NCBI RefSeq assembly: GCF_021726475.1
Contig: NZ_JAKJRU010000002.1
Span: forward strand, 558,001 to 622,000
Source: Pseudomonas oligotrophica
Lineage (GTDB): Bacteria > Pseudomonadota > Gammaproteobacteria > Pseudomonadales > Pseudomonadaceae
Length of the DNA stretch: 64,000 nucleotides
Direction of reading: 5' to 3'
A model generated the notes under the pieces. That model was not told the origin of the DNA, ran no database searches, and saw only the letters and a list, made by a program, of their open reading frames with translations. Shown piece after piece: positions 1 to 64,000 of the stretch. Made by a program: the position numbers and the translations under genes. Every line of letters starts with the position of its first letter. The stretch's first letter is position 1.

Positions 1-987
1 GACTTCCCCTGGGACAGCGACAACGCCACGCGCCTGTTCGAGATGACCGCGCGCTACGGCCTGCCGTACTTCCAGAACTTCCTCAACTCGGACATGAAGC
101 CCAACCAGGTGCGCTCGATGTGCTGCCGCCTGCAGTTGGACGTGCGCGAGCTGCTCAAGCGCGGCGGCGGGTTGTTCGGCTCGGCCGAGCAGACCGGCTC
201 GCTGGGCGTGGTGACGATCAACTGCGCGCGCCTGGGCTACCTGCACGCCGGCGACTGGGCCGGGCTGCTGGCGCATCTGGACAGCCTGCTGGAGCTGGCG
301 CGGCAGAGCCTGGAGGTCAAGCGCAAGGTGATCCAGCATCACATGGATGCCGGCCTGTACCCCTACACCAAGCGTTACCTGGGCACGTTGCGCAACCATT
401 TCTCCACCATCGGCGTGAACGGCCTGCACGAGATGCTGCGCAACTACAGCGAGGATGCCGAGGGGCTGCATACCGAGGCGGGGCGGCGCCTGGCGGTCGA
501 GCTGCTCGACCATGTGCGCGCGCGCCTGGTGCAGTTCCAGGAGGACACCGGCCACCTCTACAACCTCGAGGCGACGCCGGCCGAGGGCACCACCTATCGC
601 TTCGCCAAGGAGGATCGCAAGCGCTTCCCCGACATCCTCCAGGCCGGTTCGGCCGCGGCGCCGTACTACACCAACTCCTCGCAGCTGCCAGTGGGCTACA
701 CCGACGACCCCTTCGAGGCGCTGGCGCTGCAGGACGAACTGCAGTGCAAGTACACCGGCGGCACCGTGCTGCACCTGTACATGGCCGAGCAGATTTCCTC
801 GGCCGAGGCCTGCAAGAAGCTGGTGCGCAACGCCCTCGGGCGCTTCCGCCTGCCATACCTGACGGTCACGCCGACGTTCTCGATCTGCCCGGTGCACGGC
901 TACCTCGCCGGCGAGCACGAGTTCTGCCCCAAGTGCGACGAAGCGCTGCTGCACAAGCAGCAGGCTGCCGCGGCCGTACCGGCCTGA
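1..987 (+). CDS. nrdD: Anaerobic (class III) ribonucleoside-triphosphate reductase large subunit, C-terminal part
   Basis: This is the 3' part of nrdD; the reading frame is open from the first base, so the start lies outside the window. The enzyme reduces ribonucleoside triphosphates to deoxy forms without oxygen. Family signatures visible are the MCCRLQLD stretch, TINCARLGYL with a conserved cysteine, and a C-terminal zinc-site segment CPVHGY...CPKC (Cys-x2-His and Cys-x2-Cys). The protein stops about 20 residues after that zinc site, where other NrdD proteins continue into the glycyl-radical loop. That loop is absent here and appears in the next small ORF. nrdG follows, so the activating enzyme is co-encoded. 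Identification is firm; the reason for the split is not known from the sequence. Confidence 0.93.
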   Translation, partial: DFPWDSDNATRLFEMTARYGLPYFQNFLNSDMKPNQVRSMCCRLQLDVRELLKRGGGLFGSAEQTGSLGVVTINCARLGYLHAGDWAGLLAHLDSLLELARQSLEVKRKVIQHHMDAGLYPYTKRYLGTLRNHFSTIGVNGLHEMLRNYSEDAEGLHTEAGRRLAVELLDHVRARLVQFQEDTGHLYNLEATPAEGTTYRFAKEDRKRFPDILQAGSAAAPYYTNSSQLPVGYTDDPFEALALQDELQCKYTGGTVLHLYMAEQISSAEACKKLVRNALGRFRLPYLTVTPTFSICPVHGYLAGEHEFCPKCDEALLHKQQAAAAVPA

Positions 988-1060
988 TCCGCGACCCCGT
1001 GCCGCGCCGTTCCGTCCGGGGCCGCGCGGCATACTCCACCCCAGCAAAAGGAGAGTCACC

Positions 1061-1216
1061 ATGAGCCAAGCGACCCAACTGCCCCAGGAACTGCGCCAGC
1101 GCTGCGAAGTCTGGACCCGCGTGATGGGCTATCACCGCCCGGTGGCGGCGTTCAACCCCGGCAAGCAGTCCGAGCATCGCGAGCGCCTGCACTTCACCGA
1201 AGCGGCGGCGCGGTGA
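1061..1216 (+). CDS. Small glycyl-radical-domain protein (detached C-terminus of NrdD)
   Basis: A 51-residue ORF starts at an ATG preceded by AGGAG at good spacing, 73 bases after the nrdD stop. Its core TRVMGYHRPV followed by FNPGKQSEHRER resembles the glycyl-radical loop at the C-terminus of class III reductases, with Gly23 as the predicted radical site. The large subunit upstream ends just before this region would be expected, so the two ORFs together would make one complete NrdD. Its stop overlaps the GTG start of nrdG in a GTGA, which suggests translational coupling to the activase that would install the radical. Inference: it works as a separate radical-carrying subunit. A frameshift artefact is unlikely because it has its own ribosome-binding site. 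Confidence 0.82.
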   Translation: MSQATQLPQELRQRCEVWTRVMGYHRPVAAFNPGKQSEHRERLHFTEAAAR

Positions 1217-1908
1217 CCGCAGCGCTGCGGGTCGGGGGCCTGGTGCCCCTGACCACCCTGGATTTCCCCGACCACCTGGCCTGCGTGCTGTTCTGCCAGG
1301 GCTGCGGCTGGCGCTGTCGCTATTGTCACAATCCGCAGCTGATCCCGACCTGCGGCAGCGAGGAGCGACCCTGGGCGGAGATTCTCGCCTTCCTCGAGCA
1401 GCGCGTCGGCCTGCTCGAGGCGGTGGTGTTCAGCGGCGGCGAGCCGACCCTGCAGAGCGCGCTGCTGGATGCCATCGCCCAGGTGCGCGCGCTGGGCTAC
1501 AAGGTCGGCCTGCACAGCGCGGGGATCAAGCCGAAGCTGTTCCGCCAGGTGCTGCCGCTGGTGGACTGGGTCGGCTTCGATGTCAAGGCACTGCCCGAGC
1601 ACAGTGCGGCGATCACCGGTGTCGACGGCAGCGGCCCGGCCAACTGGAAAAGCCTGGATTACCTGCTGGAAAGCGGCGTCGATCACGAGTGTCGCACCAC
1701 CGTGCACTGGGGGCTGTTCGATGCCGAGCGGCTCTGGGAGCTGGCGCAGCGCCTGCAGCGGCGCGGTGTGGAACGCTTCGCCGTGCAGTGCGTGCGCACC
1801 GCGCGCATGCTCGACGAGCAGCTCGCCGACAGCCGCGCGCCCTACGACCAGCAGCGTCTGTGGGAGCGCCTGGATCGGCTGTTCCCGGCTTTCATGCTGC
1901 GCGGCTAG
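1213..1908 (+). CDS. nrdG: Anaerobic ribonucleotide reductase activating protein (radical SAM)
   Basis: A 231-residue radical-SAM activase that uses a 4Fe-4S cluster and S-adenosylmethionine to generate the glycyl radical on NrdD. The cluster motif is Cys31-x3-Cys35-x2-Cys38 (CGWRCRYC), followed by the SAM-binding SGGEP at residues 74-78. The GTG start at 1213 overlaps the stop of the small glycyl-radical ORF by four bases, so the three genes form one tight operon. The protein is longer than the roughly 155-residue enterobacterial NrdG, as is usual for the pseudomonad type. Confidence 0.93.
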   Translation: MTAALRVGGLVPLTTLDFPDHLACVLFCQGCGWRCRYCHNPQLIPTCGSEERPWAEILAFLEQRVGLLEAVVFSGGEPTLQSALLDAIAQVRALGYKVGLHSAGIKPKLFRQVLPLVDWVGFDVKALPEHSAAITGVDGSGPANWKSLDYLLESGVDHECRTTVHWGLFDAERLWELAQRLQRRGVERFAVQCVRTARMLDEQLADSRAPYDQQRLWERLDRLFPAFMLRG

Positions 1909-1929
1909 CGAGAGGCTGGATGGGCCCCC

Positions 1930-1955
1930 GGGCGACCATTCGAGGCCGGTCGCCC
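1930..1955. terminator. Hairpin between convergent nrdG and ftrD
   Basis: An 8-bp GC stem (GGGCGACC / GGTCGCCC) with a 10-base loop fills the gap between the two convergent stops. There is no clear T-run, so it is at most a weak or processing terminator. Confidence 0.4.
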
Positions 1956-3332
1956 TCAGCTCCAGCCCCAGAATTGCAGGTACCAGCCATAGCCGACCAG
2001 CGCCGTCGCCGCGATCACCGGGGCGAAGGCCAGCAGCCGGCGCAGGCCGTTGGCGCCATACAGGCCTAGCACCTTCCACGCCAGGTACAGGCTCCAGGCG
2101 ATCGCGCCGAGCAGCAGCGCCGCGCGGGCCGGTTGCGCCCAGGCCAGTGCCAGGCCTTCGTAGCGCAGCAGCTTGACCGTGGTCGCCGAGAGCCCAAGGA
2201 ACAGCCCGGCGCCACCCAGCGGAATCAGCGCCAGCGCCAGATGCTCGAAGAAGTCGCCGCCGCGGCCCAGCAGCCGGGTCGAGCCGCGCAGCAGCAGCCA
2301 GAGCGCGGAGCCGACCAGCAGCGAACTGCCGAAGATGTAGAGCAGGATGACCGAGCCATCCAGCCAGGTGAAGGCATCGTTGGCCTGTGGGTAATGCGTC
2401 AGCAGCCACCAGGGGGCGTTGGCCTCCAGCGGCCAGAAGATGTCGCGCTCGACCAGCCACTCGGCCAGGGTCTGCTTGAGCGAGATGAACCAGGGGCTGA
2501 CCGTCCACTGGAAGGCGCCCATGGCCAGGCCGATCATGCCGAACAGCAGCAGGGTGCTGTCCCAGTGCCGGGTCTGCGGCTGGCTGCCGACGATGAGGAT
2601 CTCCTGGTTCGGCGAGCGCATGCTCAGTTCCACCGCGCCGCGCTGGCCGCTGCAGCGCCCGCAGGCGTGGCACTCGCTGTTGCCGCGCATGCGGCGGATG
2701 TCGATCAGCGGGGCGCAGTTGGGGGTGGCCAGGTGCGGCGGCTGGTTGGCCAGCCAGCGTTGCTCGTCGACCTTGTAGTGCAGCGGCGCCAGGCGCGCCA
2801 GCAGGCTGAACACCCCGCTGACCGGGCACAGGTGGCGGCACCAGACGCGCTTGCCGCGCCCGTAGAGAAAGCCCACCAGCATGGCCGCGACGGTGGAGCC
2901 GCCGAGGATCAGCAGCGCGGCCTGGGCATAGTCGTAGACGCTGATCAACTGGCCATAGACGGTGGTGAGGATGAACGCCACGGTCGGCCAGCCGCCCCAG
3001 CGCACCCAGCGCGGCGTGCCCCGGCCCAGGCCCTTCCAGCTGGCCCATTCGCTGAGCGAGCCTTCGGGGCAGAGCACGCCGCACCAGAGCCGGCCGAAGA
3101 AGATCATCGACAGCAGGACGAACGGCCACCACAGGCCCCAGAAGACGAACTGGGCGAACAGCGTGAGGTTGTCGAGCATGCGCGCCTGCGACGGCGGCAG
3201 GCTGAGAAAGGCCGGCACTACCAGCAACAGCAGGTAGAAGCCGACCACTATCCATTGCACGGCGCGGATCAGCCTGGCGTGGCGGCGCATCCCGTCGCCG
3301 AGTCGGGCCAGCCAGGGTGTCGCGATGTTCAT
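1956..3332 (-). CDS. ftrD: Polyferredoxin-type membrane 4Fe-4S protein of the Ftr iron uptake system
   Basis: A 458-residue membrane protein starting with MNIATPWLARLGDGMRR. It has several hydrophobic segments, two cytoplasm-facing Cx3CP motifs (WCGVLCPEG and WCRHLCPVSG) and a CHACGRC cluster motif, the layout of NapH/NosR/RdxA-like electron-transfer proteins. The start at 3332 overlaps the ftrC stop by four bases (ATGA). In Bordetella and Brucella, FtrD is the ferredoxin-like partner of the FtrA/B/C iron importer, thought to take up electrons released when Fe(II) is oxidised for transport. The same four-gene order is seen here. The family is certain; the Ftr role rests on context. Confidence 0.85.
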   Translation of the reverse strand: MNIATPWLARLGDGMRRHARLIRAVQWIVVGFYLLLLVVPAFLSLPPSQARMLDNLTLFAQFVFWGLWWPFVLLSMIFFGRLWCGVLCPEGSLSEWASWKGLGRGTPRWVRWGGWPTVAFILTTVYGQLISVYDYAQAALLILGGSTVAAMLVGFLYGRGKRVWCRHLCPVSGVFSLLARLAPLHYKVDEQRWLANQPPHLATPNCAPLIDIRRMRGNSECHACGRCSGQRGAVELSMRSPNQEILIVGSQPQTRHWDSTLLLFGMIGLAMGAFQWTVSPWFISLKQTLAEWLVERDIFWPLEANAPWWLLTHYPQANDAFTWLDGSVILLYIFGSSLLVGSALWLLLRGSTRLLGRGGDFFEHLALALIPLGGAGLFLGLSATTVKLLRYEGLALAWAQPARAALLLGAIAWSLYLAWKVLGLYGANGLRRLLAFAPVIAATALVGYGWYLQFWGWS

Positions 3333-4186
3333 GCCGGCTCCGCGGCCAGCGGGCGCGGTGGGCGCGGCCGCAGCCACAGCCAGACCGCCAGCCAGTAGGC
3401 GGCCATCACCAGCACCGCGGCCAGCGACGGCATCGCGCGGTAGCCGGTCAGGCCGGCGAGGGTGCTGCCCAGGGTGCTGCCGTCGTCCAGCAGGGCGGAG
3501 CTGTCCCACAGCGGATCGCCGAACACACCGTAGAGTTGCTCGGGCAGTTCCATGCCCATCAGCTGGCCGGACAGGCGGTCCAGCCCGGCCATCAGCAGGG
3601 CGGCGCCGAGCAGCAGGAGCAGCACTTCGCTGACCTGGAAGAAGCGCCGCCAGCTGAAGAAGCGGCTGCCGGCCTGCAGCACCGCGTAGCTGACCAGCGC
3701 CAGGACGAAGCCCAGCAGCCCGCCGATGACGAAGCCGGTGAGCGCCTGGCCCTGCTGCTGGTTGCCGATGCCGTAGAGGAACACCACGGTCTCGCTGCCC
3801 TCGCGGCCGACCGCCAGCATCGCCAGCACCGCCAGGCCAACGCCGCTGCCCTGGCTGAGCTTCTCGGCGGCGCTGTTCTGCAGGCTGGCCTTGAGCGTGC
3901 GGCCGTGCTGGTGCATCCAGCCGACCATGTGCAGGATCAGTAGGGCGGCGGTCACCAGCATGGCGCACTGGAACCACTCCCCGGCACTGCCGGCCAGCCA
4001 TTCGCCAGCCTCCAGCACGCCCCAGGCCAGCAGCAGGGCCAGGCCCAGACCGCCGGCAACCCCGCTCCAGAGCATGCGCAGCGCGCTGCCGGCGTCGGGT
4101 TGCTGGCGCAGCCAGGCATGCAGGATGCCGATGACCAGCAGTGCCTCGATGCTTTCACGCCAGACGATGAACAGGGATTGGCCCAT
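3329..4186 (-). CDS. ftrC: FTR1-family high-affinity iron permease
   Basis: A 285-residue inner-membrane permease with about seven hydrophobic segments and the two family RExxE motifs: RESIE at residues 10-14 and REGSE at 128-132, whose acidic and arginine side chains carry Fe(III) through the membrane. It sits between the cupredoxin gene (22-base gap) and ftrD (4-base overlap) in a four-gene minus-strand operon. EfeU is the closest alternative name, but no EfeB-type peroxidase gene is present, so the FtrABCD type fits better. Confidence 0.9.
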   Translation of the reverse strand: MGQSLFIVWRESIEALLVIGILHAWLRQQPDAGSALRMLWSGVAGGLGLALLLAWGVLEAGEWLAGSAGEWFQCAMLVTAALLILHMVGWMHQHGRTLKASLQNSAAEKLSQGSGVGLAVLAMLAVGREGSETVVFLYGIGNQQQGQALTGFVIGGLLGFVLALVSYAVLQAGSRFFSWRRFFQVSEVLLLLLGAALLMAGLDRLSGQLMGMELPEQLYGVFGDPLWDSSALLDDGSTLGSTLAGLTGYRAMPSLAAVLVMAAYWLAVWLWLRPRPPRPLAAEPA

Positions 4187-4207
4187 GGTGGTCTCCTCGG
4201 GATGCGA

Positions 4208-4543
4208 CTACTTGGCGACGATCTCGCCTTCCGGCAGGTCCAGGTGGAACTCGTCGAAGAACGGATAGCGGCCTGGCTTGAGCGGGTGGATCACCACGAA
4301 GGAGGTCACGCCCGGGGAGAGCACCTTCTCCACTCGCAGCGGCGTGCTCTCGAACTCGGTGGGGCCGCTGCCGGCGTTGTGCACGACGATCTTGAAGCGC
4401 TGGCGCGCCGGCACCTCGATCACCGAGGGCTCGAAGTGGCCGTCGCGGATGGTCAGTTCGAAGGTGGGCAGGCCCGCCTGCGCGCCGGCGGCGAAGCCGG
4501 CGAGCAGGGCGGCGCACAAGGCGCGACGCACGGGCATGACCAT
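4208..4543 (-). CDS. ftrB: Periplasmic cupredoxin-like protein of the Ftr iron uptake system
   Basis: A 111-residue secreted protein with a signal peptide in the first 23 residues (hydrophobic core, AGAQA cleavage region), then a small beta-rich cupredoxin-like domain of the EfeO-N/FtrB type. The usual Cys-His-Met blue-copper triad is not evident; conserved acidic and histidine residues near FFDEFHLD are candidate metal ligands. FtrB is proposed to oxidise Fe(II) at the entrance of the permease. The ATG shares one base with the ftrA stop (TGATG), so translation is probably coupled. Confidence 0.82.
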   Translation of the reverse strand: MVMPVRRALCAALLAGFAAGAQAGLPTFELTIRDGHFEPSVIEVPARQRFKIVVHNAGSGPTEFESTPLRVEKVLSPGVTSFVVIHPLKPGRYPFFDEFHLDLPEGEIVAK

Positions 4544-5076
4544 CAGTAGCCGCCTTTCTTGCCGATGCCGGCGTAGGTGAACTCGTACTTCAGCTCGCAG
4601 GCCTCGAACCAGGGACCGACGCCGGTCTCCTTGTCGGTATGGCGGCCGAACATGCCGTGGCCGGCACCCGGCGGCAGGATCTTGTAGGTCAGCTGGTACT
4701 TGCCCGGGCCGAGCAGCTTGACGTTGTCGCCATAGTGCGGGCCGTCATTGGCGACCATCGGATGGAAGTCGCCCTTGATCACCTCGTCCGAACCCTTCTT
4801 GCGCAGCTCGTACTGGATGCCGAGGTAGGGTACGAAGCTGCCTTCCTGCCAGCCGTTGGGGTTGCCTTCCAGCGCGCTGATGTCGGCCTCCAGGTGCACG
4901 TCGGAATCGGCGGCGGCGCGCATCAGCCCGGCCGGGTCCATCTCCACCGGCTGCAGGTACACGGCGCCGACTTCCATGCCGCCGCACTGCTGGGGTTCAC
5001 CGATGGGGTATTCCTTGGCCTGGGCCAGCGGAGTGAGCAGCAGGGTCGCGGTGGCGAGCATGACGGGATAGCGCAT
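4543..5076 (-). CDS. ftrA: P19/Tp34-family periplasmic iron-binding protein
   Basis: A 177-residue periplasmic protein with a signal peptide ending near Ala20 (AQAKEYPIG). The mature part matches the P19/Tp34 family: GMEVGAVYLQP, DVHLEADI, HPMVANDGPHYG and FGRHTDKETGVG, where Met, His and Glu residues bind copper and iron. It is the first gene of the ftrABCD operon. A Fur-like box lies about 50 bases upstream of the start, consistent with induction under iron limitation. Confidence 0.88.
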   Translation of the reverse strand: MRYPVMLATATLLLTPLAQAKEYPIGEPQQCGGMEVGAVYLQPVEMDPAGLMRAAADSDVHLEADISALEGNPNGWQEGSFVPYLGIQYELRKKGSDEVIKGDFHPMVANDGPHYGDNVKLLGPGKYQLTYKILPPGAGHGMFGRHTDKETGVGPWFEACELKYEFTYAGIGKKGGY

Positions 5077-5126
5077 GGGATGACTCCTGGCAGATTTGGG
5101 TGGCGCAAATGATTGCGCTTGCGCTT

Positions 5127-5145
5127 CCTAATGATAATGATTCGC
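5127..5145. promoter_or_regulatory. Fur box upstream of ftrABCD
   Basis: The core AATGATAATGATT matches the 19-bp Fur consensus at 14 positions. It lies between divergent ftrA (start 5076) and the MFS gene (start 5288), about 50 bases upstream of ftrA, where it could cover the ftr promoter. The fur gene itself is at 12806 in this window. Confidence 0.75.
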
Positions 5146-5287
5146 GTCAATTACTAAAGAAATATATTGTTACAGGGACAAAATGTCGCACCTGGGTTCG
5201 AGTTCGCGGCTGCGTGCGCGCCCGCGCAGGCGAACCCTCCGTCCGGCAATCCTCTAATATGGTGCACCTCTGCTTTCCGGGGCCCCC

Positions 5288-6709
5288 ATGCACTCTCCTG
5301 TCGTACTGGACGCCCGCGCCGCGCGGGTTCTGCCGTGGCTGGTCGCCATCGCCTTCTTCATGCAGACGCTCGACGGCACCATCCTCAATACCGCGCTGCC
5401 GGCCATGGCGCGGGACCTGGCCGAGGATCCGTTGCGCATGCAGGGGGTGGTGATCGCCTACATGCTCACCGTCGCGCTGCTGATACCCGCCTCCGGCTGG
5501 CTGGCCGATCGCTTCGGTTCGCGAAGGGTATTCTTTGCCGCCATTGCGCTGTTCACCCTGGGCTCGCTGTTCTGCGCGCTGTCGGGCAGCTTCAGCCAGC
5601 TGGTGGTCGCGCGCGTGGTGCAGGCCATCGGTGGCGCGCTGATGCTGCCGGTCGGCCGCCTGGTGGTGCTGCGCGCCTTTCCGCGCAGCGAGTTCGTGCG
5701 GGTGATGACCTTCGTTGCCCTGCCGGGTATGGTCGGCCCGCTGCTGGGACCGACGTTGGGCGGCTGGCTGGTCCAGTACGCTTCCTGGCACTGGATCTTC
5801 CTGATCAACCTGCCGGTCGGCCTGCTCGGCAGCCTGGTGGCCCTGCGCTTCATGCCCGACCTCAGGGGGCCGGAGCGAACCCGCTTCGATGGCCCGGGCT
5901 TCGTGCTGTTCGGCGCGGCGATGGTGCTGATCACCATCGCCCTGGAAGGCCTTGGCGAACTGCGGCTGCCGCATGCACGGGTCATGCTGCTGCTGGCGGC
6001 TGGCAGCGCCTGCCTGGCGGCCTACTGGCTGCGCGCCGGGCGCATCGAGCAGCCGCTGTTCAGCCCGCGGCTGTTCCGCACGCGCAGCTTCGCCGTCGGC
6101 ATCCTTGGCAATCTGTTTGCCCGGTTGGGCAGCGGCGCGCTGCCGTTCCTCCTGCCGTTGTTGCTGCAGGTCGCGCTGGGCTACGCGCCGGCGCAGGCGG
6201 GGATGATGATGATTCCCCTGGCGGTCGGCGCGATGCTGACCAAGTCCATCGCCCGCCAACTGATCGACCGGCTCGGCTACCGGCGCATCCTGGTGGGCAA
6301 CACGCTGCTGCTCGGCGCGCTGATCGGCAGCCTGGCGCTGCTCGATCGGGACACGCTCGGGCTCTGGGTGCTGCTGCACCTGGGCCTGATCGGCATGGTC
6401 AATTCGCTGCAGTTCACCGCGATGAACACCGTGACGCTGATCGGTCTGAGCAACCGCGATGCGGCCAGTGGCAACAGCCTGCTGTCGGTGGTGGTGCAGC
6501 TGTCGATGAGCCTCGGCGTGGCGGTGGCCGGTGCGTTGCTGGGCGGCTTCACTGCACCCGGTGCCGCCGGCGAGGCAGTGATCGACGCGTTCCGCCTGAC
6601 CTTCCTCTGCATCGGCGCGATGGCGATGCTGGCCTCGGCCCTGTTCCTGCAGCTCGATCATTGGCAGCCCGCGCCGCGCGAGCGCACGCAGGTCGAGGTC
6701 GGCGAGTGA
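5288..6709 (+). CDS. DHA2-family MFS drug exporter (MdtD-like)
   Basis: A 473-residue inner-membrane proton antiporter of the 14-helix drug:H+ antiporter-2 type. Visible motifs are LDGTILNTALP in helix 1 (motif D1), GWLADRFGSRRVF after helix 2 (motif A) and GMVGPLLGPTLGGW in helix 5 (motif C of exporters). Length and sequence style resemble E. coli MdtD (471 aa). It is transcribed divergently from ftrA and shares its intergenic region, so a link to iron is possible but not shown. No adapter protein or outer-membrane channel gene is nearby, so it probably acts alone. The substrate is unknown. Confidence 0.85.
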   Translation: MHSPVVLDARAARVLPWLVAIAFFMQTLDGTILNTALPAMARDLAEDPLRMQGVVIAYMLTVALLIPASGWLADRFGSRRVFFAAIALFTLGSLFCALSGSFSQLVVARVVQAIGGALMLPVGRLVVLRAFPRSEFVRVMTFVALPGMVGPLLGPTLGGWLVQYASWHWIFLINLPVGLLGSLVALRFMPDLRGPERTRFDGPGFVLFGAAMVLITIALEGLGELRLPHARVMLLLAAGSACLAAYWLRAGRIEQPLFSPRLFRTRSFAVGILGNLFARLGSGALPFLLPLLLQVALGYAPAQAGMMMIPLAVGAMLTKSIARQLIDRLGYRRILVGNTLLLGALIGSLALLDRDTLGLWVLLHLGLIGMVNSLQFTAMNTVTLIGLSNRDAASGNSLLSVVVQLSMSLGVAVAGALLGGFTAPGAAGEAVIDAFRLTFLCIGAMAMLASALFLQLDHWQPAPRERTQVEVGE

Positions 6710-6904
6710 GCATCTCGATCTGTCCCGTTTGGCGACACATGGACTGCGCTCGCGGCCGGTTACCGGCGTGATCGCTCTCCGGAGCGCTTCGCCGGCGGCC
6801 ACCATGCGCACCGATTGTTTACCTGTTCATGTAGCCATTATCGACCTGTCGTTTCATGCGACATATCGTTCCGCTTGCTGACAGGAAAGCAAGGGGAATG
6901 CGTG

Positions 6905-7174
6905 ATGATGCAGATGGGGTTGTCGTGGCTGGTGATGTTGCTGTCTTCCTTCGCGGTGTTGCTGATGCTGCTGCTGTGCTGGCTGCAATGGTTGCGCTGC
7001 CGCAGCCAGCTCGCCGAGCTGCAGGTGTTGCGCAACCTGATGCAGGGCGTAGGCGAGGTGATCGGGCGGCTCGAACGGCATAACGCCGAACTCGCCTGCG
7101 GGCTGCGCGCCGAGCGGGCGCAGGCCGCGCAACTGCGCCGTCAGGTGGAATTGCTGCGGGCGGCGGTGCGCTGA
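6905..7174 (+). CDS. Small hypothetical membrane protein with coiled-coil tail
   Basis: An 89-residue ORF; the ATG at 6905 is chosen because AAGGGG precedes it at 8-base spacing. One transmembrane helix (about residues 5-25, rich in Leu/Met/Val) is followed by a charged, Arg/Glu/Leu-rich stretch with heptad-like spacing, predicted to form a coiled coil to the end. I do not recognise the family. It resembles small single-pass scaffold proteins, but no function can be given. A 195-base gap separates it from the upstream transporter, and the guanidine riboswitch starts about 40 bases downstream. Confidence 0.6.
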
Positions 7175-7214
7175 GACAGGTGCCCTTGTCGGCGCCGTGC
7201 TATGGTCGCAGCTC

Positions 7215-7261
7215 CGGCGGGACGACCCGCCGCTGTTTCGCCCATGCGGGGACGGCCCTGC
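7215..7261 (+). promoter_or_regulatory. Guanidine-II (mini-ykkC) riboswitch
   Basis: Two short GC hairpins carry the diagnostic ACGR loops. Hairpin 1 has a perfect 7-bp stem (CGGCGGG / CCCGCCG) with loop ACGA at 7222-7225. Hairpin 2 has a 6-bp stem with one G-U pair (GCGGGG / CCCTGC) and loop ACGG at 7252-7255. They are 13 bases apart, and the ribosome-binding site GGAG (7270-7273) of the guanidinium exporter follows eight bases after hairpin 2. Two ACGR hairpins just ahead of a SugE-type gene is the standard guanidine-II arrangement. Guanidinium binding is expected to free the ribosome-binding site. Confidence 0.88.
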
Positions 7262-7281
7262 TCGTGCATGGAGTCTGTCCC

Positions 7282-7602
7282 ATGAATACGGCCTGGACCC
7301 TGCTGGTGCTCGCCGGCTTGCTGGAAGTTGCCTGGGCGCTCGGCCTCAAGGCTTCCGAGGGCTTTTCCCGCCCGCTGCCCACGCTGTTCACCCTGGTCAC
7401 CATGGCCGCCAGCTTCTATCTGCTGGCGCAGGCCATGAAGACGCTGCCGGTCGGCACGGCCTATGCCGTCTGGGTCGGCATCGGCGCGGTGGGCACCGTG
7501 CTGCTCGGCATCCTCGTGTTCGGCGAGCAGGCCGGCCCCTGGCGCCTGCTCAGCCTGGCACTGCTGCTCGGCGGCCTGATCGGCCTGAAGCTGACGTCCT
7601 AG
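7282..7602 (+). CDS. gdx: SMR-family guanidinium exporter (SugE/Gdx)
   Basis: A 106-residue four-helix transporter of the small multidrug resistance family that works as a dual-topology dimer. The N-terminal membrane Glu ([14 protein letters not shown]) is the proton/guanidinium site, and [14 protein letters not shown] in helix 3 is the SugE-type signature. The ATG at 7282 has GGAG eight bases upstream. The guanidine-II riboswitch directly before it strongly supports the Gdx (guanidinium/H+ antiport) subtype rather than a broad drug-efflux EmrE subtype. Confidence 0.92.
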
Positions 7603-7680
7603 GCGCCGGGGCAGGCAGCCCTTCGTAGTGCTTTGCCGCCCTCGGGCGGCGCGATATGTTTGCTTGCGGTTGCCAGGAAA

Positions 7681-7698
7681 CGGGCGCGCTCGCGCCCG
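7681..7698. repeat. Perfect GC inverted repeat before the CBS gene
   Basis: CGGGCGCG-CT-CGCGCCCG, an 8-bp stem with a two-base centre, ends 22 bases before the CBS-protein start. There is no T-run, so it is not a clear terminator. It could be part of the 5' untranslated structure. Confidence 0.5.
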
Positions 7699-7720
7699 GC
7701 GAACAACAAGAGGACATTCC

Positions 7721-8158
7721 ATGAAGACCATTGCGCAGGTGCTCAGCGCCAAGCAGATCCAGGGCATCGTCACCATCGCGCCCACCGACTCGGTGCTCGA
7801 TGCGCTGCGGCTGATGGCGCAGAAGAATGTCGGCGCGCTGCCCGTGGCCGATGCCGACGGCAGGCTGGTCGGCATCGTCAGCGAGCGCGACTACGCACGC
7901 AAGATGGTGCTGCTCGGGCGCTCGTCGTTCGCCACGCCGGTGAGTGCCATCATGACCAGCTCGCTGGTCACGGTGGAGCCGCGCCAGACCATCCGCGAAT
8001 GCATGCAGATCATGACCGACAAGCACCTGCGCCACCTGCCGGTGGTGGAAAACGGTCGCACCCTCGGCCTGCTCTCCATCGGCGACGTGGTCAAGGAGAC
8101 CATGGCCGAGCAGGACAGCCTGATCCAGCAGCTCGAGCAGTACATCCGCGGCGAATAG
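7721..8158 (+). CDS. CBS-domain pair protein
   Basis: A 145-residue cytoplasmic protein made almost wholly of two tandem CBS motifs, about residues 8-65 (ending in GRLVGIVSERDYARK) and 75-130 (ending in GRTLGLLSIGDVV). Such stand-alone Bateman modules bind adenine nucleotides or similar ligands and act as regulators. The ATG at 7721 is preceded by AAGAGGA. It is 197 bases upstream of norC on the same strand, but the ANR/DNR site lies between them, so they are probably separate units. Ligand and partner are unknown. Confidence 0.85.
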   Translation: MKTIAQVLSAKQIQGIVTIAPTDSVLDALRLMAQKNVGALPVADADGRLVGIVSERDYARKMVLLGRSSFATPVSAIMTSSLVTVEPRQTIRECMQIMTDKHLRHLPVVENGRTLGLLSIGDVVKETMAEQDSLIQQLEQYIRGE

Positions 8159-8284
8159 CCGCTGCTGCAGCCCCCATTGCAGACGGTTCGGCGCACAGAC
8201 AAGGGCGCAGGCCCCGGCGCATGCGGGGTGCGCCGGCTGGTCGCCGGGCCGGGACAAAGCCTGACTACCGCGTTCGGGTTTTTC

Positions 8285-8298
8285 TTGATCGCTATCAA
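8285..8298. promoter_or_regulatory. ANR/DNR (FNR-type) box of the norCB promoter
   Basis: TTGATCGCTATCAA is a perfect match to TTGAT-N4-ATCAA. Its centre is about 41.5 bases upstream of a predicted start near 8333, with TACACT (8322-8327) as a plausible -10, the class II layout for FNR-type activators. In denitrifying pseudomonads nor genes are switched on by the NO-responsive regulator DNR. The box cannot by itself tell DNR from ANR. Confidence 0.88.
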
Positions 8299-8355
8299 GC
8301 AGATTTCGATAGGTGCCTTCTTACACTGGCCCCGCCAAGCCAAGAGGAGGCGACC

Positions 8356-8796
8356 ATGTCCGAGACCTTCACCAAGGGTATGGCCCGGAATATCTACTTT
8401 GGAGGAGGCGTGTTCTTCTTCCTGGTGTTCCTGGGCCTTACCTATCACACAGAGCAGACGTTTGCCGACCGATCCAACGAATCGGAAATGACCGAGGCGG
8501 TCGTACGCGGCAAGGCAGTCTGGGAAAACAACAACTGCATCGGCTGTCACAGCCTGCTCGGCGAGGGCGCCTACTTCGCGCCGGAACTGGGCAACGTCTT
8601 CGTCCGTCGTGGCGGCGAAGAGGGCTTCAAGCCTTTCCTGCATGCCTGGATGAAGGCCCAGCCGCTGGGCGCTCCCGGTCGTCGGGCGATGCCGCAATTC
8701 CATCTGACCGACCAGGAAGTGGACGACATGGCGGAGTTCCTCAAGTGGACTTCGAAGATCGACACCAACAGCTGGCCGCCAAACAGGGAGGGCTGA
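8356..8796 (+). CDS. norC: Nitric oxide reductase cytochrome c subunit
   Basis: A 146-residue membrane-anchored monohaem cytochrome c. One N-terminal transmembrane helix (about residues 12-30) is followed by a periplasmic domain with haem motif CIGCH (residues 61-65) and a downstream Met ligand in MPQFHLTD. It passes electrons to NorB for 2NO to N2O reduction in denitrification. The ATG has AGAGGAGG upstream. norB follows after three bases. Confidence 0.96.
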   Translation: MSETFTKGMARNIYFGGGVFFFLVFLGLTYHTEQTFADRSNESEMTEAVVRGKAVWENNNCIGCHSLLGEGAYFAPELGNVFVRRGGEEGFKPFLHAWMKAQPLGAPGRRAMPQFHLTDQEVDDMAEFLKWTSKIDTNSWPPNREG

Positions 8797-10224
<1,428 letters not shown>

Positions 10225-10243
10225 GGCGGATCGCAGTGAGAAC

Positions 10244-10272
10244 CGACGGCCCGGCTGAGTAGCGGGCCGTCG
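10244..10272 (+). terminator. Hairpin between norB and norD
   Basis: A 10-bp stem (CGACGGCCCG / CGGGCCGTCG) with a 9-base loop ends 28 bases before norD, followed by TCGTTTCC with only a short T-run. It could be a partial terminator or mRNA stabiliser that lowers norD relative to norCB. No separate promoter for norD is obvious. Confidence 0.6.
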
Positions 10273-10300
10273 TCGTTTCCAACGCTACGGAGTGATTGCC

Positions 10301-12142
10301 ATGGCATTCGCCATCGAAGTCGAAGAGTGGGTCGGTAGCGTCTGGCACCGTTTCATCACTCGTCGCGCCAGCCCGGACTTCCCCGAGGCACGCGTCGAGT
10401 TGCAGGACATGCAGCGGCCGCTGTCGCTGCTGTTTCGCGCCATGGGCGGCGCCAGCGGGGTGGGCGTCGAGGCGGCCAGCGCGCGCGACCTGCTCGTGCG
10501 GCGCAACCTCTTGCAGCAGGTCGCCGGTACCTGCAAGCAGCTGCCGGTGGCCTGGTGCGACCGCGACAACCTGCGCCTGCCGCAGAGCCTGGCGGTGTAT
10601 CCCGACGCGGCGCTGAATCGCGACCTGTACCGCTGGCTGGCATTGCTGGCGGCGCAGGCCGGCGACATGCGCCACTGGGCGCGTGACAACCAGCGTTGGA
10701 CGCAGCAGCTGCTCGAGCGCTTCCCGGCCATGCGTGCGCGCTACCGGCGGCTGGTCGAGGCGCACCTGCAGTTGCGCCCCGATCCATCCGAGCTGCCACG
10801 TGGCGAGGCCGCCCTGGAAGACGCGTTGTGCCAGGCGCTGCGCGAGCCCGGCAGCGTCGCCCAGTTCCCGCGTAGCGAGCGTGCGCCCTGGCCGGTCCCG
10901 CTCTGGCTGTACCCGGCGGAGAATCTCGGCGAGCCGCAGAGCCTGGATCACGGCGCCGACGGCGAAGGTGCCCTGGAAAGCCCGCCGGATGGCCGCAGCC
11001 GCCAGCGCAAGCGCGCCCGGCGCGTCGAGGACAGCACCAGCAAGAACGGCCTGCTGCTGTTCCGGCTGGAGAACCTGTTCAGCTGGTCCGAGCATGTCGA
11101 GCTGGATCGCTGCGGTGACGACACAGAGGACCTGGATGCCGCGCGGGTCGCCGAGGATCTCGACGAGCTGGCCCTGTCGCGCCAGCGCATGCGCCAGGGT
11201 GGCGGGCTCAAGCTCGACCTCGACCTGCCTGCGGCGGACTTCGACGACATTCCGCTGGGCGCCGGTATCAAGCTGCCCGAATGGGACTATCGCAAGCAGT
11301 GCCTGCAGAAGGATTTCGTCAGCCTGCAGCCGATGTTGCCGCGCGGATCGGAACCCAAGCCGCTGCCGTTGCACCTGGCCCCGCTGGCACGGCGCCTGCG
11401 CCGGCAGTTCGAGCATCTGCGCAACGATCGCCAATGGCTGCGCCAGCAACCCCAGGGCTCGGAGCTGGACATGCAGGCCTGGCTCGATTTCCACGTCGAG
11501 CGGCACAACGGCCAGTGCGTCGAGCGCGGCCTGTACATGGAGCAGCGGCAGAACCGCCGCGACCTGGCGACCCTGCTACTGGCCGACCTGTCGATGTCCA
11601 CCGACGCGCATCTGGACAACGAGCACCGGGTCATCGACGTGATCGGCGACAGCCTGCTGCTGTTCGGCGAGGCGCTGTCGGCCGTCGGCGACCAGTTCGC
11701 GCTCTACGGCTTTTCCTCGCTGCGTCGCCAGCAGGTGCGCATGCAGGAGCTCAAGAGCTTCCGCCAGGCCTACGGTGACGAGACGCGTGGGCGTATCCAG
11801 GCACTCAAGCCCGGTTACTACACGCGCATGGGCGCGGCGATCCGGCACGCCACCAACCTGCTTGCCGAGTGCAAGCAGCGGCGCAAGCTGCTGCTGCTGG
11901 TCACCGACGGCAAGCCGAACGACCTGGATCTCTACGAGGGGCGCTACGGCGTGGAGGACACCCGCCAGGCGGTGCTGGAGGCGCGCCAGCAGGGCTTGCT
12001 GCCGTTCTGCATCACCATCGACCGGGAGGCCGGGGATTACCTGCCCTACATGTTCGGCGCCAACGGCTACACGCTGATCAAGGAGCCGCAGCAGCTGCCG
12101 TTCCGCCTGCCGCAGTTGTACAAGCAGCTGACCCAGCGCTGA
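10301..12142 (+). CDS. norD: Nitric oxide reductase activation protein NorD (VWA domain)
   Basis: A 613-residue cytoplasmic protein with a C-terminal von Willebrand A domain starting near LLLADLSMSTDAHL, whose D-x-S-x-S is the metal-binding MIDAS motif. NorD works with the MoxR-type ATPase NorQ in maturing NorCB, probably in insertion of the non-haem iron. No norQ (nirQ) gene is in the window. ATG 10301 is chosen over an in-frame GTG nine bases earlier because GGAG (10289-10292) overlaps that GTG and is correctly spaced for the ATG. A basic low-complexity stretch (RSRQRKRARR) lies mid-protein. Confidence 0.92.
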   Translation: MAFAIEVEEWVGSVWHRFITRRASPDFPEARVELQDMQRPLSLLFRAMGGASGVGVEAASARDLLVRRNLLQQVAGTCKQLPVAWCDRDNLRLPQSLAVYPDAALNRDLYRWLALLAAQAGDMRHWARDNQRWTQQLLERFPAMRARYRRLVEAHLQLRPDPSELPRGEAALEDALCQALREPGSVAQFPRSERAPWPVPLWLYPAENLGEPQSLDHGADGEGALESPPDGRSRQRKRARRVEDSTSKNGLLLFRLENLFSWSEHVELDRCGDDTEDLDAARVAEDLDELALSRQRMRQGGGLKLDLDLPAADFDDIPLGAGIKLPEWDYRKQCLQKDFVSLQPMLPRGSEPKPLPLHLAPLARRLRRQFEHLRNDRQWLRQQPQGSELDMQAWLDFHVERHNGQCVERGLYMEQRQNRRDLATLLLADLSMSTDAHLDNEHRVIDVIGDSLLLFGEALSAVGDQFALYGFSSLRRQQVRMQELKSFRQAYGDETRGRIQALKPGYYTRMGAAIRHATNLLAECKQRRKLLLLVTDGKPNDLDLYEGRYGVEDTRQAVLEARQQGLLPFCITIDREAGDYLPYMFGANGYTLIKEPQQLPFRLPQLYKQLTQR

Positions 12143-12167
12143 GCGCCCCGGCGCCAGCAGGGCAGAA

Positions 12168-12198
12168 AAGAAAAGCCCGGCTTGGCCGGGCTTTTCTT
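12168..12198. terminator. Bidirectional terminator between norD and bamE
   Basis: A 13-bp stem (AAGAAAAGCCCGG / CCGGGCTTTTCTT) with a short CTTGG loop has A-rich and T-rich flanks, so it can terminate both convergent genes. It overlaps the last base of the bamE stop codon. Confidence 0.9.
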
Positions 12199-12710
12199 CA
12201 TTCGGTTTCCAGTGGGTCGGGAATCGGCACGGGTACCGGCTCGGCCGCGTCGACCTCGCGCTGGATTTCCTCGAGCAGCGAGCCGGGGGCCGGCCGCTCG
12301 ACAGGCTGCTCGACCGGCTTTTCGGTGACCGGGGCCGGGGCAGGGGAGGTGCCGAGGATCGCCTCGTCGCGGCTGACACCCGGCATGAAGTCGCCGGCCA
12401 GGCCGACCAGCTGGTCGTTGCCGTCGAACACCAGGCTGACACGCTCCTGCTGGCGCTGGCTGCCACCGGGCTGGATGCTATAGAGGTAGTCCCAGCGATT
12501 GGCGTGGAAGGTGTCGGTGATCAGCGGATTGCCCATGATAAACCGCACTTGCTTGCGGGTCATTCCGGGGCGCAGCTGATCTATCATGTCCTGCGTGACG
12601 ACATTGCCCTGTTGAATGTCGACCTTGTATACCCCTGGAAACGAACAACCGGCGAGTGCGAACAGACCCACGAGCGTGAGGCTGGACAGCATGAGCTTGG
12701 TGTTTTGCAT
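12198..12710 (-). CDS. bamE: Outer membrane assembly lipoprotein BamE (OmlA)
   Basis: A 170-residue lipoprotein: signal peptide with lipobox LFALAGC (Cys at about residue 21), then the SmpA/OmlA domain including [14 protein letters not shown] and WDYLYSI. BamE supports BamD and BamA in folding outer-membrane proteins. After the domain (about residue 125) there is a Pro/Glu/Val-rich tail absent from the short E. coli protein but usual in pseudomonads. The start at MQNTKLM is chosen because it gives a proper signal peptide. It is divergent from fur, as in other Pseudomonas. Confidence 0.94.
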
Positions 12711-12805
12711 CGGTGGGTGACTTCCACTATCTTGGCTGGGCAAAGAACCCGGATCATACCCGTATTGAAGGAGGCTGCGAAACAGCAGCAGCGAGAAAGC
12801 CAACC

Positions 12806-13210
12806 ATGGTCGAGAACAACGAACTTCGTAAAGCTGGTCTGAAAGTCACCCTGCCGCGGGTGAAGATTCTGCAAATGCTCGATAGCACGGGCCAGCGTCA
12901 CATGAGCGCAGAAGATGTGTACAAGGCGCTGATGGAGGCTGGCGAAGACGTCGGTCTGGCGACCGTCTACCGCGTCCTGACCCAGTTCGAGGCGGCCGGG
13001 CTGGTGGTTCGCCACAACTTCGACGGCGGCCATGCGGTGTTCGAGTTGGCCGATGGTGGCCATCACGACCATATGGTCTGTGTCGATTCGGGCGATGTCA
13101 TCGAATTCTTCGACTCGGATATCGAGAAGCTGCAGAAAGAGATCGTCGCCCGCCACGGCTACGAGCTGGTTGACCACAACCTGGTGCTCTACGTCCGCAA
13201 GAAGAGCTGA
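12806..13210 (+). CDS. fur: Ferric uptake regulator
   Basis: A 134-residue iron-sensing repressor. It has an N-terminal winged helix (about residues 1-80, [16 protein letters not shown]) and a C-terminal dimerisation/metal domain with [16 protein letters not shown]. Only a single Cys-x2 type pattern is visible instead of the two CxxC pairs of E. coli Fur, as in other Pseudomonas Fur proteins. It would act on the Fur box ahead of ftrA in this window. The start [13 protein letters not shown] is the family norm. Confidence 0.97.
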
Positions 13211-13224
13211 GCGACTACCTGAAG

Positions 13225-13250
13225 AAAAGGCGACCTGCGGGTCGCCTTTT
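13225..13250. terminator. Terminator between convergent fur and recN
   Basis: AAAAGGCGACC and GGTCGCCTTTT form an 11-bp stem around a TGCG loop, with A and T runs on the two sides, so it serves both fur and recN. Confidence 0.92.
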
Positions 13251-13276
13251 GCATTTCCGGGGCGAAGCGCGCCCGG

Positions 13277-14950
13277 TCAGGCCTGGGCGGTGGCCACCAT
13301 CTGCCGGGCGTGGGCCAAGGACTGCTCGGTGAGGTCGACGCCGCCGAGCATCCGTGCAATCTCCTCCACCCGCGCATCACCTTCGAGCGTCTTCACCGCG
13401 GTGCGGGTCTCGTCCGTGCCGCGTGCCTTGTGCACGAACAGGTGGTTGTGGCCCTGCGCCGCGACCTGCGGCAGATGGGTGACGGTCAGCACCTGGCCGC
13501 GTTCGCCGAGGCGACGCAGCAGCTGGCCGACGATCTCGGCGGTCGGGCCGCCGATGCCGACATCCACTTCGTCGAACACCAGCGTCGGGGTGCGCGAGGT
13601 CTGCGCGGTGATCACCTGGATCGCCAGGCTGATGCGCGACAGCTCGCCGCCGGAAGCCACCTTGGCCAGTGGCCGCAGCGGCTGCCCGGGGTTGGCGCTG
13701 ACCAGAAACTCGATCATCTCCAGACCCTGCGGCGGGTTCTCATCCTGCGCGGCCGGCTTGAGTGCGGCGCTGAACCTTCCGCCGGGCATGCCCAGGCGCT
13801 GGATCTCGTCTTCCACCGCGGCCGCCAGCCGGCCGGCCGCCATCTGGCGGATGCCGCTCAGCTCGGCGGCCTTCTCCCGGTAGTGTCGGGCATAGGCCTC
13901 GAGTTCCTCGCCCAGGCGCTCGACAGCTTCGTCATCCGCGTTCAGCCCTTCGAGTTCACCCAGCAGGCGCTGCTGCAGGGCAGGCAGCTCGGCGGGCTGG
14001 ACGCGATGCTTGCGTGCCAGGCTGTAGATGGCGTCGAGGCGTTCCTCCAGTGCCTGCTGGCGCTGCGGGTCGGCATCGAAGTGGTCGATGAAACGGTTCA
14101 GCTCGCCGATCGCCTCTTCCACCTGGATCTGCGCGCTGGCCAGCAGGTTGACCGCCTCGCCGAGTGCGCCGGACTGGGCCTGGAAGGCGGTCAGGCGATG
14201 CAGGCTGGCGGTCAGCGCCGACAGCACGTTGCCGGCATCGCTCTCGCTGCAAAGCTCCATCACCTGCTGGCAGGCGCCGAGCAGCTGGCCGGCGTTGGCC
14301 AGGTTGCGGTGTTCCTGTTCCAGTTGCTCCAGCTCGTTCTCGCCCAGCCCGAGGTTCTCCAGCTCCTCGAGCTGGTAGCTCAGCAGCTGGTGGCGTGCGC
14401 GCTGCTCGTCGCTGGCGTTGCTCAGTCGCTCGAGCGTCTGGCGCGTCTGCTTCCAGCGCTGGGCGGCGAGCTGGACCTGGCGCGCCAGCTCCTGGGCGCC
14501 GGCGAATTCGTCCAGCAGCCGGCGGTGGGTGTCGGGCTTGAGCAGCGACTGGTGCTCGTGCTGGCTGTGGATATCGATCAGCAGCTCGCCGAGCGCCTTG
14601 AGATCGCCCAGCGGGCAGGGCGAGCCGTTGATGTAGCCGCGCGAGCGCCCTTCGGCGGTGATCACCCGGCGCAGGATGCAGGGGCCGTCGCTGTCCAGGT
14701 CGCGCTCGGCCAGCCAGGCACGCGCGTCGGCGATGTCGGCCAGGTCGAAACTGGCCAGGATGTCGGCCTTGTCGGCGCCCTGGCGCACCACGCTGCTATC
14801 GGCGCGATCGCCCAGCGCCAGGCCGAGGGCGTCGAGCATGATCGACTTGCCCGCTCCGGTTTCGCCGCTGATCACGGTCATGCCCGCCTGCAGCTCCAGG
14901 TCGAGGTGTTCGACGATGGCGTAGTTGTGGACCGAGAGATGTACCAGCAT
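13277..14950 (-). CDS. recN: DNA repair ATPase RecN
   Basis: A 557-residue SMC-like protein involved in double-strand-break repair. Walker A is GETGAGKS at residues 29-36; long coiled-coil arms occupy the middle; the ABC signature ASGGELSRISLAI and Walker B LVFDEVDVGIGG are in the C-terminal part. A LexA box lies 23 bases upstream, so SOS induction is expected. It is divergent from the heat-shock genes. Confidence 0.97.
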   Translation of the reverse strand: MLVHLSVHNYAIVEHLDLELQAGMTVISGETGAGKSIMLDALGLALGDRADSSVVRQGADKADILASFDLADIADARAWLAERDLDSDGPCILRRVITAEGRSRGYINGSPCPLGDLKALGELLIDIHSQHEHQSLLKPDTHRRLLDEFAGAQELARQVQLAAQRWKQTRQTLERLSNASDEQRARHQLLSYQLEELENLGLGENELEQLEQEHRNLANAGQLLGACQQVMELCSESDAGNVLSALTASLHRLTAFQAQSGALGEAVNLLASAQIQVEEAIGELNRFIDHFDADPQRQQALEERLDAIYSLARKHRVQPAELPALQQRLLGELEGLNADDEAVERLGEELEAYARHYREKAAELSGIRQMAAGRLAAAVEDEIQRLGMPGGRFSAALKPAAQDENPPQGLEMIEFLVSANPGQPLRPLAKVASGGELSRISLAIQVITAQTSRTPTLVFDEVDVGIGGPTAEIVGQLLRRLGERGQVLTVTHLPQVAAQGHNHLFVHKARGTDETRTAVKTLEGDARVEEIARMLGGVDLTEQSLAHARQMVATAQA

Positions 14951-14972
14951 GACGGCGCTCCGGATTAAATGG

Positions 14973-14988
14973 CTGTGTATTTATACAG
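14973..14988. promoter_or_regulatory. LexA (SOS) box of recN
   Basis: CTGTGTATTTATACAG fits CTGT-N8-ACAG with an AT-rich centre. It is 23 bases upstream of the recN start, where it would block the promoter until SOS induction. Confidence 0.9.
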
Positions 14989-15070
14989 TGCCGTTTCCCC
15001 GGGCTTCAAGCGCCGCCGGGCATCTGCCCCGTCTGTATGTCAGCTTTTTGCGCATATCCGCAGCCGGCGC

Positions 15071-15098
15071 CTTGAAGCCCGCGACGACGACCCCATAT
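15071..15098 (+). promoter_or_regulatory. Sigma-32 heat-shock promoter of grpE
   Basis: CTTGAAG (15071-15077) and CCCCATAT (15091-15098), separated by 13 bases, match the sigma-32 consensus CTTGAAA / CCCCATNT. The expected start point is about 45 bases before grpE. Confidence 0.9.
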
Positions 15099-15147
15099 AG
15101 CGGCACATGCGCGGGGTCGCCCGCTTTGAAACAGAGATGGAGGACGC

Positions 15148-15714
15148 ATGGCCGACGAGCAGAACCTGGATAACCAGCCCCCGGAGAACCCGCAAGCCGA
15201 AAGCACGGCCGCCGAGGACCTGGCCGCGCGCGTGCAGTCGCTCGAAGAGCAGCTGGCCGCCGCGCAGGACCAGTCGCTGCGCGTTGCCGCCGAATTGCAG
15301 AACATCCGCCGCCGCGCCGAACAGGACGTGGAGAAGGCGCACAAGTTCGCCCTGGAAAAGTTCGCCGGCGACCTGCTGCCGGTGGCCGACAGCCTGGAGC
15401 GTGGCCTGGAGCTGACCAGCCCGGACGATGAGGTCGGCAAGGCGGTGCGCGAGGGCCTGGAGCTGACCCACAAGCTGCTGCTCGACACCCTGGCGCGGCA
15501 CCAGCTGGTGCAGCTCGATCCGCAGGGCGAGCCGTTCAATCCCGAGCACCACCAGGCGATGGCGATGGAAGAGAGCGTCCATGCCGAGCCGGGCAGCGTG
15601 CTCAAGGTGTTCCAGAAAGGCTACGCGCTCAACGGGCGCCTGCTGCGCCCGGCGATGGTCGTGGTCAGCAAGGCGCCGGCGGATGCACCGCCTTCGATCA
15701 GCGAGAAGGCTTGA
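15148..15714 (+). CDS. grpE: Nucleotide exchange factor GrpE
   Basis: A 188-residue cofactor that releases ADP from DnaK. An acidic N-terminus and long coiled coil (about residues 20-80, with [16 protein letters not shown]) precede the beta-wing head ending in [12 protein letters not shown]. Its start is preceded by ATGGAGGA. It is first in the grpE-dnaK-dnaJ heat-shock set behind the sigma-32 promoter. Confidence 0.97.
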
Positions 15715-15805
15715 ATAACGGCCGCGAGGCCCCATCTGTCAGGCAGGCAAGTTTCAGTGTCAGCCGGCGCCAGCCAAAGGCGCACAACAAGTTTCGGAGA
15801 GAGAA

Positions 15806-17722
<1,917 letters not shown>

Positions 17723-17733
17723 TCCTGGCTAGG

Positions 17734-17846
17734 CCCCAGTTGCTGGGGGAGCGGCGGCGCCTTGGCGTCGCCGCGTTTCGCTCCAGCCCGCCCGGTATCC
17801 GGGCAGGGTTGACCGCCACGCGGGGGCTCGCTCCCGCGTCGGCGTG
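17734..17846 (+). other. Structured spacer between dnaK and dnaJ
   Basis: Three hairpins follow one another in the 159-base gap. The first is CCCCAG-TTG-CTGGGG (17734-17748). The second is a larger GC stem bounded by GGAGCG (17748-17753) and CGCTCC (17779-17784). The third is bounded by CGCC (17814-17817) and GGCG (17841-17844) with inner ACGCGGG / CCCGCGT. None has a T-run, so mRNA processing or partial attenuation of dnaJ is more likely than full termination. Confidence 0.5.
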
Positions 17847-17881
17847 TCTGGAGGATCTGAATTCGAGGGTGCAGGAAACTT

Positions 17882-19009
17882 ATGGCCAAACGTGATTATT
17901 ACGAAGTGCTGGGTGTCGAGCGCGGCGCGGACGAGGCGGAGCTGAAGAAGGCCTATCGTCGTCTCGCGATGAAGCATCACCCGGACCGTAATCCGGGCGA
18001 CAAGGCCGCCGAGGAAGCCTTCAAGGAGGCCAACGAGGCCTACGAAGTCCTTTCCGACGCGAACAAGCGCGCTGCCTACGACCAGTACGGGCATGCCGGG
18101 GTCGATCCGCAGATGGGCGGGGCTGGCGGGGCCGGCTTCGGCGGGGCGAATTTCTCCGACATCTTCGGCGATGTGTTCAGCGACTTCTTCGGTGGCGCGC
18201 GCGGCGCCTCGCGGGGCGGCGCCCAGCGCGGCAGCGACCTGCGCTACACGCTGGAGCTCGATCTCGAGGAAGCGGTGCGCGGCACCACGGTCACCATCCG
18301 CGTACCGACCCTGGCCGAGTGCCAGGTGTGCCATGGCTCCGGCGCGAAGAAGGGCACCACGCCGGTCACCTGTACCACCTGCGGCGGCATCGGCCAGGTG
18401 CGCATGCAGCAGGGCTTCTTCTCGGTGCAGCAGACCTGCCCGCGCTGCCATGGCAGCGGCAAGATGATTTCCGACCCCTGTGGCAGCTGCCACGGCCAAG
18501 GGCGCGTCGAAGAGCAGAAGACGCTCTCGGTCAAGGTGCCGCCAGGCGTGGATACCGGTGACCGCATCCGCCTGTCCGGCGAGGGTGAGGCCGGAACCCA
18601 GGGCGGGCCGGCGGGCGATCTCTACGTGGTGGTCAACGTGCGCGAGCACGCGATCTTCCAGCGTGACGGCAAGCACCTGTACTGCGAGGTGCCGATCAGC
18701 TTCGCCGATGCGGCGCTGGGTGGTGAGCTCGAGGTGCCGACGCTGGATGGCCGGGTCAAGCTGAAAATCCCGGAAGGCACCCAGACCGGCAAGCAGTTCC
18801 GCCTGCGTGGCAAGGGCGTTGCACCGGTACGCGGCGGTGCACCCGGCGACCTGATGTGCCGGGTGGTGGTCGAGACGCCGGTCAACCTGAGCAAGCGCCA
18901 GCGCGAGATCCTCGAGGAATTTCGCGCCAGCTTGCAGGGCGATACCTCCCATTCGCCCCGTGCCAGTGGCTGGTTCGAGGGTGTGAAGCGCTTTTTCGGT
19001 GATGTTTGA
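17882..19009 (+). CDS. dnaJ: Hsp40 co-chaperone DnaJ
   Basis: A 375-residue DnaK partner. The J domain has HPD within [11 protein letters not shown] (about residues 30-40), followed by a Gly/Phe-rich linker. Four zinc-binding CxxCxGxG repeats follow ([32 protein letters not shown]; about residues 140-210), then the C-terminal substrate domains. It delivers substrates to DnaK and stimulates its ATPase. Confidence 0.99.
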
Positions 19010-19013
19010 GAGG

Positions 19014-19089
19014 CAGCTGGAAGCTTGAGCCGGAAGCCTGAGGCGCACCGGGGCAACTTCCAGCTTGCAGCTTCCAGCTTGGAGCTTTG
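19014..19089. repeat. Degenerate AGCTGGAAGC hairpin repeat, copy 1
   Basis: The dnaJ-dapB gap is filled by AGCTGGAAGCTTGAG...GGAAGC on the left and CTTCCAGCTTGCAGCTTCC on the right, which fold into a long imperfect hairpin. Similar sequence occurs in four other gaps in this window (36763, 38583, 40917, 57264). Confidence 0.7.
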
Positions 19090-19090
19090 A

Positions 19091-19900
<810 letters not shown>

Positions 19901-19992
19901 GCGCGCTGTCGGCGGCGCTTCTCAGGGTGGACCGCAAAGGGAGGTTTCTGTAAGCTACCCGCTTTAGTGTGTCCACTAAAAGTTGCGCAGAA

Positions 19993-20088
19993 ATGAATCA
20001 AACAAAAAAGCGGGATGACCTTCACACGTCATCCCGCTTTTTTACAATCTGCGTCTGCTCCAGCCTTGATCTACGGGAGGTCTCTTGA
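19993..20088 (+). CDS. Putative carA leader peptide ORF
   Basis: A 31-residue ORF begins MNQTKKRDD, runs through the whole terminator hairpin and its T-run, and ends TCT TGA, with the TGA overlapping the carA TTG start (TTGA). There is no strong ribosome-binding site before its ATG, which lowers confidence. The layout resembles pyrBI-type attenuation, in which a ribosome close behind the polymerase prevents the terminator hairpin. A translated leader in the carA upstream region of P. aeruginosa has been discussed in the literature as I recall, but I cannot confirm that this ORF corresponds to it. Confidence 0.5.
20004..20043 (+). terminator. Attenuator-type terminator in the carA leader
   Basis: AAAAAAGCGGGATGAC pairs perfectly with GTCATCCCGCTTTTTT over an 8-base loop, giving a textbook intrinsic terminator. 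Only 41 bases separate it from the carA start, too few for a promoter plus leader, so the carA transcript must pass through it. An upstream small hairpin TTTAGTG-TGTC-CACTAAA (19963-19980) may act as a pause structure. It may also end dapB transcripts. Confidence 0.85.
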
Positions 20089-21221
20089 CTAAGCCAGCCA
20101 TTCTCGCCCTTGCTGATGGCAGCATTTTTCGCGGCGAATCCATCGGCGCCGATGGCCAGACCATCGGTGAGGTGGTGTTCAACACCGCCATGACCGGCTA
20201 TCAGGAAATCCTTACCGATCCTTCCTATGCCAAGCAGATCGTCACCCTGACCTATCCCCACGTCGGCAACACCGGCACCACCCCGCAGGACGCCGAGTCC
20301 TGGCGCGTATGGGCGGCCGGCCTGGTCATCCGCGACCTGCCGCTGGTGGCCAGCAACTGGCGCAACAAGCAGTCGCTGCCCGATTACCTCAAGGAAAACG
20401 GCACCGTCGCCATCGCCGGTATCGATACCCGCCGCCTGACCCGCATCCTGCGCGAGAAGGGCGCCCAGAACGGTTGCATCCTGGCTGGAGCTGACGCGAC
20501 CGAGGAAAAGGCGCTGGAGCTGGCGCGCAGCTTCCCCGGCCTCAAGGGCATGGACCTGGCCAAGGAGGTCAGTGTCAAGGAGCGCTACGAGTGGCGCTCC
20601 ACGGTGTGGAGCCTGGAGACCGACAGCCACGCCGAGATCCCGGCCAGCGAGCTGCCTTACCACGTGGTCGCCTTCGACTATGGGGTCAAGTACAACATCC
20701 TGCGCATGCTCACCGCGCGCGGCTGCCGCGTGACCGTGTTGCCGGCACAGACGCCGGCCAGCGAGGCGCTGGCGCTGAATCCGGATGGCATCTTCCTGGC
20801 CAACGGTCCGGGCGACCCCGAGCCTTGTGACTACGCGATCCAGGCGATTCAGCAAGTGCTCGAAACCGATATCCCGGTGTTCGGTATCTGCCTCGGCCAC
20901 CAGCTGCTGGCGCTGGCCTCCGGCGCCAGGACTGTGAAGATGCCCAATGGTCACCACGGGGCGAACCATCCGGTGCAGGATCTGAAGACCGGCGTGGTGA
21001 TGATTACCAGCCAGAACCACGGTTTCGCCGTGGACGAGGCCAGCCTGCCGGCCAATGTGCGCGCCACCCACAAGTCATTGTTCGACGGCACCCTGCAGGG
21101 CATCGAGCGCACCGACAAGGTGGCATTCAGCTTCCAGGGCCACCCCGAGGCGAGCCCCGGCCCGCACGACGTCGCGCCGCTGTTCGACCGTTTCATCGAA
21201 GCCATGGCCAAGCGCCGCTAA
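20085..21221 (+). CDS. carA: Carbamoyl-phosphate synthase small (glutaminase) subunit
   Basis: A 378-residue glutamine amidotransferase that supplies ammonia to CarB for carbamoyl phosphate, feeding pyrimidine and arginine synthesis. The catalytic Cys is in [13 protein letters not shown] and the His/Glu pair in [12 protein letters not shown]. The start is TTG at 20085 behind GGGAGG; the product begins [12 protein letters not shown] as in other pseudomonads. carB follows after only 36 bases. In P. aeruginosa PAO1 an extra ORF lies between carA and carB, and it is missing here. Confidence 0.98.
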
Positions 21222-21257
21222 GCCTGCCGACTGACCAAAGGATTCGAGAGTAAGAAA

Positions 21258-24475
<3,218 letters not shown>

Positions 24476-24479
<4 letters not shown>

Positions 24480-24952
24480 CGAAATTCCCGATGACCGTCC
24501 AGGGCGCGCGCGCCCTGGAAGAGGAGCTCAAGCACCTCAAGAGCGTTCTGCGTCCGCAGATCACTCAGGCGATCGCCGAGGCACGCGAACTCGGCGATCT
24601 CAAGGAGAATGCCGAGTACCATGCCGCGCGCGAGCAGCAGGGCATGGTCGAGGCGCGCATCCGCGACATCGAGGGGCGTCTGCAGAACGCCCAGGTCATC
24701 GACGTGGCGAGCATCCCGCATACCGGCAAGGTGATCTTCGGCACCACGGTCGATATTGCCAACGTCGACACCGACGAGCAGGTGACCTACCAGATCGTCG
24801 GTGACGACGAGGCGGACATCAAGCGGGGCAAGCTGTCGGTGAGCTCACCGATCGCCCGCGCCCTGGTCGGCAAGCAGGAAGGCGACGTGGTGAGCGTGAA
24901 GACGCCCAGCGGCGTGGTCGAGTACGAGATTGTCGAGGTTCGCCATATCTGA
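24476..24952 (+). CDS. greA: Transcription elongation factor GreA
   Basis: A 158-residue factor that rescues backtracked RNA polymerase by stimulating transcript cleavage. The N-terminal coiled coil (about residues 1-75) carries the acidic tip region [18 protein letters not shown], and the C-terminal FKBP-like domain follows. ATGA overlap with carB shows it is the last gene of the car operon, an arrangement reported for P. aeruginosa. Confidence 0.98.
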
Positions 24953-24971
24953 GTCGTTGCGCGCCAGCGGG

Positions 24972-25355
24972 ATGAGCTGGCAGCTGGCCCAGACGTTCTG
25001 GGTCGGCGGGCTCTGGATGCTGCACTTCGTCCTGCTGCCGGCACTGGAGCGGATGGGCTGGGCGCCATTGCTGGTCGAGGATGTGACCCAAGTGCTGCGT
25101 CCGCTGCTGGTGGGCTTCGCGGCCTTCTGCATTGCGCTGCAGCTGCTGGTGCTCATGCAGGCCGTGGGCGTCGGCCGCTGCGCTCGCGACTTTCGCGGGC
25201 AGCTGCTGTTGATGGCGCTGGTTGCGGCTGGCTGCTTCTTCGGACTACGCGGCTTGCTGCCGCAATCGCCTGCGTTCTGGCCTGTGTTCGCCTATCTGGC
25301 GATGGCCGTGCTGGGCGTGGTGCTGGTGTTGCAGCCCACGCCGCGCACTGACTGA
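24972..25355 (+). CDS. DUF4149 membrane protein
   Basis: A 127-residue protein with four hydrophobic helices; it starts MSWQLAQTFWVGGLWMLHFVLLP, the conserved opening of DUF4149 proteins. I chose ATG 24972, just after greA; an in-frame TTG at 24930 inside greA would add 14 residues without hydrophobic character. The same gene follows greA in other Pseudomonas. Function is unknown; an integral membrane location is clear. Confidence 0.75.
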   Translation: MSWQLAQTFWVGGLWMLHFVLLPALERMGWAPLLVEDVTQVLRPLLVGFAAFCIALQLLVLMQAVGVGRCARDFRGQLLLMALVAAGCFFGLRGLLPQSPAFWPVFAYLAMAVLGVVLVLQPTPRTD

Positions 25356-25360
25356 CGGGC

Positions 25361-25672
25361 TCAGGCCTGGTAGCGGTGCAGGTTCGACAGCTGCTTGTTG
25401 GGCTTGGGGTTGCGGCGGTAGACCAGCGCCATCTTGCCGATGCTCTGTACCAGCTCGCAGCCGGCCGCCTGGCAGAGTTCGTCCATCAGGGCGCGACGGT
25501 CGTCGCGCTCGGCGAGGCGGAACTGTATCTTGATCAGCTCGTGATCGTTCAGTGCGCGCTCGAGCTCCGCCAGGACCCCTTCGCTCAGGCCGTTTTCCGC
25601 TACGATCAGCACAGGCTTCAGTTGGTGGCCGATGGCCTTGTACTGCTTTTTCTGCTCGTTGGTGAGCGGCAT
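25361..25672 (-). CDS. yhbY: CRM-domain RNA-binding protein YhbY
   Basis: A 103-residue protein starting MPLTNEQKKQYKAIGHQLKPVL, a single CRM domain with a GxxG-like loop (ENGLSEGV). YhbY binds pre-50S ribosomal particles. It is convergent with the DUF4149 gene (5-base gap) and divergent from rlmE, another 50S maturation gene. Confidence 0.94.
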   Translation of the reverse strand: MPLTNEQKKQYKAIGHQLKPVLIVAENGLSEGVLAELERALNDHELIKIQFRLAERDDRRALMDELCQAAGCELVQSIGKMALVYRRNPKPNKQLSNLHRYQA

Positions 25673-25751
25673 ATCACGACCCTTGCGTCAGAATTTGAAA
25701 CGGCGGCTAGTGTACCCGAGAGGTCCGCAGCCGCACAGATGAGGTAACAGC

Positions 25752-26381
25752 TTGGCACGCTCCAAGACGAGCCCGCGCTGGCTCAAAGAACATTTCGACG
25801 ATCCCTACGTGAAAATGGCGCAGAAGGACGGCTATCGCTCCCGTGCCAGTTACAAGCTGCTGGAAATCCAGGAGAAGGACCGCATCCTGCGTCCCGGCAT
25901 GACCGTGGTCGACCTGGGCGCCGCCCCCGGTGGCTGGTCGCAGGTCACCAGCCGGGTCATCGGCGACAAGGGCCGACTGATCGCCTCGGACATCCTGCCG
26001 ATGGACGCCATCGCCGACGTCACCTTTATCCAGGGCGATTTCACCGAGGACGAGGTTTTCGCGCAAATCCTCGAGGCCATCGGCGACAATCCGGTCGACC
26101 TTGTGATTTCCGACATGGCGCCCAATATGAGTGGAGTGCGGGCTGCCGACCAGCCGCGGGCGATGTTCCTCTGCGAGCTGGCGCTGGACCTGGCGACCCG
26201 GGTGTTGCGTCCGGGCGGGGACTTCCTGATTAAGATCTTCCAGGGTGAGGGCTTCGATGCCTACCTCAAGGAGGTCCGGCAGAACTTCGACAAGGTACAG
26301 ATGCGCAAGCCGTTGTCGTCCAGGGACCGCTCGCGTGAGCAGTACCTGCTGGCGCGGGGTTTCCACGGCGTGGGCGAGTGA
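25752..26381 (+). CDS. rlmE: 23S rRNA 2'-O-methyltransferase (U2552)
   Basis: A 209-residue SAM-dependent methyltransferase (FtsJ/RrmJ) that methylates U2552 in the 50S A-loop. The SAM site is [14 protein letters not shown]; the catalytic K-D-K-E set includes the Lys of [12 protein letters not shown] and the Asp of [10 protein letters not shown]. The start is TTG at 25752 with GAGG seven bases upstream. ftsH follows, the common bacterial pairing. Confidence 0.97.
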
Positions 26382-26510
26382 TCGGCCGCGCTTCATACCG
26401 GGTTACAGACGGAATGCCAGTTTCGTCACGTTGTGTAGTAAGTTAGACGGGCAAGGCTTCCGGCCGCCATGCGGGCGTGCGCTGCAGGTCCGCTCCAGAG
26501 GGTAGTTACT

Positions 26511-28430
26511 TTGAACGACATGGCAAAAAACCTGATTCTGTGGCTGATCATCGCCGCCGTTCTGGTCACGGTGATGAACAATTTCTCCACTCCGAACGAG
26601 CCGCAGACACTCAACTACTCGGACTTCATCGAACAGGTCAAGGAAGGGCGCGTCGAGCGCGTCACGGTCGACGGCTTCGTGATCATCGGCAAGCGTAACG
26701 ACGGCGAAACGTTCAAGACCGTGCGCCCGGCGATCCAGGATAACGGCCTGATCGGCGACCTGATCAACAACAACGTGGTCATCGAGGGCAAGCAGCCCGA
26801 GCAGCAGAGCATCTGGACCCAGTTGCTGGTGGCGAGCTTCCCGATTCTGGTGATCATTGCCGTATTCATGTTCTTCATGCGCCAGATGCAGGGCGGTGCA
26901 GGTGGCAAGGGCGGGCCGATGAGCTTCGGCAAGTCCAAGGCGCGGCTGCTCTCCGAAGACCAGGTCAAGACAACCTTTGCTGACGTCGCCGGCTGCGACG
27001 AGGCCAAGGAAGAGGTGCACGAGCTGGTCGAGTTCCTCCGTGATCCCGGCAAGTTCCAGCGACTGGGCGGCCGCATCCCGCGTGGCGTGCTGATGGTCGG
27101 CCCGCCCGGTACCGGCAAGACGCTGCTGGCCAAGGCCATCGCCGGCGAAGCCAAGGTGCCATTCTTCACCATTTCCGGTTCGGACTTCGTCGAGATGTTC
27201 GTCGGTGTCGGCGCCAGCCGCGTGCGTGACATGTTCGAACAGGCCAAGAAGCATGCCCCCTGCATTATCTTCATCGACGAGATCGATGCCGTCGGCCGCC
27301 ATCGCGGCGCCGGCCTGGGTGGTGGTCACGATGAGCGCGAGCAGACCCTCAACCAGTTGCTGGTGGAGATGGATGGCTTCGAGATGAACGACGGCATCAT
27401 CGTCATCGCCGCCACCAACCGTCCGGATGTGCTGGACCCGGCGCTGCTGCGCCCGGGTCGCTTCGACCGCCAGGTGGTGGTCGGCCTGCCGGACATTCGC
27501 GGTCGCGAGCAGATCCTCAAGGTACACATGCGCAAGGTGCCGGTGGGCGACAACGTCGATCCGGCAGTCATCGCGCGGGGCACGCCGGGCTTCTCCGGTG
27601 CTGACCTGGCCAATCTGGTCAACGAGGCCTCGCTGTTTGCCGCCCGCGCCAACAAACGCCTGGTCGAGATGCGCGAGTTCGAGTTGGCCAAGGACAAGAT
27701 CATGATGGGCGCCGAGCGCAAGTCGATGGTCATGTCGGAAAAGGAAAAGCTCAACACCGCCTACCACGAGGCCGGTCACGCCATCGTCGGTCGGGTCGTG
27801 CCGGAGCACGATCCGGTCTACAAGGTCTCCATCATTCCGCGCGGCCGTGCCTTGGGCGTGACCATGTTCCTGCCCGAGGAGGACCGCTACAGCCTCTCCA
27901 AGCGGGCGCTGGTCAGCCAGATCTGTTCGCTGTTCGGCGGCCGGATCGCCGAGGAGATGACCCTGGGTTTCGAGGGCGTGACGACCGGGGCCTCGAACGA
28001 CATCATGCGCGCGACCCAGTTGGCGCGGAACATGGTGACCAAGTGGGGGCTCTCCGAGAAGCTGGGGCCGCTGATGTATGCCGAGGAAGAGGGCGAGGTC
28101 TTCCTGGGGCGCAGCGCCGGCAGCCAGCATGCCAACGTCTCCGGCGAGACGGCCAAGCTGATCGACCAGGAGGTGCGTGCCATCATCGATCACTGCTATG
28201 GCACGGCCAAGCAGATCCTCTCGGACAACCGCGACAAGCTCGACATGATGGCCGAAGCCCTGATGAAGTATGAAACCATCGATGCCGAGCAGATCGACGA
28301 CATCATGGCCGGACGCGAGCCGCGCGAGCCCCGGGACTGGCAAGGTGGCTCGGGTGCTTCCGGCAAGCCGGCGCAGTCCGAGGGCGGCAGGCCCGAGACG
28401 CCGATCGGAGGTCCGGCGGGCGAACACTGA
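26511..28430 (+). CDS. ftsH: ATP-dependent zinc metalloprotease FtsH
   Basis: A 639-residue membrane AAA+ protease. Two transmembrane helices (about residues 5-25 and 100-120) flank a periplasmic domain, then AAA with Walker A GPPGTGKT and Walker [12 protein letters not shown], then the zinc protease motif HEAGH. I chose the TTG at 26511 because GAGGGT sits at proper distance from it; the ATG at 26520 is too far from that site. It degrades misfolded membrane proteins and regulators such as sigma-32 and LpxC in relatives. Confidence 0.97.
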
Positions 28431-28445
28431 TCCAGAGAACCCTCA

Positions 28446-29297
28446 ATGACCGATGTCCTGTACCCGACCCGGCTGCCCTGTGGCAGCCGGGTTCTTGATT
28501 TGGCCCGTCCGCATGTGATGGGCATCCTCAATGTCACCCCCGATTCGTTTTCCGATGGCGGCCGCTATGCCGGCCACGATGCCGCGTTGCGCCATGCTGC
28601 CGCGATGGTCGCCGCGGGGGCCACGCTCATCGATGTCGGCGGCGAGTCGACGCGCCCCGGTGCGCGCCTGGTCTCGCCAACCGAGGAGCTCGAGCGCGTC
28701 GCGCCGATCGTCGAGGCGATCGCCCGCGAACTCGACGTGGTCATCTCGGTGGATACCTCGACGCCTGCGGTAATGCGCGAAGTCGCCCGGCTGGGTGCCG
28801 GATTGATCAACGACGTCCGCTCGCTGCAGCGTGACGGCGCGCTGGACGCGGCGGCTGCGACCGGATTGCCGGTCTGCCTGATGCACATGCGCGGCGAGCC
28901 GCAAAACATGCAGGACAACCCGCACTATGCCGACGTCACCCTCGAGGTCGAGGCGTTCCTGGCCGCTCGCATGGAGGCCTGCGTGGCGGCGGGTATCGAA
29001 CGCGAGCGCATCGTGCTCGATCCCGGGTTCGGTTTCGCCAAGAGCCTGGAGCACAATCTGGTGCTGTTTAAACACATGGAGAGCCTGGCACGACTCGGGC
29101 GCCCGCTGCTGGTCGGCGTGTCGCGCAAGAGCATGATCGGCAAGGTGCTCGGGCGCGAAGTCGGCGAGCGTCTCTACGGCAGTCTGGCCCTTGCTGCGCT
29201 TGCCGTGGTCAAGGGGGCCTGTATCGTGCGGGTTCACGACGTGGCAGAGACGGCCGACGTCGTCAGAATGATTACCGCCGTGCAACAGGCGGACTAG
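28446..29297 (+). CDS. folP: Dihydropteroate synthase
   Basis: A 283-residue folate-pathway enzyme that condenses p-aminobenzoate with the pterin pyrophosphate; it is the sulfonamide target. Signatures are MGILNVTPDSFSDGG (about residues 23-37) and DPGFGFAKSLEHN near residue 195. It follows ftsH by 15 bases and precedes glmM by 11, the usual order in gammaproteobacteria. Confidence 0.97.
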   Translation: MTDVLYPTRLPCGSRVLDLARPHVMGILNVTPDSFSDGGRYAGHDAALRHAAAMVAAGATLIDVGGESTRPGARLVSPTEELERVAPIVEAIARELDVVISVDTSTPAVMREVARLGAGLINDVRSLQRDGALDAAAATGLPVCLMHMRGEPQNMQDNPHYADVTLEVEAFLAARMEACVAAGIERERIVLDPGFGFAKSLEHNLVLFKHMESLARLGRPLLVGVSRKSMIGKVLGREVGERLYGSLALAALAVVKGACIVRVHDVAETADVVRMITAVQQAD

Positions 29298-29308
29298 GGA
29301 AGCGATAG

Positions 29309-30649
29309 ATGAGCAGAAAATACTTTGGCACCGACGGCATTCGCGGCCATGTCGGGCAATATCCCATCACCCCGGACTTCATGCTCAAGCTGGGCTGGGC
29401 GGCCGGCATGGCGTTCCGCAAGCAGGGCAAGTGCCGCATCCTTGTCGGCAAGGACACGCGCATTTCCGGCTACATGTTCGAGTCGGCGCTGCAGGCGGGA
29501 CTGTCGGCCGCTGGGGCTGACGTGTTGTTGCTCGGGCCGATGCCGACGCCGGCGGTGGCCTACCTGACGCGCACCTTCCATGCCGAGGCGGGCATCGTCA
29601 TCAGTGCCTCGCACAATCCCCACCATGACAACGGCATCAAGTTTTTCTCCGGGCGCGGCACCAAACTGCCCGACGAGGTCGAGCTGATGATCGAGGAGTT
29701 GCTCGACGCACCCATGTCGGTGGTCGAGTCGGCCCAGCTGGGCAAGGCGTCGCGGATCAATGATGCGGCGGGGCGCTATATCGAGTTCTGCAAGAGCAGT
29801 GTGCCTACCAGTACGGATTTCTCCGGGCTGAAGCTGGTCGTCGACTGCGCCCATGGCGCGACCTACAAGGTTGCGCCGAGCGTCTTCCGCGAGTTGGGTG
29901 CCGAGGTCGTGGTGATCGGTGCGCAGCCCGACGGGCTCAACATCAACGCCAATGTCGGTTCCACTCACATCGGCCAGTTGCAGAAGGCGGTGGTGGAGCA
30001 GGGTGCCGATCTGGGTATCGCCTTCGACGGTGATGGCGATCGGGTGCTGATGGTCGATCACACGGGGGCGGTGGTCGATGGTGACGAGCTGCTCTACATC
30101 ATCGCGACGGATCTGCAGGACCGGGAGAAACTGGTCGGCGGCGTGGTCGGAACGCTGATGAGCAACCTCGGTCTCGAGCTGGCGCTCAAGGCGCGAGACA
30201 TTCCCTTCTCGCGGGCCAAGGTCGGTGACCGCTACGTCATCGCCGAGATGCTCGAGCGAGGCTGGCAACTGGGTGGCGAGAATTCTGGCCATATCGTCTG
30301 TTCGCAGCACACCACCACGGGCGACGCCATCATCGCGGCGCTGCAGGTGGTGCTGGCGTTGCGGCGCCGCGGGCAGTCGCTCGCCCAGGAGCGCCTGGCC
30401 TGGCACAAGTGCCCGCAGGTGTTGCTGAACGTGCGCCTCTCGGGTGCCGGTGGCGATCCGCTGACTCATCCCGAGGTCCGCTCGGCCTGCGAAGAGGTCG
30501 ACCAGGCCATGGCGGGGCGCGGGCGGGTCTTGTTGCGCAAGTCCGGCACCGAGCCGCTGGTGCGCGTCATGGTCGAGGGCGACGATGAAGCGCAGGTGCG
30601 CCAGCATGCCGAGCGGCTCGCCGGGGTCGTTGCAAAAGTTTGTGCCTGA
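29309..30649 (+). CDS. glmM: Phosphoglucosamine mutase
   Basis: A 446-residue enzyme converting glucosamine-6-phosphate to glucosamine-1-phosphate for cell-wall precursor synthesis. The phosphoserine loop is [16 protein letters not shown] (Ser near residue 100), the metal loop [12 protein letters not shown], and the phosphate-binding [13 protein letters not shown] is near the C-terminus. Confidence 0.98.
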
Positions 30650-30713
30650 CGGGGTTGTCAGGTGTTCGGGCGTTGAGTAACATCTGCGCCCACTTTGACC
30701 GACGAGGTAAAGC

Positions 30714-31469
30714 ATGCGGCGCAAGATGGTTGCTGGTAACTGGAAGATGAACGGTACCCGCGCCAGCGTTGCAGAGCTGATCGAGTCGTTGCGGCAGCAG
30801 CAGCTGCCGGGCAGCGTCGAGATGATCGTGTTTCCTTCCGAGTTGCATCTTGGGAGTGTCATCGAAGCGCTGGAGGCAATGCCGGTTGGTGTGGGCGCCC
30901 AGGATTGTGCGGTTGAGCGCGGCTTTGGTGCCTTGACAGGCGAATGCTCGGCAACACAGCTGGCTGATGTCGGTGCCGGCTGGGTGCTGGTCGGTCATTC
31001 GGAGCGGCGACTGGTTCTTGGCGAAGGCCTTGAAGTGATCAATCGCAAGTTCGCTGCCGCGCAGGCTGAGGGGTTGGTGCCGGTGTTGTGTCTGGGGGAG
31101 ACCCTGGAGCAGCGCCAGGCCGGATCGACCATGCAGGTGGTAGGTGAGCAGCTGTCCAGTGTGATTGCTGACCGCGGCATTGGCAGCTTCGCCAATGCGG
31201 TGATTGCCTACGAGCCGGTCTGGGCCATTGGCAGTGGGTTGACCGCCACGCCGGACCAGGCCCAAGAAGTTCATGCGGCGATCCGCGGGCTGCTTGCCGA
31301 GCATGATCCGCAGGTCGCAGCGAGCGCTAGGCTGCTTTATGGCGGCAGCGTGAAAGCGGATAACGCGGCGCAGCTGTTTGCGATGCCGGATATCGATGGG
31401 GGGTTGGTGGGTGGCGCCTCCCTGAAAGCGGAAGAGTTCGGTGCGATCTGTCGCGCCGCGGGGAACTGA
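30714..31469 (+). CDS. tpiA: Triosephosphate isomerase
   Basis: A 251-residue glycolytic/gluconeogenic enzyme. Catalytic residues are the Lys of NWKMNG (residue 11), His of GHSERR and Glu of AYEPVWAIG; the flexible loop and phosphate-binding [11 protein letters not shown] are intact. secG follows after four bases. Confidence 0.98.
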
Positions 31470-31473
31470 ACAG

Positions 31474-31842
31474 ATGTTGCAGACTGTCGTGATTGTGGTG
31501 CATCTGCTGGTTGCCCTGGGGCTTGTAGCGCTGGTTCTCATCCAGCAGGGCAAGGGGGCTGATGCGGGTGCTTCCTTTGGTTCGGGTGCTTCGGCAACGG
31601 TATTTGGTAGTCAAGGTAGTACTACCTTTCTTAGTCGGACTACTGCTATACTGGCCGCCATTTTTTTCGTGACTAGCCTGGGTCTGGCATTCTTTGCCAA
31701 GCAGCAGGCGAGTGCGCTGACCGACGCAGGCTTGCCTGATCCGGCAGTGCTGGAAGTTCCGGCGAAGGCGCCGAGCACGGGTGATGTACCTGTGCTGGAG
31801 AAGCAGGGCGGCGACGTTCCTGCTGCGCAGGAGAAGCCGTAA
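31474..31842 (+). CDS. secG: Preprotein translocase subunit SecG
   Basis: A 122-residue membrane protein with two helices (about residues 1-22 and 50-72) around the conserved loop [23 protein letters not shown]. It assists SecYE/SecA in protein export. A Pro/Ala-rich tail follows. Just four bases separate it from tpiA, and tRNA-Leu starts eight bases after it, probably on the same transcript. Confidence 0.96.
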
Positions 31843-31849
31843 GGGTTTT

Positions 31850-31935
31850 GCCGAGGTGGTGGAATTGGTAGACACGCTACCTTGAGGTGGTAGTGGCCAT
31901 AGGCTGTAGGGGTTCGAGTCCCCTCCTCGGTACCA
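31850..31935 (+). tRNA. tRNA-Leu (GAG)
   Basis: Acceptor GCCGAGG pairs with CCTCGGT (G-U at the first pair). The anticodon stem is CTACC/GGTAG with loop TTGAGGT, anticodon GAG at 31884-31886. A long variable arm typical of tRNA-Leu and an encoded CCA end are present. It reads CUC and CUU codons. Confidence 0.96.
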
Positions 31936-31971
31936 AACAAGCAGGCCCGCCAAGTGCGGGCTTTCTTGTTT
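31936..31971 (+). terminator. Terminator after tRNA-Leu
   Basis: An outer AACAAG/CTTGTT and inner GCCCGC/GCGGGC form an interrupted stem with T-rich right arm, directly after the tRNA CCA end. Confidence 0.75.
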
Positions 31972-32025
31972 CTGGTCAGGTTGACCTGGCGAGTCAAGTG
32001 GTTGTATGATTCGTGCCCAGTTTGG

Positions 32026-32102
<77 letters not shown>

Positions 32103-32110
32103 GTTAGTGA

Positions 32111-32135
32111 AAAGGCCCCTGTAGAGGGGCTTTTT
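32111..32135 (+). terminator. Terminator after tRNA-fMet
   Basis: GCCCCT-GTAG-AGGGGC with flanking A and TTTTT runs, nine bases after the tRNA. It would leave some read-through into rimP or require a separate rimP promoter. Confidence 0.88.
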
Positions 32136-32231
32136 ATTAGCTTCAAGCCAGGCCACCGGCGCTTACAGGTGGCTGTCAGGGATGGGCGTTTCGCCCATTT
32201 TTCATTTCTAAAGCATGCGCGAGGGACTTCG

Positions 32232-32690
32232 ATGTCGAGCAAGCTAGAACAGTTGCAGGCCTTGTTGGCCCCGGTTGTCGAGGCGCTGGGCTATCAGTGC
32301 TGGGGAATCGAGTTTCTGTCCCAGGGCCGCCATTCGCTGCTGCGGGTGTATATCGATCATCAGGACGGCATCTTCATCGAGGACTGCGAGAAGGTGAGCC
32401 GCCAGCTCAGCGGCGTGCTCGACGTCGAAGATCCGATCAGCGTGGATTACACCCTCGAGGTTTCCTCGCCTGGCATGGATCGCCCGCTGTTCACCCTGGA
32501 ACAATACGCCGCTCATGCCGGCGACCAGGTGAAGATCAAGCTGCGTTCGCCCTTCGAGGGGCGTCGCAATTTCCAGGGCATGCTGCGCGGGGTCGAAGAC
32601 CAGGACGTGGTCGTGCTTGTGGATAATCATGAGTATTTGCTGCCGGTCGACCTGATCGACAAGGCCAACGTTGTTCCCCGGTTTGATTGA
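32232..32690 (+). CDS. rimP: Ribosome maturation factor RimP
   Basis: A 152-residue protein needed for 30S assembly. It begins [21 protein letters not shown] and has the family segment [16 protein letters not shown] (about residues 75-90). First gene of rimP-nusA-infB-rbfA-truB. Confidence 0.97.
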
Positions 32691-32736
32691 GCGCGGATCC
32701 CGCGAACCCAAAGGATTGCGATAGGCGAGGCGTACG

Positions 32737-34218
32737 ATGAGTAAAGAAGTACTGCTAGTAGTGGAGTCGGTATCCAACGAGAAGGGCGTACCGGCCAACC
32801 TGATTTTCGAGGCCCTCGAACTGGCCCTGGCAACTGCCACCAAGAAGCGCTACGAGGACGATGTCGATCTGCGGGTGCAGATCAACCGCCAGAACGGCAG
32901 CTACGAAACCTTTCGTCGCTGGACGGTAGTGGAGGAGGAGGATTTCGAGGATCCGGCCTACCAGCTGACCTTGGACCTGGCGCAGGCGCGCAAGCCGGAC
33001 GCCGAGATCGGCGATGTGCTCGAGGAAAAGATCGAGTCCATCGAGTTCGGGCGCATCGCCGCGCAGACCGCCAAGCAGGTCATCGTGCAGAAGGTGCGCG
33101 AGGCCGAGCGTGCGCAGGTGGTCGAGGCCTATCGTGATCGCGTCGGCGAGATCATCTCCGGTACCGTCAAGAAGGTCACCCGCGACAGCGTCATCGTCGA
33201 CCTGGGCAACAATGCCGAGGCGCTGCTGGCCCGCGAGGACATCATCCCGCGCGAGACCTTCCGTGTCGGTGCCCGCATGCGTGCGCTGCTCAAGGAGATC
33301 CGTACCGAGAACCGGGGTCCGCAGCTGATCCTCTCGCGTACCGCGCCGCAGATGCTCATCGAGTTGTTCCGTATCGAGGTGCCGGAAATCGCCGAGGGTC
33401 TGATCGAGGTGATGGCTGCCTCGCGTGACCCGGGCTCGCGGGCGAAGATCGCGGTACGCTCCAAGGATAAGCGAATCGACCCGCAAGGCGCCTGCATCGG
33501 CATGCGCGGTTCGCGGGTCCAGGCCGTCTCCGGCGAGATCGGCGGCGAGCGTGTCGACATCGTCCTGTGGGACGAGAACCCGGCGCAGTTCGTCATCAAT
33601 GCGATGGCCCCGGCCGAAGTCGCTGCGATCATCGTCGACGAAGACGCCCATGCGATGGACATCGCCGTGGCCGAGGACAACCTGGCCCAGGCCATCGGCC
33701 GTGGCGGCCAGAACGTTCGCCTGGCCAGCCAGCTGACCGGCTGGACGCTGAACGTGATGACCGAGGCCGACATCCAGGCCAAGCAGCAGGAAGAAACCGG
33801 CGACATCCTGCGCAGCTTCGTCGATGAACTGGACGTCGACGAGGAGTTGGCTCAGGTACTGGTCGAGGAAGGCTTCAGCACCCTGGAAGAGATCGCCTAC
33901 GTTCCGATGGAGGAAATGCTGGGCATCGAAGGGTTCGATGAAGACATCGTCAACGAGCTGCGCACCCGCGCCAAGGATCGCCTGCTGACCAAGGCCATCG
34001 CGACCGAGGAAAAGCTGGCCGACGCCCAGCCGGCGGAGGATCTGCTCGCGCTGGAAGGCATGGACAAGGAGCTGGCGGTCGAGCTGGCAGTCCGTGGCGT
34101 CGTTACCCGTGAAGACCTGGCTGAGCAGTCGATCGATGACCTGCTCGAGATAGACGGCATCGATGAAGAGCGTGCCGGCAAGCTGATCATGGCCGCCCGA
34201 GCCCATTGGTTCGAGTAA
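32737..34218 (+). CDS. nusA: Transcription termination/antitermination factor NusA
   Basis: A 493-residue RNA polymerase-binding factor. The N-terminal polymerase domain is followed by S1 (about residues 135-200), two KH domains (with [15 protein letters not shown] and [14 protein letters not shown]), and two C-terminal acidic repeats (about 365-420 and 435-490) of the proteobacterial long form. The start is preceded by AGGCGAGG. Confidence 0.98.
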
Positions 34219-34247
34219 GTAATTAAGCGGCCTGAGGAGAGAAATGC

Positions 34248-36755
34248 ATGACGCAAGTCACGGTGAAAGAACTGGCCCAGGTGGTCGATACACCGGTCGA
34301 GCGCCTGCTTCAGCAGATGCGTGAGGCAGGACTGTCGCACACCAGCGCCGAGCAAGTAGTGACCGACAACGAGAAGCAGGCCCTGCTGGCTCATCTGAAG
34401 AGCAGCCACGGAGCCAAGGTGGACGAGCCGCGCAAGATCACCTTGCAGCGCAAGACCACCACCAAGCTGAAGGTGGGTGGCAGCAAGACCATCAGCGTCG
34501 AAGTGCGCAAGAAGAAGACCTTCGTCAAGCGCAGCGCCGACGAGATCGAGGCCGAGCAGCAGCGCGAACTCGAGCAGCAGCGGGCGGCCGAGGAGGCCGC
34601 GCGTGCCAAGGCCGAGGACGAGGCTCGCCAGCGCGCCGAGGAAGAGGCACGCCGCAAGGCCGAGGAGCAGGCGCGTGCCGAGGTCGAGACTCGCGCTTCG
34701 CAAGCCGTGCAGGCGCCTGCTCCGGCAGCCGCTGCGCCCGAATCTGCCGCGCCGGCCGCTGCCACCGACGAGCGCAAGCGCGAAGAGGCACGCCGTCCCG
34801 AGAAGGCACGCAGCGATGATGACGACCGTCGTGATCGCAAGCATGCCCAGCATCGCCCGTCGCTCAAGTCCAAGGCGCCGCTGACGCGCACCGTACGCAG
34901 CGGCGAGGATGACAGCGATGGCTTCCGTCGTGGCGGCCGTGGGGGCAAGTCGAAGCTGAAGAAGCGCAACCAGCATGGTTTCCAGAGCCCGACCGGACCG
35001 GTGGTCCGCGAGGTTTCGATTGGCGAAGCCATCACGGTTTCCGAGCTGGCGCAGCAGATGTCGGTCAAGGCCGCCGAAGTCATCAAGTTCATGTTCAAGA
35101 TGGGCTCGCCTGCCACCATCAACCAGGTGCTGGATCAGGAAACTGCCCAGTTGGTTGCCGAAGAGCTGGGCCACAAGGTCAAGCTGGTCAGCGACAACGC
35201 GCTGGAAGATTCCCTGGCCGAGTCGCTGAAGTTCGAAGGCGAGGCCGTCTCGCGTGCGCCGGTGGTGACCGTGATGGGTCACGTCGACCACGGTAAGACC
35301 TCCCTGCTCGACTACATTCGTCGCGCCAAGGTGGCCTCCGGCGAAGCTGGTGGCATCACCCAGCACATCGGTGCCTACCACGTGGAAACCGACCGCGGCA
35401 TGGTCACCTTCCTCGATACCCCCGGTCACGCCGCATTCACCCAGATGCGTGCCCGTGGCGCCAAGGCCACCGATATCGTCATCCTTGTGGTGGCAGCGGA
35501 CGATGGCGTGATGCCGCAGACCCAGGAAGCCGTGCAGCACGCGAAAGCGGCTGGCGTGCCGATCGTGGTCGCGGTGAACAAGATGGACAAGCCGGAAGCC
35601 AACCCGGACAACATCAAGAACGGCCTGGCCGCGCTGGATGTGATTCCGGAAGAGTGGGGCGGTGACGCGCCGTTCGTCCCGGTTTCGGCCAAGGCGGGTA
35701 CCGGTATCGACGAGTTGCTCGAGGCGGTGCTGCTGCAGGCCGAGCTGCTCGAACTGACCGCAACGCCGACCGCGCCCGGTCGTGGCGTGGTGGTCGAATC
35801 CCGCCTGGACAAGGGCCGTGGCCCGGTCGCCACGGTGCTGGTGCAGGACGGTACGCTGCGTCAGGGCGACATGGTTCTGGTCGGCGTCAACTACGGTCGC
35901 GTCCGTGCCATGCTCGACGAGAACGGCAAGCCGATCAAGGAAGCCGGTCCGTCGATTCCGGTCGAGATTCTCGGCCTGGACGGCACCCCGGAAGCCGGTG
36001 ACGAGATGATGGTCGTGGCCGACGAGAAGAAGGCCCGCGAAGTCGCTCTGTTCCGCCAGGGCAAGTTCCGCGAGGTCAAGCTGGCTCGTGCCCACGCCGG
36101 CAAGCTGGAAAACATCTTCGAGAGCATGGGCCAGGAAGAGAAGAAGACCCTCAACATCGTCCTCAAGGCCGATGTGCGTGGTTCTCTGGAAGCCCTGCAA
36201 GGCTCGCTCAGCACCCTGGGCAACGACGAAGTACAGGTGCGTGTGGTCGGTGGCGGCGTCGGTGGCATCACCGAGTCCGATGCCAACCTGGCGCTGGCTT
36301 CCAATGCCGTGCTGTTCGGCTTCAACGTCCGTGCCGACGCCGGTGCGCGCAAGATCGTCGAGTCCGAAGGCCTCGACATGCGCTACTACAACGTCATCTA
36401 CGACATCATCGAAGACGTCAAGAAAGCGCTCACCGGTATGCTGGGCAGCGACGTTCGCGAGAACATCCTGGGTATCGCCGAGGTCCGAGAGGTGTTCCGT
36501 TCGCCGAAGTTCGGCGCGGTGGCGGGCTGCATGGTCATCGAGGGCAACGTCTATCGCAATCGCCCGATCCGCGTGCTGCGCGACGACGTGGTGATCTTCG
36601 AAGGCGAACTCGAGTCGCTGCGTCGCTTCAAGGACGACGTTGCCGAGGTCCGTGCCGGCATGGAATGCGGTATCGGCGTGAAGAGCTACAACGACGTGAA
36701 GGCTGGCGACAAGATCGAAGTGTTCGAGAAGGTCGAAGTCGCGCGTTCGCTCTGA
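34248..36755 (+). CDS. infB: Translation initiation factor IF-2
   Basis: An 835-residue GTPase that places fMet-tRNA on the 30S subunit. A highly charged Ala/Glu/Arg-rich low-complexity linker (about residues 95-240) separates the N-terminal domain from the G domain, with GHVDHGKT (G1), DTPGHAAF (G3) and NKMDKP (G4), followed by the C-terminal fMet-tRNA-binding domains. Internal starts giving a shorter IF-2 form, as in E. coli, are possible but not tested. Confidence 0.99.
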
Positions 36756-36762
36756 CGGGCAG

Positions 36763-36876
36763 TTGCAAGTCTCAAGCGGCAAGCTTCAGGAGGTGGCCTG
36801 GCCCACCGATTGGGCTTGCCGTTTGGCTTTTGGGTATTTTTCAGCTTCAAGCGCAGCGCTTGGAGCTCGAGGCAGC
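36763..36876. repeat. Degenerate AAGC hairpin repeat, copy 2
   Basis: The infB-rbfA gap contains CAAGCGGCAAGC on the left and GCTTGCCGTTTG on the right around an inner GGTGGCC/TGGCCCACC stem, then a T-rich stretch, then more AGCTTCAAGCGC-type sequence. It has the same motif style as the repeats at 19014 and 38583. Confidence 0.6.
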
Positions 36877-36881
36877 TTGTT

Positions 36882-37271
36882 ATGGCCAAAGACTACAGCC
36901 GGACCCAGCGTATCGGCGACCAGATGCAGCGCGAACTGGCGCTGCTGATCCAGCGCGAGATCAAGGATCCGCGCCTCGGCCTGGTGACCATCACCGGCGT
37001 CGATGTGACGCGCGACCTGTCCCACGCCAAGGTGTACATCACCGTGATGGGCAAGGACGACGACGAGCAGGCGATCGCCACCCACCTGCAGATCCTCGGC
37101 GAGGCGTCCGGCTTCCTGCGGGCGCAGCTGGGCAAGGCGATGAAGGTGCGCACCATCCCGCAGCTGCATTTCCTCTACGATGCGAGCATTCGCCGCGGCG
37201 TCGAGCTGTCGTCGCTGATCGAGCGCGCAGTGGCCGAGGACCGCAAGCACGGCGAAGGCCGCGAGGAGTAA
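36882..37271 (+). CDS. rbfA: Ribosome-binding factor A
   Basis: A 129-residue 30S maturation and cold-adaptation factor of KH-like fold. It starts [20 protein letters not shown] and contains [24 protein letters not shown]. The start is set by family homology; upstream in-frame codons lie in the repeat region. It is two bases ahead of truB. Confidence 0.97.
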
Positions 37272-37273
37272 GC

Positions 37274-38191
37274 GTGGCCCAGGTCAAACGCATCCGCCGT
37301 TCGGTGAGCGGCATCATCCTGCTCGACAAGCCCCGCGGTTTCACCTCCAACGCTGCGCTGCAGAAGGTGCGCTGGCTGCTCAATGCCGAGAAGGCCGGGC
37401 ACACCGGCAGCCTCGATCCGCTGGCGACCGGCGTGTTGCCGCTGTGCTTCGGCGAGGCGACCAAGTTCTCGCAGTACCTGCTCGACGCCGACAAGGCCTA
37501 CGAGACGGTGATGCAGCTGGGCGTCACCACCAGCACCGCCGATGCCGAGGGCGAGGTGCTCGAACGCCGCCCGGTGGCCGTGACCGCCGAGCAGATCGAG
37601 GCAGCCTTGCCGCAGTTTCGCGGCGCCATCCAGCAGGTGCCGCCGATGCACTCGGCGCTCAAGCGCGACGGGCAGCCGCTGTACAAGCTGGCGCGTGCCG
37701 GAGAAGTAGTGGAGCGCGAGCCGCGTTCTGTTACCATTACGCGCCTCGAATTGCTCGAGCTGGCCGGCGATCGCGCCAGGCTCGCGGTTTCCTGCAGCAA
37801 GGGCACCTATATCCGCACGCTGGTCGAGGACCTCGGTCGTGTGCTGGGCTGCGGTGCCCACGTCGCGGAATTGCGGCGTACCCAGGCCGGGCCCTTCGAA
37901 CTGGCGGAGACGGTAAGTCTCGAGATGCTGGAGAAGGCGCACGCCGAGGGTGGCAACGAGGCGTTGGATCGCTTCCTCAAGCCGGCCGATTACGGCCTGC
38001 AGGACTGGCCGCTGGTGAGCTTTTCCGAGCACAGCGCCTACTACTGGCTGCACGGGCAACCGGTGCGCGCACCCGAGGCGCCGAATGCCGGCATGGTCCG
38101 GGTGCAGGACCACAACGGGCGCTTCATCGGTATCGGTGAAGTGGCCGACGACGGGCGCATCGCGCCGCGTCGACTGATTCGGTCGGAATGA
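37274..38191 (+). CDS. truB: tRNA pseudouridine-55 synthase
   Basis: A 305-residue enzyme that makes pseudouridine 55 in the T-loop of tRNAs. Catalytic Asp is in [28 protein letters not shown] is conserved in the C-terminal half. The GTG start at 37274 follows AGGAG that overlaps the rbfA end, so the genes are coupled. A PUA-like C-terminal domain is present. Confidence 0.97.
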
Positions 38192-38197
38192 CCGGTG

Positions 38198-38217
38198 CGC
38201 CCCCGGATCCGGGGGCG
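38198..38217 (+). terminator. GC palindrome after truB
   Basis: CGCCCCCGG-AT-CCGGGGGCG is a perfect 9-bp stem starting six bases after the truB stop. It lacks a T-run, so it may be a processing site or weak terminator before rpsO. Confidence 0.5.
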
Positions 38218-38303
38218 TGGGAGGGTGGCTGTCAGCAGGCACGGTCATGCCTCTTTTACTCACACGGGATGAACTCCCGGCCTGTTCACTCAAGGAGCCC
38301 ATC

Positions 38304-38573
38304 ATGGCACTGAGCGTTGAAGAAAAAGCCCAGATCGTTAACGAGTACAAGCAAGCTGAAGGCGATACCGGTTCTCCGGAAGTGCAGGTTGCCCTGCTGA
38401 CCGCCAACATCAACAAGCTGCAGGACCACTTCAAGGCCAACGGCAAGGACCACCACTCGCGTCGTGGCCTGATCCGCATGGTCAACCAGCGCCGCAAGCT
38501 GCTGGATTACCTGAAGGGCAAGGACACCACTCGTTACAGCAGCCTGATCGGCCGCCTGGGTCTGCGTCGCTAA
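38304..38573 (+). CDS. rpsO: 30S ribosomal protein S15
   Basis: An 89-residue 16S rRNA-binding protein, full length for the family, with [12 protein letters not shown] and [29 protein letters not shown] precedes the ATG. It lies ahead of pnp as in E. coli. Confidence 0.98.
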
Positions 38574-38582
38574 GACGCAACC

Positions 38583-38666
38583 GAGCTGGAAGCCAGAAGC
38601 TGGAAGCTCGAAGTTGAAAGCCAGGGTGCAACCCGGCTTCCGGCTTCGGGCTTCCAGCTTTTAGCT
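38583..38666. repeat. Degenerate AGCTGGAAGC hairpin repeat, copy 3
   Basis: GAAGCTGGAAGCTCGAAG on the left pairs with CTTCGGGCTTCCAGCTT on the right around GGGTGCAACCC. It fills the rpsO-pnp gap and is close to the copy at 19014. In E. coli this gap carries the rpsO terminator and RNase III/E sites, and this hairpin may play such a part. Confidence 0.7.
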
Positions 38667-38743
38667 ATCCATGGGGAATGGATCGGGTCCGACTCCCGCC
38701 ATTCCGCAGATTTCCCAAAGGCAACAAAGAGAAGGAAAACACC

Positions 38744-40852
38744 GTGAATCCGGTAATCAAGAAATTTCAGTTCGGTCAGTCGACCGTAACCCTGGAGACT
38801 GGCCGCATCGCCCGCCAGGCGACCGGTGCCGTGCTGGTCTCGGTCGATGACGACGTCAGCGTGCTGGTCACCGTGGTCGGCGCCAAGAGCGCCGACCCGA
38901 GCAAGGGCTTCTTCCCGCTCTCGGTGCACTACCAGGAGAAGACCTACGCGGCCGGCAAGATCCCCGGCGGCTTCTTCAAGCGTGAAGGGCGCCCTTCGGA
39001 AAAGGAAACCCTGACCTCGCGCCTGATCGATCGCCCGATCCGCCCACTGTTCCCCGAAGGCTTCATGAATGAAGTCCAGGTCGTCTGCACCGTCGTCTCG
39101 ACCAGCAAGAAGACCGATCCGGACATCGCCTCGATGATCGGCACCTCCGCTGCCCTGGCGATCTCCGGGATTCCCTTCGACGGCCCCATCGGCGCCGCCC
39201 GCGTGGCGTTCCACGAGAGCACCGGCTATCTGCTGAACCCGACCTACGAGCAGCTCAAGGCCTCCAGCCTCGACATGGTCGTGGCCGGTACCGAAGACGC
39301 CGTGCTGATGGTCGAGTCCGAGGCCCAGGAGCTGACCGAGGACCAGATGCTCGGCGCCGTGCTGTTCGCCCACCAGGAGTTCCAGGCCGTCATCCAGGCC
39401 GTCAAGGAATTCGCCGCCGAGGCCGGCAAGCCGAAGTGGGAGTGGAGCGCACCGGTGGAGAACACCGCGCTGCTGTCGGCGATCAAGGCCGAGTTCGGCG
39501 CCGCGATCTCCGAGGCTTACACCATCACCATCAAGCAGCAGCGCTACGGCCGTCTGGACGAGCTGCGCAACCAGGTGATCGCCCGCTTCGCCAGCGAGGA
39601 AGAAGGCCAGCCGGGCGTCGGCGAGGTCAAGGAGGCCTTCGGCCTGCTGGAATACCGCACCGTGCGCGAGAACATCGTCAACGGCAAGCCGCGCATCGAC
39701 GGCCGCGACACCCGTACCGTGCGCCCGCTGAAGGTCGAGGTCGGCGTACTGCCCAAGACCCACGGCTCGGCCCTGTTCACCCGCGGCGAAACCCAGGCCC
39801 TGGTCGTCGCGACCCTGGGCACCGCGCGCGATGCGCAGCTGCTGGACACGCTGGAAGGCGAGAAGAAGGACGCCTTCATGCTGCACTACAACTTCCCGCC
39901 GTTCTCGGTCGGTGAGTGTGGCCGCATGGGCAGCGCTGGCCGTCGCGAGATTGGCCACGGCCGCCTGGCCCGTCGTGGCGTCGCTGCCATGCTGCCGTCG
40001 GCCGACCAGTTCCCCTACACCATCCGCGTGGTGTCGGAGATCACCGAATCCAACGGTTCGTCCTCCATGGCCTCGGTCTGCGGTGCCTCGCTGGCGCTGA
40101 TGGATGCCGGTGTGCCGATGAAGGCACCGGTCGCCGGTATCGCCATGGGCCTGGTCAAGGAAGGCGAGAAGTTCGCCGTACTGACCGACATCCTCGGTGA
40201 CGAGGACCACCTGGGCGACATGGACTTCAAGGTCGCCGGTACCGCCAACGGCGTGACCGCGCTGCAGATGGACATCAAGATCCAGGGCATCACCGAAGAG
40301 ATCATGGAAATCGCCCTGGGCCAGGCCCTGGAAGCGCGCCTGAACATCCTCGGTCAGATGAACCAGGTCATCGCCCAGTCGCGCAGCGAACTGTCGGCCA
40401 ACGCGCCGACCATGCTGGCGATGAAGATCGACCAGGACAAGATCCGCGACGTGATCGGCAAGGGCGGCGCCACCATCCGCGCCATCTGCGAGGAGACCAA
40501 GGCTTCGATCGACATCGAGGACGACGGCTCGATCAAGATCTTCGGCGAGACCAAGGAAGCGGCCGAGGCGGCCAAGCAGCGCGTGCTGGGCATCACTGCC
40601 GAGGCCGAGGTCGGCAAGATCTACGTCGGCCGCGTCGAGCGCATCGTCGACTTCGGTGCCTTCGTCAACATCCTGCCGGGCAAGGATGGCCTGGTGCACA
40701 TCTCGCAGATCAGCGACCAGCGCATCGAGAAGGTCACCGACGTGCTCAAGGAAGGCGAGGAAGTGAAGGTACTGGTACTGGACGTGGATAACCGCGGCCG
40801 TATCAAGCTCTCCATCAAGGATGTCGCCGCGGCGGAAGCCTCCGGCGTCTGA
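38744..40852 (+). CDS. pnp: Polynucleotide phosphorylase
   Basis: A 702-residue 3'-5' exoribonuclease. Two RNase PH domains (about residues 10-220 and 320-545) flank an alpha-helical linker; then KH (about 555-615, with [15 protein letters not shown]) and S1 (about 620-695). The GTG start 38744 follows GAAGGA. It degrades mRNA within the degradosome. Confidence 0.99.
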
Positions 40853-40871
40853 TGCGACAGCTGTGTTGAAG

Positions 40872-40895
40872 AAAGGGCCTGCGGGCCCTTTTTTC
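40872..40895 (+). terminator. Terminator of pnp
   Basis: AAAGGGCC-TGCG-GGCCCTTT with a following T-run, 20 bases after the pnp stop. Confidence 0.92.
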
Positions 40896-40916
40896 ATGCC
40901 TGGTCGTTGCCGTGTC

Positions 40917-40964
40917 GCTTGCAGATTGCACGCCCGTTGCGGCCGCTGATTGCACTCTGCAAGC
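40917..40964. repeat. GCTTGCAG inverted repeat, copy 4 of the hairpin family
   Basis: GCTTGCAGATTGCA and TGCACTCTGCAAGC pair at 13 of 14 positions around a 20-base GC-rich loop. The motif recalls the AAGC/GCTT hairpins at 19014, 36763, 38583 and 57264. Confidence 0.6.
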
Positions 40965-40979
40965 TACCGCTAGCTGCGG

Positions 40980-41022
40980 TATTTTTTTAACTATTTGATT
41001 TATAAGGATTATATTTTTTTAG
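40980..41022 (+). promoter_or_regulatory. AT-rich segment upstream of the BON-domain gene
   Basis: A stretch of about 40 bases composed mostly of A and T (two T7 runs, ATTTATAAGGATTATAT) stands out from the 65% GC background and lies about 90 bases before the BON gene. It probably holds the promoter, or a binding site for MvaT-type silencers. No single -10/-35 pair can be fixed by eye. Confidence 0.5.
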
Positions 41023-41110
41023 GAAACCTGTCGTATGGCTTGCGACTCTGATTAAGAGTACCGAGGCCGGAGCACAAGTCTCGGAAACCACGAGAACAGG
41101 AGTGACAGCT

Positions 41111-41500
41111 ATGAAAATCCAGACTCTTACTGCCGCCGCCGTTACCGCCGCTCTGAGCCTGTCGGGTGCCAGTCTGGCACTGGCCGACAGCACGCCTGCA
41201 ATCGACAACAGCCAGGCGACGATGCTGGCCGCCACCGATGCATCCCGCGAGGCAGGCCAGGCAGTGGATAACGCCGGCGATGCCGTCTCCGATGGCTGGA
41301 TCACCACCAAGGTGAAGTCGGTGCTGCTGGTGGAAGATGCTACCCCGGGCATGCAGATCGAAGTGGAAACCAAGGATGGCGTGGTTTCGTTGTCCGGAAC
41401 CGTGGCCAACGAAGCCGAGAAGGAAGCGGCGATCAGCAAGGCCAAGGGCGTCAAGGGCGTCCGCGAGGTGGCTGCCGACGGCCTGAAGGCTGCCGAATAA
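41111..41500 (+). CDS. Periplasmic BON-domain protein (OsmY-like)
   Basis: A 129-residue secreted protein: signal peptide to about residue 26 (LSLSGASLALA-DS), a short Ala/Asp-rich linker, and one BON domain (about residues 60-125, with ITTKVKSVLLVEDA and GVVSLSGTVANEAEKEAA). Single-BON proteins such as OsmY/DolP bind phospholipid or stabilise the envelope. Start ATG 41111 has CAGGAG upstream. The AT-rich upstream region and OsmY likeness suggest stress control, which is inference. Confidence 0.88.
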   Translation: MKIQTLTAAAVTAALSLSGASLALADSTPAIDNSQATMLAATDASREAGQAVDNAGDAVSDGWITTKVKSVLLVEDATPGMQIEVETKDGVVSLSGTVANEAEKEAAISKAKGVKGVREVAADGLKAAE

Positions 41501-41518
41501 ACGCCTCCCGCTCGTACG

Positions 41519-41544
41519 AACCCCATCCTCGGATGGGGTTTTTT
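41519..41544. terminator. Terminator between BON gene and DUF2845 gene
   Basis: AACCCCATCC and GGATGGGGTT form a stem followed by TTTT; it separates the convergent genes. Confidence 0.9.
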
Positions 41545-41548
41545 GCGC

Positions 41549-41851
41549 TCAGCGGCCGCGTTGGCTGTCGATCGCGCGCAGGCGATTGCCCTCGAAGCGC
41601 AGGTAGTGGTACATGCCATGGTTCGGTCCGTAGACCCATTCCTCCACCGCGACCTCGTGGCGAAAACCGTAGTCGTCGACGATCTCCCGGTAGCCGACTG
41701 TCGTGCGCTGCCGCGGCTCGCCGCATTTGTCCACCACCTCCATGCTGGGTGCATCGAGGCTGACCAGACGGCTGCCGCAACGGTAGGTCGAGCTGGCCTC
41801 GGCGGCGCCGCCGAGGAGCAGGCCCAGCAGCAGCCATGGCATTCGGTTCAT
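41549..41851 (-). CDS. DUF2845 secreted protein, paralogue 2
   Basis: A 100-residue protein with signal peptide (MNRMPWLLLGLLLGGAAEA) and a mature part with CGSRLVSLDAPSMEVVDKCGEP then EEWVYGPNHGMYHYLRFEGNRL. The two Cys could form a disulfide. It is a tandem duplicate of the gene immediately upstream (gap 7 bases), sharing CGS-LVS, KCG-P-QR and EEWVYGP-G-MY-L-FE-NRL positions. DUF2845 proteins have no known function; a periplasmic location is likely. Confidence 0.82.
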   Translation of the reverse strand: MNRMPWLLLGLLLGGAAEASSTYRCGSRLVSLDAPSMEVVDKCGEPRQRTTVGYREIVDDYGFRHEVAVEEWVYGPNHGMYHYLRFEGNRLRAIDSQRGR

Positions 41852-41858
41852 GGGGTCC

Positions 41859-42155
41859 TCATCGAGCGCGGCGGGTTTCCACGCGCACCAGCCGGTTGGC
41901 TTCGAAGGTCAGGATGCTGAGCATGCCATTGCTCGGTCCGTACACCCATTCCTCGATGAGGAATTCGCGGCGCTGCCCCGGCCCCAGCGTATAGCCCAGC
42001 GGTTCGCGCTGCGCTGGCGCGCCGCATTTGCGTTCGACCTCGAAGGTGCGCTCGCCGCTGCTGACCAACTGGCTGCCACAGCGGAAGGTATCGGCGCTGG
42101 CTAGCAGCGGGCTCATGGCGAGCGGCAGCAGCAGCGCCCAGGCGGATGCATTCAT
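41859..42155 (-). CDS. DUF2845 secreted protein, paralogue 1
   Basis: A 98-residue protein with a signal peptide of about 20 residues (LLLPLAMSPLLASA) and DUF2845 core CGSQLVSSGERTFEVERKCGAP ending EEWVYGPSNGMLSILTFEANRL. Its ATG shares one base with the stop of the upstream DUF748 gene (TGATG), so translation is probably coupled. Its neighbour is a diverged copy. Function unknown. Confidence 0.82.
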   Translation of the reverse strand: MNASAWALLLPLAMSPLLASADTFRCGSQLVSSGERTFEVERKCGAPAQREPLGYTLGPGQRREFLIEEWVYGPSNGMLSILTFEANRLVRVETRRAR

Positions 42156-45022
42156 CAGTCGCTTCCCAGGTGCAGTGCGGTGCCGATCCTGCCGTCGGCT
42201 TGCGCCTCGGTGGTACTGGTGTCGAGCAGGTAGACACGTTGCGGGTCCAGCCCAAGGTCAGCCAGGCGATCCTTGATCGCGGCAGCGCGTTCGCGGGCGA
42301 GGTTGCGAAGCAGCACGGAGCTCGATGCCCAGGACTCGATCACCGCCTCGCGCAACTTCTGTGCGCGAGGCTCCTCGTCCAGCTCGCGCCACTCGGCAGG
42401 CGGCTGCTGCCCGAGCCGGCTGCGGTAGATGCCTTCGAGCAGGGCGGGCTTGTCCTCGTCGGCGACCACCAGTTGCTCCGGCGCGCTCGGTACCTTCTCG
42501 CCGCGCCGTTGCAGCAGACGATACAAGGTGCGCTGGTACTCGCGCTCCAGGCGCTGCTCGGCCAGCTGGCGGCCCTCGACCGCCGCGCTGCGGCCCTCGA
42601 CTTCCAGGCGCAGCTGCGGACGCTGTTCCAAGGCCTTGGCCAGTGTTTCCAGCGCCGCCTGCGCCGGGGCGTCGAGCGTGCTGCTGGCCGGCGCGAAGGT
42701 GATCTGGCTGAGGTCGGCCTGCGCGCCGTCGACCAGCCCGGCGAGAAACTTGAAGGGCGCCTGGGCGGCGCGCAGCACCAGGTTGCGCAGGGTCTGCCAG
42801 ACGATGGGCATCACGCTGAACTGTGGGTCGTTGAGGTTGCCCTGCACTGGCAGCTCGATGTCGATGGTGCCGTGGGTGTCCTTCAGCAGCGCCACGGCGA
42901 GGCGGACCGGCAGGTCCACCGCATCGGGGCTGTCGACCTTCTCGCCCAGCTGCAGTTGCTGGATCACCACCTTGTTCTGCGCGTTGAGCTGGCCGTTCTC
43001 GATGCGGTAGTGCAGGTCCAGGTCCAGGCGGCCCTTGTGGATGCGGTAGCCGGCGAACTTGCTCGAATAGGGCGTCAGGGTGGTCAGCTCGACCTGGCGG
43101 AAGCGGGTGGCGATATCCAGGCTCGCCAGGGGATCGAAGGGTGTCAGGCTGCCCTTGATGGTCACCGGCGCGTAGCGGTCGACCTTGCCCTGGATATCCA
43201 CGGGAGCGGCTTTCGGCGAGCGGTTGTCCAGTGTGCCGATGCGCCCGTTGAGTTCCTGGATCGCAGTGGCAAACGGCGGTCGCAGGCTGAAGTCGGCGAA
43301 GTTGGCCGAACCGTCGACCAGCTCGATCTCGCCGACATGCAGCGCCAGCGGCGTGCTGGCCGGGGCGGTATCGGCGCTGCCCGGGGCAGGGGCCTCGGGC
43401 TGTGCGACGAGCAGCTCGTTGATGTTGGTCGTCAGGTCCTGGTTGATGATGAAGCGCGCATAGGGCTGGCGCACGGCGACCTTGTCGATCGACAGCCGCT
43501 GGGGCTGGTGGCGGTAGTCGATGCCCTGTAGCGTGAGCCGTTCCCACTTGGCCAGATCGCGCCCCTGCAGCGTGTCGAGGGTGTGCAGCTGGCTGACCTC
43601 GGCCTGGCCGCGGGCGGAGAATGCCAGCGGCTCGGTGCCCTGCAGGTCGAGTGCCAGCTCGCTCGACAGCATGCCGCTGCGTAGTTCGAGGTGGACGAAG
43701 GGGTTGAGATAGGCCTGCGCCAGGCGCAGGTCGATGTCCTGGGTGATCACTTCGAGCCGGCCGCTGGGCGGACTCAGCTGGAGGTCGCCCTTGGCCTGCA
43801 GCCGGCCCTGGCGGCCGACGCCGGTATCAAGGGCGACCTGGAAGGGCTCCTGCCCGAGGCTGTCGAACTGCCGAACCACCAGGTCCAGCGGAGCGATATC
43901 GAGGCTCACGTCCTCCTCGGGCTGGCGGTCGTTCAGGTGGACGCGGTAGCCGCGCAGCTGGGCTTCGTCGAGGCTAACGCGCCAGGGCTGCTGCGCCGGT
44001 TCCTCGCTGGTGGCCTGGGGTGGCCCGCTGGCGAACAGCTTCTGCCAGTTGAGCGCGCCCTGTGTGTCGCGTTCCACCCAGGTCTCCAGCGCCTGGCTGG
44101 CCAGCGTGCCGATGTGCAGGTGCTGCTCGGCCAGATCCAGCGAGCTGTCGGCGATTTCCAGGCGCTCCAGACGCAGCAACGGATTGCCGCTCAGGTCGTC
44201 CACCGCCAGCGGCGCCAGGCTGCCGCCGAGCCGGGCAAGGCGCAGCTGCAGCGTTTCGCGCATGTCCAGCCGGTAGTCGGTGCTCAGGTTCAGCGTGCCC
44301 TGCTCGAGCGCCAGCGGGGCGGCATCGCGCACGTAGGGCCAGAAATCCTTCAGTGCGATGGCCTCCAGGCTCAGCGTGCCGCTCGATTGCAGCGCAGAAG
44401 GGTTCAGCTGGCCTTGCCAGGCGATTCGCCCACCACTGGGCCCGGCCGCAGTGAGGCTGGCGTCGGCAGCGCCATCGCCGCGGGTCAGCAGGTTGTGCAG
44501 CTCGAGGTCCAGCGACTGGTAGAGCAGGTCGATCGGTTCGCCCGGGCGGCGGTCGGTGAAACGCAGCTGGCCGTCGACCAGCCGGACGCGATCCAGGCGC
44601 AGGGGAAAGGCTTCGCCGGCATCGTCCTCCGGCGCTTGCGGCTCAGGCTGGCGGAACAGCTGGGCCAGGTTGAGGCTGCCGTCCTCGGCGAAGCGCAGCT
44701 GTACGCGCGGTGCCTGCAACTGCGCCTCGCTCAGGTGCAGCGTGCGCTGCAGCAGGCTGTCCCAGGCGAGATCCAGGTAGAGGCGGGCGAAGCCCAGCTC
44801 CGGTTCCTGCGGCGCACCCACCTGCAGGTCGAAGACCTGCAGCTCGAGGCTGAACGGGTTGAACTCCAGGCGACCGATGCTGGCCGGTACCGTTGCGTAG
44901 TGCGCCAGCTGCTGGTTGGCGATCCGCTGCGCTGCGCCGGGCAGGATGAGAAAGCCAAGCAGGCCATAGCAGAGGATGGCCGTACTCGCTCCGATAACCA
45001 GGCGCTTCAATCCGTTGGGCAT
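42155..45022 (-). CDS. DUF748 (AsmA-superfamily) envelope protein
   Basis: A 955-residue protein with one N-terminal membrane helix (about residues 7-30) and a long periplasmic part made of beta-rich AsmA/DUF748 repeats (EFNPFSLELQVFDLQVG near residue 55; VELTTLTPYSSKFAGYRIHKGRLDLDLHYRI near 660). The C-terminal segment ITFAPASSTLDAPAQAALETLAKALEQRP resembles the start of an OmpA-like domain. Relatives of AsmA, TamB and YhdP bridge the two membranes and move lipids; whether this one does is inference. It is first in an operon with two DUF2845 genes. Confidence 0.85.
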   Translation of the reverse strand: MPNGLKRLVIGASTAILCYGLLGFLILPGAAQRIANQQLAHYATVPASIGRLEFNPFSLELQVFDLQVGAPQEPELGFARLYLDLAWDSLLQRTLHLSEAQLQAPRVQLRFAEDGSLNLAQLFRQPEPQAPEDDAGEAFPLRLDRVRLVDGQLRFTDRRPGEPIDLLYQSLDLELHNLLTRGDGAADASLTAAGPSGGRIAWQGQLNPSALQSSGTLSLEAIALKDFWPYVRDAAPLALEQGTLNLSTDYRLDMRETLQLRLARLGGSLAPLAVDDLSGNPLLRLERLEIADSSLDLAEQHLHIGTLASQALETWVERDTQGALNWQKLFASGPPQATSEEPAQQPWRVSLDEAQLRGYRVHLNDRQPEEDVSLDIAPLDLVVRQFDSLGQEPFQVALDTGVGRQGRLQAKGDLQLSPPSGRLEVITQDIDLRLAQAYLNPFVHLELRSGMLSSELALDLQGTEPLAFSARGQAEVSQLHTLDTLQGRDLAKWERLTLQGIDYRHQPQRLSIDKVAVRQPYARFIINQDLTTNINELLVAQPEAPAPGSADTAPASTPLALHVGEIELVDGSANFADFSLRPPFATAIQELNGRIGTLDNRSPKAAPVDIQGKVDRYAPVTIKGSLTPFDPLASLDIATRFRQVELTTLTPYSSKFAGYRIHKGRLDLDLHYRIENGQLNAQNKVVIQQLQLGEKVDSPDAVDLPVRLAVALLKDTHGTIDIELPVQGNLNDPQFSVMPIVWQTLRNLVLRAAQAPFKFLAGLVDGAQADLSQITFAPASSTLDAPAQAALETLAKALEQRPQLRLEVEGRSAAVEGRQLAEQRLEREYQRTLYRLLQRRGEKVPSAPEQLVVADEDKPALLEGIYRSRLGQQPPAEWRELDEEPRAQKLREAVIESWASSSVLLRNLARERAAAIKDRLADLGLDPQRVYLLDTSTTEAQADGRIGTALHLGSD

Positions 45023-45106
45023 TTACCAGGGTCCTCTGGGTAGGTTGCCTTGGAGTATGGCATGCCGTCCGGGTTCCTCGGTGCGACGCCGATTACGCGC
45101 CGCGAA

Positions 45107-45982
45107 TCAGCGTGGCGGCAGCCCCATTCGCCGTCTGGCACGGTGCACGGAGCCGTTGCGCACCGCCCAGCGCAGCAGCTTGGCGGTCAGTCGCACGGCC
45201 GTACGGACCAGCCAGCGACGCGCGGGCGACATCGACAGGCCGAACATCTGCTGGGCCCAGTGCGGCAGCAGGTCGATGCCGGCCTGCAGCATCAGCGCGG
45301 CGAAGGGACGCGCGAGTAGGCTGGGCGCCGGTGCGCTGCGCAGGATGCGGAGGATCTCCCCGGCGCGCTGATCGCAGCGCAGCTCGCCGCGGCTGGCCTC
45401 GAGGTAGCGTGCCACCGCCTGGCGGTCGGCGGGCACCGCGCTGGCGCCCAGCCGCCTGGCAATGTCGGCGACCTCGGCGTAATAGCGGTCCTGTGCCTCG
45501 CCCGGCAGGCCCGGGTTCAGGTAGCGCAGGTGCGCCTGCAGGAAGCAGCTGACCTCGGCCACGTGCACCCAGGTCAGCAGTTCGGGATCGGAAGCGGCAT
45601 AGCGGCGGCCGTCCTCGGCCTGGCCGTGAACGGCGAGATGGATGTGGCGGACCCGCTCGATCAGCCGCTCGGCATCGTCACGACTGCCGAAGATGGTGCT
45701 GGCGATGAACTGCCCGGTGCGGCGCAGCCGGCCGAGCAGGTCGTCACGAAAGCTGGAGTGGTCCCAGACGCCGGCCAGCGCCAGCGGATGCAGCGCCTGC
45801 AGCAGCAGGGCGGCGATGCCTCCGGCCAGCATCGAGGTGAAGTCGCCGTGCACCCGCCAGCACACCGCGTCGGGGCCGAACAGCCCGGGGTCGCCAGGCG
45901 GGTTCAGGTAGTCGACGCCGGGCAGGGCCAGGCCGGTGAGGCTCAGTACCTGCGCTTCGATGCGCTGCCGCAGCCACTCCAT
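45107..45982 (-). CDS. DUF2236 / MpaB-type oxygenase-like protein
   Basis: A 291-residue protein of the DUF2236 family (related to the MpaB and latex-clearing haem oxygenases): VCWRVHGDFTSMLAGGIAALLLQALHPLALAGVWDHS, RVRHIHLAVHG and TWVHVAEVSCFL carry the conserved His residues expected to bind haem. It is nine bases downstream of pgi on the same strand and probably cotranscribed. The substrate is unknown. Confidence 0.8.
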   Translation of the reverse strand: MEWLRQRIEAQVLSLTGLALPGVDYLNPPGDPGLFGPDAVCWRVHGDFTSMLAGGIAALLLQALHPLALAGVWDHSSFRDDLLGRLRRTGQFIASTIFGSRDDAERLIERVRHIHLAVHGQAEDGRRYAASDPELLTWVHVAEVSCFLQAHLRYLNPGLPGEAQDRYYAEVADIARRLGASAVPADRQAVARYLEASRGELRCDQRAGEILRILRSAPAPSLLARPFAALMLQAGIDLLPHWAQQMFGLSMSPARRWLVRTAVRLTAKLLRWAVRNGSVHRARRRMGLPPR

Positions 45983-45991
45983 GGCGGCGGA

Positions 45992-47656
45992 TCAGCCGCG
46001 GTGGCGACCGCGGAAGTAGTCGATCAGACCCTGGGTCGAGGCGTCTTCGGCGGGCGAGCTCTCGAAGCTGGTCAGGCGGCCATAGACGCCCTTGCCCAGA
46101 TCCTTGCCGAGCTCCACGCCCCACTGGTCGAAGGAGTTGATGCCCCAGATCACGCCCTGGACGAACACCTTGTGCTCGTAGAGGGCGATCAGCGCGCCGA
46201 GACGGCCGGGACTGATGCTTTCCATGACCAGGGTGTTGCTCGGGCGGTTGCCAGGGATCACCTTGTGCGGCGCCAGGCGCTGGATCTCCGCCTCGGCCAT
46301 GCCCTTGGTACGCAGTTCGGCCTCGGCTTCCTCGCGGGTCTTGCCCTGCATCAGCGCCTGGCTCTGCGACAGGCAGTTGGCGTACAGCCATTCGTGGTGG
46401 TCGGCCACCGGGTTGTGGCTGACCACCGGGACGATGAAGTCCGCCGGGATCAGCGGCGTGCCCTGGTGCAGCAGCTGGTGGTAGGCGTGCTGGCCGTTGC
46501 AGCCGACGCCACCCCAGATCACCGGGCCGGTGTTGCAGGAAACCGGCGTACCGTCCTGGCGCACGCTCTTGCCGTTGGACTCCATGTCCATCTGCTGCAG
46601 GTGTTTGACGAAGTTGCGCAGGTAGTGGTCGTACGGCAGGAAGGCGTAGCTCTGGGCGCCCCAGAAGTTGTGGTACCAGACGCCGAGCATCGCCAGCAGC
46701 ACCGGCATGTTGCTCTCGAACGGCTCGCTGCGGAAATGGCAGTCCATGCCGTAGGCACCGGAGAGCAGGTCCTTGAAGTTGTGCATGCCGATGGCCAGCG
46801 CGATTGGCAGGCCGATGGCCGACCACAGCGAATAGCGACCGCCGACCCAGTCCCACATCGGGAAGATGTTCTTCTCGCGGATGCCGAAGTCGATGGCCGC
46901 CTGTTTGTTGCTGGTCACCGCGATGAAGTGCCGGTACAGCTTCTCCTCGGTACCGCCCTTGCCCAGGTACCAGCTGCGCGCGGCCTGGGCGTTCTTCAGC
47001 GTCTCGAGGGTGCCGAAGGTCTTGCTGGAAATGATGAACAGCGTGGTTTCGACGTTGAGCTTGGCGGTCACCTCGCGGAATTCGCTGCCGTCGATGTTGG
47101 CCAGGTAGTGGGTGCGCACGCCGTGCTGGGTGAACGGCAGCAGCGCCTCGGAGACCAGCTGCGGGCCGAGGAAGGAGCCGCCGATGCCGATGTTCACCAC
47201 GTCGGTGATGGTCTTGTCGCTGAAGCCGCGCCAGAGGTTGTTGTGGATGCGGGTGACGATGTCGGTCATCTGCGCCAGTGCCGCATGCACGTCGCGCATG
47301 ACGTTGCGCCCGTCGACCAGCACCGAGTCGCCCATCGGGCGGCGCAGCGCGGTGTGCAGCACCGGGCGACCCTCCGAGGCGTTGATCCGCTCGCCCTCGA
47401 ACATCGCGTGGGTGGCCTGCTCGACGCCGGCTTCGCGGGCCAGGTTGACCAGCAGCGCGCGGGTCTCGGCAGTGATCAGGTTCTTCGAGTAGTCGAGGAA
47501 CAGCCCGCAGCAGGAAGCCGACAGTTCGTCGAAACGATGCGGGTCGGCCTGGAAGGCCTCGCGCATGTTGAAATGCTGCATGACCAGGCGATGTTCTTCC
47601 AGGGCTTTCCAGGATGGCAGGGCGGTGACATCGAGAGGGTGCTGGTAGTAGCTCAT
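45992..47656 (-). CDS. pgi: Glucose-6-phosphate isomerase
   Basis: A 554-residue enzyme interconverting glucose-6-P and fructose-6-P. Signatures are [29 protein letters not shown] (SIS fold), and [17 protein letters not shown] with the catalytic His. Start [16 protein letters not shown] is chosen for family length; a slightly longer in-frame start ([10 protein letters not shown]) looks non-native. Confidence 0.97.
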
Positions 47657-47803
47657 GGGGAGGCGGCTTCCTTTGCTATGTCGGGCCATCATAAGACGAT
47701 GCATGAAGGCGGGGGCGATGCGCAGCCTGCGCCATCGTCGAGTCTGCTCTGACCCGTGCCTTGCCGCTGCGTTCCCGCCGGCGCGCCGTCGACCCGACTA
47801 TAC

Positions 47804-47839
47804 GAAAAAGCCCGAAGCACAGGGGGTGCTTCGGGCTTT
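47804..47839 (-). terminator. Terminator of the panBCD genes
   Basis: A 14-bp stem (AAAGCCCGAAGCAC / GTGCTTCGGGCTTT) with AGGGG loop gives a run of T on the minus strand, 20 bases past the panD stop. Confidence 0.92.
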
Positions 47840-47859
47840 CGGGGTATCGCCGTGGCAGG

Positions 47860-48240
47860 TCAGGCGACCTGGACGGGAATGGCGTTGCTGGTGTGGCTGA
47901 GGTCACCGTCGGCGCCCATGTAGAGGACGTGCGGCTTGAAGTTCGCCAGCTCGGCTTCGCTGTAGTGGGCGTAGGTGCAGATGATCAGCCGGTGGCCAAC
48001 GCCGGCCTTGTGCGCCGCTGCGCCGTTCACCGAGATGATCCTGGAGCCTTCCTCGCCGCGGATGGCGTAGGTGGTGAAGCGCTCGCCATTGTCGACGTTG
48101 TAGATCTGGATCTGCTCGTACTCGCGGATGCCGGCGAGGTCGAGCCATTCGCCGTCGATGGCGCAGGAGCCCTCGTAGTCGAGTACGGAATGAGTCACCA
48201 CGGCGCGGTGCAGTTTTGCCTTGAGCATGATGGCGTGCAT
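47860..48240 (-). CDS. panD: Aspartate 1-decarboxylase
   Basis: A 126-residue pyruvoyl enzyme forming beta-alanine from aspartate for pantothenate. The self-cleavage site is Gly24-Ser25 (YEGSCAIDG), which makes the pyruvoyl Ser; [16 protein letters not shown] is conserved. Last gene after panB-panC, with an 80-base gap. Confidence 0.97.
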
Positions 48241-48320
48241 GGCAGGGTCCTCCGGGGAGCGCAAGCGGCGCAGAGTGTGCCCGAAGCCTTGGGTGGGTTC
48301 AAGGCTGCGGGACGAAGGGT

Positions 48321-49184
48321 TCAGTGGGTGTCGGCGCCGGTTTCCACCAGCACGTTGTCGAGCAGGCGCGTCTTGCCGAGGAACGCCGCGGCGAGGATGG
48401 CCACCTCCCGCGAGGCGGCGTCGGCCGGCTGCAGGTCGACGGCATTGCGCACTTCCAGGTAGTCGGGGCGCAGGCCGGCCTGGCTGAGCTGGGCCAGGCC
48501 GCGCGCGACCAGCGCCGGGTAGTCGCGCTCGCCGCCGGCGATCGCGTTGCGCAGGTCGTTCAGCGTGCGATACAGCGCCGGTGCCCTGGCGCGCTCCTCG
48601 GCGCTGAGGTAGCCGTTGCGCGAGGACAGCGCGAGGCCATCCTCGGCACGCACGATGGGTTCGGAAATGATCTGCACCGGCATGTTCAGGTCGCGCACCA
48701 TGGTGCGGATTACTGCCAGCTGCTGGAAATCCTTCTGGCCGAACACCGCGAGGTCGGGCTGGACCATGTTGAACAGCTTGCTGACTACCGTCGAGACGCC
48801 GTCGAAGTGGCCCGGACGGCTGGCGCCGCAGAGGCCCTCGGAAACGCCCGGCACGTGCACCAGGGTCTGGTTCGCCTGGCCGTGGGGGTACATTTCCGCC
48901 ACGTTCGGGGCGAACAACAGCTGGCAACCGGCATCGACCAGTTTTTCCTGGTCCGCGGCGAGGGTGCGCGGGTAGCTGTCCAGGTCCTCGTTGGGGCCGA
49001 ACTGCAGCGGGTTGACGAAGATGCTCGCCACGACGAAGTCGGCGCGCTGGCCGGCCTTCTTCACCAGGGCAATGTGCCCGGCGTGCAGGTTGCCCATGGT
49101 CGGCACGAAGCCGATACGCTTGCCCTCGCCGCGGGCGCGCGCCACGGCGGCGCGCAGGTCGGCGACGGTCTTGACGATGTTCAT
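48321..49184 (-). CDS. panC: Pantothenate synthetase
   Basis: A 287-residue ligase joining pantoate and beta-alanine with ATP. Nucleotidyltransferase HxGH-like motif [14 protein letters not shown] (about residues 27-40), [17 protein letters not shown], and the KMSKS-like [11 protein letters not shown]. The start overlaps the panB stop by four bases (ATGA). Confidence 0.97.
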
Positions 49185-49981
49185 GCGGAGAACCCGTGTT
49201 CTGCTGCAGGGAATTCGACGCTCTTCACGGCGCGCACATAGGCGGCGATGGCGGCCGGGATGCTGCCGGTCTCGCCCATGAAGTCCTTGACGAACTTCGG
49301 CACGCGCCCGCTCAGCGACAGGCCGAGCATGTCGTGCAGCACCAGCACCTGGCCGTCGGTGCCACTGCCGGCGCCGATGCCGATCACCGGGATGCGCACC
49401 GCCTGGCTGATCCGCGTGGCCAGCTCGCTGGGCACGCACTCGAGCAGCAGCATCGCCGCGCCGGCGGCTTGCAGGGCGCGGGCATCGGCGAGCATCTGCT
49501 CGGCCTGGGCCTGCTCGCGGCCCTGTACCTTGTAGCCGCCGAAGAGGTTGACCGCCTGCGGCGTCAGGCCCATGTGGGCGCACACCGGGATGCCGCGCTC
49601 GGCCAGCAGGCGGATCGATTCGGCCAGCCAGCCGGCGCCTTCGAGCTTGATCATGTGGGCTCCGGCCTGCATCAGCGTGGCGGAGTTGGCCAGGGTCTGT
49701 TCCACGGTGGCATTGGCCATGAACGGCAGGTCGGCGACGATCATGGCGCCACGGTTGCCGCGCTTGACGCTGGCGGTGTGGTAGGCCATGTCTGCCACGC
49801 TCACCGGCAGCGTGCTGTCGTGGCCCTGCAGGACCATGCCGAGCGAGTCGCCGATGAGCAGCATTTCCACGCCTGCCTCGCACGCGGTGCGCGCGAAGGT
49901 GGCGTCATAGCAGGTGAGCATGACGATCTTTTCGCCCTTCTGCTTGAGCCCCTGCAGGGTGGTCAGGGTTACGTCTGGCAT
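49181..49981 (-). CDS. panB: 3-methyl-2-oxobutanoate hydroxymethyltransferase
   Basis: A 266-residue enzyme that makes ketopantoate from 2-oxoisovalerate. Conserved segments are [31 protein letters not shown] (about residues 23-53) and catalytic-Glu-containing [11 protein letters not shown]. First gene of the pan operon. Confidence 0.97.
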
Positions 49982-50137
49982 TACGCCGTCCTCTTCGTGC
50001 CTCTGAGGTCTGTTGCCGGCCGTGCGCGGCTTTCGCCTGCGACAATCGGTCCAGCGAAGGGCGCTTATAGTCGGGTTGACGCCCAGCTAAGTCAATGACG
50101 GGTGTTACCACCGTGTTACGGCCGTTACCGCCGCGCG

Positions 50138-50632
50138 TTACGCATCGGCCTCGAGCCGCTCCAGTCCGGTGAAGGGGCAGTTGGCGAGCAGCTCGGCCAG
50201 GCGGCGACCATCGGGCAGGCGGAACCCGGCCGGCAGCAGTTCGGCCAGCGGATAGAGGACGAAGGCGCGCGCCTGCATGTGGTAGTGCGGGACCTGCAGG
50301 CGCGGCTCGTCGATTCGCTGCTCGCCGAACAGCAGGATGTCCAGGTCGAGGGTTCGCGGCCCCCAGCGCTCGGCCTTGCGCTGCCGCCCCTGGGTCTGCT
50401 CGATGGCCTGCAGCGCATCGAGCAGGGCCACAGGTTCGAGCTCGGTATCGATGGCGGCGACTGCGTTGAGGTAGCGCGGCTGGTCGCTCGGGCCTAGCGG
50501 GTCGCTGGCATAGAAGGACGAGACCCCGGCGAGCCGGGTGCGCTCGATCCTGTCCAGCGCGGCAAGCGCTTCGCGAAGCTGGCGCTGCGGCTCGGCCAGA
50601 TTGCTGCCAAGCCCTATATAGGCACGGTTCAT
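50138..50632 (-). CDS. folK: 6-hydroxymethyl-7,8-dihydropterin pyrophosphokinase
   Basis: A 164-residue folate-pathway kinase. Signatures are AYIGLGSNLAEP at the start and RWGPRTLDLDILLFGEQ (about residues 85-100) with the Mg-binding Asp pair. The ATG shares one base with the pcnB stop (TGATG), so it is coupled to pcnB. The 156-base gap to panB holds four GTTAC copies but no clear signal. Confidence 0.96.
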   Translation of the reverse strand: MNRAYIGLGSNLAEPQRQLREALAALDRIERTRLAGVSSFYASDPLGPSDQPRYLNAVAAIDTELEPVALLDALQAIEQTQGRQRKAERWGPRTLDLDILLFGEQRIDEPRLQVPHYHMQARAFVLYPLAELLPAGFRLPDGRRLAELLANCPFTGLERLEADA

Positions 50633-52026
50633 CAATCGGACGCGGCCGGGGCGTCGCTGCCGCCGCGCTTGCGCCGGCCGCCGGAGCGACGGCGCTTGCG
50701 CGGTGCGGCGCCGTCCTCGCGGCTGCCGATGTCGCGGATCATGCGGCGGCGCTCGCTGTCGTCGACCTCCTGGTAGCGCGTCCACCAGTCACCCAGGCCG
50801 TGGGTCTGCTCGCCGGCGCTCTCGCGCAGCAGCAGGAAATCGTAACCGGCACGAAAGCGCGGGCTTTCCAGCAGTTGGTCGGCACGCCGCCCCTGGCGCC
50901 GAGGCAGGCGCTCCTGCATGTCCCAGATCTCGCGCATGGGAATGGTGAAGCGCTTGGGGATCGCGGTGCGCTGGCACTGTTCCCAGATGATGTCGTGGGC
51001 CGCTTCCTGCATCGCCGGGATCGGCGGCATGCCGCGGTCCTGCAGCTCGAGCACGCGCGCCGGTAGCGCCGGCCACAGCAGCGCGGCGAAGAGGAACGCC
51101 GGGGTGACCGGCTTGCCCTGCTGGATACGCAGGTCGGTGTTGATCAGCGCGTTGCGGATCAGCGTCTCGGCATACTCGGGGTTGCGCTCCATGGCCGCGG
51201 CGCTGGCGGGGAACAGCGGGGCGAAGAGTCCATATTCCTGCAACAGGTCGAAGGTGCGCTCGGCACTGCCGCCGAGGAACAGCTTGAGGACTTCCTCGAA
51301 CAAGCGTGCGGCGGGGATGTCCTCCAGCAACTCGGCCAGTTCATGGATGGGTTCGGCGCTGTGCCGCTCGATCTCGAAGTCCAGCTTGGCGGCGAAGCGC
51401 ACGGCACGCAGCATGCGCACCGGGTCTTCCTGGTAGCGCTGCTCGGGGTCGCCGATCAGGCGCACCAGGCGGTTGCGGATGTCGTGCACGCCGTGGGTAT
51501 GGTCGAGGATGCGCTCGCTGCTGGGGTCGTAGTACAGCGCGTTGATGGTGAAGTCGCGCCGCTGGGCATCGTCTTCCAGCGTGCCGTAGACGTTGTCGCG
51601 CAGGATGCGGCCGCTCTCGTTGCGCGCCGCCTGGTGGCGGTCCTGCTCGTCATCCTCCTGCGGATGGCCGGCGCGGAAGGTCGCCACCTCGATGATCTCG
51701 CGGCCGAAGTGCACGTGGACCAGCTTGAAGCGGCGGCCGATCACCCGTGCGTTGCGGAATTCCGCCCGGACCTGCTCCGGCGTTGCGCTGGTGGCGACGT
51801 CGTAGTCCTTGGGGTCGAGCTGCAGCAGCAGGTCGCGCACGCAGCCACCGACCACGTAGGCCTCGTAGCCAGCCTGTTGCAGGCGCTCGACCACACTCAC
51901 CGCATGACGGCTGATTTCGTTGCGATGCAGCGAGTGTTGCCGGCTGGTCAGTATTTCGGGAGCGCGACGGGCATGCGGGATGCGACGCAGGGGAAGGCGA
52001 AATGACTGGAACAGCTTTTTCAGCAT
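50632..52026 (-). CDS. pcnB: Poly(A) polymerase I
   Basis: A 464-residue enzyme that polyadenylates RNA 3' ends and promotes decay. Nucleotidyltransferase motif VVGGCVRDLLLQLDPKDYDVAT (about residues 58-80), the RRDFTINALYY segment, and a basic C-terminal tail (RKRRRSGGRRKRGG). I chose MLKKLFQSFR at 52026 as start. The in-frame extension further upstream lies in crcZ and is not coding-like. Confidence 0.95.
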   Translation of the reverse strand: MLKKLFQSFRLPLRRIPHARRAPEILTSRQHSLHRNEISRHAVSVVERLQQAGYEAYVVGGCVRDLLLQLDPKDYDVATSATPEQVRAEFRNARVIGRRFKLVHVHFGREIIEVATFRAGHPQEDDEQDRHQAARNESGRILRDNVYGTLEDDAQRRDFTINALYYDPSSERILDHTHGVHDIRNRLVRLIGDPEQRYQEDPVRMLRAVRFAAKLDFEIERHSAEPIHELAELLEDIPAARLFEEVLKLFLGGSAERTFDLLQEYGLFAPLFPASAAAMERNPEYAETLIRNALINTDLRIQQGKPVTPAFLFAALLWPALPARVLELQDRGMPPIPAMQEAAHDIIWEQCQRTAIPKRFTIPMREIWDMQERLPRRQGRRADQLLESPRFRAGYDFLLLRESAGEQTHGLGDWWTRYQEVDDSERRRMIRDIGSREDGAAPRKRRRSGGRRKRGGSDAPAASD

Positions 52027-52154
52027 GAGAGGTACTGTAGGCAGGATGGCGGATCGGCATGCGAATGCCGGCAAACGTGCACGGATTCTAGCATCCGGCA
52101 GCAGGCGATGGTGCAGGAAGGAGGCGGGGGTGTCAAAACTGTGAGCGGATAGCA

Positions 52155-52180
52155 CAGAGGGGAGCCTAGGCTCCCCTCTG
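52155..52180 (-). terminator. Hairpin at the 3' end of crcZ
   Basis: A perfect 12-bp stem meets at a central CTAG. The minus-strand side lacks a good T-run, while the plus-strand side has AAATTTT; it may also limit transcription running from the opposite direction. Confidence 0.7.
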
Positions 52181-52500
52181 GAAATTTTGTCGCGTGCTGT
52201 TGTTATTGTTCGCAGGCGTTTGTTCTTGTTTTCGCCTGTCCCCGCGGTCAGTCCCTGCGGGGAAGCGCTCCGAAAGGGAGCCAATAGCAAACGGATTTCT
52301 TTGGTCGCTGAGTTGCCGATTGCCGGTACGGGCACTGCTCAGGCAGTTCTTGTTGTTCTCGGTCCGGTCAGCTGGCCAGGGGCCGTGGCAAGTCCTCTCC
52401 AAAAGAATCAGTTAGCTGCGCCTCCGCGTTGTTGTCGTTGTTTTGCTGGAGTCGTTACGTCTTGTTCTTATTGTGGGGTCGCTTGTTATTGTTGTTGTGC
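52155..52500 (-). ncRNA. crcZ: CrcZ small RNA (Hfq/Crc decoy)
   Basis: An RNA of roughly 350 bases on the minus strand between cbrB and pcnB, exactly where CrcZ lies in Pseudomonas. Its predicted 5' end (52500) begins GCACAACAACAATAACAAGC, and further CA motifs of the AAYAAYAA type occur along it (seen on the plus strand as TTGTTGTCGTTGTT, TTCTTGTTGTT, TTGTTATTGTT). These bind Hfq with Crc and lift catabolite repression of their target mRNAs. A perfect 12-bp hairpin (52155-52180, CAGAGGGGAGCC / GGCTCCCCTCTG) marks the likely 3' end, though the T-run there is poor. The exact 3' end is uncertain. Base use is much less GC-rich than the flanking genes. Confidence 0.9.
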
Positions 52501-52510
52501 CAATAAGAAA

Positions 52511-52525
52511 GCAGATGCCGTGCCA
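52511..52525 (-). promoter_or_regulatory. Sigma-54 promoter of crcZ
   Basis: On the minus strand TGGCACGGCATCTGC has GG-N10-GC spacing and nearly matches the -24/-12 consensus TGGCACG-N4-TTGC. It lies 11 bases from the predicted CrcZ start. CbrB, encoded just upstream, is a sigma-54 activator known to drive crcZ in Pseudomonas. Confidence 0.92.
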
Positions 52526-52582
52526 GTTTTTAAAAACCCTTTAAATTCAATGAGTTGACCGCATTTGGTTGCCGCGAGGCAT

Positions 52583-52620
52583 AAAAAAACCGGGTTCGTC
52601 GTTACCGATGAACCCGGTTT
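52583..52620 (-). terminator. Terminator of cbrB
   Basis: AACCGGGTTC and GAACCCGGTT form the stem around a 12-base loop, with seven T residues on the minus strand. It isolates cbrB from the crcZ promoter. Confidence 0.93.
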
Positions 52621-52671
52621 GCTGTTACGCGTGGAGCAGGGCGGTAACACCCTGCGGGGCACCTGGCCCGG

Positions 52672-54081
<1,410 letters not shown>

Positions 54082-54141
54082 CAGTACTCTCTCGACGGTC
54101 TGGAGGCGCATCGGCCCGGGGCCGATACGACGGGCGCCTCT

Positions 54142-57096
54142 TCAACTTGCGGCATGCGACGCCTCGACATGCCGCGGCAGGGTGATGCGGAACCGGGTGC
54201 CGCGCTGGGTCAGCGGGTCGGCCGGGCTGTCGATATCGATCTGGCCATAATGCTCTTCCACGATCGAATAGACCAGCGCAAGGCCCAGGCCGGTGCCTTC
54301 GCCGGGATCCTTGGTGGTGAAGAACGGCTCGAACAGGCGGTCCTGGATGGCCTTGGGAATCCCGCAGCCCTCGTCCTCGACGATCAGGTAGACGGTCTGC
54401 TCGGCCTGCTCGCTGCTGACGCGAATGGTGCCGCCGGCGGCGGAGGCGTCGCGGGCGTTGGACAGCAGGTTGATCACCACCTGGGCCAGGCGCTGGGCAT
54501 CGCCCTCGGCCAGGTGCCCGGCGTCGCAGAGGTTGACGAAGTTGACCTCGGTGCGCTCGCGGTTGAGCGAGAGCAGGGCGATGGCTTCCTGGGTGATGTC
54601 GCGCAGGCTCACCGGGTACAGGCTCTGCTGGCGCCCGCCGGCATGGGCGAAGCTCATCAGCGATTGCACGATGCGCGAGACGCGCTTGGTCTGCTCGATG
54701 ATCTGGCTGCTGATCTCGGTGATCTCGCCGTCGTCCTCGCGCTCTTCACGCAGGTTCTGCGCCAGGCAGGCGATGCCGGTGATCGGATTGCCGATCTCGT
54801 GGGCGACCCCGGCCGCCAGCCGGCCGATGCTGGCCAGGCGCTCGGAGTGCACCAGGCGGTCCTCCAGCTCCTGGGTTTCGGTGAGGTCCTCGACCAGCAG
54901 CACCAGGCCGCTGTTGCCCGGCGCCAGGGGCTCGGCGATCGCCGCCTTGTGCAGGTTCAGGCAGCGCCGCGCGCCGTCGAGCGAGAGGCGCTTCTTGTGC
55001 AGGTGCTCGTCGGGCTGGTCGATGAAGTCGGCCAGCAGGCTGCGCCAGGGTTCGGCGATAGTCGGCAGGCGCGAGCCCACCACCTGCAGCGCAGGAATGC
55101 CGGTCAATTCTTCCAGCGCGCGGTTCCACATGAGGATTTCCTGGTCCTTGGCCAGCGAGCAGACGCCCATCGGCAGCTCCTGCAGGGTCTGGCGATGGTA
55201 GCGGCGCAGGGCGTCGAGTTCGGCGGCCAGGCCGGTGAGGCGCGAGTGGTAGTCCTCCAGGCGGCTCTCGATGAAGTGGATGTCCTCGGTGACGTAGCCC
55301 TCGGCGCCGTTCTTGTAGGGCAGGAAGGTCTCGACGAGGTCCTGGGCGACGCTGGGGCCCATCAGGCCCGAGAGGTTGGCCTCGAGGCGGTCGCGCAGGC
55401 GACGCAGGGCGTAGGGGCGATGTTCGTCGAAGGGCATCTGCAGGTCGCGCAACGCCTGCTCCACCTCGCGCTGGGCGATCTTGGCCCCCAGCGGCTTGGC
55501 CAGCTGGGCGGCGAACTCCTGCGGCGAGGCGGCCATCAGTTCGCGGCGCTGCGGACGACGCAGGTTCTCCACGGCGCAGGCTTCGGCGGCGCTCTGTTCC
55601 TCCGTGCTGCTGTCGGTGAACAGCGAGACCAGGGTGAAGGCCAGCACGTTGACCGCCAGCGAGGCGATCGCTGCCAGGTGCCAGCTGGTGTCGTCGAGCA
55701 CGTAGACCAGGTTGAACAGCGGGATGTAGAAGCCGTCCAGGTTGCCCACCAGCGGCAGCAGCATGGTGGTGATCCAGACGCCGATCCCGGCCACCAGCCC
55801 GGCGATGAAGCCGCGGCGGTTGGCGGTCGGCCAGTAGAGCACCGAGAGCACGCCGGGAAGGAACTGCAAGGTGGCGACGAAGGCGACGATGCCCAGGTTG
55901 GAGAGGTCCTGCTCGGCGCCGAGCAGCAGGTAGAAGCCGTAGCCGGCGAGGATGATCGCCAGGATCAGGCTGCGCCGCGTCCACTTCAGCCAGCGGTAGA
56001 TGTTACCTTCGGAGGAGGGCTGGTAAAGCGGCAGCACCAGGTGGTTGAGCGCCATGCCCGAAAGCGCCAGGGTGCTGACGATGATCAGCCCGCTGGAGGC
56101 CGACAGGCCGCCGACAAAGGCGAGCAGGGCCAGGGTCTCGTTGCCGGCGGCGATGCCCAGGCCGAGGGTGAAGTATTCCGGATTGGTGCTCACGCCCAGC
56201 TTCAGGCCGGCCCAGAGGATCAGCGGCACGGCCAGGCTCATCAGCAGCAGGTACAACGGCAGGCCCCAGCTGGCGCTGACCAGCGCCCGCGGGTTGAGGT
56301 TCTCGGCGAAGGTCATGTGGAACATGTGCGGCATGACGATCGCCGAGGCGAAGAACACCAGCAGCAGCGTGCGCCAGGGGCCTTCCTGCAGCGGTGTGTG
56401 CAGCGCCTGCAGCGCCGACTGGTTCTGCAGCAGCCAGAGCTCGAGCTGGTGCGGGCCGCCGAACACCACATACAGCGAGTAGAGGCCGATGGCACCGAAG
56501 GTGGCCAGCTTGACCACCGATTCGAAGGCGATGGCGAACACCAGGCCCTGGTGCTTCTCGCGGGCGGCGATGTGGCGCGCGCCGAAGAGCACGGTGAACA
56601 GCATGATCAGCGCGCAGTAGCCGAGCGCGACCCGTTCCTGCATCGGCTCCAGGGTGAGGATGCCGATGGCGTCGGCCACCGCCTGGATCTGCAGGGCGAG
56701 CAGCGGCAGCATGCCGATCAGCATGACCACGGTGGTCAGTGCGCCGGCCCAGGTGCTGCGGAAGCGGAAGGCAAAGAGGTCGGCCAGCGAGGCCAGCTGG
56801 TAGGTGCGGGTGATGCGCAGGATCGGGTAGAGCAGCACCGGCGCCAGGAGGAAGGCGCCGCATACGCCGAGGTAGGTGGCAAGGAAGCCGTAGCCGTACT
56901 GGTAGGCCAGCCCGACCGTGCCGTAGAAGGCCCAGGCGCTGGCATAGACGCCCAGCGAGAGCGTGTAGGTCAGCGGGTGGCGGATGATCGCCCGCGGGAT
57001 CAGGCCGCGCTCGCTGAACCAGGCGACGCCGAACAGGGCCAGCAGGTAGGCGGCGCTGATCAGCACCAGGTGGCTGAGGCTAAAGTTCGTCGGCAT
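54142..57096 (-). CDS. cbrA: Sensor histidine kinase CbrA (SLC5-type)
   Basis: A 984-residue membrane kinase. About 13 transmembrane helices of the sodium/solute symporter (SLC5) fold occupy residues 1-500, then a STAC-like linker, a PAS domain (about 640-740), the HisKA box with [11 protein letters not shown], and the HATPase ([24 protein letters not shown]). It phosphorylates CbrB and coordinates carbon and nitrogen use; SLC5 kinases may also transport the substrate (His has been reported). The start overlaps the small upstream CbrX-like ORF by 17 bases. Confidence 0.96.
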
Positions 57097-57256
57097 CGCG
57101 CTGGCTCTGCAGGATGAAGGTGACCACGATGAGGATCAGCCATAGCAGGTACGGCCGGTACCAGGCGCCGTCGGGGTCGATCCACCAGTCCATGATGGCC
57201 GGGGAGAACAGGTAGATGCCCACCACCAGGAGCAGTACCAGTCGGTAGATGTACAT
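57080..57256 (-). CDS. cbrX: Small two-helix membrane protein upstream of cbrA (CbrX-like)
   Basis: A 58-residue protein beginning MYIYRLVLLLVVGIYLFSPA, with two transmembrane helices (about residues 3-22 and 40-55) and a WWIDPDGAWYRPY loop between. Its end overlaps the cbrA start by 17 bases, so it is probably translated in coupling with cbrA. In other pseudomonads a small ORF called cbrX lies in this place. Start ATG 57256 is preferred; a TTG 18 bases upstream is possible. Confidence 0.75.
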   Translation of the reverse strand: MYIYRLVLLLVVGIYLFSPAIMDWWIDPDGAWYRPYLLWLILIVVTFILQSQRDADEL

Positions 57257-57263
57257 ACGCGCG

Positions 57264-57323
57264 ACAAGCCTCAAGCAGCAAGCTGCCAGTTATAAGCGCT
57301 GCGTCGCTGCTTGGCGAGTCTTG
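57264..57323. repeat. Degenerate AAGC hairpin repeat, copy 5
   Basis: CAAGCAGC (57272-57279) pairs with GCTGCTTG (57306-57313) and an outer CAAG with CTTG. It lies between the gluQ stop and cbrX and shares the AAGC/GCTT style of the other four copies. Confidence 0.6.
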
Positions 57324-57329
57324 ACCGCG

Positions 57330-58235
57330 TCAGCGCAATTGCGCTTCGGCCAGCGTCAGGCTGTGCGGGATGCGCGCGGCATCCCAATGGGCGATGCCCC
57401 AGGCCAGCACTTCGCCGGGAGCCGCGCCGGCCAGTTCGGCCGCCGGTTGTTGCCCCAGGGCACGCAATGCGCGTAACAGCAGCGGGCCGGCCTGGTCCGC
57501 GGCGAGTGGCGGCGAGCGGTAGGACTTGCCCAGCTTGTGGCCGTCCGGCTGGATGATCAGCGGCACGTGCAGGTAGCGCGGTTGCGGCAGTCCGAGCACC
57601 TCCTGCAGGTACAGCTGGCGCGGCGTCGAGTCGAGCAGGTCGGCGCCGCGCACCACGTCGGTGATGCCCTGCCAGGCGTCGTCGAGCACCACCGCCAGCT
57701 GGTAGGCGATCAGTCCGTCGCGCCGGCGAATGACGAAATCGCCCACCTCGCGGCCCAGCTGCTGGCGAAACTCGCCCTGTACGCGGTCGCTGAAGGCGTA
57801 TACCCGCTCGGGGACGCGCAGGCGGATCGCGGCGCCTTCCAGGGGCAGGCCGGCGTTGCGGCAGAACCCGGGATAGACGCCGGCATGGCCCTGCAGCTTC
57901 TTGCGCGAGCAGTGGCACGGGTAGGCCAGGCCGCGCTCGAGCAGGCGCTCGATCACCCTGTTGTACGTGTCCAGCCGTTCGCTCTGGCGCACCACCGGGC
58001 CGTCCCATTCGAAGCCGTAGCGCTCCAGCGTCTGCAGGATGGCCTGTTGCGCACCGGGCATCTCGCGCGGCGGATCGAGGTCTTCCATGCGCAGCAGCCA
58101 GCGGCCGGCGACGGCGCGTGCATCGAGGTAGGAGGCCAGGGCGGCGACCAGCGAGCCGAAGTGCAGGTAGCCGCTGGGGGTCGGTGCGAAGCGCCCGACA
58201 TAAGGCTGGGAGGAGAGTGGGGTGGGCGCGGACAT
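57330..58235 (-). CDS. gluQ: Glutamyl-Q tRNA(Asp) synthetase
   Basis: A 301-residue truncated glutamyl-tRNA synthetase-like enzyme (YadB) that attaches glutamate to queuosine of tRNA-Asp; it lacks the anticodon-binding domain. ATP site motif VGRFAPTPSGYLHFGSL near residue 13 and KLGKS near residue 230 are intact, and the CHCSRKK/YPGFC cysteines could bind zinc. It is downstream of dksA, as in E. coli. Confidence 0.96.
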   Translation of the reverse strand: MSAPTPLSSQPYVGRFAPTPSGYLHFGSLVAALASYLDARAVAGRWLLRMEDLDPPREMPGAQQAILQTLERYGFEWDGPVVRQSERLDTYNRVIERLLERGLAYPCHCSRKKLQGHAGVYPGFCRNAGLPLEGAAIRLRVPERVYAFSDRVQGEFRQQLGREVGDFVIRRRDGLIAYQLAVVLDDAWQGITDVVRGADLLDSTPRQLYLQEVLGLPQPRYLHVPLIIQPDGHKLGKSYRSPPLAADQAGPLLLRALRALGQQPAAELAGAAPGEVLAWGIAHWDAARIPHSLTLAEAQLR

Positions 58236-58263
58236 GACGGCCGGGAAGGCGTATCAGGCGGGA

Positions 58264-58290
58264 AAACAAGCGGGGCGCCTAGGCGCCCCG
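58264..58290 (-). terminator. Terminator after dksA
   Basis: CGGGGCGCC-TA-GGCGCCCCG palindrome followed on the minus strand by CTTGTTTTCC. It separates dksA from gluQ. Confidence 0.85.
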
Positions 58291-58296
58291 TTGGGA

Positions 58297-58743
58297 TCAG
58301 GAACCGAGTTGCTTTTCCTTGATCTCGGCCAGCGTCTTGCAGTCGATGCACAGCGTGGCGGTCGGGCGGGCTTCGAGGCGGCGGATGCCAATCTCCACGC
58401 CGCAGGACTCGCACCAGCCGTACTCGTTGTCCTCGATCAGCTGCAGGGTTTCGTCGATCTTCTTGATCAGCTTGCGCTCGCGGTCGCGGGCACGCAGCTC
58501 CAGGCTGAATTCCTCTTCCTGGCTGGCGCGGTCGGCCGGATCCGGGAAGTTGGCAGCCTCGTCCTGCATGTGGTGCACGGTGCGATCGACTTCCTCCATC
58601 AGCTCCTGCTTCCACTTGTTCAGGATGCCGGTGAAATGAGCGCGCATCTTGTCGCTCATGTACTCCTCGCCGGGGGATTCCTTGTACGGCTCGAAGGCGC
58701 GAATCAGTTGACTGCTAGTCGGTGTCGCTTTGGTAATGGGCAT
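58297..58743 (-). CDS. dksA: RNA polymerase-binding transcription factor DksA
   Basis: A 148-residue ppGpp cofactor that enters the polymerase secondary channel. The coiled-coil domain carries the conserved acidic tip ([20 protein letters not shown], about residues 70-90), and a four-Cys zinc finger (CESCGVEIG ... CIDC) is near the C-terminus. The start [12 protein letters not shown] has a plausible GGCGTT-poor leader; an upstream in-frame extension is not family-like. Confidence 0.97.
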
Positions 58744-58929
58744 GGATGAACGCCTCTCGCTATGTCCATTGCGCAGATGATGTGTCCCCGCCGGCTCGTG
58801 CCGGCCCTGCGGCTGCAAGCGGGCGAACTTACCAGATCGGCTCGGGGTGCGCTACTCCCGAAGCGATGTGTCTTCTGGCGTGACGGGGCCTTGGGTAGAA
58901 TCCTCGTTTTGACCGCTCAGGTGGGCCCG

Positions 58930-60102
58930 ATGACCGCGTCTTTCAGCGCACGCAGCCGTGCGATCGAACCCTTCCATGTCATGGCGCTGTTGGACCGGGC
59001 CAACCAGCTGCAGGTTCAGGGCCATGATGTCATCCATCTGGAGATCGGCGAGCCGGACTTCACCACCGCCGCGCCCATCGTCGCTGCCGGGCAGGCTGCG
59101 CTGGCCGCCGGGCACACTCGCTACACCGCTGCCCGCGGGTTGCCGCAACTGCGCGAGGCGATCGCCACCTTTTATAGCCAGCGCTACCGTCTGACCATAG
59201 ACCCCGAACGCATCCTTATTACTCCCGGTGGCTCCGGTGCGCTGCTGCTGGCCAGCAGCCTGCTGGTCGATCCGGGACGCCACTGGCTGCTGGCCGACCC
59301 GGGCTACCCGTGCAACCGGCACTTCCTGCGCCTGGTCGAGGGCGCGGCGCAACTGGTGCCGGTCGGGCCGGAGAGCCAGTATCAGCTGACGCCGGAGCTG
59401 GTGGCGCGGCACTGGGACCAGGCCAGCGTCGGCGCGCTGGTAGCCTCGCCGGCCAACCCCACCGGCACCCTGTTGGAGCGGGCGCAGCTGGCCGCACTGT
59501 CCGCGGCGCTGAAGGAGCGCGGCGGGCATCTGGTGGTGGACGAGATCTACCACGGCCTGACCTACGGCGTGGACGCGGCCAGCGTGCTGGAGGTCGACGA
59601 CCAGGCCTTCGTGCTCAACAGTTTCTCCAAGTACTTCGGCATGACCGGCTGGCGGCTCGGCTGGCTGGTGGCGCCGGCAGCCGCCGTGGCGGAGCTGGAA
59701 AAGCTCGCGCAGAACCTCTACATCAGCGCGCCGAGCATGGCCCAGCATGCCGCGCTGGCCTGCTTCGAGGCGCCGACACTGGAGATTCTCGAGGCGCGTC
59801 GCGCCGAGTTCCGCAAGCGTCGCGACTTCCTCCTGCCGGCGCTGCGCGAGCTGGGCTTCGGCATCGCTGTCGAGCCGCAGGGCGCCTTCTACCTGTACGC
59901 CGACATCAGCGCCTTCGGCGGCGACGCCTACCGCTTCTGCCAGCACATGCTGGAGACCGAGTTTGTCGCCATCACCCCGGGGCTGGATTTCGGCCGGCAC
60001 CAGGCCGGCCACCATGTGCGGTTTGCCTATACCCAGGCGTTGCCGGTGCTCGAGCAGGCCGTCGCGCGCATCGCCCGCGGCCTGCAGAGCTGGCGGCCCT
60101 GA
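58930..60102 (+). CDS. PLP-dependent class I/II aminotransferase
   Basis: A 390-residue fold-type I aminotransferase. The cofactor Lys is in [16 protein letters not shown] (about residues 232-247), with [11 protein letters not shown] and [10 protein letters not shown] as cofactor contacts. It resembles aspartate/alanine-type aminotransferases; the amino acid is not set by sequence alone. Start ATG 58930 ([18 protein letters not shown]) is taken by homology. Its stop shares a base with sfsA (TGATG), so they form an operon, as in P. aeruginosa. Confidence 0.93.
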
Positions 60103-60809
60103 TGCGTTTCGCACAGCCCCTGGAAGCGGCCCGGCTGGTGCGCCGCTACAAGCGCTTTCTCGCCGACGTGGTGACCGAGCAGGGCGAGCCGCTGTGCATC
60201 CACTGCCCCAATACCGGCTCGATGCTCAACTGCATGGCCGAGGGTGCGCGGGTCTGGTTCGCCCGCAACGACGATCCCAGGCGCAAGCTGCCCGGTACCT
60301 GGGAGCTGGTGGAGACGCCGCAGGGTCGCCTGGCCTGCATCAACACCGCGCGGGCCAACCGGCTGGTGGAGGAAGCGCTGCTCGACGGCGTCATCGCCGA
60401 GCTGGACGGCTTCACCCGACTGCGCCGCGAAGTCGCCTACGGACAGGAGAACAGCCGGGTGGACTTCTGCCTGAGCTATCCGGGCAGCGAGGTGCATGTC
60501 GAGGTGAAGAGCGTGACCCTGGGCTTTGCCGACGATGCGGTGGCGGCCTTTCCCGATGCGGTGACCAGCCGTGGTGCGCGGCACCTGCGCGAACTGGCCG
60601 CGCTGGCGCGTAGCGGGCAGCGGGCGGTGCTGCTGTATTGCGTGAACCTGTCTGGAGTCGAGGGCGTGCGCCCGGCGCGCGAGATCGATCCGCTGTATGC
60701 TGCCGCGCTGCAGGATGCCATGGCCGCCGGCGTCGAGGTGCTCGCCTACGCGGCCGAGCTTTCTGCCGAGGAGATTCGCCTGGCGCGGCGGATACCGGTA
60801 CTGCCGTGA
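60102..60809 (+). CDS. sfsA: SfsA family DNA-binding/nuclease-like protein
   Basis: A 235-residue protein that starts [23 protein letters not shown]. SfsA has an OB-fold-like N-terminus and a restriction-endonuclease-like core; the conserved DFCLSYPG and [12 protein letters not shown] carry the acidic residues of such a fold. It is named for suppressing sugar-fermentation defects in E. coli; the molecular role is poorly known. It overlaps the aminotransferase by one base. Confidence 0.92.
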
Positions 60810-61045
60810 ACGGGGCGACGAAAGTTGTAGCTGAATGATACGGCTGCGGAACAAACGCGTTTTTTTTGGGCCTCAAGGTCGCTGTGCTCATGGGCGAGCG
60901 GCCCTGGCGCGAGGCGTCGGCGCCGATCGGCGCGTCTGAGGGCAGTCAGCTCCGGCTGGAGCTGGTTCAAGCGGCCGCCACAGAAGGCGGCCAGGATTAT
61001 CCAGAACGCCACCCGTGGTGGGGCGTTTCGACGAGGCAACAAACG

Positions 61046-61960
61046 ATGCGGATTCTCGTGTGTGGCGCGAATGGCCAGGTCGGTCGCGAACTGGTCGAGC
61101 GGGCTGCGAACTTTGGCCTGACGGCGATAGGAAGAGACCGGCAGCAGCTCGATATCACCCGCTCCGAGCAGATCGAACGAGATCTTCAGCAGTTCCAGCC
61201 GCAGATGATCATCAATGCGGCAGCCTATACCCATGTCGACAATGCCGAGAAGGACGAGCAGCAGGCCTATGCGATCAATCGCGACGGGCCGCGCAACCTG
61301 GCGGCGGCCGCGGCGCGGGCTGGCGTACCGCTGCTGCATCTGTCCACCGACTATGTGTTCTGCGGCGAGGGCGACCGGCCCTGCCGCGAGGATGATCACA
61401 CTGCGCCCACCGGCGTCTACGGTGCCAGCAAGCTGGCGGGCGAGCAGGCCATCGCCGAGCAGCTGCCCGAACACCTGATCCTGCGCACCAGCTGGGTCTA
61501 CGGCCTGCACGGGCACAACTTCGTCAAGACCATGCTGCGCCTGGGCGCCGAGCGCGACAGCCTGGGCGTGGTGAGCGACCAGGTCGGCGGCCCCACCGAG
61601 GCCGGCAATATCGCCGGCGTGCTGCTCTGGCTGGCGCGCCACTATGCCCGCGAGGGTTCGCTGGCCTGGGGGCTCTACCACTACAGCGGCGCACCGGCGT
61701 GCAGCTGGTACGACTTCGCCGAGGAAATCTTCCGCCAGGCCGAGGCGCTCGGCCTGCTTGCCCGCCGGCCGCAGGTCAGGCCGATCGCCACCAGCGACTA
61801 CCCGACGCCGGCGCGCCGGCCGGCCTGGTCGGTGCTCGACTGCAGCCGCCTGCACGCGCAGTACGGCATCAGCCAGCGCGACTGGCGCCGTGATCTGGCC
61901 GACGTGCTGGAGCGTCTGGCGCGCCACGAGCAACCGGCGGCGCGGGCCTCGCTGGCCTGA
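61046..61960 (+). CDS. rmlD: dTDP-4-dehydrorhamnose reductase-like protein
   Basis: A 304-residue short-chain dehydrogenase. NAD(P) motif GANGQVGRE near the N-terminus, INAAAYTHVDNAEKDE and the catalytic YGASKLAGE match RmlD. Usually rmlD sits with rmlABC for dTDP-rhamnose synthesis; none of those is nearby, so it is an orphan and may act on another sugar nucleotide. Upstream, 236 bases hold no gene that I can support. Confidence 0.85.
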   Translation: MRILVCGANGQVGRELVERAANFGLTAIGRDRQQLDITRSEQIERDLQQFQPQMIINAAAYTHVDNAEKDEQQAYAINRDGPRNLAAAAARAGVPLLHLSTDYVFCGEGDRPCREDDHTAPTGVYGASKLAGEQAIAEQLPEHLILRTSWVYGLHGHNFVKTMLRLGAERDSLGVVSDQVGGPTEAGNIAGVLLWLARHYAREGSLAWGLYHYSGAPACSWYDFAEEIFRQAEALGLLARRPQVRPIATSDYPTPARRPAWSVLDCSRLHAQYGISQRDWRRDLADVLERLARHEQPAARASLA

Positions 61961-62051
61961 GCGACGCAATCCGGGGGTGCAGGGGCCGCTCTGGGCCGAT
62001 ATTCTTGAGGCTTTTCGCCAGCCCGGCGACTAGCCTCGGGAGTGTCGTTGC

Positions 62052-62951
62052 ATGGTAGCGGTTCAGGCGATTGCGCCGATCTTTGCGCTGATTGCGCTCG
62101 GGCTTGTGCTGGGCCGGCGCCAGTGGCTGACCGAGCAGGGGGCGGCCGGACTGGCGGCGCTGACCTTCAAGCTGTTCATGCCGGCGGTGCTGTTCAACGG
62201 CATCGCCCGCGCCGAGCTCAGCCAGGGCATGTCGCCGATGCTGCTGCTGGCCTATTTCGCGCCGGTCCTGCTGGTGTTCTTCACGGTCAACCTGGTGGTG
62301 CACCGGCTGCGTGGCCGACCCTCGGCGCTGGGCCTGGCGGCGGCCTATTCGAACAACGTGCTGGTCGGCATCCCGCTGGTGAGCACGCTGCTGGGCAGCG
62401 AAAGCCTGGTCTACGTGTTCGCCATCCTGGTGTTCCACAGCCTGATCCTGTTCTCGCTGCAGAGCTTCTACGTGGCGCTGGGTTCGGGCGAGCGCGTCAG
62501 TCTGCCGGCACTGGCCAAGAACCTGGCCAACCCGCTGATCGTCGGGTTGCTGGCCGGGGCGCTGCTCAACCTGTCCGGGCTCGAGCTGCCCGAGCCGTTC
62601 TGGCGGCTGGCCGGCTGGCTGGCCCAGGCGGCGCTGCCCTGTGCGCTGCTGGTGCTGGGCCTGAGCCTGGCGCGCTACCGCCTGCGTCCCAGTGGCACGG
62701 CGGTGCTGCTGACGGCGATCAAGCTCGGCCTGTTCCCGGCGCTGGTCTGGTGGCTGGCGGGCTGGCTGCCGGGGCTCGGCCACGAGGCGCGCAGCGTGCT
62801 GGTGCTGCTCGCCGCCTGCCCGAGCGGGGTGAACGTGCTGGCCTTCGTGCGCGATGCCGACGACACCCGCCCGGTCGGCTCGGCGGTGTTCCTCTCCACC
62901 CTGGTGGCGGCGATCAGCCTGCCGCTGTGGATGCTGTCGCTCTCCGGCTGA
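62052..62951 (+). CDS. AEC (auxin efflux carrier) family transporter
   Basis: A 299-residue membrane protein with about ten helices in two halves. Helix 1 region VQAIAPIFALIALGLVLGRR, the AAYSNNVLVGIPL motif, and LLAACPSGVNVLAF near the end fit the AEC permease family, which exports organic acids or anions. The substrate is unknown. The gap from the rmlD-like gene is 91 bases. Confidence 0.85.
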   Translation: MVAVQAIAPIFALIALGLVLGRRQWLTEQGAAGLAALTFKLFMPAVLFNGIARAELSQGMSPMLLLAYFAPVLLVFFTVNLVVHRLRGRPSALGLAAAYSNNVLVGIPLVSTLLGSESLVYVFAILVFHSLILFSLQSFYVALGSGERVSLPALAKNLANPLIVGLLAGALLNLSGLELPEPFWRLAGWLAQAALPCALLVLGLSLARYRLRPSGTAVLLTAIKLGLFPALVWWLAGWLPGLGHEARSVLVLLAACPSGVNVLAFVRDADDTRPVGSAVFLSTLVAAISLPLWMLSLSG

Positions 62952-63019
62952 GGCAACCGACGAACGTCGCCGGCCCCTGCGCTGTCCACCGAATGACGAT
63001 AACGGAGGAGGAACATCCC

Positions 63020-63106
63020 ATGCTGAAGTTCATCGGTGGTACCGCGGGCATCATTTTCATCATTGGCCTGATCGTGGTGATCGGGCTGTTCAAGCTGGTG
63101 TTCTAG
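63020..63106 (+). CDS. 28-residue hydrophobic microprotein
   Basis: ATG 63020 follows GGAGGAGG at good spacing and encodes 28 residues: MLKFIGGTAG, then a continuous run of Ile, Val, Leu and Gly, ending KLVF. It is a single membrane helix with Lys near both ends. The strong ribosome-binding site and the tight sequence argue that it is a real product. Family unknown; possible roles include a membrane-protein modulator. It lies 68 bases after the AEC gene. Confidence 0.6.
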   Translation: MLKFIGGTAGIIFIIGLIVVIGLFKLVF

Positions 63107-63121
63107 TGGCGCTTGCGCCCC

Positions 63122-63847
63122 TCACTTGCGTGCGCTGCGCTCGTGGGGGGCGTGCATGATCTCGTCCAGCGACAGCCCGGTCAGGTCATGGATGGTGCGC
63201 CAGAGGTAGTAGAGGATGGCCATCATCATCAGCATGCTGGGGATGGCGATCATCGGGTAGCTGAGCAGGGTCATGCGCCCCAGCTCGGCGTTGAACGCCT
63301 CGGTGCCGGCCGGGCTGTGCACGATCCACTTGGCCAGCACGTAGTTCATCACCGACGAGAAGAAGAAGGTGCCGCTCAGCCAATAGGTGGCGCGCTGCAG
63401 GCGTCGCTCGAAGGAGGCGGTCAGGCCCTTGTGCTCGAGTTGCTCGTGGACCTTGTCGACGTTGATCACCTTGGGGTTGTAGAGCATGGTGCGGATCAGC
63501 GGGTAGCGCGTGCGCGTGGACAGCAGCACGGCGATGCCGATCATCCCGGGCACGGCGGCTTCCTTGATCGCCAGCCACTGGGTATCGAGCTGCAGCAGGC
63601 CGATGCCGCCGGTCAGCAGCACGCTGACCAGGCCGAGCAGGGCGATCCAGTTGAACTTGCGATAGCGGACCAGCTCCCACAGCCCCCAGCCAAGCGGGAA
63701 GGCCAGCGCCAGCACCAGCGCGCCGTTGGCGCCGAGGCGCTGTTCGCCGCTGAGCTTCATCAGGATGAGCGAGGGAATGACGATGCTGACCGCCATGTCG
63801 ATCAGCGGGCGGGGCTGGTGTTCGGTCTGCAGCTGGGTATCGGTCAT
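63122..63847 (-). CDS. VC0807-family integral membrane protein
   Basis: A 241-residue protein with five or six hydrophobic helices, with PRPLIDMAVSIVIPSLILMKLSG at the start and FFFSSVMNYVLAKWIV in the middle. It resembles the VC0807 group of transporters-like proteins (sometimes labelled MFS or intracellular septation-like). Substrate and role are unknown. It is convergent with the microprotein gene (15-base gap). Confidence 0.7.
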   Translation of the reverse strand: MTDTQLQTEHQPRPLIDMAVSIVIPSLILMKLSGEQRLGANGALVLALAFPLGWGLWELVRYRKFNWIALLGLVSVLLTGGIGLLQLDTQWLAIKEAAVPGMIGIAVLLSTRTRYPLIRTMLYNPKVINVDKVHEQLEHKGLTASFERRLQRATYWLSGTFFFSSVMNYVLAKWIVHSPAGTEAFNAELGRMTLLSYPMIAIPSMLMMMAILYYLWRTIHDLTGLSLDEIMHAPHERSARK

Positions 63848-63926
63848 GTCGGTTGGATCGCGTTCGGGGGCGTCATGATCGCCTGAGTGGCGCTCGCCTG
63901 CCAGCGCCGGCTGGCGTTATTGCGCA

Positions 63927-64000
63927 TCAGCTTCGCTGCTTCCGGCGTTCGGCCCATTGTCCGGTCTCGAACCCCAGCACGATGAAGATCGCCAGGGCGA
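63927..64000 (-). CDS. C-terminus of a membrane protein, cut by the window edge
   Basis: The minus strand is open from the window end to a TGA: ...ALAIFIVLGFETGQWAERRKQRS. A hydrophobic segment followed by a charged tail is typical of a transporter C-terminus. Not enough remains to name a family. Confidence 0.4.
   Translation of the reverse strand, partial: ALAIFIVLGFETGQWAERRKQRS

Follow-up and report, generated by a model that had tools for sequence, protein, structure and literature searches.

The closest described relatives of the enzyme considered here are the class III ribonucleotide reductases (RNRs) of the NrdDh subclass, known from T. maritima and N. bacilliformis. In T. maritima NrdD, the glycine that bears the radical lies on a C-terminal loop, which follows a zinc ribbon and reaches into the barrel (passages of PMC4493059). 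The large chain examined here resembles the subclass, group NrdDh4 included, in having a barrel, a Cys/His zinc ribbon, an MCCR motif, an NrdG partner and non-cysteine residues at the tip of the finger loop (same passages). Of the NrdDh4 markers, MCCR is present; Ile359 of T. maritima aligns with a leucine, and the next residue is phenylalanine, which is the tip residue of the group. The difference from NrdDh as those passages of PMC4493059 describe it lies in the radical loop, which is here a separate gene.

Small, free-standing glycyl-radical domains that pair with a large chain are known from another enzyme, pyruvate formate-lyase. YfiD/GrcA of E. coli and Y06I of phage T4 are activated by the enzyme's own radical-SAM activase, and one of them is phage-borne (excerpts of PMC8683613). 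In the same excerpts the YfiD authors count only two spare parts as validated, both for pyruvate formate-lyase, and allow for possible further ones serving different glycyl-radical enzymes (PMC8683613). Pyruvate formate-lyase has a loop of its own and the spare part serves after damage, whereas the large chain described here has no loop at all. The 51-residue protein that supplies the loop has no match to the radical domain of pyruvate formate-lyase in a Pfam search up to E 1, which returned NRDD and one sub-threshold unrelated family.

RNRs assembled from pieces are also known. The class II enzyme NrdJa/NrdJb of P. aeruginosa, from the same bacterial family, is encoded by two required genes, but NrdJb serves in dithiol exchange and carries no radical; the large chain here is an NrdD by NCBIfam and Pfam and not an NrdJ-type barrel. 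Phage RNR genes such as nrdA-a/nrdA-b of Aeh1 and nrdD of phiAS4 likewise encode their chains in fragments (PMC3653736, in part). The breaks in those genes either go with a mobile endonuclease or have no known origin, and the relevant portions of PMC3653736 describe no loop-only gene. A literature search, with most subscription journals and supplements outside its range, found no description of a split class III RNR or of loop-only genes in phages. A split class III RNR may therefore be new, although the small protein already goes by the name nrdD in databases.

Gene structure of the locus

The window is a stretch of 64,000 nucleotides from Pseudomonas oligotrophica. The features concerned are as follows.

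1..987, plus strand: nrdD, class III RNR large chain, last 328 codons; PRK08270 1125.5 bits, model 4-653 of 684
883..936, plus strand: zinc ribbon of NrdD, ICPVHGYLAGEHEFCPKC; aligns with the zinc-site region of T. maritima NrdD
1046..1053, plus strand: Shine-Dalgarno-like AAAAGGAG, upstream of the ATG of the 51-residue ORF
1061..1216, plus strand: 51-residue glycyl-radical-loop protein, RQRCEVWTRVMGYHRPVAAFNPGK..., PF13597 model 531-562, E 3.8e-8; proposed second subunit of a split NrdD
1213..1908, plus strand: nrdG, radical-SAM activase of the NrdG2 type, TIGR02495 E 7e-64; GTG start inside GTGA

The complete nrdD encodes 672 residues from a GTG start upstream of the window. The product matches the ATP-cone and NRDD families of Pfam, the latter (PF13597, 579.4 bits) over model positions 2-528 of 562, and exceeds the cut-offs of the NCBIfam models TIGR02487 (445.9 bits) and PRK08270. 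As NRDD ends at 528 of 562 and PRK08270 at 653 of 684, the part missing from the large chain is the radical-loop end. The reading frame closes after the zinc ribbon, with its Cys/His motif, and a short tail, the C-terminal end being SICPVHGYLAGEHEFCPKCDEALLHKQQAAAAVPA-stop. After 73 further bases, and in a different frame, comes the 51-residue ORF, which matches NRDD above the curated cut-off and PRK08270 over 648-682 (E 1.3e-5). Its stop codon overlaps the GTG of nrdG as GTGA, and the activase thus adjoins in the same cluster. The two ORFs together span the NrdD models nearly end to end (Pfam 2-528 and 531-562; PRK08270 4-653 and 648-682). A profile search of the whole genome with NRDD found one core and one loop match, and no second NrdD or NrdD-type radical loop. 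The C-terminal glycyl-radical loop expected of a class III enzyme is present in the gene pair, on a separate chain, and absent from the large chain alone.

The original prediction, made from the letters of the sequence, had anticipated this arrangement closely. It held that NrdD ends shortly after its zinc-site cysteines without a radical loop, that a separate ORF of 51 residues with its own ribosome-binding site supplies that loop, that this ORF overlaps nrdG by GTGA (nrdG starts at 1213, inside the stop of 1061-1216) and that the two ORFs make one complete NrdD between them, and each of these statements agrees with the model coverage and coordinates given above. It added that a detached radical domain, if functional, would have to dock with the large subunit. 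Neither of the two refutations it had named was borne out. The first paired a full-length NrdD elsewhere in the genome with a lack of conservation of the small ORF; such an NrdD was searched for and not found.

The 51-residue protein alone has no PDB match up to E 1. The best match to the locus among the named records listed is S. stutzeri RM2 (92%). Further along the window, minus-strand ORFs at 3329-5076 may form an FTR1/P19-type iron-uptake cluster with a cupredoxin.

Conservation and spread of the separate loop gene

NrdD was found in 45 of 56 genomes of the genus, and all 45 have a core ending at model position 528-533 followed by a second match that reaches the model end. The remaining 11, two of them about 70% complete, have no NRDD match. 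A stop codon lies between core and loop in all 31 genus loci checked by script (the locus itself and L004-L033). One genus genome (G047) carries on a second contig an intact NrdD of another type (L158) beside the split enzyme. In the family, 53 of 148 genomes have an NRDD match and 95 have none, some of the matches being partial or consisting of one match with in-frame stops. The distribution of the class III system is patchy within both genus and family, a point against the two-chain reading set out below. A scan of named genomes gave at least 589 loci, the best 80 of which are all titled Stutzerimonas, Pseudomonas or Pseudomonadaceae and include P. aeruginosa PA7; the small gene follows a stop codon in all 80. 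Ten named Pseudomonadaceae genomes, PA7 among them, hold one core and one loop only, and in three of the ten, again with PA7, the two form one match with an in-frame TGA. The stop codon separates the two parts in 111 of 111 script-checked Pseudomonadaceae loci (L003-L113, where some loci are the same genome entered twice), a recurrence that excludes a chance arrangement.

Beyond the family, NRDD matches occur in 30 of 321 genomes of the class, 36 of 244 of the order, 57 of 398 of the phylum and 94 of 300 of the order of genome G972, these draws overlapping, and split and E. coli-type intact forms are both found among the matches listed. Further cases come from annotated plasmids of Cupriavidus, Bradyrhizobium, Shinella, Sulfuricystis and the campylobacterotan Sulfuricurvum kujiense. 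In Thiothrix the loop gene and nrdG are present, and NrdD is open in one frame only in part. Script sorting of 186 loci, with repeats of the same genomes, gave 158 split, 9 intact, 15 other NrdD or unassigned and 4 without NrdD. The extent of the split, which the original prediction had asked after, runs from every NrdD-bearing genome of the genus (45 of 45) to several proteobacterial classes and the Campylobacterota. Public annotation calls the small protein, of 57-66 residues, plain nrdD, a name that conceals the split. A solo loop gene for 69 residues on the Allochromatium vinosum plasmid pALVIN01 (L184) is also annotated nrdD; it adjoins a CHAP-domain gene, with neither nrdD nor nrdG beside it.

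Gene order, reading frame and substitution pattern all bear on whether the small ORF is a gene in its own right. In 126 split loci with the loop found in the same stretch, drawn from Gamma-, Beta- and Alphaproteobacteria and Campylobacterota, the loop gene is always on the nrdD strand; a Shine-Dalgarno-like site precedes it in 125 (a loose pattern with no shuffled control), and nrdG follows within 200 nt in 122, being not found in 3. The frame of the loop relative to nrdD is 0, 1 or 2 in 27, 44 and 55 loci respectively, and the gap from nrdD stop to loop start reaches 413 nt. The varied gaps and frames across related genomes rule out a local sequencing frameshift, the second refutation that the prediction had named. 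They also count against a single polypeptide made by stop-codon read-through or frameshifting, in which case the enzyme would not truly be split. Such a product might be imagined in P. aeruginosa PA7, P. flexibilis and P. fluvialis, where the parts share a frame with one TGA between them, but a start and a ribosome-site-like sequence of its own precede the loop in almost all copies, and in two genomes the loop gene stands with nrdG far from nrdD, at about 9.5 kb (G1008) and about 2.2 kb (G1189). Read-through or frameshifting is accordingly very unlikely. That the loop keeps company with nrdG when nrdD is apart speaks for a small protein that is a chain in its own right and is linked to the activase. 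A third candidate for such separation, G1275, with loop and nrdG on another contig, was dropped as probably an assembly break, since only about 170 bases or fewer separate the end of nrdD from the edge of its contig, and the loop begins roughly 320 bases inside the second contig.

The gene structure, homology, conservation, protein-level constraint and nrdG linkage are direct observations. Across 80 Pseudomonadaceae loci, pN/pS is 0.088 for the 35-codon loop, as against 0.18 for the 35 NrdD codons just before the zinc ribbon, and it rises to 3.2 and 2.5 in the two wrong reading frames of the loop DNA. The small ORF is strongly conserved at the protein level, and its conservation across related genomes is the reverse of the other half of the first refutation. 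A decaying relic or a chance ORF might be suspected from its shortness and from records that leave it unannotated (no listed gene under H7, H14 and H18; the plasmid gene tables are incomplete). Set against the constraint, the recurrence over several proteobacterial classes and Campylobacterota, and the match to a curated model above its cut-off, this explanation is hardly credible.

A predicted two-chain enzyme

The small protein is most likely an obligate radical-bearing subunit, judging from the sequences compared. We put the probability at about 0.87 that the class III RNR is split into two obligate chains of which the 51-residue chain is the glycyl-radical subunit. The cluster would yield NrdD, the small protein and NrdG, with the large chain contributing the ATP-cone, the barrel and the zinc ribbon. 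NrdG would cleave S-adenosylmethionine and abstract a hydrogen from the glycine of RVMGYHRP in the small protein, either alone or in the complex. The loop would dock in the barrel of NrdD, next to the zinc ribbon, and the radical would be handed to a cysteine of the SMCCR motif of NrdD, whereupon reduction of NTPs would start. Oxygen would then break only the 51-residue chain, which is cheap to replace. From homology with T. maritima NrdD we infer that NrdG loads the radical on a barrel-docking small protein; the site of the radical, the docking, the order of activation and the advantage in repair are all predictions of this kind. AlphaFold2 gave a poor model (mean pLDDT 61.4, pTM 0.54) for the TGA-read-through chain of one locus (L074) with 54 further rows.

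A radical on a glycine of the large chain, with the small protein only an accessory or assembly factor, has to be weighed against this enzyme of two obligate chains. Siedow et al. in 1999 reportedly found that a change of Gly650 in Cupriavidus necator NrdD abolished both activity and oxygen-dependent cleavage, and are said to have assigned the radical to Gly650. The annotated C. necator large chain has 676 residues; by count, residue 650 falls on the glycine of CPTHGYLAG, which bears a faint resemblance to the CGYLG loop of E. coli-type enzymes. That residue lies in the large-chain zinc ribbon, so the reported assignment would conflict with a radical on the small chain. The next C. necator gene encodes 66 residues and carries RVMGYHRP. 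Either the radical resides on the ribbon glycine, or replacing that glycine disrupted the ribbon. The intact relatives L148, L160, L161 and L186 combine the zinc-ribbon motif and an RV.G[YF] loop on the same polypeptide, and the small protein hardly varies in its WTRVMGY core. For T. maritima, the radical is placed on Gly621 of the C-terminal loop, and zinc is bound by the ribbon (passages of PMC4493059). A radical on the large chain is, on these grounds, improbable.

The consensus of the loop core is RQxCEVWTRVMGYHRP. Its cysteine, which precedes the glycine by eight residues, is shared by all 52 distinct Pseudomonadaceae loops and all 41 other split loops (93 of 93), and by 55 of 59 distinct solo loops from the first of two viral scans described below, loops with fewer than three residues upstream being omitted from these counts. 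It occurs in three of nine intact enzymes (L118, L185 and that of Actinomyces oris) and is absent from the other intact relatives. As a guess, it could be a tether, an extra zinc ligand or a redox switch; a Cys3His set comparable to that of T. maritima is already found in the large chain. L118 and L185 are Acidiphilium and Acidithiobacillus plasmid genes with insertion sequences near by and a longer linker. In a quick tree of 66 NrdD cores they fall among the split enzymes (support 92, the branch not starred), and these single-chain genes look as if they were re-fused from a split form. The tree, which includes 12 Pseudomonadaceae representatives and omits L126 for its insertion, needs six changes between split and intact labels, of which the starred branches force at least two.

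Jordan et al. (1999) reportedly failed to demonstrate class III activity in extracts of Pseudomonas, from cultures that had received some oxygen, and this too counts against the two-chain reading. The P. aeruginosa strain PAO1 grows poorly without oxygen when it lacks nrdD, and an nrdDG clone has been used to complement the mutant (sections of PMC4860495). The whole class III system thus seems to work in vivo in this relative, the locus read here being that of PA7 and the growth data those of PAO1. If the two-chain reading is right, cloned nrdD from Pseudomonas or Cupriavidus should be inactive without the small gene, and the assignment of the radical within the large chain may need re-testing. 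Oxygen cuts a glycyl-radical chain at the radical, a one-shot weak point for which a 51-residue carrier would be disposable, and the installation of a radical could be studied on a tiny protein.

Solo loop genes in phages

The wide occurrence of the split, the tie of the small gene to nrdG rather than to nrdD, the cysteine typical of split loops and solo copies in phages all lie beyond what the original prediction had seen. A scan of viral contigs with the 51-residue protein gave 71 loci (L187-L257), and 69 of them have no NrdD or NrdG ORF in flanks of up to 6 kb on each side. In 50 whole records, which may be fragments (21 of the 71 being short or near-duplicate and left out), the loop was found in all 50, the NrdD core in 2, the NrdG2 model, used for the NrdG search, in 1, and a class I/II RNR large subunit in none. 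A second scan with an alignment as query gave 133 relatives, of which 80 were kept (L271-L349 among the loci; about 38 contigs shared with the first scan), and none of the 80 has NrdD or NrdG in flanks of up to 3 kb on each side. Eight of ten large flanking ORFs match phage structural or replication families. The scan of neighbours covered 131 of 172 script-picked ORFs; portal, terminase, integrase, endolysin and tail genes are among the families listed for them, and no nucleotide-metabolism cluster is seen among the 25 of 117 PHROG and 25 of 41 Pfam families listed.

The solo genes are themselves constrained. For 57 non-redundant loops of the 71, leaving out duplicates and the two with NrdD, pN/pS is 0.28 (with pS near saturation) as against 1.4-1.5 in shifted frames, and 41 of the 57 have a start with a Shine-Dalgarno-like site. 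In two phage loop proteins (L191 and L196) the N-terminal part is rich in cysteine, and with it the NRDD match covers 513-562 and takes in zinc-ribbon positions; L212, L216 and L228 also have a cysteine-rich N-terminal extension. The 51-residue protein of the window matches PHROG 4132, labelled 'unknown function'. Among 50,697 deposited phage records there is one match up to E 0.01, inside an ANMV-1 virus gene annotated anaerobic ribonucleoside triphosphate reductase, and the solo genes have thus so far been seen in uncultured phages and prophages.

Some bacterial genomes carry loop genes of the same sort. One with a split NrdD (G1360) has an extra loop gene beside integrase, tail-fibre assembly and clamp-loader genes; another (G1370) has two, whose neighbours match PHROGs of unknown function or ParB/methyltransferase-like ones, or nothing. 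A solo loop gene in G451 (L138) shares its stretch with SSB and RecT genes and with the end of a barrel from a class I/II RNR. Tentatively, and at somewhat under even odds, the detached radical subunit may be a trans-acting, exchangeable part, and tailed phages may carry the loop alone to re-arm or boost the split class III RNR of the host, or to commandeer its activase, when infection takes place without oxygen. The prophage-borne loop of G701 counts against a spare part, because the only NrdD of that genome is intact and of the E. coli type. It is also possible that the phage loop is a decoy for NrdG or for NrdD. The split NrdD loop and its phage copies make a natural spare-part candidate in the RNR family, and if phages do use the loop in this way, the spare-part principle would extend from pyruvate formate-lyase to another glycyl-radical enzyme.

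A separate scan for NrdD cores in phages gave five loci; the loop is in a separate ORF in four, and the gene order in one (L260) is loop-NrdG-NrdD, the loop again standing with nrdG. In L253 (554-4372), L261 (415-4797), L262 (1826-4876) and L126 of genome G319, the NrdD matches are broken by long in-frame insertions that look like inteins. The radical loop is in a separate ORF in all four, and in L253 the NrdD core also runs on into a second ORF.
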